Below are positions 1-39,374 of a DNA stretch of 39,374 nucleotides, in pieces; the stretch's first letter is position 1, and each line of letters starts with the position of its first letter. The position numbers were made by a program, and so were the translations under genes. The DNA is taken from the NCBI GenBank assembly GCA_027450005.1, contig DAIDKO010000058.1, positions 1 to 39,374 on the forward strand, written 5' to 3'. This DNA is from Rhodanobacter sp. GTDB taxonomy: Bacteria; Pseudomonadota; Gammaproteobacteria; Xanthomonadales; Rhodanobacteraceae. Under the pieces are notes generated by a model. The model was not told where the DNA came from. It made no database searches and was given only the letters and a program-made list of their open reading frames with translations.

Positions 1-290
1 AAGTCGAAGCCGTATTGGAGCGGGTTCTTGCCGTTGACCCAGCCGAACACCTGCCTCTCTTGCGCCGCCGTCAGCGTACGCGGGCGACCCGTGCCCTTGC
101 TCGAAAGCAGGGCACGTTTGCCGCGACCGCGACCACGAGCCCTGGCCAGCACCTTGTAAGCCCAGCCACGGTGCAAGCCGAACGAGGCAGCCACCGTCGC
201 CGGCGACTCGCCTTCCTTCATTCGTTCAAGCGCCACCAGGCGCATCTCTTCCAGCGCCGCCCGGGACACCGTGCGTCCGTCTCTCATCAT
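1..290 (-). CDS. IS630-family transposase, N-terminal part (cut by window edge)
   Basis: The minus strand from ATG at 290 (or 287) is open for 96 codons to the window edge. It reads as the N-terminal helix-turn-helix half of an IS630/Tc1-mariner type transposase: a helical segment with ERMKEGESPATVAASFGL, a basic linker, then GRPRTLTAAQERQVFGWVNG and QYGFDF. These are the usual HTH and winged-helix landmarks that precede the DDE catalytic domain. The catalytic part would lie to the left of the window, so intactness cannot be judged. I did not find the terminal inverted repeat with confidence. The element end probably lies in the AT-rich stretch near 320-350, where IS630 elements would target a TA. 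Confidence 0.8.
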   Translation of the reverse strand, partial: MMRDGRTVSRAALEEMRLVALERMKEGESPATVAASFGLHRGWAYKVLARARGRGRGKRALLSSKGTGRPRTLTAAQERQVFGWVNGKNPLQYGFD

Positions 291-458
291 GTCGGCTTGG
301 ACAGCGCAAAAGGACATTTGTTCCCTAAATTACTGACTTATGAGTAAAGGCACTCCCGGCAAGCGTGAGCGCTTTGTAATCAACCACTTCAGTACCGGCG
401 GGACGCGCCAGATCATGGTTCACTTTTTCGGGCTTCCGAATATGGCGTCGCCTAACGC

Positions 459-485
459 AAAAACCCCGCTTGAAGCGGGGCTTTT
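459..485 (-). terminator. Rho-independent terminator downstream of dksA
   Basis: A perfect stem CCCCGCT / AGCGGGG with loop TGA lies at 464-480. It is flanked by an A-run on the left (T-run on the minus strand) and CTTTT on the right. It sits about 60 nt after the dksA stop codon and could work in both directions. Confidence 0.8.
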
Positions 486-542
486 GCTGAAGAATCCGCC
501 ATGGGACCGGACTGGGTCTTTGCGCCTGCGGCGGAGCGCCAA

Positions 543-1619
543 TCAATCCCCCATTTGCTTCTGCAGATGCTCACGGCGCTCCTGCGCATCCAGCGACAGC
601 GTGGCAATCGGACGGGCATCCAGGCGGTCCACGCCGATCTCCTCGTCGGTTTCCTCGCAGTAGCCATAGCTACCCTCCTCGATACGACGTAGCGCCTTGT
701 CGATCTTGGAGATCAGCTTGCGATAACGATCGCGAGTGCGCAGCTCCAGCGAGTTTTCGGTCTCGCGGGTGGCGCGCTCAGCCTCGTCGCCCACATCGCG
801 CACTTCTTCGCGCAAATTGTCCATGGTCTGACGAGATTCCTCGACCAGCTGGTCGCGCCAATCGCGCAGCTTGTTGCGGAAGTAGGCCAGGTGCATCGGG
901 TTCATGTACTCCTCCTTGGGGGAGGGGCGGTAACCCTTGGGCAAGGCGATCTGGGTGGTGGCCGGCAACGCGTAACGCCCGTCTTCGCGGGTGACGCCGT
1001 TGTCGAGATTGTTGGCTGCCGATTTCTTCATTGCGGATGGGGCGTTTTTCGACGTCTTGTGGGGGGTACTGGTGGTGGCGTCTGCACTGCGCGGCAACAC
1101 CATCGCCGTGGCGCTCGCTACCTTGCCCTTGGGCAACGCGGCGACGGGCTGGACGGGCTTCCTCTCGGCAGGCGCGGCCTTGGCATGCACAACCGCCGGC
1201 TGCGGAACGGCGACCTTGGGGAGGGGTGCCGGTTTGGCAACGGCTTTGCCGGAGGCAACCTGCTTGGCTGCAGGTTTGGCAACCGGCTTGGCGGTAGGCT
1301 TCTTGGCTACCGGTTTGGGCGCCGGCTTAGACACCTTCTTGGCGATCGGCTTGGCGGCCGGCTGCTTCGCAACGGGCTTGGCGGTTTTACTAGCCGCGGG
1401 CTTGGCGACCTTCTTGGCGACCGGCTTGCCGGTCGCGGCCTTCTTCGCGACAGGCTTCTTCGCTGAGGGCTTCTTGACAACCGGCTTGGAAACTTTTTTC
1501 GCGATGACCTTCTTTGCAGACGCCTTCGCGCCAGCGACTTTCGCCTTGGTGGACGTGCTGCTGCCTGCCTTCCCCTTGGGAGCTTTGGCGGCGGTCGAAC
1601 TGCGCGTGGTTTTCGCCAT
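543..1619 (-). CDS. dksA: RNA polymerase-binding protein DksA with long Lys/Ala/Pro-rich N-terminal tail
   Basis: This is a 358-residue TraR/DksA family regulator, which acts with ppGpp in the RNA polymerase secondary channel. Residues from about 225 to 358 form the DksA core: a long coiled coil (YFRNKLRDWRDQL ... NSLELRTRDRYRKLI) followed by the finger YGYCEETDEEIG and LDARPIATLSLDAQ. Only the first of the four classical zinc cysteines remains; the others are Thr, Ser and Ala. The coiled-coil tip DxxDxA reads D-E-A-E-R-A, so its second Asp is Glu. Residues 1 to about 200 are a repetitive PAKK/KPVAKK tail resembling histone H1 or AlgP. E. coli DksA is about 150 residues, so the tail more than doubles the length. 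ATG 1619 has a GAAGG Shine-Dalgarno just upstream. It appears to be transcribed alone. Confidence 0.88.
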   Translation of the reverse strand: MAKTTRSSTAAKAPKGKAGSSTSTKAKVAGAKASAKKVIAKKVSKPVVKKPSAKKPVAKKAATGKPVAKKVAKPAASKTAKPVAKQPAAKPIAKKVSKPAPKPVAKKPTAKPVAKPAAKQVASGKAVAKPAPLPKVAVPQPAVVHAKAAPAERKPVQPVAALPKGKVASATAMVLPRSADATTSTPHKTSKNAPSAMKKSAANNLDNGVTREDGRYALPATTQIALPKGYRPSPKEEYMNPMHLAYFRNKLRDWRDQLVEESRQTMDNLREEVRDVGDEAERATRETENSLELRTRDRYRKLISKIDKALRRIEEGSYGYCEETDEEIGVDRLDARPIATLSLDAQERREHLQKQMGD

Positions 1620-1735
1620 CTTCCTTCACCATTTTTGGCCTTGGCGGCCCGGTGTTATAGCCCATGTACCCTGCACCGGCAAGCCGGCATCTGGGATACT
1701 CGCAACACTAACTGGCGACGTGTTGCTCCGACAAC

Positions 1736-2041
1736 GTGAACCTTCCGACCCGATTCCTGCTGTTCCTGTTGCGTCTTTATAAACGCTGGCTTAGTCCCCT
1801 GATCGGGCAGCACTGCCGTTTCTACCCCACTTGCTCGGATTATGCACGCGGCGCGATCGTGCGTTTCGGCCCATTGCGTGGTTGCCTGCTTTCCGCATGG
1901 CGCTTGCTGCGCTGCCAGCCGCTGTGCTCTGGCGGCGAGGACCCGGTACCCGAACGGTTCCGCTTCGTGCGATGCAAGCACCATGACGGGCCAGGTACGG
2001 CCCCACCCCCGACGCCCCCGCAGGTGGACGGGGACGGTTGA
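1736..2041 (+). CDS. yidD: Membrane protein insertion efficiency factor YidD
   Basis: The 101-residue product belongs to the YidD family, a small membrane-associated protein thought to assist YidC-dependent insertion. The N-terminal amphipathic helix ([18 protein letters not shown]) and the family core [17 protein letters not shown] and the WRLLRCQPL segment with its downstream Cys-Gly-Gly are all visible. The start is GTG at 1736. YidD is normally near rnpA-yidC, so this location next to folE2, with which it converges (5-nt gap between stops), is unusual. The C-terminus ends in a short Pro-rich stretch without family counterpart. Confidence 0.9.
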
Positions 2042-2045
2042 CGGC

Positions 2046-3002
2046 TCAGGGCGAACCGAAGCCGCCCGCCACGCCCTTGCTGGCGTAGGCGACCGCATCG
2101 TGTGGATGCAGGCTTTCCTGGTGCTCCACCCGTACGTGAAAGTCGGCGAGACGCTCGTCGGCGTCGAGCGCCAGCTGGATGCGCCGCGCCGCGTCCTCGC
2201 AAAACATCAGGTTGCCTCCGTTGGCCAGTGCGAACGCCTGCTCGTCCTCACGCTTGACCGCGGTTTGCACGGGCGTGCCCAGCGCGCGTTCCACGCGATC
2301 GAGCGTAGCAATGAGGTCGAACGGCACGCCCTCCTTAAGGCGCACCAGCAGGCGGGCCACGCTGCGCTGCGCGTGCGGGGTAGCGACGATGCCGCGCTCG
2401 CTGCCCAGCCAGGCCAGGACGGCGGCGTGGTCGAGCGGACCCGCCACATCGAAATCCTTTGCAAACTGCTCCTGGATCAGCTGGCGCGACAGGGCAGCGG
2501 AGGCGGGACAGGTCGAGGAATAGACCACCTCGGTACCCAGCTCCAGGCGGAAGCCGTCCGCGCCAAGGCAGGCTTCGACTGAGACTGGATAGCTGCGCCA
2601 GCCGCTGTGGCCGCTGCGCAACGCATGACGGCGCACCAGCGCGTCGAAACGGATACTGAGGCGGGCGCGGTCGGACAACGCGCCGTGCGATTCGAGGAAC
2701 GCGCGCAGCAAGTTCTCCAGCACCGCCGCAGTGAGCTTTTGCGTGCTCAGGTGGTGATCGACCAGCAGGTACAGCCGCGACATGTGGATGCCGCGCTTAT
2801 CGGGCTGCACCAGATTGACGAAGGCGCCGACCTGCGCACTGGCGCGCTGCACCTCGCCATCGCCAGCGTCGAAAAGCACCGGCGCCTCGATGCCGTCCAT
2901 TCCCACCCAGTCCAGCGCGCCGCGCAGGTGCGGTTGCGCCTGCGTGGCGACGTCAGGCATGAGGCGGGCGGTGTTCTCGTGGCTGTGCATGGGCGTACTC
3001 AT
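2046..3002 (-). CDS. folE2: GTP cyclohydrolase FolE2 (GCYH-IB)
   Basis: FolE2 converts GTP to 7,8-dihydroneopterin triphosphate, the first step of folate (and queuosine) synthesis, and replaces FolE1 under zinc limitation in many bacteria. The sequence shows the family landmarks NLVQPDKRGIHMSRLY, the catalytic-cysteine region VVYSSTCPAS, the helix ALSRQLIQEQF, and NLMFCEDAARRI near the C-terminus. I chose ATG at 3002 (MSTPMHSHEN), giving 318 residues. The open frame extends 35 codons further upstream, but that part is Arg/Cys-rich without family similarity. It lies 67 nt downstream of the squalene-synthase-like gene on the same strand and may share its transcript. I see no Zur-type site. Confidence 0.93.
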   Translation of the reverse strand: MSTPMHSHENTARLMPDVATQAQPHLRGALDWVGMDGIEAPVLFDAGDGEVQRASAQVGAFVNLVQPDKRGIHMSRLYLLVDHHLSTQKLTAAVLENLLRAFLESHGALSDRARLSIRFDALVRRHALRSGHSGWRSYPVSVEACLGADGFRLELGTEVVYSSTCPASAALSRQLIQEQFAKDFDVAGPLDHAAVLAWLGSERGIVATPHAQRSVARLLVRLKEGVPFDLIATLDRVERALGTPVQTAVKREDEQAFALANGGNLMFCEDAARRIQLALDADERLADFHVRVEHQESLHPHDAVAYASKGVAGGFGSP

Positions 3003-3069
3003 GGAACAGAGTCGTCTATTTTGGGCCAGCCTGCGGCATTGCAACAGGCAGCGGCAGGAAACGCTGCGT

Positions 3070-3924
3070 TCAACCGGAGGCGGTCGACCGCCAGCGCTGC
3101 GCCGCACGCCATGCAGCGAAGGTTGCGCCGAAACCGCCCTGACCGCCTTGCTGCAGCACGGCCAGCGGATCGCCCGCAGCGCGCGCGCGGCGCATCAGCC
3201 GTTCGGCCTCGCGCGATTCCAGGGCACGGAACACGCTGAGCGGCCCTGGCAGCCGGGCCGCCTCGCGCCAGGTTGACTGCAGGTCCGCCAATTGCGCCCT
3301 GATCGCCTCGTCGCGGGCTGCGCTGCGCCGACGCAGGGCATGACGGGCGAGGCCATAACGGGCCAGACTCGCCATCGGTAATGGCAGGCGATCACGCTCG
3401 GCATCGTCCTCCAGCCGGCGTAATCCGTGCAGCAGGTGGCCGAGCGCAGCCACCTGCCCGGCGCGCTCGGCAGCCGTAGCGACGCCGTACCACCACGCGG
3501 TCTCCAACGTCGCCAATGCGCAGTGCAAGGGCGCAGCAGCGGCGAGCTGGGCTGGGAAATCGGCCGCCGTACCCTCTTCCAGTTGCGCCATGGCGGCGAG
3601 GACCGGCGCCAACCAGCGCTCGGCCGGGATGGCATGGGCGCGCTCGTCGTCGAACAGCACCTGGGTCAACGGATGACGGCCCCCGCTGGCAGCGGCTCCC
3701 GACAACTCTTCGGCCCACCAGTTGAGCTTGCCCACCGCCACGTGCGGCTCGCGGATTCCGTAAGCGGCGGAGAGCAGTTCCTGCTCCAAGGCGGCCAGCG
3801 CGATGTGGCCGGGGTATTTCGCCGGATCGACGAAGACCAGCGCCATGCGCTGCGCCGGCTGCACCGCCAGCCACTTGTCGATGTAGCTCTGCAATGCCCC
3901 GTGCGCGACCGACAACTCGCTCAC
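3070..3924 (-). CDS. Squalene/phytoene synthase family protein, degenerate active site
   Basis: The 284-residue protein is a divergent member of the trans-isoprenyl diphosphate head-to-head synthase fold. In the canonical enzymes two Asp-rich motifs (DxxxD) bind Mg-diphosphate. Here the first is replaced by VGKLNWWAEEL, as in the non-catalytic NDUFAF6-like branch, and the second is only partly kept (LRRLEDDAERDRLPLP). A prenyl-transfer reaction is therefore doubtful. The start codon overlaps the stop of the upstream phosphatase by ATGA at 3921-3924. The gene is thus co-translated with it and, through another ATGA overlap, with ubiG. That context suggests a role linked to quinone or lipid metabolism, but this is inference. 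The C-terminal 50 residues are Arg/Ala-rich. Confidence 0.72.
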   Translation of the reverse strand: MSELSVAHGALQSYIDKWLAVQPAQRMALVFVDPAKYPGHIALAALEQELLSAAYGIREPHVAVGKLNWWAEELSGAAASGGRHPLTQVLFDDERAHAIPAERWLAPVLAAMAQLEEGTAADFPAQLAAAAPLHCALATLETAWWYGVATAAERAGQVAALGHLLHGLRRLEDDAERDRLPLPMASLARYGLARHALRRRSAARDEAIRAQLADLQSTWREAARLPGPLSVFRALESREAERLMRRARAAGDPLAVLQQGGQGGFGATFAAWRAAQRWRSTASG

Positions 3925-4595
3925 GCGATCACCTGCAGTCCCAGCAAGGCGGCCAGCTCGCTCGGATGGCTGAGCACGGCGTCGGCCCCCCAGCTATCCG
4001 GATCGCCACCGTCGAGGTAGCCCCAGCGGACCGCCACCGTGTAGAGACCGGCGGCACGTCCAGCCGTGACGTCGCGTGCGTCGTCGCCCACGAACACCGC
4101 AGCGGCGGGGTCGATAAGCGCATGCTCGCAGGCCAACAGCACCGGCGCCGGGTCAGGCTTCTTCACCGGCAGGGTGTCGCCACAGATCACCGCGCTGGCG
4201 CGCAGGTCCCAGTCCATACGCTGGATGAGTTCTTCGGTGAGGAAGCCCGGCTTGTTGGTGACAATGCCCCAACGCCATTCGCGCGCCTCGATGCTTTCCA
4301 GCAGGGTCAGCACGCCGTCGAACGGACGGGTATGGGTGGCCAGCATACCCTGGTAAAGCGCGAGGAAACGCGGCATGCGCGCCTGCAGCGCTTCGTCGTT
4401 CTCCTTGAACGCACAGCGCAGGATCGCGCTGCTGCCGCGCGAGACCACATCGCGCACCGCGGCGTAGCCAGGCGCGGGCGCCCCGACTTCCGCGCAATAC
4501 GCAACCAGCGCGGCATGCAGGTCGGTCGCGCTGTCGAGCAGGGTGCCGTCCAGGTCGAACAGCACGCCTTCGATCCTGGCAGGCAACGGTTTCAT
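3921..4595 (-). CDS. mupP: HAD-superfamily phosphatase, MupP/Gph type
   Basis: This is a subfamily IA haloacid dehalogenase phosphatase of 224 residues. Motif I is VLFDLDGTLLDS, motif II VTNKPG, motif III the Lys of VKKPDPAP, and motif IV FVGDDARD. The gene directly follows ubiG with an ATGA overlap (4592-4595), the same arrangement as the N-acetylmuramate-6-phosphate phosphatase mupP beside ubiG in Pseudomonas. The segments RDVVSRG, RPFDGV and WGADAVLSHPSEL also resemble MupP as I remember it. MupP feeds the AmgK/MurU route of cell-wall recycling. The alternative is phosphoglycolate phosphatase (gph), the label usually given to this family by automatic annotation. An upstream in-frame ATG at 4649 would add 18 residues, but it lies inside ubiG and is less likely. 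Confidence 0.82.
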   Translation of the reverse strand: MKPLPARIEGVLFDLDGTLLDSATDLHAALVAYCAEVGAPAPGYAAVRDVVSRGSSAILRCAFKENDEALQARMPRFLALYQGMLATHTRPFDGVLTLLESIEAREWRWGIVTNKPGFLTEELIQRMDWDLRASAVICGDTLPVKKPDPAPVLLACEHALIDPAAAVFVGDDARDVTAGRAAGLYTVAVRWGYLDGGDPDSWGADAVLSHPSELAALLGLQVIA

Positions 4596-5296
4596 GCCGG
4601 CTTCCGGGCGCAAAGGATGTAGTTCACCGCAGTAATGCGGCTCAGCCACGCCCTGCGGCTGAGCGGGTTGTAGCCGAGTCCTCTGACGTCCTCCAGTTCC
4701 AGTCCCTCGGCGCGCAGCAGGCGCGCGAGTTCGGACGGCTTGAGGAACTGCGCGTAGTGGTGTGTGCCGCGCGGCAGCAGTCCCATCACGTACTCAGCGC
4801 CGAGGATGGCCGCGCCGAAGGCCGCGGGCGTGCGGTTGAGCGTGGACAGGAACATGCGTCCGCCCGGCCTGAGCATGCCGGCGAGGTCGCGCACAAGCGC
4901 GGCCGGATCGGGCACGTGCTCAATCAGCTCCATGCAGCACACCGCGTCGAACGCCTCCGGCTCCGCGGCGGCAAGCTCCGCCGAGGACTGGTTGCGATAA
5001 TCCACCTTGAGCCCGGATTCGTGCAGGTGCAGCCGCGCGACGCCGATCACCTTGTCACCGAGATCGATGCCAGTGACCTCCGCCCCCGCCCGCGCCAGCG
5101 CCTCGCTGAGCAGGCCGCCACCACAGCCGACGTCGGCGACTTTCGCGCCAGGCAGGTCCACACGCGCGGCGACGTAGTCGGCACGCACGGGGTTGATGTC
5201 GTGCAGCGGACGCGACTCGCCATCGGGATCCCACCAGCGCGGGGCCAGGTGGTCGAAGCGGGCGATCTCTGCGGGGCTGACATTGGTTACGATCAT
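4592..5296 (-). CDS. ubiG: Ubiquinone biosynthesis O-methyltransferase UbiG
   Basis: UbiG is the SAM-dependent methyltransferase that carries out both O-methylations of ubiquinone synthesis in the cytosol at the membrane. The class I methyltransferase landmarks are visible: VADVGCGGGLLSE (motif I), the acidic strand end TGIDLG, and CMELIEHVPDP, followed by the family segments GGRMFLSTLNRT and ITAVNYILCARKP at the C-terminus. The N-terminal FDHLAPRWWDPDGE and LHDINPVR are typical of UbiG. I prefer ATG 5296 (MIVTNVSPAE); an in-frame ATG at 5308 would add four residues. It heads a coupled set with the phosphatase and the squalene-synthase-like gene. Confidence 0.95.
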   Translation of the reverse strand: MIVTNVSPAEIARFDHLAPRWWDPDGESRPLHDINPVRADYVAARVDLPGAKVADVGCGGGLLSEALARAGAEVTGIDLGDKVIGVARLHLHESGLKVDYRNQSSAELAAAEPEAFDAVCCMELIEHVPDPAALVRDLAGMLRPGGRMFLSTLNRTPAAFGAAILGAEYVMGLLPRGTHHYAQFLKPSELARLLRAEGLELEDVRGLGYNPLSRRAWLSRITAVNYILCARKPA

Positions 5297-5375
5297 GACC
5301 GGACCCATAGCAAACTCAAGTACGAAAGTTTATCGAATACTGCGTTCATGGATGGCCTCATTTCGATCTTCGCGC

Positions 5376-5648
5376 TCATGCTCGGGCGCAAATCCAGACG
5401 GTCAGCCATTCGTGGGCAGTGGCATCCCAGCCGCCGCCGGTGTGACAAGGGTCCCGATGGGCGATCGCCCACGACGCGTCGATCGACGCGCCTAGCAGCA
5501 ATTAGGCGACACCGCCCCTGTCGCTGAACGATCCCGATAATCCGTTGCGTCCCTGCGCGCGCAGGCTTTCAAGTAACTCGCGGTGCAGCGGCACCACCGC
5601 CAGATCGAATTCCGGGCGGCGCATCGTCATCACCAGAAAACGGTTCAT
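5376..5648 (-). pseudogene. YciI-family protein interrupted by an in-frame TAA
   Basis: From ATG 5648 the frame reads MNRFLVMTMRRPEFD ... HRELLESLRAQGR ... GSFSDRGGVA and stops at TAA (5502-5504), codon 49. Without that stop the same frame continues for 41 more codons as LLLGASIDASWAIAHRDP ... GGWDATAHEWL to a TGA at 5376-5378. This restores a product of about 90 residues with the layout of YCII-domain proteins: N-terminal beta strand, the LRAQGR helix, SDR-GG, an AIAHRDP helix and a C-terminal strand. In relatives the codon after GGxA is usually Tyr, and TAA is one base from TAC or TAT. I therefore read it as a recent nonsense mutation, or a sequencing error. It lies between ubiG and mtaD on the same strand. 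Confidence 0.62.
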
Positions 5649-5721
5649 GGCATAACCTCGCTGAACAGTCCGGCCATGAACGGCCGACTCCTGGCGTGCG
5701 CGTGTATGGAAAGGCGCGCGA

Positions 5722-7053
5722 TCAGTGCTCCGCGATGCGTTCGCGCCAGGCGCGCGTGCGCGTAAGGAGAGCCTCCACGTCCATACCCACCAACTCGCGC
5801 GCGGCCAGCTTGCGGCGACCTGCGATCCACACGTCGCTAACCTGGTGGCGGCCGGTGGCATAGACCAACTGCGAGGCCACGTGGAACAGCGGCTGGGTCT
5901 CAAGGTCCGATAGGCGCACCGCGGCGAGATCAGCCTGCTTACCTGCCTTGATCGAACCGATCTTCGCGTCCAGGCCCATCGCCTTCGCGCTGCCGAGCGT
6001 GGCCGCGTGCAGCGCGTTGGCCGCGTCGAGGGCAGCCGCGTCCTGCGCCACCGCCTTGGCCAGCAACGCGGCGGTGCGCAGTTCGCCGAACATGTCGAGG
6101 TCGTTGTTCGAGGCACAGCCATCGGTACCGATGGCCAGATTCACGCCCGCCCGGCGCAGCTTCTCCGCTGGACAGAAGCCGGAGGCCAGCTTGAGATTGG
6201 ACTCCGGGCAGTGCACCACCGACACGCCGGCCTCGGCGCAGGCAGCGATCTCGCCGTCAGTCAGCTGGGTCATGTGCACGGCGATCAGGCGGTCGTTGAC
6301 CAAGCCCAGCTTCTGCAGGCGCTGGAATGGACGTAATCCACTCTTCTGCTTTGCCTCCTCGACCTCGTGCGCGGTCTCGTGCAAATGCAGGTGCACCGGG
6401 ATGTCGAGCTGGTCGGCCAGCACACGGATGCGCTCGAAACTCTCGTCGGAGACGGTGTACGGCGCATGCGGCGCGAACGCGGTCGACACCAGCGGATCGC
6501 CCAGGAAACTGTCGTGCACCTTGCTCGCCCGTTCGAAGTATTCATCCTGCGACTTCGCCCACGCCGTGGGAAACTCGATCACCGGCAGGCCGACCACGGC
6601 GCGAAACCCCAGCTTGCGGTAGGTGGCACCGATCGCGTCGGGAAAGAAATAGTTCTCGTTGGCACAGGTGGTGCCGCCGCGCAGCATCTCGGCCACCGCC
6701 AGTTCCACGCCATCGCGCACGAACTCCGGACCGATCACCTTGGCCTCGGCCGGCCAGATGTGCTGCTGCAGCCACACCATCAGCGGCAGGTCGTCGGCCA
6801 AGCCGCGCAGCAGGGTCATCGGATTGTGCGTATGGGCGTTGACCAAGCCGGGAATCAGCGCGTGCTCGGGCAGGCTCACGGTTTCGTGCGGCAGGTAGGC
6901 CGCGCGTGCCGCCGCGATCGGCAGCAGCGCGACGATGCAGTCACCCCGGACCGCCACCGCGTGGTTCTCCAGTACTACGCCATGCGGCTCCACCGGCACC
7001 ACCCAGCGGGCTTCGATCAGCAGGTCGACGGACTGGGGCTGGATTTCGCTCAC
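5722..7053 (-). CDS. mtaD: 5-methylthioadenosine/S-adenosylhomocysteine deaminase (TRZ/ATZ family amidohydrolase)
   Basis: The 443-residue protein is a metal-dependent amidohydrolase of the cytosine-deaminase-like TRZ/ATZ group. The metal-binding HxH is in LVNAHTHNPM. The later histidines are in LHLHETAHE and IAVHMTQL, and the catalytic Asp is in LAIGTDGCASNN, followed by LDMFGELRTAALL. The C-terminal beta-sandwich includes GSIKAGKQADLAAV. The combination with ubiG and mupP nearby matches Pseudomonas, where the MTA deaminase gene is next to ubiG. It most likely deaminates 5'-methylthioadenosine to 5'-methylthioinosine in purine and sulfur salvage. Substrate identity within the family cannot be read from sequence alone. 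The gene is about 130 nt downstream of efp on the same strand. Confidence 0.87.
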   Translation of the reverse strand: MSEIQPQSVDLLIEARWVVPVEPHGVVLENHAVAVRGDCIVALLPIAAARAAYLPHETVSLPEHALIPGLVNAHTHNPMTLLRGLADDLPLMVWLQQHIWPAEAKVIGPEFVRDGVELAVAEMLRGGTTCANENYFFPDAIGATYRKLGFRAVVGLPVIEFPTAWAKSQDEYFERASKVHDSFLGDPLVSTAFAPHAPYTVSDESFERIRVLADQLDIPVHLHLHETAHEVEEAKQKSGLRPFQRLQKLGLVNDRLIAVHMTQLTDGEIAACAEAGVSVVHCPESNLKLASGFCPAEKLRRAGVNLAIGTDGCASNNDLDMFGELRTAALLAKAVAQDAAALDAANALHAATLGSAKAMGLDAKIGSIKAGKQADLAAVRLSDLETQPLFHVASQLVYATGRHQVSDVWIAGRRKLAARELVGMDVEALLTRTRAWRERIAEH

Positions 7054-7087
7054 GTTGGGCTTCCTGATCCGATGGCTTCAACACGCG

Positions 7088-7113
7088 AAAGGCGGCCACC
7101 TTGCGGCGCCGCC
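7088..7113 (-). terminator. Possible terminator hairpin after efp
   Basis: GGCGGC / GCCGCC arms at 7091-7113 form a GC-rich hairpin 70 nt after the efp stop. It is followed on the minus strand by only three T residues, so termination would be weak. Confidence 0.35.
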
Positions 7114-7182
7114 CATGTTCGTCGCGCCGGTTTTCGCCAGGATGACACGATGCAGGGCTGCACGAAGCCCCGCAGCCTGGTC

Positions 7183-7752
7183 TCACTTGCCGACGCGGCT
7201 GACGTATTCGCCGGTCCGGGTGTCGACCTTGATCACCTCGTCCTGGCCCACGAACAGCGGCACGCGCACCACGGCACCGGTTTCCAGCGTGGCCGGCTTG
7301 CCGCCGCCGCCGGAGGTGTCGCCGCGCACGCCGGGATCGGTCTCCGTGATCTTCAGTTCGACGAAGTTAGGCGGCTGCACCGCGATGATCTCGCCGTTGA
7401 ACAGCGTGACCACGCACTCTTCCTCGCCCTTCAGCCACTTCGCCGCCTCCCCCATGCCGGCCTTGCCGGCCTGGTGTTGCTCGAAGCTTTCCTGGTGCAT
7501 GAAGTGCCAGAACTCGCCATCGGAGTACAGGTACTGCATGTCGGTATCGGTAACATCGGCGACTTCGAAGCTGTCGCTGGACTTCATCGTCTGCTCGGTA
7601 GTGCGGCCGGTCTTCAGATTGCGGATGAAGATGCGGGTAAACGCCTGACCCTTGCCGGGCTTGATGAACTCGGCTTCGGTGATGATCCATGGATCATTGT
7701 TGTGAAGGATCTTCATGCCCTTCTTGACGTCGTTGAGACCGGCGGTAGCCAT
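7183..7752 (-). CDS. efp: Translation elongation factor P
   Basis: EF-P relieves ribosome stalling at polyproline stretches. The 189-codon frame from ATG 7752 gives [15 protein letters not shown] and has the three-domain EF-P layout. The modification loop is [11 protein letters not shown] with Lys at residue 34, the site that receives (R)-beta-lysine in EpmA/EpmB organisms; Arg-type EF-Ps instead use EarP. The divergent neighbour is epmB, which fits lysine modification. The C-terminal domain contains the acidic and glycine stretch [16 protein letters not shown] and VPLFV. The upstream in-frame extension to 7884 lacks EF-P similarity and overlaps the divergent epmB, so it was not used. Confidence 0.96.
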
Positions 7753-7859
7753 GCGGTGAACTCCAGAGGTTAATAGTCGGGGCCCGAACGCCCCCACGCC
7801 GCCATGGACGGCTAGAATGAATGGTCCGAGGGTCCGGGATGGCCCGGACAAGGCTCCCC

Positions 7860-8882
7860 ATGATAACCGCAAGCCCCGGCGCACGCATTACACCTGCCCT
7901 CGCCACACCCGACACCGACTGGCGATCACTGTGGCGTGAAGCCGTCACCGACGCATCCGAATTGCTCGCCCTGCTGGGCCTGTCGGCGCTGGCCACGCGG
8001 CTGCCGCCTTCGGATGCCGGCTTCGCCCTGCGCGTGCCACGCGGGTTCGTCGCGCGCATGCGCCATGGCGACGCGCGCGACCCGTTGCTGCTGCAGGTGC
8101 TGCCGCAACTGGCTGAACTGGACGTGGTGCCGGGCTTCGTCGCCGACGCGGTAGGCGACTTGGCTGCCCGTGAGGCCCGGGGCGTGCTGCACAAGTACCA
8201 CGGACGCGCCCTGTTGATTGCCAGCGGCAGCTGCGCGATCAATTGCCGCTACTGCTTCCGCCGCCACTTTCCCTACGGCGAAGAAATGGCCGCCACCGGC
8301 CAGTGGCGAAAGGCGCTGGAGCACGTGCGGCAGGACGAGAGCATTAGCGAACTGATCCTTTCCGGCGGCGACCCGCTGGCGCTGTCCACAGCCAAGCTGG
8401 AGGAGCTGTCGCGCGGATTGGCTGACCTTCCGCACGTCGTCCGCCTGCGTATCCATACCCGCCTACCAGTGGTCTTGCCGGAGCGCATCGACACGGCCTT
8501 CACACGCTGGCTGGCGGACCTGACGTTGCAGAAGGTGGTGGTGCTGCACGCGAACCACGCCCGTGAATTCGATGCCCACGTGGATGCTGCCTGTGCCCGC
8601 TTGCGTGGGGCCGGCGCCACCTTGCTCAACCAGTCGGTGCTTCTGCAAGGAATCAACGACGCTGCCGATACACTGGTTGCGCTGTCCGAGCGCCTGTTTG
8701 CCGCCGGCGTGCTGCCGTACTACCTGCACCAGCTCGACCGAGTGCACGGTGTCGCGCACTTCGAGGTAGACGACGCCCGTGCGCAGGCGCTGATGGATGT
8801 GCTGCGCACGCGCCTTCCCGGCTACCTGGTGCCGAAGCTGGTGCGCGAGGTTTGCGGTGACCCATCCAAACGCCCACTGTAG
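7860..8882 (+). CDS. epmB: EF-P beta-lysylation protein EpmB (lysine 2,3-aminomutase-like radical SAM enzyme)
   Basis: EpmB converts L-alpha-lysine to (R)-beta-lysine, which EpmA then attaches to EF-P. The radical SAM cluster motif CxxxCxxC reads CAINCRYC at residues 125-132, followed by [38 protein letters not shown] and [13 protein letters not shown]. The PLP lysine region near [17 protein letters not shown] is present at the C-terminus. I chose ATG 7860 ([10 protein letters not shown]), giving 340 residues. The frame is open back to 7821, but those codons fall close to the divergent efp leader. The efp and epmB start codons are 107 nt apart, so the two promoters share this spacer. No epmA is in the window. 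Confidence 0.93.
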
Positions 8883-9012
8883 GCGTATGTCCAACCCCAT
8901 GCGTTTGGATGTCCGCTGGCGGTTATGCCGCCAATCCGCTACAACCCGGTAGTATGCCGCCCGGCCCGGAAGAACAACGGACTCATCTGACCACCGCGAC
9001 ATCGGCAACAGC

Positions 9013-11055
9013 ATGAAAAAAGAATTCGTCATCCGCATCCTTTTCATCGAGCACTCGGTCGAGGAAGCGGAACAGATCATCAGCCTGCTGCGCAATAGCG
9101 GTATCGCGGTGCGTCCGGCGCGTGCCACCGCCGCGGACCAGGTGCAGGCCGCTCTGGTCGAGTTGGAGCCGGACCTGGTGCTATTCGACCCTTTCAACGG
9201 CGCCGTCACCCTGCCCGAAGTTGTGCGCATGCTGGACGCCCGTGGCAACGACTACTCTCTGCTCGGCTTGGTCGGCACGCTGGAAAACCACCAGATCGCC
9301 GAACTGTTCGAGCAGGGCGCACAAGGTATCGCCATGCGTGGGATGCCCAGCCAGTTGCTGGCTGTTCTGCGGCGCGAATTCGAAGCCCTGCAGAACCGCC
9401 GCATGCTGCGCCGGCTGGAGGCCACCCAACGCGAACTGGAACGGCGCTGCGAAGCGCTGCTCGATTCCTCTTGCGACGCCATAGCCTACGTGCATGAGGG
9501 GGTGCACGTGCGTGCCAACCAGTCCTACCTGGAGACGTTTGGCTACGAAAGCTTCGACGACCTGCTCGGCATGCCGATCCTCGACATGATCGACGCCGTC
9601 GACATCGAGGAATTCAAGAACCTGTTGCGCGGCCACACCCGCCAGGAAAAGCTGCCGAATCAGGTCAGCCTGCGCGCGCGCCGCGCCGACGGCGACCAGT
9701 TCGACGCCAACGTAGAGTTTTCCCCTGCGACATTCGAGGGTGAGCCCTGCCTGCAGATAGTGTTCCGCCGCCAGGCGGTCGACCCGGCCATGATCGAACA
9801 GTTGCAGCGCGATCCGGTCACCGGCCTGTTCAACCGCGCACACATCCTGGAGCGCATCGACCACGCGGTCACGGACGCCGCCAAGGGCAAGAAGGGCCGG
9901 GCACTGCTGCTGATCGAACCCGACAATTGGAACACCCTGGTCAGTGGTATCGGGCTGGCCAAGGCCGACGAGTTGCTGGTCGGCTTCTCCAACCGGGTGC
10001 GTATGTTGCTGGACGCCAACGACATCGCCGGCATGCTGGCCGAACACACGCTGGGCGTGATACTGGACGCCCGCTCGGACGATGCCATCCGCGAGTGGAT
10101 CACCCAGCTGCAGCAAAGCATTTCCGGCGAAATCTTCGATGTCGGCTCGCACTCTCTCGTGGTCACCGCAAGCGTCGGCGGCAGCCTGCTGGGCGAAAAG
10201 AACGCCAATGCCGAGCTGCTGCTCAACCAGGCCAGCCAGGCCCTGCGCACCGCACAAAGCCTGGGTAGCAACCAGTTGGAACTGCACGACCCCGCGGCGC
10301 GCGAGAAGGCCGACGAGGAGCGTGAGCGCTACTGGCTGGACCTGCTGCGCAAGGCGCTGGAAGGCAAGGGCCTGATGCTCTACCACCAGCACACCATCAG
10401 CCTGCAGGACGCCGAAGGTGACTATTCGGAGATCCTTTTGCGCATGGAGGGTCCGCAGGGCGAGGTCTTGCCCGGCTTCTTCATGCCGATCGCCGACAAG
10501 CATGGCCTCACCGGCGCCATCGACCGCTGGGTGCTGGACCAGGCCATCAGCGCCCTGCAACGACGCGAGGGCATGGGCCAGCAGACCACGTTCTTCGTCA
10601 AGTTAACCGCCGCCTCGCTGCAGGATCACACCTTCCTGGATTGGCTGAGCAACCGCTTCGCGCAGGCCGGGCTCAAGCGCGGCCGCCTGGTGCTCGAGAT
10701 GACCGAGAGCAAGGTGATGACACTGCTGCGTCCGGCCCAGGAGTTCCTCACCGGCTGGAAAAAGGTCGGCGGGCGCTTCGCGCTGGAGCAGTTCGGCTCG
10801 GGTCTCAGTTCGTTCCAGTTGCTTGGACACATCGACGCGGACTACATCAAGATCGACCGTAGCTACATGGCCGACCTGGCCAAGTCTCCCGACAACCAGA
10901 AGAAGGTCGCCGAGATCTGCAGGCAGGCACGCGAACTGAAGAAGCTGACCATCGCCGAATGGGTCGAAGATGCCACGAGCACCTCGCTGCTGTTCTCCGC
11001 CGGGGTGGACTTCGTACAGGGCAACTTCCTGCAGGTTCCGCAGCGCCTGGATTAA
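9013..11055 (+). CDS. fimX: FimX-like protein: REC-PAS-GGDEF-EAL with degenerate catalytic motifs
   Basis: The 680-residue protein has a receiver-like domain (1-125), a short helical linker, a PAS domain (about 145-260), a GGDEF-like domain beginning DPVTGLFNR (about 265-425) and an EAL-like domain (about 430-680). The GGDEF signature region reads AEHTLGVIL, so no active cyclase site remains. In the EAL domain the name motif is EILLRM, and the DDFGTG loop is EQFGSG, losing metal ligands. The phosphate acceptor area of REC is also atypical (LVLFDPFNG). This is the pattern of FimX in Pseudomonas and Xanthomonas, a c-di-GMP receptor that controls type IV pilus assembly with PilZ partners at the cell pole. 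No pilus genes are in the window. The gene stands alone between epmB and the rplS intron region. Confidence 0.78.
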   Translation: MKKEFVIRILFIEHSVEEAEQIISLLRNSGIAVRPARATAADQVQAALVELEPDLVLFDPFNGAVTLPEVVRMLDARGNDYSLLGLVGTLENHQIAELFEQGAQGIAMRGMPSQLLAVLRREFEALQNRRMLRRLEATQRELERRCEALLDSSCDAIAYVHEGVHVRANQSYLETFGYESFDDLLGMPILDMIDAVDIEEFKNLLRGHTRQEKLPNQVSLRARRADGDQFDANVEFSPATFEGEPCLQIVFRRQAVDPAMIEQLQRDPVTGLFNRAHILERIDHAVTDAAKGKKGRALLLIEPDNWNTLVSGIGLAKADELLVGFSNRVRMLLDANDIAGMLAEHTLGVILDARSDDAIREWITQLQQSISGEIFDVGSHSLVVTASVGGSLLGEKNANAELLLNQASQALRTAQSLGSNQLELHDPAAREKADEERERYWLDLLRKALEGKGLMLYHQHTISLQDAEGDYSEILLRMEGPQGEVLPGFFMPIADKHGLTGAIDRWVLDQAISALQRREGMGQQTTFFVKLTAASLQDHTFLDWLSNRFAQAGLKRGRLVLEMTESKVMTLLRPAQEFLTGWKKVGGRFALEQFGSGLSSFQLLGHIDADYIKIDRSYMADLAKSPDNQKKVAEICRQARELKKLTIAEWVEDATSTSLLFSAGVDFVQGNFLQVPQRLD

Positions 11056-11136
11056 CTGCACGCAACAGCAGTGGCGGTGCCTTTCCGGGCCCCCGCTTCA
11101 ATCAGGCAACGAGGTTCGCCCCTAGCAGTGCCCGGG

Positions 11137-11643
11137 TCGGGTCGGGAGCCGGAATCCTCCGCCCCCTCCCCCACCACCGGACAGCCGGTTCCGCATACGT
11201 CGGATCCTGTCGATCGCCACGCTCACTCAGGCGAACGCAGTGCTCTTGAGTTTGTTTCGTTCGCCATGCCGCCTGTCGTCCCAGGGACACCCCGATCACC
11301 TTCCGGACTTTCGGCCCTTCCAGCTCCGACCACAGCCCCTGGCTTGCGCCGGGACTTCGGCCCGAGACGCGCAGACGTCACGCGTGACTGGCCACTGGTG
11401 AAAGGCTCGGCCCTTCGGTCATGCCGCACCTACGATCACCGCGGCTGACGTGACGGATCCTGGGGTTTGCCTGTGGAAACTCCGGTTGACCACGCCCAGG
11501 CACCTTGATGGCGTTGGCCCGGAGGGTCCACCTGCTTTCGCTCGCCTCACGCCGCAAGCTGGCGTTGAGGGAGGCGTCCCTACCATCTTGCCGGGCGAGT
11601 AGAAGACTTTCACCTTCTGGCAGGCGCGCCCTGCCGGGCGCAC
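11137..11643 (-). mobile_element. ORF-less group II intron (probable class C) after the rplS terminator
   Basis: No protein gene is present between fimX and rplS, but the minus strand carries group II intron landmarks. The 5' end is GTGCGCCCGG at 11643, followed by AGAAGGTGAAAGTCTTCTAC. Near the 3' end GACGTATGCGG, an inner loop and TGTCCGGTGG (about 11176-11212) resemble domain V. A G-rich hairpin and CTCCCGACCCGAC at about 11137-11150 resemble domain VI and the 3' terminus. The 5' end lies four bases after the T-run of a perfect 10-bp terminator hairpin, the preferred target of class C introns. The length is about 0.5 kb, too short for a reverse transcriptase gene, and I find no RT motifs in any frame. 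It could be a splicing-competent derivative mobilised in trans or a dead remnant. The exact 3' boundary and domain V pairing are uncertain. Confidence 0.62.
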
Positions 11644-11646
11644 CAC

Positions 11647-11676
11647 GAAAAAGCCGCGGATCGCTCCGCGGCTTCT
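11647..11676 (-). terminator. Terminator of the rpsP-rimM-trmD-rplS operon
   Basis: Perfect 10-bp stem AAGCCGCGGA / TCCGCGGCTT (11651-11674) with loop TCGC, followed on the minus strand by TTTTTC. It is 40 nt after the rplS stop and may also serve fimX from the other side (CTCTTGTTTT). It is immediately followed by the putative intron 5' end. Confidence 0.88.
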
Positions 11677-11716
11677 CTTGTTTTCGCCCTGCCTTGAGGC
11701 TGGCGTGTCCCGCCGC

Positions 11717-12115
11717 TTAGTCGGCGCTGGCGGCAGCAGCCTTGTTTGCGGCCTTGATCGCGGCGGCGGCGGCGACGTCTTCCTTGATGCGGGCAGCCTT
11801 GCCTTCCAGGTTGCGCAGGTAGTACAGCTTGGCGCCGCGCACCTTGCCCTTACGCTTCACTTGCAGCGACTCGATCGTCGGGCTGTGCGCCTGGAACACG
11901 CGCTCCACGCCGGTACCGTGAGAAATCTTGCGTACGGTGAAGGCCGAATGCAGGCCGCGGTTGCGCTTGGCGATGACGATGCCCTCGAAAGCCTGCACGC
12001 GCTCGCGATTGCCTTCCTTCACCTTGACGTTGACCACCACCGTGTCGCCAGCGCCGAACTCCGGCAATTGGCGGGTGATCTGCTCGGCTTCGAACTGCTG
12101 GATGATCTTGTTCAT
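11717..12115 (-). CDS. rplS: 50S ribosomal protein L19
   Basis: L19 sits at the 30S-50S interface. The 132-residue product begins [13 protein letters not shown] and contains the family core [33 protein letters not shown] in order, then [16 protein letters not shown] and RRGKVR-like [14 protein letters not shown]. The C-terminal 25 residues form an Ala/Lys-rich extension beyond the usual 115-residue length. It is the last gene of the conserved rpsP-rimM-trmD-rplS operon, 70 nt after trmD, and is followed by a strong terminator. Confidence 0.97.
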
Positions 12116-12185
12116 GGCGACCTCAGTGGTTTGCGGGCATCCCTGACCGCGGGGTTTCTAGCAGCGGCTGTCCGTGACCGCATGT

Positions 12186-12938
12186 TTATTGTTCACCCGT
12201 CGCGAAATATTCACGACGGAATTCTTCCAGCAACGCGCGGGATTCCGCATCCAACGCACGTCGCGCCAACAACTCCGGGCGCCTGAGCCAGGTCCGGCCC
12301 AGCGACTGCTTCAAGCGCCAGCGGTGGATCGCCGCGTGGTCGCCGGAAAGCAACACCGCCGGCACCTCGCCGTAGGCGTCACGCACCGGCTTCGCATAAT
12401 GCGGGCAGTCCAGCAGACCGTTCGAGAACGAATCCTGCTCGGCGGACTGCGCGTCGTTCAACGCACCGTCCTGCAACCTGCCCACCGCGTCGATCACCAC
12501 GGCGGCACCCAGCTCGCCGCCGGACAGCACATAGTCGCCGATGGAAAGCTCCTCGTCGACCTCGTGCGCCAGCAGGCGCTCATCCACACCCTCGTAACGC
12601 CCACAGAGCAGAGCGATGCGCGGCATATTGGCCAGCGCCTCCACCCTGCCCTGCGTCAGCCGCGCTCCCTGCGGACTGAGGTAAATCACATGCGCCGGTT
12701 CCGGCGCCGCCTCGCGCATGGCCTTCAGGGCCGCCCGCAGGGGCTCGATCAGCATCACCATGCCGGGGCCGCCGCCGCAGGTGCGGCCATCCACGGTTCG
12801 GTAGTTGTCAGTGGCGTAGTCGCGCGGGTTCCAGGTTTCCACCTGCAACAGCTCGCGTTGCTGCGCGCGACCCACCACACCCACGGCAGCGCACTGGCGC
12901 ATGAAGTCGGGGAACAGCGTGACGACGTCGATGCGCAT
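12186..12938 (-). CDS. trmD: tRNA (guanine-37-N1)-methyltransferase TrmD
   Basis: TrmD is a SPOUT-class methyltransferase that modifies G37 next to the anticodon and so prevents +1 frameshifting. The start ATG 12938 gives [12 protein letters not shown]. The SAM-binding trefoil knot is visible as [12 protein letters not shown] and [17 protein letters not shown], and the substrate loop as GGGPGMVM. The C-terminal domain carries [24 protein letters not shown]. Length is 250 residues, normal for the family. It lies 19 nt after the rimM stop in the same operon. Confidence 0.97.
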
Positions 12939-12957
12939 GGACCTCAAACTCCAGCAT

Positions 12958-13473
12958 TCAGAATTCGGGATCCCAGTCCACCACCATGCGCCCGCCGGAC
13001 AAATCCACCGACCGCACGTAACTGCCCTGGACGAAGGGGATCAGCCGCTCGCGCTCGCCGTCCCGCACCACCACCACGTCGTTGGCACCCGTGGCGAACA
13101 GATGGCTGATCCGCCCGAGCGCCACGCCTTCGGTGGTGACGACCTCAAGGCCTTCGAGGTCGACCCAGTAATACTCGTCTTTGCCGGGAGGCGGCAACTG
13201 CTCGCGGGCGACGTGAATGTCGCTGCCGACGAGAGCGGCTGCCATTTCACGGTCGTCCACGCCGGGCAAACAGGCCACCAGGCCCTTGCCCTGCGGGCGC
13301 CCTTTCACTCCCGCGATCTCCGTGACCGCACCCGGCGCCGCTGAAAGCTGCCAGGGGTGATAGTCGAAGATCTTCGTGCGCGGCTCGGTCCAGGATTCGA
13401 TCTTGACCCAGCCCTGCACGCCATACAGCCCGACGATGCGTCCGACCGGGACGCGCCGACCGGCTACCGTCAC
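12958..13473 (-). CDS. rimM: 16S rRNA processing protein RimM
   Basis: RimM binds ribosomal protein S19 and helps 30S maturation. The N-terminal barrel begins [24 protein letters not shown], and the C-terminal PRC-barrel carries [33 protein letters not shown] and the terminal VDWDPEF. I place the start at GTG 13473, two bases after the rpsP stop, giving 171 residues. The open frame continues upstream inside rpsP but has no RimM character there. TTG 13479 is a weaker alternative. Confidence 0.94.
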
Positions 13474-13475
13474 GC

Positions 13476-13730
13476 TCAGGCCGCCTGCTGCTTGCCGGCT
13501 TCCTTGACGAGTGCGGCGACCTTGTCGCTCATCTGCGCACCCTTGCCCACCCACTCCTGCACGCGGGCGACGTTCAGCTCGAGGCGCTTGTCCTTACCCG
13601 AGGCGACCGGGTTGTAGAAACCCACGCTCTCGATGTTGCGGCCGTCGCGCTTGTTGCGCTGATCGGTGACCACGACGTGGTAGAACGGACGGCCCTTGGC
13701 GCCACCGCGCGAAAGACGAATCTTGACCAT
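13476..13730 (-). CDS. rpsP: 30S ribosomal protein S16
   Basis: The 84-residue product starts [17 protein letters not shown] and has [15 protein letters not shown] and VGFYNP, the standard S16 core. It then has a short C-terminal tail rich in Lys and Ala. It is the first gene of the rpsP-rimM-trmD-rplS operon. The 286 bp between it and ffh should hold the operon promoter. I see a 7-bp GC hairpin near 13985-14010 (GCGGGCC / GGCCCGC) but no clear promoter boxes. Confidence 0.97.
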
Positions 13731-14016
13731 GATGAAAGCTCCAGAGATGCCGGAATCGCCGGCCGCACGCACGAAGTCGTGCGCGGTAAACGTGGCATTT
13801 TAGGGGGATGGGATTGAAAAAGGAAGAGGTTACGCAGCTCGCGGCGTGCCGGCGGCGGCCAACCAGCCAGAAAGCCAACGCCTTGCCTGATGCCCAGAAA
13901 GGGTACCCTAGCTCTTTCCAGACTCGCGCGGGCCGGCTAGCCGGCTCAGGCTCGATCATCCTTCGCTAGGCGATGGGTGATGAGCGGGCCATCCTTGGCC
14001 CGCGTGCTTCGTCCCA

Positions 14017-15405
14017 TCAGCGCGGCGGCGGGAGTCCGCCCATGCCGCCCATCCCGCCCATGCCCTTCAGCGCGCCGCTCATCTGGCGCAAAAGCCCCTT
14101 GCCGCCACCGCGGGAGAGCTTGGACATCATCTTCTCCATCTGCATGTACTGCTTGAGCAGGCGATTGACGTCGGCTGGCTGGGTACCCGAACCCCTCGCC
14201 ACGCGGGCGCGGCGGGAGCCGTTGAGCAGATCGGGGTGGCGTCGTTCCTTCGGCGTCATCGAGCCGATGATCGCCACCATGCGCTTGATCTCGCCGTCGT
14301 TGACCTTGGATTTCACGCTGTCCGGCAGGCCGGAAACGCCCGGCAACTTGTCCATCAGACCGGCCAAACCGCCCATGTTGTTCATCTGCTCCAACTGGTC
14401 GCGCATGTCCTCGAGGTCGAAGCGCTTGCCCTTCATCACCTTCTGGGCCAGCTTCTGCGCCTTCTCCTGGTCGACCTTGCGCTCGACCTCCTCGACCAGC
14501 GACAGCACGTCGCCCATGCCGAGGATGCGCTGCGCCAGGCGATCCGGGTGGAACGGCTCCAGCGCGTCGGTCTTCTCGCCCGCACCGAGGAACTTGATCG
14601 GCCGGCCGGTGATGTAGCGCACCGACAGTGCAGCACCGCCACGGGCGTCGCCGTCGGTCTTGGTCAGCACCACGCCGGTGAGCGGCAACGCGTCGGCGAA
14701 GGCCTTGGCAGTGGTAGCGGCATCCTGGCCGGTCATGGAATCGACCACGAACAGGGTCTCGACCGGGGTGATCGCGGCGTGCAGCGCCTTGATCTCGGCC
14801 ATCATGGCCTCGTCCACGTGCAGGCGGCCGGCCGTGTCGACCAGCAGCACGTCGACTACCTCCTTGCGTGCGGCGCTGATCGCTGCCTTGGCGATATCGA
14901 CCGGGTTCTGTCCCGCCTCGGACGGGAAGAACTTCACGCCCACCTGCTCGGCCAGCGTGCGCAGTTGCTCAATGGCGGCCGGACGGTAGACGTCGCAGCT
15001 CACCACCATCACCCTCTTCTTCTTGCGCTCGGTCAGCAGGCGCGCCAGCTTGGCCACCGTGGTGGTCTTGCCCGCGCCCTGAAGGCCGGCCATCAACACA
15101 ACCGCCGGCGGCGTGACAGCGAGGTTCAGCTCGCTGTTGGCCGTACCCATGACCGCAGTCAGCTCGTCACTGACCACCTTCACCAGCGCCTGGCCGGGCG
15201 TGAGGCTCTTCATCACGTCCTGCCCCACCGCGCGAACCTTCACGCGCTGAATCAGTGCCTGCACCACCGGCAGCGCCACATCGGCCTCCAGCAGCGCAAT
15301 GCGCACCTCGCGCAGGGCCTCTCGGATGTTTTCCTCGGTCAGCCGGCCGCGGCCACGCAGGCGGTTGACGGTGGTGGACAGACGTTGGCTGAGCGATTCG
15401 AACAT
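14017..15405 (-). CDS. ffh: Signal recognition particle protein Ffh (SRP54)
   Basis: Ffh is the SRP GTPase that delivers ribosome-nascent chain complexes to FtsY. The N domain begins MFESLSQRLSTTVNRLRGRGRLTEEN. The G domain shows the P-loop GLQGAGKTTTVAKLA, the DVYRPAAIEQL box, DTAGRLHVDE, VDSMTGQDA and the TKTDGDARGGAALS region. The M domain holds the RNA-binding helix NGSRRARVARGSG. The C-terminus is Gly/Met-rich with GGMGGMGG repeats. At 462 residues it has normal length. The divergent neighbour ypjD (with the ArsR gene in between) repeats the ffh/ypjD association of other gammaproteobacteria. Confidence 0.97.
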   Translation of the reverse strand: MFESLSQRLSTTVNRLRGRGRLTEENIREALREVRIALLEADVALPVVQALIQRVKVRAVGQDVMKSLTPGQALVKVVSDELTAVMGTANSELNLAVTPPAVVLMAGLQGAGKTTTVAKLARLLTERKKKRVMVVSCDVYRPAAIEQLRTLAEQVGVKFFPSEAGQNPVDIAKAAISAARKEVVDVLLVDTAGRLHVDEAMMAEIKALHAAITPVETLFVVDSMTGQDAATTAKAFADALPLTGVVLTKTDGDARGGAALSVRYITGRPIKFLGAGEKTDALEPFHPDRLAQRILGMGDVLSLVEEVERKVDQEKAQKLAQKVMKGKRFDLEDMRDQLEQMNNMGGLAGLMDKLPGVSGLPDSVKSKVNDGEIKRMVAIIGSMTPKERRHPDLLNGSRRARVARGSGTQPADVNRLLKQYMQMEKMMSKLSRGGGKGLLRQMSGALKGMGGMGGMGGLPPPR

Positions 15406-15452
15406 GGGCGCGGCATCGGTGTGAGCGAACGGGCGATTATAACCGAGGCCGT

Positions 15453-15677
15453 TCAGCGCGCCGCTTGCGCCTTTACCCAGGCCGCGATGTCGGCGGCCAC
15501 CTGCGCATCGACGTGTTCCGGCGCCTTGGAGTCGAACACCGTCCCCGTCTTGCCCGCGGGCATGAACAGGTGGCTGACGCCGGGATAGAGATGAAACGCC
15601 GTGTGCGAGCGGCCGGCCAGCTCCCGCTACCAGCGCGCGAAATCCAGCGTGGGTGATGCCTGGAAATCGTCGGAACC
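15453..15677 (-). pseudogene. Alpha/beta hydrolase C-terminal remnant
   Basis: The minus strand reads GSDDFQASPTLDFARW, an in-frame TAG, then RELAGRSHTAFHLYPGVS and HLFMPAGK ... PEHVDAQVAADIAAWV, ending at TGA 15453-15455. This is the typical end of a dienelactone-hydrolase or prolyl-oligopeptidase type hydrolase, where the His of SHLF is the catalytic histidine. No start codon or N-terminal two thirds is present. The remnant begins at the very end of the ArsR-family gene, overlapping its last codons in another frame. A deletion that joined the two, plus a nonsense codon, explains the arrangement. It may once have been co-transcribed with the regulator. Confidence 0.6.
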
Positions 15678-15679
15678 GT

Positions 15680-15955
15680 TCAAACCCTGCGATTGGCAGG
15701 GAAGAGATCCATCAGCATCCGCGCGAGATCCTCGAAAACGGTGCTGTTGAGCGAATAGACGATGTGCTGGCCGCGGCGCTCGGTGCGTACCAGGTCGGCG
15801 TGCTTGAGCACGGCGAAGTGGTGCGACAGCGAAGCGGACGTGATGTCGAACGCCTCGCCGATTTCGCCGGCGGTGAGCGGACCGCCCTGCAGGCGCTTGA
15901 GGATCGCGCGCCGCGTGGGATTGGCCATGGCCTTGAAGACCTCCTGCTGTTTCAT
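15680..15955 (-). CDS. ArsR-family HTH regulator, SdpR-like
   Basis: The 91-residue protein is a winged helix-turn-helix repressor: MKQQEVFKAMANPTRRAIL (first helices), AGEIGEAFDITSASLSHHFAVL (HTH with recognition helix) and VRTERRGQHIVYSLN (wing). The pattern matches autorepressor SdpR-type regulators rather than metal-sensing ArsR, since no cysteine pair is present. The usual partner, an SdpI-like membrane protein, is absent. Downstream is only the hydrolase remnant. The C-terminus (FPANRRV) may have been created by the deletion at its 3' end. The AT-rich stretch upstream at 15976-16010 is a likely operator. Confidence 0.82.
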   Translation of the reverse strand: MKQQEVFKAMANPTRRAILKRLQGGPLTAGEIGEAFDITSASLSHHFAVLKHADLVRTERRGQHIVYSLNSTVFEDLARMLMDLFPANRRV

Positions 15956-15975
15956 TGAAAGGTCGCCCCGTGGAA

Positions 15976-16010
15976 TTTTTCTAGATATTTAGATATGTTT
16001 CTAAGTATTA
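15976..16010. promoter_or_regulatory. AT-rich repeat, candidate operator of the ArsR-family gene
   Basis: A 35-bp AT-rich stretch in otherwise GC-rich DNA, 20 nt upstream of the regulator start. It contains the repeated elements CTAGATATTTAGATAT and TTTCTA twice. ArsR-family repressors commonly bind such ATAT-containing repeats over their own promoter. The assignment is inferred from position and composition. Confidence 0.45.
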
Positions 16011-16072
16011 CAAGTGCCTTCGTGCAATCACGGCGTTCACCCCACGTGGGAGCGTGTGCGACACTTCCCACC

Positions 16073-16870
16073 ATGTCGCTTGCGCTTCCTTCCATCGTCG
16101 CCATCGTGCTGTACCTGGGCGCGTCCGCACTGCTGGCCGCTCCGCTGACCGGTTGCCCCCGTACGCCACGGCGCCTCGGCTTGGGCGCCGCCACGCTGGC
16201 CGTGCTGCTGCATATCGCGGCACTGCTCGGCGCGCACGGCGGTCGCGTTGACCTACACTTTTTCGCCGCCCTGTCGCTGGTCGCCTGCGTGGTCGCCGCA
16301 TTGACCCTGCTGGTCAACCTGTCCAAGCCGGTGGCCGGGCTGGGCGTGATCGTGTTCCCGCTGGCGGCACTATTGCTGGGACTGGACGTCTTCCTCGCAC
16401 CGCCCACCACGCCGAATCCGCTGGACTGGCAGATCAGCCTGCACGTGGCGATCGCCCTGCTCGGTTACAGCGTGCTGTCGATTGCCGCCGTGCTGGCCGT
16501 GCTGCTGGCGGTGCAGGAACGCGCACTGCGTACGCATCGCCCGGCCCGCCTGATGCGCGCACTGCCGCCGTTGACGCAAACCGAGTCGCTGCTGTTCCGC
16601 CTGATCGGCACCGGCTTCGCCCTGCTCACGCTCACCCTGGTGAGCGGCGCGCTGTTCATCCAGAACATCCGCGCCCAGCACCTGATCCACACCACGGTGC
16701 TTAGCGTGCTGGCGTGGCTGATCTTCGGCATCCTACTGTGGGGTCGCTGGAAGCACGGCTGGCGCGGACGCAGCGCGGTGAACCTGTGCCTGATCGGCAT
16801 GGCGGTGCTGGTGCTGGCCTTCTTCGGCAGCAAGGCGGTGCTGGAACTGATCCTGCACCGGAGCGTGTAA
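16073..16870 (+). CDS. ypjD: Cytochrome c assembly (CcsA/HemX-like) inner-membrane protein YpjD
   Basis: The product is a polytopic membrane protein of 265 residues with about eight hydrophobic segments, for example SIVAIVLYLGASALLAA, ALSLVACVVAALTLLV and VLSVLAWLIFGILLWG. The CcsA family region includes LHVAIALLGYSVLSIAAVLAVLLAVQE and the histidine in the segment AQHLIHTTVLSV; in E. coli ypjD sits beside ffh, as here. ATG 16073 (MSLALPSIVA) was chosen. The open frame begins at 15995 within the AT-rich operator-like segment, which makes the longer form unlikely. Its exact function is not settled in the literature known to me; heme handling is inferred from the family. Confidence 0.82.
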   Translation: MSLALPSIVAIVLYLGASALLAAPLTGCPRTPRRLGLGAATLAVLLHIAALLGAHGGRVDLHFFAALSLVACVVAALTLLVNLSKPVAGLGVIVFPLAALLLGLDVFLAPPTTPNPLDWQISLHVAIALLGYSVLSIAAVLAVLLAVQERALRTHRPARLMRALPPLTQTESLLFRLIGTGFALLTLTLVSGALFIQNIRAQHLIHTTVLSVLAWLIFGILLWGRWKHGWRGRSAVNLCLIGMAVLVLAFFGSKAVLELILHRSV

Positions 16871-17104
16871 GTTGGTGCGATTCGCCCGGAGTCGCGGCTC
16901 GACGCGGTAATGGGCCGGGCTTCAAGTGCCTGATTAACCCGAGCGCCAACCGAGGCCATCCACGACCGCACTCTTCAGCAGCCGACGGCACGATCGAGCG
17001 ATGACATAGCCTGTTTTCAGGCAACCGCCAAGGCAGCCTGGCCGACGCCACGCTCCTGCAGCAAATTCAGATTCGCGCCACGCGCAACCCAGCAGCTATA
17101 TCGG

Positions 17105-18259
<1,155 letters not shown>

Positions 18260-18261
18260 TC

Positions 18262-18291
18262 ACAAAACAAAAGCCCCGCCGAAGCGGGGCT
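18262..18291 (-). terminator. Terminator after rplU-rpmA
   Basis: Stem AGCCCCGC / GCGGGGCT (18272-18291) with loop CGAA, followed on the minus strand by TTTTGTTTTG. It is about 22 nt after the rpmA stop, so obgE is partly insulated from the ribosomal protein genes. Confidence 0.85.
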
Positions 18292-18313
18292 CCTGCAGCA
18301 GCTTCGGAAAGGA

Positions 18314-18571
18314 TCAGGCTTTCACGACGCTGACGAAACGGCGGTTGTTCTCGCCACGGACCTTGAACTCCACCGTGCCGTCCACCAGGGCGAACAGGGT
18401 GTGGTCGCGGCCGAGGCCCACGCCGCTGCCGGCATGGAACTGGGTGCCGCGCTGACGCACGATGATGTTGCCGGCCTCGACGGCCTGGCCACCGTACACC
18501 TTCACGCCCAGGTACTTCGGATTCGAGTCGCGACCGTTGCGGGACGAACCTACGCCTTTTTTGTGTGCCAT
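18314..18571 (-). CDS. rpmA: 50S ribosomal protein L27
   Basis: L27 reaches toward the peptidyl transferase centre through its N-terminus. The 85-residue product begins [20 protein letters not shown], without the cleavable extension found in Firmicutes. It continues [23 protein letters not shown], then [16 protein letters not shown]. It lies 20 nt after rplU and ends just before the terminator hairpin. Confidence 0.97.
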
Positions 18572-18591
18572 GACTATCTACTCCGGCTGTA

Positions 18592-18906
18592 TCAGGCGTT
18601 GATGCCCGTGATCTCGACTTCGGTGAAATGCTGGCGGTGGCCCTGCTGCCGCTTGTAGTGCTTGCGGCGGCGGAACTTGATGATGTGCACCTTCTCGGCA
18701 CGGCCGTGCTTGCGCACGGTGGCGGACACGGTAGCGCCAGCCACGGTCGGCGCGCCGACGGTGATCGACTCGCCTTCGCCGACCAGCAACACCTGGTCGA
18801 ACTTCACGGCGGCGCCTTCTTCGGCGTCCAGCAGTTCCACGCGCAGGACGTCGCCCTGCTGCACGCGGTACTGCTTGCCACCGGTCTTGATGACTGCGTA
18901 ACTCAT
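18592..18906 (-). CDS. rplU: 50S ribosomal protein L21
   Basis: The 104-residue product starts [19 protein letters not shown] and has the family pieces [18 protein letters not shown] and [21 protein letters not shown]. It heads the rplU-rpmA transcription unit. A well-formed promoter (18974-19003) and a leader hairpin (18937-18969) lie upstream on the same strand. Confidence 0.97.
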
Positions 18907-18936
18907 GGGAATGGCCCTTCTGTCGTTATTCTCTTG

Positions 18937-18969
18937 GGTTCGTTCACGGCCTTTCGGGCCGGACGAACC
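18937..18969 (-). promoter_or_regulatory. Leader hairpin in the rplU 5' untranslated region
   Basis: A 33-nt inverted repeat with outer arms GGTTCGT / ACGAACC (7 bp) and inner arms CGGCC / GGCCG around TTTCG. It is 30 nt upstream of the rplU ATG, just downstream of the predicted promoter, so it would be at the 5' end of the mRNA. It may stabilise the transcript or act in autoregulation by a ribosomal protein. No T-run follows, so it is not a terminator. Confidence 0.55.
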
Positions 18970-18973
18970 GCAG

Positions 18974-19003
18974 ATTGTAGCCAGTCGACGGGGCTCTGGT
19001 CAA
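18974..19003 (-). promoter_or_regulatory. Sigma-70 promoter of rplU-rpmA
   Basis: On the minus strand TTGACC (positions 19003-18998) and TACAAT (18979-18974) are separated by 18 nt, close to the sigma-70 consensus. Transcription would start just before the leader hairpin. Confidence 0.7.
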
Positions 19004-19096
19004 ATCGTGATCAACCCGGAACGCGGGGCTACGGCAGGCAATAACTAACCTGTTCAGTTTGGTATAGTTCATCTTTTCCCCCTTGCGACCCCACGC

Positions 19097-22026
<2,930 letters not shown>

Positions 22027-22030
<4 letters not shown>

Positions 22031-22536
22031 GCACGACCGAACACGCATCGCCCAAGCCCGTGCGCCGCGGCAGGAAGACCGAACCCGCCGCTGCGGCACC
22101 GGCAACCGCTGAAGCAGCGCAGACGGCGCCGCAGCCGCTGTTCACCGCGGATATCGCCGCGCGCTGGCGCGACCTGGACGCCTTCAACCACGTCAACAAC
22201 TCCAACTACCTCACCTACCTCGAAGAGGCGCGCCTGCAGTGGCTGAGCCACGTGCCCGGTCCGTGGTTCGACGACCACGCGATGCCTGTGATGGCCGCCG
22301 TGCAGCTCAACTACCGCCGCCCGATCGAATGGCCGGCGCAACTGCACGTAGAGCTTTTCTGCGAACGCACCGGCAACAGCTCGATGACCATCGCGCACCG
22401 CATCGTCGACGCTCGCGACGGCAGCATCCTCTACTGCGACGGCCACGTGGTGATGGTCTGGATGGATCCGGCCACCGGCAAGCCGGTGTCGCTTCCGCAG
22501 GTGATCCGCAACGCGGCCGGAGCCACTTATGGATAA
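22027..22536 (+). CDS. Acyl-CoA thioesterase, 4HBT hotdog family
   Basis: The 169-residue protein has an Ala/Pro/Lys-rich N-terminal extension (about 40 residues) and then a hotdog domain of the 4-hydroxybenzoyl-CoA thioesterase/YbgC/FadM type: [27 protein letters not shown] in order, with the catalytic-type Asp-x-x-x-His in DAFNH. It then continues to [10 protein letters not shown] and [11 protein letters not shown]. It probably hydrolyses acyl-CoA or a related thioester in the cytosol; the substrate cannot be inferred. It is translationally coupled to uvrA, probably reflecting co-transcription rather than a shared role. A terminator follows. Confidence 0.85.
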
Positions 22537-22553
22537 GGCCCATAAATAGTCTT

Positions 22554-22574
22554 AACCATTGATGGGTTCTTTTT
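22554..22574 (+). terminator. Terminator after the uvrA-thioesterase unit
   Basis: AACCA / TGGGTT arms with one bulged G around TTGA, followed by CTTTTT, 18 nt after the thioesterase stop. The stem is short but the T-run is clear. Confidence 0.55.
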
Positions 22575-22658
22575 GTTGAATGAGGCTTATACGTCGCCAA
22601 TGGACTCGATCAACGGCTTGCTGGTAGGGGGTATCCGGATTTGACTGTGTTTGAAGGG

Positions 22659-23453
22659 CTACAGCCGCCCGGCCTTCAGTAGCTCGATCAGTGTGGCGAT
22701 GTCGGCCCCGTAGTTCTTTGGCGGGCCAGGCGGTTCGTGTGGGTGGCCGTCTGTCCGGCCACCCCTGCGCGGCACCGAGATCGACTTCCCAAACGGCATC
22801 ACGCCGTCCGCCAGGGCGTATCCGATCATGGCCGGCTCCGCCACCTCCCGCTCCGGTTCGCGCCGGCGCTCGAACTTCGGTCGGCTCAGCGTGTGCTTGT
22901 GCGCGCCCTCGGTGAACAGGATCTTCGCGCGCAACGCCTCGAAGCTGTAGCCGCGTCCCAGCCGGTTCATCACGCGGATCAGGCTGTTAAGGCTTTCGGT
23001 GTAGGCGTTGGTAACCGGGTGCGCGAAGTAGTTGAGGATGAAGGGTTGCCAGTTGGTGAAGGCCCGGATCAAGTCGGCGTAGTGGGGGCGAATCTCGGCG
23101 GGCATGCCATCGCGCCACGCCTCGAAGCGCCGTGCGGCGTCCTCGGGCGACTTCGCCTCGTAGACGCCGAAGAAATCCTCCTTGAGCCGGTACGCTTCGC
23201 CCAGCAGCGGATAGTACTTCGTCCAGCCGTCGAGGTTCAGGCGTTCTTCGTCGCTCAGATCGCGCTTTCGCTTGAGCATGACGAAACGGTCGTGCATTAG
23301 CCCGCGCTTTTGCTTGAGAGTCAGTTCGGCCCGCAGTCCCTTGCGGGCCTTCTCCATCGCATCGTTCGCCAGGCGCACGACGTGGAAATTGTCGATGACG
23401 ATGATCGCGTCCGGAATGACGGCCATCGCCTGAACCAGTCTCTGGCGGCACAC
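22659..23453 (-). pseudogene. ISL3-family transposase, N-terminally truncated
   Basis: The 264-codon frame matches the C-terminal DDE region of ISL3 transposases: VIPDAIIVIDNFHVVRLANDAMEKAR, the LTLKQKRGLM segment, a long helical stretch with YRLKEDFFGVY, and HPVTNAYTESLNSLIRVMNR containing the catalytic Glu, followed by the terminal GRGYSFEALRAKILF. The first 150-180 residues (zinc ribbon, HTH and first catalytic Asp) are missing. Upstream of 23453 the sequence passes directly into the leader of the DUF4139 gene. The left end near 22620-22640 (GGGTATCCGGATTTGACTG) may be the surviving terminal repeat. The element is therefore a one-ended remnant and cannot transpose by itself. Confidence 0.8.
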
Positions 23454-23507
23454 CGGCCGCCCGGCGCGACCCGGTTAAGATCGGGCCGATCCTCCGGAAG
23501 CTACCCC

Positions 23508-24965
23508 ATGAACCAGCCTGCTCGTTCCTCCCTCGCACTGGCCTGCGCCACCTGCCTTGCCATCGCTTCGACCGGCCATGCGGTACCCGCCACGCCGGGC
23601 GCCAGCATCACGCTGTACCGCAGCGACAGCGCCGCGCTGTACGCCAGCAGCGGCGACGGCCATGTCGACGGCGGCTACGCGATCATTCGTGAGCAGCGTC
23701 CGCTCACGCTCAAGCCCGGCCTGCAGAACGTCACCCTGGGCAACCTACCCGTCCATCTCGATGCCGAAGCGTTGACGCTGGGCTTTCCGGGTGGCGGCGC
23801 CGAAGTGGTCTCGCAACGCCTGCTGCTTGGCCAGGCTGGCGACGGCGAGCTGGTTGGCCTGGTCGGCCAGCCGATCACCGTGCTGGGCGGCAACGGTGAG
23901 ACGCTGGCCCAGGGCACCCTGCTGCGCGCCGGCGATGGCTTGCTGGTGGACGGCGCGCAGGGCGTCACTCTGGTCCACCGGTACGCCGCGGTGCGAGCCG
24001 GCGGCGGCAGCTTCGGCACCGGCACCAGCCTGCGTCTGCGCATCGACGCCGCACGCGGCGGCCGCCGCGAAGCCCTACTCAGCTATCCCACCGCAGGCCT
24101 GGGCTGGCGTGCCGCCTATGTCGCCACGCTGCAGCCGGGCAATGCCTGCCGCATGCAGTTCGAATCGCGCGCCAGCATCGCCAACCGCAGCGGGCGCGAC
24201 TGGAACGACGCTCGGCTCACGCTGATCGCAGGCGAGCCGGACTTCGCCAAGGCCTCCGCTCCGCGACCGATGATGGCGGCCAAGGCTTTTGCCGGCGCAT
24301 CGCTGCCGCAACAATCGCAGATGGACAACTACCGCAGCTACACCCTGCCCGCGCCGGTGGACCTGCCCGACGGCAGCGTAAGCCAGGTGCCGCTGTACGC
24401 CACGCGCAGCCTGTCGTGCGAGCGCAGCAACCTCGTCGAGTACGGCGGCACATGGCAACCGCCGCAGCCCATGCTCGGTCCGAGCTTCGACAACGGCGGC
24501 AACAACCGCATCATCAGCACGCTCAAGTTCGCCGCCTTCGACAGCCTGCCCGCCGGCTACCTGCGCGTACTAGCGCAGGACAGCCATGGCGTGCCGCAAT
24601 TCATCGGCGAAGGCCGCATCGAGGACACGCCCAGGGGCAGCGATGCCAGCATCGTGCTCGGCACCGACTTCGACCTGCGCGCCACGCGTAAGCGCATCGC
24701 CTTCCACGTGGATCAGGCCGGCCGCACGCTGGACGAGGCGTTCCGCGTCACCCTCACCAATGCAGGCAGCAGCGCGCGCACCATCACCGTGCGCGAGCAT
24801 CCCAACCGCTGGCGCGAGTGGAAGCTGGCTTCCTCCAGCATTGCTCCGGCCGGGCAGACCGCGGACACGTTGGATTTCCGGGTCGCCGTGCCCGCCAACG
24901 GCAAGGCCATGCTGGACTACGCCATACACTACAGCTGGACGGCGGACCAGCAACCGCAGCCGTAA
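23508..24965 (+). CDS. Secreted DUF4139 domain protein
   Basis: The 485-residue protein starts with a signal peptide (MNQPARSSLALACATCLAIA ... GHAVPA, cleavage near residue 25). Its N-terminal part has the strand-rich IREQRPLTLKPGLQNVTLGNLP segment. The rest is a DUF4139 mucoidy-inhibitor-like beta domain with LLSYPTAGLGWRAAYVATL, ASIANRSGRDWNDARLTLIAGE and, near the end, RIAFHVDQAGRTLDE plus TITVREHP. Such proteins are periplasmic or extracellular and their function is unknown. ATG 23508 is preceded by GGAAG. The ISL3 remnant ends about 55 nt upstream, so its original promoter may have been displaced. A crotonase gene follows 12 nt downstream. Confidence 0.82.
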   Translation: MNQPARSSLALACATCLAIASTGHAVPATPGASITLYRSDSAALYASSGDGHVDGGYAIIREQRPLTLKPGLQNVTLGNLPVHLDAEALTLGFPGGGAEVVSQRLLLGQAGDGELVGLVGQPITVLGGNGETLAQGTLLRAGDGLLVDGAQGVTLVHRYAAVRAGGGSFGTGTSLRLRIDAARGGRREALLSYPTAGLGWRAAYVATLQPGNACRMQFESRASIANRSGRDWNDARLTLIAGEPDFAKASAPRPMMAAKAFAGASLPQQSQMDNYRSYTLPAPVDLPDGSVSQVPLYATRSLSCERSNLVEYGGTWQPPQPMLGPSFDNGGNNRIISTLKFAAFDSLPAGYLRVLAQDSHGVPQFIGEGRIEDTPRGSDASIVLGTDFDLRATRKRIAFHVDQAGRTLDEAFRVTLTNAGSSARTITVREHPNRWREWKLASSSIAPAGQTADTLDFRVAVPANGKAMLDYAIHYSWTADQQPQP

Positions 24966-24977
24966 CCGGAGCCATCC

Positions 24978-25733
24978 ATGATCCAAGTCATCCGCCACGA
25001 TACCGTCGTCGAGATTCGCCTCGGGCGTCCGCCGGTCAATGCGCTGGACCTGGCGATGCTGCAGTCGCTGCATGCCGCACTGGATCAAAGCATCCGCAGC
25101 GGTGCGCGCGGCCTCGTGCTGTCCGGCGTGCCGGGCATGTTCTCCGCCGGGGTTGACGTGCCCGCCTTGCTGCAGGCGGATCGCGCCGGCGTGCTCGCAT
25201 TCTGGCGCGAGTTCTTCGCCACCGCCGCCGCACTGGCCTGTTCGCCAGTACCGGTGGCCGCCGCCATCACCGGCCACAGTCCCGCCGGCGGCGCAGTACT
25301 GGCGTTGATGTGCGACTACCGCGTGATGGCGCAGGGTCCGTACAAGATCGGCCTGAACGAGGTGCAGGTGGGCCTAGCGGTGCCCGATTGCATCCAGCTC
25401 GCGCTGCGTCGCGTGGTGGGCGCATACCGCGCCGAACGCCTGCTGGTGGCTGGCACGATGATCGACGCGCAGCAGGCGCTGGCCTGCGGATTCGTCGACG
25501 AAACCACCGGCATCGACCAGGTGACTACCCGCGCGCTGCACTGGATACAGGAGGTACTCGACCTGCCCCAGCACGCCATGCTGGCCACCCGCCGCGTGGC
25601 CCGCGCCGACCTGGTCTCCACCTACACCGACGTGGATGCGCTGCCGGTGGCCGATTTCGTCGAAGGCTTCTATCACCCGCAGACACAGGCCACGCTGCAG
25701 GCGCTGGTGGCCCGACTCAAGAGCAAGGGCTGA
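24978..25733 (+). CDS. Enoyl-CoA hydratase/isomerase family protein
   Basis: The 251-residue protein has the crotonase fold: VVEIRLGRPPVNALDLAML at the N-terminus, oxyanion-hole segments LSGVPGMFSAGVDVPALL and ITGHSPAGGAVLALMCDYRVM, then IGLNEVQVGLAVPDCI. In hydratases two Glu residues act as acid and base. Here the first equivalent lies in the SPAGG region without Glu, while the second region keeps NEVQVG, so an isomerase or a non-hydratase activity is more likely than classical hydration. The start is preceded by GGAG and follows the DUF4139 stop by 12 nt, so the two are probably one transcript despite unrelated functions. Confidence 0.85.
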   Translation: MIQVIRHDTVVEIRLGRPPVNALDLAMLQSLHAALDQSIRSGARGLVLSGVPGMFSAGVDVPALLQADRAGVLAFWREFFATAAALACSPVPVAAAITGHSPAGGAVLALMCDYRVMAQGPYKIGLNEVQVGLAVPDCIQLALRRVVGAYRAERLLVAGTMIDAQQALACGFVDETTGIDQVTTRALHWIQEVLDLPQHAMLATRRVARADLVSTYTDVDALPVADFVEGFYHPQTQATLQALVARLKSKG

Positions 25734-25739
25734 GCCCGC

Positions 25740-26228
25740 TCACGGCCCCCAGATCATGTGCACGTCCGCCCGCGCGTAGTGCGAACCCGCGCGTGGTGCC
25801 GGGTGGTGGCGGAAACCGGCGCTTTCGTACAGCGCCAGCGCTGGACCGAGCAGGCTGCTCGATTCCAGGAACAGTTCGCGCGCAGGCAACGAGCGATACA
25901 GATCGAGCGCGGCATCCATCAGCAGGCGCCCCACGCCGCGGCCGCGCGCCTCCGGAGATACCGCCATCTTGGTGAGTTCGTAGACACCGTCGCCTTCGTG
26001 CTTCAACGCCACGGTGCCAATCGCGTGGCCTGCCTCGTCGACGGCGAACAGGATGTACCCGCCGTTGGCGAGGATGAACCGCTCGGGATTGCCCAGCACT
26101 TCGCGGTCGTAGTCTTCGACCGTGAACCAGTGCTCAAGCCATTCGATGTTCAGGGCGGCAAACGCGCTACGCCAGCGCGGCTCGAAGCGCGCGATGCGGA
26201 TGCCGTGCAATCGGGAAGGCATGACCAT
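25740..26228 (-). CDS. GNAT-family N-acetyltransferase
   Basis: The 162-residue GNAT protein shows the beta4 strand GTVALKHEGDGVYELTKMAVSPEARGRGVGRLLMD with the acetyl-CoA binding Q/RxxGxG/A motif (ARGRGVG), followed by the ELFLESS strand and the C-terminal ALALYESAGFRHHP. The acceptor substrate cannot be inferred. Two starts are possible (26228 or 26222, M-V-M). It converges with the crotonase gene (stops 6 nt apart) and runs in the same direction as the aminotransferase upstream. Confidence 0.85.
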   Translation of the reverse strand: MVMPSRLHGIRIARFEPRWRSAFAALNIEWLEHWFTVEDYDREVLGNPERFILANGGYILFAVDEAGHAIGTVALKHEGDGVYELTKMAVSPEARGRGVGRLLMDAALDLYRSLPARELFLESSSLLGPALALYESAGFRHHPAPRAGSHYARADVHMIWGP

Positions 26229-26289
26229 GGCGCGATGCAGGCGCCGCGATCCAGCCCGGAGAGGCTCCGGGCCGGACGCGGCGACGCTG

Positions 26290-27690
26290 TCAGCCCTTCT
26301 TGGCCTTGGTCAGCAACTGGTCGAGCAGGCTGATCGCCAGGTCGATTTCCTCGTGGGTGATGTCCAGCGAGGGCGCGAAGGTGATCACGTTCTTGTACCA
26401 GCCGCCAACGTCGAGCACGAGGCCGATTTTCTTACCGTTGTGTTCCAGATCGCCTGCCAGGCCGATGTCGACCATCTTATCGAGCAGCGCCTTGTTCGGG
26501 GTGAAGCCGTCGTCGGTGCAGATCTCGGCGCGCAGCGCCAGGCCCAGGCCGTCGACGTCGCCGATTTCCTTGTGCTTCTTCTGCAACTCGCGCAGTCCTT
26601 CGAGGAAATGCGCGCCCTTCTTCGGCACGCTGGTCTCGTAGTCCAGCTCGTAGCCCATCTTGATCACTTCCAGGCCCAACGACGTACCCAGCGGGTTGGA
26701 GTTGAACGTGGAGTGGGTGGAGCCCGGTGGGAAGATGGTCGGGTTGATCAGCTCCTCGCGTGCCCACAGGCCGGATAGCGGATTGAGGCCGTTGGTGAGC
26801 GCCTTGCCGAACACTACGATGTCAGGCGTCACGCCAAAGTTCTCGATCGACCACAACTTGCCCGTGCGCCAGAAGCCCATCTGGATCTCGTCGGACACCA
26901 TCAGGATGCCGTACTGGTCAAGCACTTTCTTCAAGCCCTTGAAGAAGCCCATCGGTGGGACGACGTAGCCACCCGTACCCTGGATCGGTTCGACGTAGAA
27001 CGCGGCGTATTCGCACTGGTTGGTCTTGGGGTCCCACACGCCGTTGTATTCGGTCTCGAACAGGCGCTCGAACTGCCGTACGCAGCTATCCGAATACTCT
27101 TCCGCGGTCATCCCCTTGGGGCGGCGGAACGGATACGGGAACGGCAGGAACATCGCGCGTTCGCCGAAATGGCCGAAGCGGCGGCGGTAGCGGTAGCTGG
27201 AGGTGATCGACGAGGCGCCCAGCGTCCGGCCGTGGTAGCCTCCCTCGAAGGCGAACATCAGGCTCTTGCCGTTCTTGAAGTTGCGCACCAGCTTGAGCGA
27301 GTCCTCGATCGCCTGCGCACCACCCACGTTGAAATGCACGCGGCCATCAAAGCCGAACTTTTTCTTTGCATCCAGCGCGATGGTTTTGGCCAGCTCGATG
27401 CGGGTCTGGTGCAGGTACTGGCTGGCAACCTGGGGCAGCACGTCGATCTGCCTCTTCAGCGCATCGTTGAGGCGCTTGTTGCCGTAGCCGAAGTTGACCG
27501 CCGAGTACCACATCTGCAGGTCTAGAAACGGCGTGCCGGCGGTGTCGTACATGTAGCTGCCTTCGCCGTGGCGGAAGATCTTCGGCGGATCCACGTAATG
27601 CACGGTGTCGCCGAAGGAGCTGTACTTGGCCTCGTCGGCGAGCAGTTGCGCGTCGTCGATGAAACCGACGGCGTTCTTGTCGATGATCAT
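26290..27690 (-). CDS. Class III PLP-dependent aminotransferase
   Basis: The 466-residue protein is an aspartate-aminotransferase-fold class III enzyme (the group that includes ornithine, GABA and beta-alanine transaminases). Landmarks are the small-domain YDTAGTPFLDLQMWYSAVNFGYG, NVGGAQAIEDSLKLVRNF (PLP phosphate cup), FEGGYHGRTLGAS, the Asp-containing ILMVSDEIQMGFWRTG, and the Schiff-base lysine in VVFGKALTNGLNPLSG. The substrate is unknown to me; the family-defining residues that separate GABA from ornithine types are not clear. It is 47 nt downstream of an MtnX-like phosphatase on the same strand, and the two very probably form an operon. Confidence 0.85.
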   Translation of the reverse strand: MIIDKNAVGFIDDAQLLADEAKYSSFGDTVHYVDPPKIFRHGEGSYMYDTAGTPFLDLQMWYSAVNFGYGNKRLNDALKRQIDVLPQVASQYLHQTRIELAKTIALDAKKKFGFDGRVHFNVGGAQAIEDSLKLVRNFKNGKSLMFAFEGGYHGRTLGASSITSSYRYRRRFGHFGERAMFLPFPYPFRRPKGMTAEEYSDSCVRQFERLFETEYNGVWDPKTNQCEYAAFYVEPIQGTGGYVVPPMGFFKGLKKVLDQYGILMVSDEIQMGFWRTGKLWSIENFGVTPDIVVFGKALTNGLNPLSGLWAREELINPTIFPPGSTHSTFNSNPLGTSLGLEVIKMGYELDYETSVPKKGAHFLEGLRELQKKHKEIGDVDGLGLALRAEICTDDGFTPNKALLDKMVDIGLAGDLEHNGKKIGLVLDVGGWYKNVITFAPSLDITHEEIDLAISLLDQLLTKAKKG

Positions 27691-27737
27691 AGGTCGGGTT
27701 CCGGGGACGTTTTGGGGAATGCGGTGAGGCGGGCAGA

Positions 27738-28460
27738 TCAGGCCGCGCTCGTCTCATGATGGTGCGCGTGGCGCGCGAGGGTACCGTCGAGCAGTCGCGG
27801 CAGGAATTCCAGCGCGTCTTCGAAGCCAGTGATCGGCACGTAAGGGATGCCAGCGGCGCGGCAATGCTCGATCAGGCGATGCTTAGCGAACACGAAGTCC
27901 ACGCGGTCGGCAGCGCAGAAATCCGAGGCGCCGTCGCCGATCAGCAGGGTCTTCGCGCCCATGGTGCGCGCCTGCGCCACGCAGGCGCACTTGCAGGTGC
28001 CGCTGCGGCAGCCCTCCGCCTGGAACGGCGAGGTGAGCTGCCACTGCTTCGGCGGCGTGGCCGGCGCCAGATGGTTGGCAGCCAGTGGCAGGTTGTCCAG
28101 GCCGTAGCGGCCAAGGATCTGGTGGATCGCGTAGTCGAGGCCGTCGCTGACGATGCGGATCGGTACCCCGAGCTCGCGCGCCTTGGCCACGAAGCCCGGG
28201 AAGGCGTGGTCGATCCACAGCTCGCGTAGGTGCTCGTCCAGCTCGCCGCGCGTCATCTGCAGCAATCCGACCTGGCCCGACATGCACTCGCGCGAGCCGA
28301 TGCGGCCGGCGCGCCAGTCCTGCTCCAGCACTTCCCAGCCGGGACGGCCGAAACGGTCGAGCAGCGAGTCGATCACGTCTTCGACGGAGATCGTGCCGTC
28401 GAAATCGCACAGGATGGTCCAGCCAGAAACGGGCATCGGTGGTGCACTCGCAAAGTTCAT
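27738..28460 (-). CDS. MtnX-like HAD-IB phosphatase
   Basis: The 240-residue protein is a subfamily IB haloacid dehalogenase: motif I WTILCDFDGTIS, motif II IRIVSDGLDYAI, motif IV LLIGDGASDFCAA. A Cys cluster GCRSGTCKCACV occupies the position where MtnX-type phosphatases have C-x-x-C. The nearest described activity is 2-hydroxy-3-keto-5-methylthiopentenyl-1-phosphate phosphatase in methionine salvage, but no other mtn gene is nearby except the MTA deaminase 20 kb away. A phosphoserine-type substrate is the alternative. I chose ATG 28460 (MNFASAPPMP); ATG 28436 is a shorter option. The downstream aminotransferase suggests that both act on one phosphorylated amino or keto compound. Confidence 0.75.
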   Translation of the reverse strand: MNFASAPPMPVSGWTILCDFDGTISVEDVIDSLLDRFGRPGWEVLEQDWRAGRIGSRECMSGQVGLLQMTRGELDEHLRELWIDHAFPGFVAKARELGVPIRIVSDGLDYAIHQILGRYGLDNLPLAANHLAPATPPKQWQLTSPFQAEGCRSGTCKCACVAQARTMGAKTLLIGDGASDFCAADRVDFVFAKHRLIEHCRAAGIPYVPITGFEDALEFLPRLLDGTLARHAHHHETSAA

Positions 28461-28685
28461 GCCTCGGATGTTGGGCAAGCTGCCTTTCGGCGCCCTTTCC
28501 CCCTCATGCGCTGCGCCGCGTGTGCTGGCGCCGTAGCATGCTGCAGGCGGAGCCGCCATGACCGCTCGAGTCGTCCGTCCGGTCGACAGCGGCGGCCAAA
28601 CCGTTGCCTAGCGGCGCGCATCGCAGCTGACAACCGGTTGCGCCGACACCCGTTATGGTCGTTCTGTTCCCTGCCCTGGCCGCCC

Positions 28686-29461
28686 ATGCCCATCGCCCGC
28701 ACCTGTCTTCTATTCGCCTTGTCATGCCTGTCGCTGCCGTTCGGCGCCGCCGCCGATTCCGGCAACGGGGCGTCGCTGGCGATCGGCGCCGGCATGCAGC
28801 ACATGCCAGGCTGGGTCGGGTCGCGTCGCTATCGCAGCGATCCCATCCCGTTGGTAGACATCGAGTTGCCCCGGCAAGGCTTCAGCCTATCCACCGAGGA
28901 CGGCCTGCAGTACGACCTGATCCGCGGAGCGCACATGCACGGCGGCCTGTACGGCGACTTCCAGTGGGGTCGCGAACACGACGACCTCGGCCAGCTGGCC
29001 GGCAAGGTTCCCACCCTGACCGCCCGCGCCACGGGCGGCGGCTACCTCGAATGGGATGCCAGCCGGCAATTCGATGCGGGCATGCGTCTCAGCCACGACG
29101 TCAATGGAGCCGGGGCCTACCTGCAGTTCTATGCCGAATGGGACCCGCCCAGTCTCGGCCTGCTGGAGCATTCGCTGGAGCTGCGCTGGCAGTCAATGAA
29201 CAGCGCGGCAATGCGTCGCTTCTTCGGCATTGCACCGGCCTCGGCGAAGGCGCTCGGCGTCCCGGCGTGGCAGCCGGGCGCGGGCAGCGAGCTCGCCACG
29301 CTGGAATACGACCTTTTCTTGCCAACCAGCAAGCACACCGGTTTGATGGCTTCGGTGGAATACGGCGTATTGCTTGACCGAGCCGCCGCCAGCCCGCTGG
29401 TGAACCGCTACGGTTCGCGCAACCACTTACCGAGTCTGTGGGGTACGTGTATCACTTTTGA
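28686..29461 (+). pseudogene. MipA/OmpV-family outer membrane protein, frameshifted at its C-terminus
   Basis: The protein starts with a signal peptide (MPIARTCLLFALSCLSLPFGAAA), followed by a MipA/OmpV beta-barrel: GWVGSRRYRSDPIPLVDIE, GLQYDLIRG, GGYLEWDASRQFDAGMRL, ELRWQSMNSAAMRRFFGI and YGVLLDRAAASPLVNRYGSRNH. After NH (29426) the reading frame diverges from the family. The frame shifted by one base gives LTESVGYVYHF and a stop at 29459-29461, the expected last beta strand with terminal Phe. In the actual frame translation runs on to 29543 without a beta-signal. One base appears to have been lost near 29424-29426. MipA proteins are scaffold-type proteins of the murein machinery or OmpV porins. 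Without the terminal strand, insertion by Bam should fail. Confidence 0.75.
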
Positions 29462-29592
29462 AGCATGCCGGGTCCCCAACAGCGGAGCAGCCAGCCGATA
29501 CTGTTCGTTTCCAACCTGTGCACATGCGCCGGAGCCGCGCTAGCCCCACCGCCGCATCAAGGGAAACGCCAACAGCTTGCATGCCGTCACCG

Positions 29593-29611
29593 AACGCTAT
29601 GCAGCGTTTTT
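29593..29611 (+). terminator. Terminator after mipA
   Basis: Perfect stem AACGCT / AGCGTT with loop ATGC followed by TTT and TAGCC, about 130 nt after the original mipA stop. Short but well placed. Confidence 0.5.
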
Positions 29612-29902
29612 AGCCAAATCACATAGACCACCGGATGGACCGGTGCGGCAACCACGGATCGGAATCTCAACCGCCCCCAGGGTTCGCCGGCCCATTCCGG
29701 CTCGCGCTGAAGATGGGCGGCGGAGCCGCCCGACGGTCGGGTTCGCGGCTCGAAGAGTTCGACTGTCACGCCACGATTCGACGCTGGGGACAAGTCGGAT
29801 CTTCGTCGCCCCTGAGTCAACCGTCGCTGGCGCCACCACGCACCGTTGATGACTCTTCACCGCGTTAAGCTTCCATCCCAGACGGCCGCGAGGTTTCGGC
29901 CA
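29612..29902. other. Intergenic region without recognised gene
   Basis: This stretch between the mipA terminator and the Rieske gene has several short high-GC open frames without family similarity and a GGCGGAGCCGCC palindrome near 29722. I see no RNA gene, repeat or promoter that I can support. Confidence 0.4.
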
Positions 29903-30229
29903 TCACCGGTCGTCGCGGGTCCAGATCGTGCCGCTCTCCTCGCGCACCGGGAAACGCGCAACTGGCTCGTAGGCCGGCGGACAGGTTACTGCACCACTGC
30001 GCAGGTCGAAACGAGCGCCGTGGCGCGGACATTCCACCTCGTAACCATGCACCTCGCCGCCGGCCAGATCGCCGCCGTCATGCGTACACACGTCCTCAAT
30101 GGCGTAGAGGTCTCCGTCGACGTTGTACACGGCGATTGGCGTGTCGCCGTCAAATACCACCTTGAACTCGCCGGGCAGCAGTTCGCCGCGCGCGCCTACG
30201 CATACCCAACCCTCATTCGACAGGCTCAT
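29903..30229 (-). CDS. Rieske [2Fe-2S] ferredoxin
   Basis: The 108-residue protein is a soluble Rieske-type ferredoxin like the electron-transfer subunits of non-haem iron oxygenases. The cluster ligands are in CTHDGG (Cys-x-His) and CPRHGARFD (Cys-x-x-His), at residues of about 48-73. N- and C-terminal strands complete the Rieske fold (FKVVFDGDTPIAVYNVDGDLYAI and VARFPVREESGTIW). No oxygenase or reductase is next to it. Rieske proteins of this size also occur with suf iron-sulfur assembly genes in related genomes, but none are in the window. The start overlaps the stop of the upstream GNAT gene (ATGA, 30226-30229). Confidence 0.88.
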   Translation of the reverse strand: MSLSNEGWVCVGARGELLPGEFKVVFDGDTPIAVYNVDGDLYAIEDVCTHDGGDLAGGEVHGYEVECPRHGARFDLRSGAVTCPPAYEPVARFPVREESGTIWTRDDR

Positions 30230-30762
30230 GCGAACTCCTTACGCAGCACCTCGAAGCGTAGGTCGTCGCGACGCGGAATCCCAAAACGCGCATCCCCGTA
30301 GGGAAAGGGCTGGAACTCGCCGGTACGGCAATAGCCGCGACGCTCGTAGAAGGCGATCAGCTCCGCGCGCTGCACGATCACCGTCATGTGCATCGCTCGG
30401 CAGCCCCAATGGTCACGAGCGATGCGTTCGGCTTCGACCAGCACGGCCTTGCCGATACCATCGCGCTGTCGCAATGGATCGACTGCGAACATGCCAAAGT
30501 AGCCGAGGTCGCCCCGACGCTCGACATGGCAGCTCGCCAGCAGTTCGCCGCTTCGCTCGGCCAACAGGATCTTGCCTTGCGGTTGGCCAAGCAACGCGGC
30601 TACGCCCGCAGCATCGGTACGCTGGCCGTCGAGCAGGTCGGACTCGGTTGTCCAGCCGCGCCTACCGGAGTCGCCGCGATAAGCGGATTCGACCAGAGCC
30701 ACGATGGCGGGAATATCGGCAGCGACCGCAGCGCGGAAATTCAGCTCGGAGATTTCGGACAT
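30226..30762 (-). CDS. GNAT-family N-acetyltransferase
   Basis: The 178-residue protein begins MSEISELNFRAAVAADIPAIVALVESAYRGD, a standard GNAT start. It continues with a glycine-rich insertion and the acetyl-CoA site YFGMFAVDPLRQRDGIGKAVLVEAE, then MTVIVQRAELIAFYERRGYCRTGE. Substrate unknown. I chose ATG 30762; the open frame extends 10 codons upstream to 30792. It is coupled to the downstream Rieske ferredoxin by ATGA overlap, which suggests co-expression, although the functional link is not obvious. Confidence 0.85.
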   Translation of the reverse strand: MSEISELNFRAAVAADIPAIVALVESAYRGDSGRRGWTTESDLLDGQRTDAAGVAALLGQPQGKILLAERSGELLASCHVERRGDLGYFGMFAVDPLRQRDGIGKAVLVEAERIARDHWGCRAMHMTVIVQRAELIAFYERRGYCRTGEFQPFPYGDARFGIPRRDDLRFEVLRKEFA

Positions 30763-30933
30763 GCACAAATGGTAGGACTTCGGAGGAACCATGGCGACGG
30801 GGGCAGCGAGCCGTGGCGCCGGAATCAGCCCTTCTCGGAACTTACGCGCTCACGTCGCGAAAGAGTCCGTTACCTCTCCACACCCTGACGCGTCGAAGTG
30901 ATCCAAACGGCATGCGCATCGTGCGGAGCAGAC

Positions 30934-32115
30934 TCAACGTGACAGCAAGCCCATTTCTTGGAGCAACGTCGGCGGGCCTTGTGTTTCGAAGCAAAACCCC
31001 TCTACCTCGAACACGTGAATACACGCGCTGACGACATCCGCATCGAACTTGGTACCGCTCTCTCGTCGGATTTCAGCCAGTGCAACATCGGTGCCTAACG
31101 CCTCTCGATACGGCCGATGGGAGGCCATCGACTCGACCAAATCAGCCACGGCAATGATCCGAGCTTCGTGCACGATTTCGTCGCCACGCAAGCCATCAGG
31201 GTAACCCGAACCATCGAGTCGTTCATGGTGCTGGCGCACCGCTGTAGCCACCGGCCACATGTCATCGAGTTGACGCAACACCTCGAATCCAACGACTGGA
31301 TGGACCTGTATCAGCGCGCGCTCGACGCTACTGAGTTTGCCCGGATAGACCAGGATCTCCAATGGAACACGGATCTTACCGATATCGTGCACCATCGCCG
31401 CGAGGCGCAGCCCTTCCAGTCGGCTTTGCGAATAGCCCAACCGGCGTCCAATAGCTACCGCCAGCTCCGCGACACGCCGTCCATGCCCAGCGGTATAGGG
31501 GTCTCGTAACTCCAATACGTGCGCCAGGGCTTCAATTGAATGGGTCAACGCCTTTTCGTGAGCGATGCGGACGCGCAAAGTCTCGACGCCAAAGCCAAGA
31601 TGATCGCTCAGCCCACTCAGCAGCCCCATTTCCTGCGGACCGAAGGCATCGATGGTGCTTGAGTAAACCATCAAAGCAGCCACTACCCGCCCATTCGAGA
31701 GCTTGATCGGCAAGCTGAATGACGAGGCAAGCCCGGACCGTCGCGCGCTCGCTAGCCAAGGCCTGAAGTCCGCGGCATCCTGCATGCGATTGTTGAACTG
31801 AGCCGTGCCCGTGCGAATCGCACGACCCGTCGGCCCGCTACCTTGGGGAGAAAGATCCCAAGTGACATCGATACCGTCCAAATAAGCTTTGGCAGGTCCA
31901 GCACAAGCGACGACCTCAACGCTTTTCCTCGCATCGTTGAGTGGCACACCAACCCAAGCGAGCGCAAAGCCCAATCCCTGAGCAGTAATGGCCTCGCACA
32001 TGCCCTGGTAAAGCTCGTGCTCGCCGCTTGCTTGCAACAATACGGCACCAGCCACACTGATCATTTTCAGCGTCGCGTCCAACTGCCCTAGACGCCCTTC
32101 AGACGTAAGCTTCAT
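30934..32115 (-). CDS. GAF-HD-GYP cyclic di-GMP phosphodiesterase
   Basis: The protein has a GAF-type sensor (residues about 15-180 from the chosen start, with GLGFALAWVGVPLNDARKSVEVVA and SFSLPIKLSNGRVVAALMVYS). An HD-GYP domain follows: TAGHGRRVAELAVAIG, AAMVHDIGKIRVP (HD and metal ligands), RQHHERLDGSGYPDGL (GYP) and IIAVADLVESMASHRPYR. All metal ligands visible in active HD-GYP enzymes are kept, so it should hydrolyse c-di-GMP to pGpG or GMP. I chose ATG 32115 (MKLTSEGRLG), giving 393 residues. An upstream ATG at 32223 would add 36 residues across a run of ten G. With fimX, the window holds one degenerate c-di-GMP receptor and one likely active hydrolase. Confidence 0.85.
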   Translation of the reverse strand: MKLTSEGRLGQLDATLKMISVAGAVLLQASGEHELYQGMCEAITAQGLGFALAWVGVPLNDARKSVEVVACAGPAKAYLDGIDVTWDLSPQGSGPTGRAIRTGTAQFNNRMQDAADFRPWLASARRSGLASSFSLPIKLSNGRVVAALMVYSSTIDAFGPQEMGLLSGLSDHLGFGVETLRVRIAHEKALTHSIEALAHVLELRDPYTAGHGRRVAELAVAIGRRLGYSQSRLEGLRLAAMVHDIGKIRVPLEILVYPGKLSSVERALIQVHPVVGFEVLRQLDDMWPVATAVRQHHERLDGSGYPDGLRGDEIVHEARIIAVADLVESMASHRPYREALGTDVALAEIRRESGTKFDADVVSACIHVFEVEGFCFETQGPPTLLQEMGLLSR

Positions 32116-32149
32116 AAGGAACCCGGGCAGCGCCGCGAACCGGAAAACG

Positions 32150-32159
32150 CCCCCCCCCC
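32150..32159. repeat. Homopolymeric C10/G10 tract upstream of the HD-GYP gene
   Basis: Ten consecutive C on the plus strand (G on the coding strand), 35 nt upstream of the chosen start codon and inside the frame of the alternative longer start. Tracts of this length are prone to slippage in bacteria and to sequencing error. Confidence 0.7.
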
Positions 32160-32223
32160 TCACACAACGACAGCGAACATCACCGATGGCATTGTTTTCA
32201 ACGGTGCTGACGGGAGCTCGCAT

Positions 32224-32592
32224 GATCTGGCATCTCAGACTTTAGTGATGGGGGCGTCGTGAGTAGAAAATACGTGATCAAGAGCTAAAAACACACTCCC
32301 CCTCTGAGAGCAACTGCCCGTGAAGCGGCTCCCCCTTCGCGACGAGACCGCCACTGCTTCTGCTGATTCGCATTCATCGATCCTCACGGAAGACTCGCTC
32401 GGGTCGCGAAGTCTCCCTGAAGGTGCGATGCCACCGCAAGCGTCAGAAACGTATTGAGTGCAAGGTACTGGGCGACCAGTGAATCTTGCGTGCGGACGCT
32501 TTGGTTTCCATTAGGGCGACCGCTTGGACCTGCTTGGCGCGACGCCCTGCGTCAGCAAAGCTGTGAGCGCCTCCCCCGAACGGATGGCACCC
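32224..32592. other. Intergenic region without recognised gene
   Basis: The 369 bp between the HD-GYP gene and the TetR gene holds only short frames without family similarity. It probably includes the HD-GYP promoter on the left side; AT-rich AAAATACGTGATCAAGAGCT lies at about 32268-32287. No RNA gene or repeat was recognised. Confidence 0.4.
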
Positions 32593-33180
32593 CTAGCGAC
32601 CCTGCTTACTGAGGCAGACAAGCAAGTGGTTACCCACCGCGGCGGGACCCACACTGGAGCGCCCACCCCGCCCTACGATCATCGCGCCCTCTAGCGCCGA
32701 CAGCAGCAACTGGGCGAGAGCCTCTGCACCCTGCGTAGTGGTCACCCGCCCGCTCTGCTGGGCGTCGCGAAAGGCCGCGGTAAGCCAGTCCAGGTTGAGA
32801 CGGAAAAAGTCGGCGACCCCGTCGGCGACCTGAGCAGGCAGGGCAGCCGCTTCGGCGCCCAGCATGCCGCAGACGCATAACCGCCCGTCCTTTGCGTAGG
32901 TGGTGGCGAACAGGAGCACGTAGGCCTCTAGGCGTGCCATGGGATCGCGTCGGGCCGTATCGATGGCAGCGAGCGACGACTCGAAGCGTTCGGTGTAACG
33001 GCGGGCGAGCGTGGCAACCAGGTCAGCCTTGGTGCGAAAATGATGGTGCACACTGGGCTTGCGGATACCCACCGCCCGCGCCACGTCGTCAAAAGAGAAG
33101 CCGTCGTAGCCACGTTGCTGAATCAGCGCTTCGGCGACGTCCATCACCCGCGTCGCGGTGGAGCCGATCACGGTGTTCAC
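32593..33180 (-). CDS. TetR/AcrR-family transcriptional regulator
   Basis: The 195-residue protein has the TetR N-terminal HTH: TRVMDVAEALIQQRGYDGFSFDDVARAVGIRKPSVHHHFRTKADLV in order, followed by an all-helical ligand-binding region with CVCGMLGAEAAALP. The Cys pair C-x-C there resembles regulators that sense electrophiles, though this is weak evidence. It is the second gene of a two-gene unit: the start overlaps the cupin stop (ATGA, 33177-33180). A palindromic operator-like site just upstream of the cupin gene suggests that the protein represses its own operon. Confidence 0.88.
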   Translation of the reverse strand: MNTVIGSTATRVMDVAEALIQQRGYDGFSFDDVARAVGIRKPSVHHHFRTKADLVATLARRYTERFESSLAAIDTARRDPMARLEAYVLLFATTYAKDGRLCVCGMLGAEAAALPAQVADGVADFFRLNLDWLTAAFRDAQQSGRVTTTQGAEALAQLLLSALEGAMIVGRGGRSSVGPAAVGNHLLVCLSKQGR

Positions 33181-33851
33181 GCCGCGACTTGGGCGTCGGT
33201 GATCAGGTGTCCGGTCTTAACCAGGATGGTGCAGCCCTCGCGACTGAATGGCTTATGCTGACTGAGATGCGGGCTGCGGATCCAGGTGCCGGCTGGATAG
33301 CGGCCGTGCTCGTCCTCGAACGTACCCTCCACCACCAGAATCTCCTCGCCGCCGAAGTGACGATGCGGATTGAAGTAGGTGTTCGGCGCCCAGCGCACGA
33401 GCGCGGCGTGCTCGGTGCGGAAATCGTGCAGCGGCATCACCGACAGGCCAGGCACCAAGCCGGGAAACCACGAATCCTCGCGCGTGTGCACCACCACGCG
33501 GGCGAGGTCGTCGGGGGCGGAGTAGCGCAGCTTAACGAACAGCACGCAGCCGGTGTTCGACCACGGCGCATGCGAGGATCCGGGCGGGTTGCGAATATAG
33601 CTCCCGGGACCGTAACAGCCGGTTTCGTCGCAGAATTCGCCGTCGAGCACGAATAGCTCCTCGCCCAGCGCGTGCAGATGGTTATCGAAGTGCGAGCCAG
33701 GTGCATAACGAACGATGGACGTGGCGCGTGCCACCTCGCCGCCATCGCGCTCAAGCATCTTGCGCTCGACGCCCGCCGAAGGTGACGGTACCCAGTCCAG
33801 CGCGGAAACATCGACCACCTCCCGTCGGGACCAGTCGGAACGAAGCTGCAT
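33177..33851 (-). CDS. Bicupin protein, ChrR-like
   Basis: The 224-residue protein contains two cupin domains of the ChrR anti-sigma type. The first shows the metal-binding His pattern YAPGSHFDNHLHALGEELFVLDGEF and GSYIRNPPGSSHAPWS. The second has APNTYFNPHRHFGGEEILVVEGTFEDEHG, GTWIRSPHLSQHKPFSREG. The HxH-E and later His residues are present in both, so both can bind metal. Fused ChrR N-terminal zinc sites are absent, so it is not an anti-sigma factor. A dioxygenase or isomerase role is possible but not assignable. It is the first gene of a unit with a TetR regulator. Confidence 0.8.
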   Translation of the reverse strand: MQLRSDWSRREVVDVSALDWVPSPSAGVERKMLERDGGEVARATSIVRYAPGSHFDNHLHALGEELFVLDGEFCDETGCYGPGSYIRNPPGSSHAPWSNTGCVLFVKLRYSAPDDLARVVVHTREDSWFPGLVPGLSVMPLHDFRTEHAALVRWAPNTYFNPHRHFGGEEILVVEGTFEDEHGRYPAGTWIRSPHLSQHKPFSREGCTILVKTGHLITDAQVAA

Positions 33852-33861
33852 GATTGCTTAC

Positions 33862-33879
33862 CTACCTATTGGAAGGTAG
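33862..33879 (-). promoter_or_regulatory. Palindromic operator of the cupin-TetR operon
   Basis: Perfect inverted repeat CTACCT-ATTGGA-AGGTAG, 10 bp upstream of the cupin start codon. It is immediately followed (upstream in transcription) by ACTATATC-like sequence that can serve as a -10 box. Size, symmetry and position fit a TetR-dimer site, so the coupled TetR gene is the likely ligand. Confidence 0.7.
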
Positions 33880-34225
33880 ATATAGTGCACGCGCAGCGCC
33901 CATCGGGCAAGCCACGACCATAAAGAATCCAAGAGCGACCGCTGAGGGTCACTCTCAAAACCCACCCACAGGCATGAACACTCCTCTCGAGCTCGATCGG
34001 CCGTCTCGTAACTTTCCGTGAAATCGGCTCGCCCAAGCGAATGGGAGATGAACGTAGCACAATCGATTGCAGGGGCTTGGTTGCAGCATCCCTGCGTCCG
34101 TGCTATCCCTGATCAGGCAGTTTGCTCGGGTGCGCGTCACGCCTCAGGGGCACCCTCCTGTGAGCGGGCACTGACGCGGGCTCCGGCGGAAAGCATCCCC
34201 TACCCTTTCAAGAGGTAACGCCCAC
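33880..34225. other. Intergenic region between the cupin operon and the repeat-protein gene
   Basis: Divergent spacer of 346 bp. The left end carries the cupin promoter and the right end carries the leader of the repeat protein, with AAGAGG about 10 nt before its ATG. A GAGCGACC / GGGTCACTC near-palindrome lies at 33930-33955. Nothing else was recognised. Confidence 0.4.
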
Positions 34226-34834
34226 ATGAACGCACGCAAGTTTGCCCTGGCTCAAGCCATTGCCCTAGTCCTTGCCGCGCCGGCGTTCTTGGTGGCGGCG
34301 CCCGCTCTATCCGCACCGTTCTCGCCGCAGACTGTTCCTACCTCTACGCCGGCCGACACCAGTCCCGACCAAGCCACTGAGACCGCTGAGCAGCAGACGG
34401 CCACCGCCAACCAAGCTTCGGCAAACGCCTCGACGGATGCCAGCAGGGACGCCACAGAAGCGGCCAAGCCGACCGAGGCTACCGAGGCTACCGAGCCAAC
34501 CGAGGCGAGCGAAGCAACCGAGGCCTCTCAAGCTTCGACGGCCAGTGAGGCTTCGGATGCGAGCCAAGCCTCGGAAGCAAGCCATGCTGCCGAAGCCAGT
34601 CAGGCTTCGGAGGCCAGCCAGGCTTCGGAGGCCAGCCAGGCCTCACAAGCCAGTCAGGCTGCTGAAGCCAGTCAGGCCTCGGAGGCCAGCCAGGCTGCGC
34701 AAGCGAGTCAGGCCGCTGAAGCCAGTCAGGCCTCGGAGGCCAGCCAAGCTGCACAAGCGAGCCAGGCCTCGGAGGCTAGCCAAGCAGCTCAGGCCAGCGA
34801 AGCCTCTCAGGCGGGCCAGTCAGCGGGCGACTAA
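34226..34834 (+). CDS. Secreted Ala-Ser-Gln/Glu triplet-repeat protein, unknown function
   Basis: I do not recognise the family. The 202-residue product has a clear Sec signal peptide (MNARKFALAQAIALVLAAPA ... LSA, cleavage near residue 30). A Thr/Glu/Ala-rich spacer (about 31-95) follows, then a low-complexity region to the end in which almost every third residue is Gln or Glu between Ala-Ser or Ala-Ala pairs (ASQASE, ASQAAE, ASQASQ). The mature part lacks Cys and aromatic residues and is acidic. The start has AAGAGG at suitable distance. An outer-membrane barrel gene follows 115 nt downstream on the same strand. Strict three-residue periodicity suggests a fibrous or helical polymer, or a disordered linker. 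Composition alone cannot separate a surface fibre from a secreted mucin-like coat. Confidence 0.7.
   Translation: MNARKFALAQAIALVLAAPAFLVAAPALSAPFSPQTVPTSTPADTSPDQATETAEQQTATANQASANASTDASRDATEAAKPTEATEATEPTEASEATEASQASTASEASDASQASEASHAAEASQASEASQASEASQASQASQAAEASQASEASQAAQASQAAEASQASEASQAAQASQASEASQAAQASEASQAGQSAGD
34540..34810 (+). repeat. Tandem 18-bp / 54-bp coding repeats in the triplet-repeat protein gene
   Basis: The DNA is built from units like GCCAGYCAGGCYTCGGAG (18 bp, ASQASE) with variants. A higher-order 54-bp period is visible: GCTGAAGCCAGTCAGGCCTC occurs at 34661 and again at 34715. Unit identity at the nucleotide level suggests recent expansion or homogenisation, so copy number may vary between strains. 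Confidence 0.75.
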
Positions 34835-34949
34835 ACCGAGCTGACTTCGATCGATCGACTGCTTTTAAGGGCAACGCCTTCTCGGAGGCCCGTGCGTCGT
34901 GTTCAGCGACCGGGCCTTCGACTACACCTACCACCGATAGGGGTTATCG

Positions 34950-35735
34950 ATGAAAAAACGTGTTTTGGGCTGTGCGCTGGCGCTCCTTTGCTCTGGCGCC
35001 CTGCTCGACATGCCGTTGGCGCGGGCGGACAACGCTCCATCGACAGGATCGGTGAGCTTGGCTGGCTTCTATCTTTCCGGTAAGTACGGCCACAGTAAGA
35101 GCACCGACATACTGTATGTGCCGTTCACAGTGCGGCTCCAAAGTGGGCGCTTCACGTGGAGCGCCACGCTGCCGTATCTGCAAATAAGCGGACCGGGTAA
35201 CGTACTACCGAATATCGGTTCGGTAGGTGCTGGCAGCAACGTCCGCACTACCAACTCGGGCATGGGTGATATTCGACTGGGGGCCGACTACAGAGTCTGG
35301 AGCGACAACTCCAGCGGTGTAGCGCTGACAGTGGGCGGCCGGGTCAAGCTGGGAACTGCCGATCATGCCGCCGGCCTCGGTACCGGCAAGAATGACTATG
35401 CGCTGCAACTACGCTTGTCGCGCGCGACCGGCAAGCTTTATTTGGCGGCTACCGCCGGATACCGGAAGCAGGGATCGCCGACCGGCCTGCAACTGCGCAA
35501 CGTGGCCTATGGCAAAGCCGACATTATCTACAGCTTCAGTCGAAGCAACAGCCTAGGTTTTAGCACGTTCTACGATCAGGCCTCGTTGGCAACCGGTACC
35601 TCACTCCTGACGAGTGCGCTGTATTTCAGCCATCATCTAGACGACCAATGGTCGGCGACTTTCTTCGCCATGAAGGGATACACCCGCAACTCGCCTGGCT
35701 ACGGTGCCGGCATCTCCCTCAGCTACGGTTTCTAA
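34950..35735 (+). CDS. Outer-membrane beta-barrel protein, transporter-like
   Basis: The 261-residue protein has a signal peptide (MKKRVLGCALALLCSGALLD ... ARA, cleavage near residue 27). The rest consists of amphipathic beta strands with turns: VSLAGFYLSGKYGHSKSTDILYVPFTVRLQSGRFTWSATLPYLQI in order, IRLGADYRVWSDNS, ALTVGGRVKLGT, ALQLRLSRATGKLYLAATAGY and the C-terminal GAGISLSYGF ending in Phe, the Bam recognition signal. It resembles the barrel group often called transporters of the phenol meta-pathway type. A signature-like element is ISGPGNVLP. No cargo or partner is known. The preceding repeat-protein gene on the same strand makes export or anchoring of that protein an attractive idea. 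The ATG is preceded by AGGGG. Confidence 0.78.
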   Translation: MKKRVLGCALALLCSGALLDMPLARADNAPSTGSVSLAGFYLSGKYGHSKSTDILYVPFTVRLQSGRFTWSATLPYLQISGPGNVLPNIGSVGAGSNVRTTNSGMGDIRLGADYRVWSDNSSGVALTVGGRVKLGTADHAAGLGTGKNDYALQLRLSRATGKLYLAATAGYRKQGSPTGLQLRNVAYGKADIIYSFSRSNSLGFSTFYDQASLATGTSLLTSALYFSHHLDDQWSATFFAMKGYTRNSPGYGAGISLSYGF

Positions 35736-36166
35736 AGCGCACTCGTGATGGTGAAGTCGCGGGGGATCAAAAGCGGAAGCTTCTCCACGGTTGGAATCGC
35801 GCGACCGGAGCGGGCTTTACCGTAGGCAGCTCACATGCGTGTCGGAGTATCGCAGTTGCCCCTCGCCACACCCACAGGGCTGAGGCGAGGGTCCCCTTGC
35901 GGTTGGAATGAGCTGGCGATCTGAGCAATTCGCGCGCGATGGTCTGGTAAGGATCGCCTGATTAACCACTGTCGGTGGCAACGTTGGATTTTCGTGGCAT
36001 GCGCAGCCATCGCGAAGGCGCCTTCAAGCAATCCATCGCCCAACAGATTGAAACATCCATTGCGACAAGTGCTCTGGTAAAACAGCGAACTTGCCTTAAT
36101 TCCTCAGATGTCTCAGGATCGTGCCGCCCTGACTACGGCAAACTAGCTCCCACTTAGAGGAATCAC
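35736..36166. other. Intergenic region without recognised gene
   Basis: The 431 bp between the barrel gene and the H-NS gene has an 8-bp inverted repeat CCCTCGCC / GGCGAGGG at 35860-35891 with a 16-nt loop and no T-run. The right half is AT-richer and probably contains the H-NS promoter. Short frames show no family similarity. Confidence 0.4.
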
Positions 36167-36574
36167 ATGAGCATTAACCTCGAATCGCTCTCCCCTGCTG
36201 AACTTCAAGCGCTCATCAAGAGCGCCGAATCGCAGATGGAATCCTCAAGGAAGAATCACATCAAGGATGTTCGCACCAAGATTGACGGCATCCTAGCTGG
36301 CGCCGGGTTGACCATTGGCGAGGTTTACCCAACGCGCGGTGGCAAAGGCGCCAAAAGTCCGAAAGCAGCCGTCGCCCCGAAGTATCGCAATCCCAACAAC
36401 GCGGCCCAAACTTGGTCGGGCCGGGGCAAGCGTCCACTTTGGTTCGCCGAGGCTTTGAAGAAGAAGGGTGTGACTGCCGAGAGCATGTTGATTGCAGGTG
36501 CGACGGTAAAGGCCACGCCTGCGAAGAAGGCAGCGAAAAAAGCCCCAGCAAAGAAAGCTGCATCCAAGAAGTAA
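36167..36574 (+). CDS. H-NS family nucleoid-associated protein with Lys/Ala tail
   Basis: The 135-residue protein has an N-terminal oligomerisation helix (LESLSPAELQALIKSAESQMESSRK), a linker, and the H-NS DNA-binding core YRNPNNAAQTWSGRGKRPLWFAEALKKKG, where the AT-hook-like loop is the SGRGKRP part. The C-terminus is a Lys/Ala/Pro tail (AAKKAPAKKAASKK). H-NS homologues of this type silence AT-rich, often foreign, DNA. It lies in the accessory part of the window, between the repeat-protein region and a toxin-antitoxin pair, so it may be carried by the island. AGAGGAATC precedes the ATG. A strong terminator follows the stop. Confidence 0.88.
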   Translation: MSINLESLSPAELQALIKSAESQMESSRKNHIKDVRTKIDGILAGAGLTIGEVYPTRGGKGAKSPKAAVAPKYRNPNNAAQTWSGRGKRPLWFAEALKKKGVTAESMLIAGATVKATPAKKAAKKAPAKKAASKK

Positions 36575-36592
36575 GACCCAGCATCACAAGCG

Positions 36593-36618
36593 AGCCCCCA
36601 CATGCTGGGGGCTTTTTT
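36593..36618 (+). terminator. Terminator after the H-NS family gene
   Basis: Perfect 8-bp stem AGCCCCCA / TGGGGGCT with loop CATGC followed by TTTTTT, 19 nt after the stop codon. Confidence 0.9.
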
Positions 36619-37016
36619 ATGCCGGAAGAAACGGCCTCGGCCGTGAAGCTGCCCCCCAAGTTCGACGTCTGGTAGGGCCGATTTCGGCCAGAAGTCGTGT
36701 CACGGCAGGCACCAAGAGGCTCGGCCATAAACGCTCGTCAGGTGCGAGGGGAGGCGTTGACGGTGCCAGACCCTGGATGGCGCCAGGTGCAGATAGCGGG
36801 GTGATCGCATCGGGGCCTCGTGTGTCCCGATTTGTGACTCAACGCATTTTTCCGCCCACAAAAAAAGCCCTGAAAAATCAGGGCATTTCGTGTACTGGCG
36901 GGCCGCAACCGATGATGATTAGCACTATGTTTTCGCCGTAGCGCTATGAATTCCGCCTCGACATACCGTCGCCGCCAAAGGGGCCATGGACTAACCGGCA
37001 ACGGCCATGGAATTCC
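36619..37016. other. Intergenic region between the H-NS and parE genes
   Basis: The 398 bp contains a minus-strand terminator at 36860-36884 and a short GGCCGATTTCGGCC palindrome near 36676. No gene or RNA is supported. Confidence 0.4.
36860..36884 (-). terminator. Terminator downstream of the parDE operon
   Basis: Stem GCCCTGA / TCAGGGC with loop AAAA at 36867-36884, preceded on the plus strand by seven A, which is a T-run for minus-strand transcription. It is about 135 nt past the parE stop. Confidence 0.8.
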
Positions 37017-37331
37017 TCAGAGGCCGAAATCTTCGCGGAAACGACCTATTTGGTGCATTCGTTCGTGCAGAATCGTCACGATGCCGATGTCGCCGTTCGA
37101 CAGTCTTCGCCAATAGACGAAATGCCGTTCATACTGAAAGTAATAGCCGTCAACGCCGAACTCCGCCGGAACGGGTTTCGATACCACCCCGTGGATTCCG
37201 ATCTTATCGAACGCTTCGAACAGGCCGATGATGTAGCGGTCTGCTTGTGCGGCTCCCCAATGATCCCGACTGTAGCGGTAAATATCGTCGAGGCGGTGCG
37301 AGGCCGCCGCCTGAATGCGGACGGCGGCCAC
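37017..37331 (-). CDS. parE: RelE/ParE-family toxin
   Basis: The 104-residue protein has the ParE-type fold: AASHRLDDIYRYSRDHWGAAQADRYIIGLFEAFDKI (two N-terminal helices), then strands with VPAEFGVDGYYFQYERHFVYWRRL and the C-terminal DIGIVTILHERMHQI, followed by RFREDF. The arrangement of Arg and His in the C-terminal strand is like gyrase-targeting ParE toxins. RelE-type mRNA cleavage cannot be excluded. It follows the antitoxin by 3 nt. The target and activity have not been tested here. Confidence 0.82.
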   Translation of the reverse strand: MAAVRIQAAASHRLDDIYRYSRDHWGAAQADRYIIGLFEAFDKIGIHGVVSKPVPAEFGVDGYYFQYERHFVYWRRLSNGDIGIVTILHERMHQIGRFREDFGL

Positions 37332-37334
37332 TTC

Positions 37335-37589
37335 TCAGGCCTGATTCCGCGCGACCACTTGGGCTGCCGTCAATGGCTCGTAGGACGATTCGGGTGCCGC
37401 GAACGCATGCAAAAGCTCGGTCTTCAGCCGGTCGAATGCTTCTTTCTCCACGCGCTCGCTGTCTCGACGGATCAGATCGCGGATGTACTCGCTGACGTTC
37501 TCGTAGGTTCCATTCTCACCAACATTCGCGGCCACAAAGTCATTCAGCGGACCGCTGAGGCGCACCGTCATTGTCGTCGTACGGGACAT
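37335..37589 (-). CDS. parD: ParD-family antitoxin (ribbon-helix-helix)
   Basis: The 84-residue product begins MSRTTTMTVRLSGPLNDFVAANV, a ribbon-helix-helix DNA-binding start, followed by YENVSEYIRDLIRRDSERVEKEAF and a C-terminal part that would wrap the toxin (APESSYEPLTAAQVVARN). I chose ATG 37589; ATG 37607 would add six residues. The open frame further upstream lies in non-coding DNA. As in other parDE operons, the antitoxin is first and should repress the shared promoter, for which GATTATATT at about 37617-37626 is a possible -10 region. Confidence 0.85.
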   Translation of the reverse strand: MSRTTTMTVRLSGPLNDFVAANVGENGTYENVSEYIRDLIRRDSERVEKEAFDRLKTELLHAFAAPESSYEPLTAAQVVARNQA

Positions 37590-37719
37590 TTTATGCGCTC
37601 CGATCATCCTGCCCGTGTTCAATATAATCAAAAATGAATACGGCGCAAGGCTGAGCAGACCGTCGCACGAAGCCAATGGGGGTAGACTGCCGGCGACCCC
37701 AGCGCGCTCTGGCGTAGAT

Positions 37720-37733
37720 TGGCGGAGAGAGAG
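37720..37733 (-). other. Short match to a tRNA-Ser 3' end, possible attachment-site remnant
   Basis: The minus strand reads CTCTCTCTCCGCCA, which equals the last bases of many gammaproteobacterial tRNA-Ser genes (acceptor strand plus CCA). No tRNA body is present on either side. Integrative elements using tRNA genes leave such 3'-end duplications at one border. At 14 bp the match is short, so this is a suggestion only. The rest of the stretch from 37630 to 37840 holds no recognised gene. Confidence 0.3.
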
Positions 37734-37843
37734 ACTGTCCGCCGGACTTCCCACCGAATCCCATGCCGTCCCATTTGCGACTAATTCGCCTCTAGCCCTT
37801 GCAATAGCTGGACTTTAGGAGTCCCATACTTGTTGGCGCGCGT

Positions 37844-37857
37844 TGAAAATTGACCAG
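37844..37857 (+). repeat. IS21 end repeat, copy 1
   Basis: TGAAAATTGACCAG, identical to the copy 34 bp to the right. IS21-family elements carry several such short direct repeats near their ends as transposase-binding sites. The left end of the element is therefore at about 37835-37845. Confidence 0.72.
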
Positions 37858-37877
37858 AAAAGCGGGGTTCTGCTCGC

Positions 37878-37891
37878 TGAAAATTGACCAG
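37878..37891 (+). repeat. IS21 end repeat, copy 2
   Basis: Second identical TGAAAATTGACCAG, spaced 34 bp from the first and 57 bp before the istA start codon. Confidence 0.72.
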
Positions 37892-37947
37892 GGTGTTCAA
37901 CCTAGCCTGCCGGTGGTTCTGACTGGCAGGGAGACGAGGTGCACACC

Positions 37948-39374
37948 ATGGCGATATACGCAAAGGTCCGCCGCATGCGGCTGCGCGAGGGGCTGTCGAT
38001 CAGCGAGATACCCCGGCGGACGAGTCTGTCCCGGAACACGATCAAGGCTTGGCTGCGGGACCCGGTACGCAGTGAGATGGCCTACCGGCGCGAGGCCGGC
38101 CCCAAGAAGCTTGATGGACACATTGAGTGGCTACGGCGAGCGGTAGAGACCGACGCGCGGCGGCCGCGCAAGGAACGGCGCACGGCGTTGTTCCTCTACA
38201 CCCAGCTTCAGTCCCAGGGTTTCACCGGCAGCTACAGCCGGGTAACCGAGGCGATCCGAGCGTGGCGGGCGGAGGCGGGAACGGTGATGGCCCGCACGGC
38301 CTACGTCCCGTTGCAGTTCGAGTGGGGCGAGGCGTTCCAGTTCGACTGGAGCGAGGAAGGGATCGTGATCGGCGGCGTCTGGCGGAAGATCCAGCTGGCG
38401 CACATGAAGCTGTGCGCCTCGCGGGCGTTCTGGCTGGTGGCGTATCCGACGCAGAGTCACGAGATGCTGTTCGATGCCCACCTGCGTTGCCTGACGGGCT
38501 TGGGTGGCATTGCACGGCGCGGGATCTACGACAACATGAAGACGGCGGTGGACCGCGTGCCAGGGCGCGGCAAGGCGCGGATCGTCAATGCCCGCTTCGC
38601 CGCGATGACCGCGCACTATTTGATCGATCCGGACTTCTGCAACGTGGCCAGCGGTTGGGAGAAGGGCCGCGTCGAGAAGGGCGTCCAGGACAGCCGGCGG
38701 CGGATCTGGCAGGCCGCCTTGGAGCAACGGTTTTCCAGCTTCGCCGAGCTCAACGTCTGGCTGGCGACGCACTGCATCGAGGCACGCCGTGCGGCGCACC
38801 CGGAGCATCCGGGCATGACCATCGCCGAAGCACTGGAACACGAGCAGGCCCACCTGATGCCGATGCCCGCACCCTTCGATGGCTACATCGAATCACCGGC
38901 GCGAGTGTCGAGCACGTGCCTGATGACAGTGGCACGCAACCGCTACTCCGTCCCCTGTGCCTGGGCCGGGCATCGGGTCAGCGTGCGGCTGTATCCCGAG
39001 CGGGTGGTCGTCGTGGCCGAGCAGGCGATGATTGCCGAGCATCCCCGCGCCACCGACCGCGATCGTGTGGTGTACGACTGGCAGCACTACGTGCCGTTGG
39101 TGGAGCGCAAGCCGGGGGCGCTACGCAACGGCGCACCCTTTGCGGAGATGCCGGACCCGCTGAAGCAGTTGAGCCGTGCCCTGCTGCGTCGCCAGGGCGG
39201 TGACCGGGTCATGGCCCAGGTGCTGGGTGCCGTCCCGCAGCATGGCCTGGACGCCGTGCTGGTGGCGGTCGAGCTGGCGCTGGAGTCTGGCCGGCCCAGT
39301 GCTGAGCATGTGCTCAATCTCCTGGCGCGCCTGCGCGAAGGTCCGCCGCCAGCCCCCGTCGCAACGTCCCTGAC
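37948..39374 (+). CDS. istA: IS21-family transposase IstA (runs off the right edge)
   Basis: Reading the sequence from ATG 37948 gives an uninterrupted frame of 475 codons to the window end, so the stop codon and IstB lie outside. The N-terminus is MAIYAKVRRMRLREG, followed by an HTH (LSISEIPRRTSLSRNTIKAWL). The DDE core shows GEAFQFDWSEEGIVI (first Asp), RRGIYDNMKTAVD (second Asp) and GWEKGRVEKGVQDSRRRIW (Glu). The C-terminal barrel region has VARNRYSVPCAWAGHRVSVRLYPE. It is preceded by two identical end repeats. With IstB this would be an active cut-and-paste type IS21 element. The gene appears intact as far as visible. Confidence 0.9.
   Translation, partial: MAIYAKVRRMRLREGLSISEIPRRTSLSRNTIKAWLRDPVRSEMAYRREAGPKKLDGHIEWLRRAVETDARRPRKERRTALFLYTQLQSQGFTGSYSRVTEAIRAWRAEAGTVMARTAYVPLQFEWGEAFQFDWSEEGIVIGGVWRKIQLAHMKLCASRAFWLVAYPTQSHEMLFDAHLRCLTGLGGIARRGIYDNMKTAVDRVPGRGKARIVNARFAAMTAHYLIDPDFCNVASGWEKGRVEKGVQDSRRRIWQAALEQRFSSFAELNVWLATHCIEARRAAHPEHPGMTIAEALEHEQAHLMPMPAPFDGYIESPARVSSTCLMTVARNRYSVPCAWAGHRVSVRLYPERVVVVAEQAMIAEHPRATDRDRVVYDWQHYVPLVERKPGALRNGAPFAEMPDPLKQLSRALLRRQGGDRVMAQVLGAVPQHGLDAVLVAVELALESGRPSAEHVLNLLARLREGPPPAPVATSL

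Follow-up and report, generated by a model that had tools for sequence, protein, structure and literature searches.

A 508-nt insertion behind the rplS terminator of a Rhodanobacter genome, almost certainly a relic of an ORF-less group II intron of class C type

Results

An insertion downstream of rplS

The window, by which we mean the whole 39,374-nt stretch of DNA analyzed here, comes from a Rhodanobacter genome of 2.9 Mb in 164 contigs (88% complete). Read on the minus strand, it carries rplS, with the TrmD gene beyond it, followed by the rplS terminator hairpin and an insertion of 508 nt, whose other neighbor encodes a PAS-GGDEF-EAL protein (called fimX in the earlier reading). An earlier sequence-only reading of this locus had proposed an ORF-less class C group II intron, and the features of the locus can be listed as follows.

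11717 to 12115, minus strand: rplS (ribosomal protein L19), as the earlier reading had named it (TIGR01024, E 5.7e-47)
11650 to 11675, minus strand: rplS terminator hairpin, then the rest of its T-run, the target of the insertion (fold of -20.1 kcal/mol; same hairpin without insertion in the sister genome G011)
11136 to 11643, minus strand: whole intron-derived insertion, 508 nt (empty site in G011; empty in 14 of 14 other genomes of the genus; homology to ORF-less introns)
11587 to 11643, minus strand: intron 5' end and start of domain I (GTGCGCCCGG...GGTGAAAGTC...CCCGGCAAG), which over 57 nt has 84-91% identity to both reverse transcriptase (RT)-bearing and ORF-less introns of class C
11451 to 11586, minus strand: left end of an IS110-family element; neither its transposase gene nor the greater part of intron domain I is present (matches to sequence upstream of transposase starts)
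11416 to 11449, minus strand: intron resumes in the region just before domain IV, the RF01998 region in the sister intron (alignment to G200 and others)
11208 to 11415, minus strand: ORF-less domain IV module of about 200 nt, structured (alignment and covariation; profile trained without the window copy, E 0.0069)
11136 to 11207, minus strand: degenerate domains V and VI with the 3' end ...CCCGAC (RF00029, 15.2 bits at 11136-11205 against a gathering score of 40)

The insertion starts at 11643 with GTGCGCCCGG, four bases past the T-run of the terminator, and GGTGAAAGTC lies at 11614-11605; both motifs were found where the sequence-only reading had seen them. In G011, the nearest sister genome, the rplS stretch is 96% identical to the window, and the same terminator and a recognizable 3' flank are present with nothing between them (TTTTTCGTG joined directly to CCGGGCG), whereas in the window GTGCGCC...CCCGAC (11643 to 11136) separates the two flanks. 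Folding and this empty site bear out the claimed position four bases behind the hairpin and its T-run. The empty site also sets the 3' end at 11136, and the insertion is therefore 508 nt long; the segment had been drawn as 11137-11643, with the correct 5' end and a 3' end one base short. Moreover, the insertion is absent from the rplS locus in all 14 other genomes of the genus that were examined, where rplS runs into the neighboring gene (identified by a BLAST match in 13 genomes and read by eye in G007).

The rplS hairpin was found by folding. A terminator consensus scan reported a hairpin on the plus strand only, the minus-strand one probably having been missed because part of the T-run was counted as stem. 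Two mechanical ORFs of at least 90 aa on the plus strand (10959-11249 and 11071-11448) reach into the insertion; the segment aligns to introns that carry no ORFs at these positions.

Relatives of the window copy

Long matches to the window copy were found on contig C134 of its own genome (86% identity over 304 nt, E 4.1e-98), in G200 (81%, E 1.9e-79) and in G003 (79%, E 7.0e-68), followed by G194 and G193, and homology of this strength to C134, G200, and G003 excludes a chance likeness. G003 is Rhodanobacter glycinis, and the same match is present on NZ_FOSR01000002.1 (R. glycinis MO64). The introns of G200, G003, and G193 (R. glycinis and two metagenome genomes) are full-length and RT-less, with 627, 628, and 693 nt, respectively. 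All three pass RF02001 and RF01998 (domains I-IV) and RF00029 (domains V and VI), which places them in the group II family. The Rfam domain V check proposed for the window itself thus comes out positive in these sisters and negative at gathering level in the window. The earlier description of an element of about 0.5 kb without RT holds for the absence of an RT; the full-length form in the nearest relatives is 627-693 nt.

The source genome contains 12 RF00029 domain V matches (11 above the cut-off) and five RVT_1 matches. The full-length RT-bearing relative for which a genome search had been suggested lies on contig C28, an intact intron of 1887 nt encoding a 468-aa RT. Class C RTs lack an endonuclease domain; the C28 RT has RVT_1 and GIIM only and may be of that class. 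No RT was found in the window copy or its ORF-less relatives. The window copy and the C28 intron have in common the initial 57 nt, some sequence ahead of domain IV, and the 3' end. RT-bearing introns taken to be of class C, such as C28, have the same 5' GTGCG, domain I start, 3' end, and terminator target, and the C28 core aligns with the cores of the full-length ORF-less sisters. However, the ORF-less family has no RT in domain IV and carries a different structured RNA of about 200 nt there, and in the window copy, in addition, most of domain I is missing and domain V is damaged. The sequence-only reading depended on there being related introns with the same ends, and these do exist.

All 11 ORF-less copies with an examined 5' end start behind a hairpin and T-run. 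Together with the empty sites, this indicates insertion behind an intrinsic terminator without target duplication, as in group IIC introns. We take the family to belong to class C, an assignment that is partly general knowledge and is based on the insertion target, on the intron ends, and on the CGC read at the triad in the sisters. When a plasmid collection was searched with the G200 element, 594 records matched it to some extent; in the part examined, the RT-less type was present in Citrobacter freundii (IncC), Pseudomonas putida, Aeromonas caviae (IncP), P. veronii, and P. alcaligenes.

A shared structured domain IV without RT

Domain IV of the RT-less introns is 193-208 nt long and was aligned in nine sequences (alignment A1), leaving out G194, which is truncated, and P. 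alcaligenes, whose domain IV is 99.5% identical to that of Aeromonas. The consensus fold has 32 pairs, 13 of them with compensatory changes, and 92.7% of the cells pair. The observed covariation score was reached by none of 500 shuffles and the number of further pair types by 64 of 500. These figures overstate independence, since one alignment served both to derive the structure and to score it, and since three of the four plasmid sequences are 90% or more alike. To avoid circularity, homology between the two groups was then assessed by reciprocal profiles, each trained on one group. The profile of four plasmid sequences detected G193 (E 1.3e-16), G200 (5.3e-13), G003 (1.9e-12), C134 (2.3e-5) and, weakly, the window copy (E 0.0069), and the profile of five Rhodanobacter-type sequences detected the five plasmid copies (E 1.1e-11 to 7.4e-7).

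The same profiles gave no significant match to 10 RT-bearing introns, the best values being E 0.058 (G715) and 0.084-0.089 (two Pseudomonas introns, in both of which the match falls near the RT gene start). Domain V was placed by pattern in nine of these 10 introns, and the RT frames are short in G715 (280 aa) and PsHD6515 (347 aa). An origin of the module as an RT remnant was considered and rejected, since nine RT frames gave E values below 0.001 only upstream of the RT start, in the stop-to-stop extension of the C28 frame. A Pfam search with domain IV frames of two relatives found nothing convincing (only TMEM100, E 0.24).

The module looks rare in the collections searched. With at most two candidates scored per genome, it was present over most of its length in two of 398 genomes sampled across the order (the source genome and G003) and, among 233 genomes in the family, in four others (G003, G193, G194, and G200); a class-wide scan of 369 genomes, again with at most two candidates each, recovered intron ends or domains I-III and no domain IV interior. 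The domain IV pattern had no matches in a viral contig collection and four in a genome contig collection; among plasmids, the Aeromonas domain IV turned up in 11 of 72,556 records.

RT-less cores without a single origin

In a tree of the cores (domains I-III of seven RT-less and 10 RT-bearing introns), the Rhodanobacter-type RT-less introns fall inside an RT-bearing clade with a bootstrap of 100, separate from the Pseudomonas and Aeromonas ones. The final tree omits the window copy and C134, whose cores are incomplete, and G094a, G094b, and G663, whose RT status is unproven. A single origin of the RT-less cores was rejected (AU p 0.000175), and the rejection held up under another model, with fewer taxa, and when either core half was used by itself (p 0.0002 to 0.017). 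Domain IV may therefore have passed between introns by exchange, and the data are as compatible with an old module that RT genes displaced repeatedly. An apparent conflict between core and domain IV in G193 was dropped, as the two topologies are compatible splits.

An ancestral module, carried by several core lineages and repeatedly displaced by RT genes, also predicts ORF-less cores that are not monophyletic among RT-bearing ones, and the weak matches at E 0.06-0.09 in G715 and, near the RT start, in the two Pseudomonas introns could be its traces or chance. The module nevertheless looks rare by each of the order, family, and plasmid counts given above, and this history, rather than spread by exchange, seems unlikely to us. 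It is also quite unlikely that the window copy is a simple and recent RT-deletion derivative of a C28-like intron rather than a member of an older ORF-less lineage. Such derivatives do exist (one with an RT-like tail in G150 and short ones in C150 and G181), and the C28 intron has both ends in common with the window copy. However, the module is common to copies in other genera and on plasmids, yielded no RT remnant, and has only the weak matches just mentioned among the 10 RT-bearing introns.

Recent movement on plasmids and the helper RT

Two plasmid copies were compared with empty relatives. Relative to the IncP plasmid pB8, the Aeromonas copy shows an insertion of 682 bases; relative to NZ_CP022359.1, the Citrobacter copy shows one of 684. 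The compared flanks, 819 and 617 nt, respectively, are 100% identical. Both insertions have GTGCG...GAT ends, a unique junction, and no target duplication. The site is filled in four and empty in 11 of the 15 IncP matches listed, and filled in one and empty in five of the six listed for the Citrobacter-type site. As the insertions are exact and their flanks identical to those of empty plasmids, the RT-less introns must have moved very recently. By analogy with Thermosynechococcus elongatus, it is a natural inference that an RT acting in trans presumably moved them. The mobilization in trans that had been suggested for the window element is thereby supported for the family and not for the window copy.

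The C28 RT is an intact helper candidate in the source genome. No RT was detected in G003 (99% complete), G193 (79%), or G200 (82%) by the RVT_1 profile or by tblastn with the C28 RT, and in G194 (99% complete) the RVT_1 profile found nothing and tblastn matched only 51 residues; positive controls were the source genome and G002. Because repeats go missing from draft assemblies, this absence is provisional; or the helper RT of the introns in these four genomes may have been lost, which counts against the explanation we prefer. In G003, another terminator is followed by a second intron 5' end (L155), with no 3' end in the stretch examined, which is a truncated relic in a genome without detectable RT.

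Anatomy and decay of the window copy

Instead of a complete domain I, the window copy has 57 nt of it, and residues 58 to about 193 (some 136 nt) are an IS110-family end. This sequence recurs immediately upstream of IS110-type transposase start codons at three loci (L046, L055, and L061) and of a transposase-like start at a fourth (L003, on contig C12 of the source genome). The L061 protein matches Pfam PF02371 and PF01548, and the hand-translated C12 fragment gave no match. In the window, the IS110 end stops just ahead of the expected transposase ATG, and intron sequence begins again a short way ahead of domain IV. A DEDD/Transposase_20 transposase, as is characteristic of the IS110 family, follows the same left end in the relatives, and none is present in the window. 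From the features of its ends, we take the element to be IS1111-like.

The junction between the intron and the IS110 end (...CCCGGCAAG followed by ATGGTA) occurs at two loci of the source genome, in the window (11451-11643) and at L003 (C12, 1501-1691). A pattern search returned 28 rows with three exact matches, two in the source genome and one in G172. Simple independent events do not explain the same junction in the window and C12; either a site-specific IS targeted the intron, or the composite was copied after the insertion.

Domains V and VI at the far end are real, as the earlier reading had seen, and they are degenerate. No Rfam family matched the window at gathering level, and low matches (WT1-AS_3, naRNA4, and others), all below gathering, were set aside as chance. 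RF00029 had no match at E 10 in a 711-base search and reached 15.2 bits (E 0.45) in a 111-base search of the window copy, against 48.6 bits in the G200 sister. Five pairs of the domain V model are non-standard in the window copy, compared with one in G200, and the triad position, placed by reading the alignment, is CGA rather than the CGC of G200. The role of the triad (AGC or CGC) follows PMC12350094. The window domain V is predicted to be too damaged to function, and we almost certainly have a relic here. Incomplete, too, in the stretches examined, are the further RT-less copies of the source genome: C134 is without the 5' part, C152 without most of domains I-III, and C12 without the 3' part, and in C98 only about the last 80 nt align.

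Hence, of the proposed ORF-less class C intron, the class C descent, the missing RT, and the terminator site stand, and its completeness does not. A complete and functional intron in the window would fit the correct ends, the terminator target, and the conserved domain IV, but we regard it as very improbable given a domain I that is mostly an IS110-family end and a domain V with the low score, the five non-standard pairs, and the CGA described above. A host non-coding RNA or rplS 3' regulatory element unrelated to introns, which the position of a structured segment (z-score -2.07) in the intergenic space after a ribosomal protein gene might suggest, is refuted by the empty sites, the absence in all 14 other genomes of the genus, the relatives with intron ends at other loci, and the Rfam group II matches of the full-length ones.

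Discussion

We consider it likely, with good confidence in the scenario as a whole, that an ORF-less class C intron was inserted in trans behind rplS, was then entered by an IS110-family element and shortened by deletion, and is now a relic. The empty site records the insertion itself, in which an ORF-less intron of about 0.6 kb would have entered behind the rplS terminator in an ancestor, probably by retro-insertion with an RT supplied in trans. An IS110-family element, whose end is visible in the anatomy, would have entered domain I after that, and a deletion would then have taken the transposase and the rest of domain I, leaving the 508-nt mosaic. With domain V decayed, the copy should neither splice nor move. 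The family as a whole would be a ribozyme whose domain IV is a structured non-coding RNA where other introns have the RT gene, inserting behind terminators. The RT would be supplied by a different class C intron, for example the intact 468-aa RT of C28, and such supply in trans is suggested by the recent exact insertions of RT-less introns in plasmids.

A broader picture is possible, which we put forward tentatively. In proteobacterial class C introns, a rare domain IV cassette, a structured non-coding RNA of about 200 nt, may have been exchanged between introns and have taken the place of the RT gene in several ribozyme lineages. The resulting introns would be small parasites, dependent on RTs recruited from other introns in various genera and carried along by conjugative plasmids, much as SINEs are in eukaryotes, and the window would hold a dead copy.

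A close known case is the TeI3 ORF-less introns of T. elongatus, which, according to PMC2882425, spread and are mobilized in trans by the RTs of related introns, still show recognizable remains of the RT gene at its two ends, and go back to one deletion. Compared with TeI3 as treated there, the present family is likewise a set of RT-less introns that spread. Unlike TeI3, it has no RT remnant that we could find, its cores are not monophyletic, and it is of class C type and occurs in several genera and on plasmids. A 2015 review, in the sections bearing on such introns, describes ORF-less group II introns as rare in bacteria, introns without RT as having lost retromobility, and RT-less introns as nearly always accompanied by a related RT, with one exception (PMC4424553). 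Against that picture, RT-less introns of class C type have here entered plasmid backbones exactly and very recently, and a 99%-complete R. glycinis genome carries an RT-less intron although no RT could be detected in it. Should the domain IV common to these introns turn out to recruit an RT, trans-mobilization of a ribozyme could be tested directly with a naturally minimal part. We recognized no description of this RT-less class C group in the open-access papers searched, although an earlier description is possible.

Further intron derivatives were seen along the way. On contig C150 of the source genome (L116, about 1461-1960), an RT-less deletion derivative of a different 5' subtype lies directly behind the 3' end of another intron, giving tandem introns. 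At L063 (G181, 1475-1544), a deletion derivative of about 70 nt keeps both intron ends behind a terminator, and at L047 (G150, 1310-1575), about 0.26 kb with both ends behind a terminator retains an RT-coding-like tail. A class C-type intron on plasmid p3 of Caballeronia zhejiangensis (L095, about 1501-2340) is interrupted elsewhere by an IS110-like transposase stretch, as judged by eye. Finally, contig C104 of the source genome (L019), which has the best RF00029 match of that genome, carries a 595-aa RT frame with a C terminus that looks HNH-like by eye; this intron probably belongs to a different group II class.
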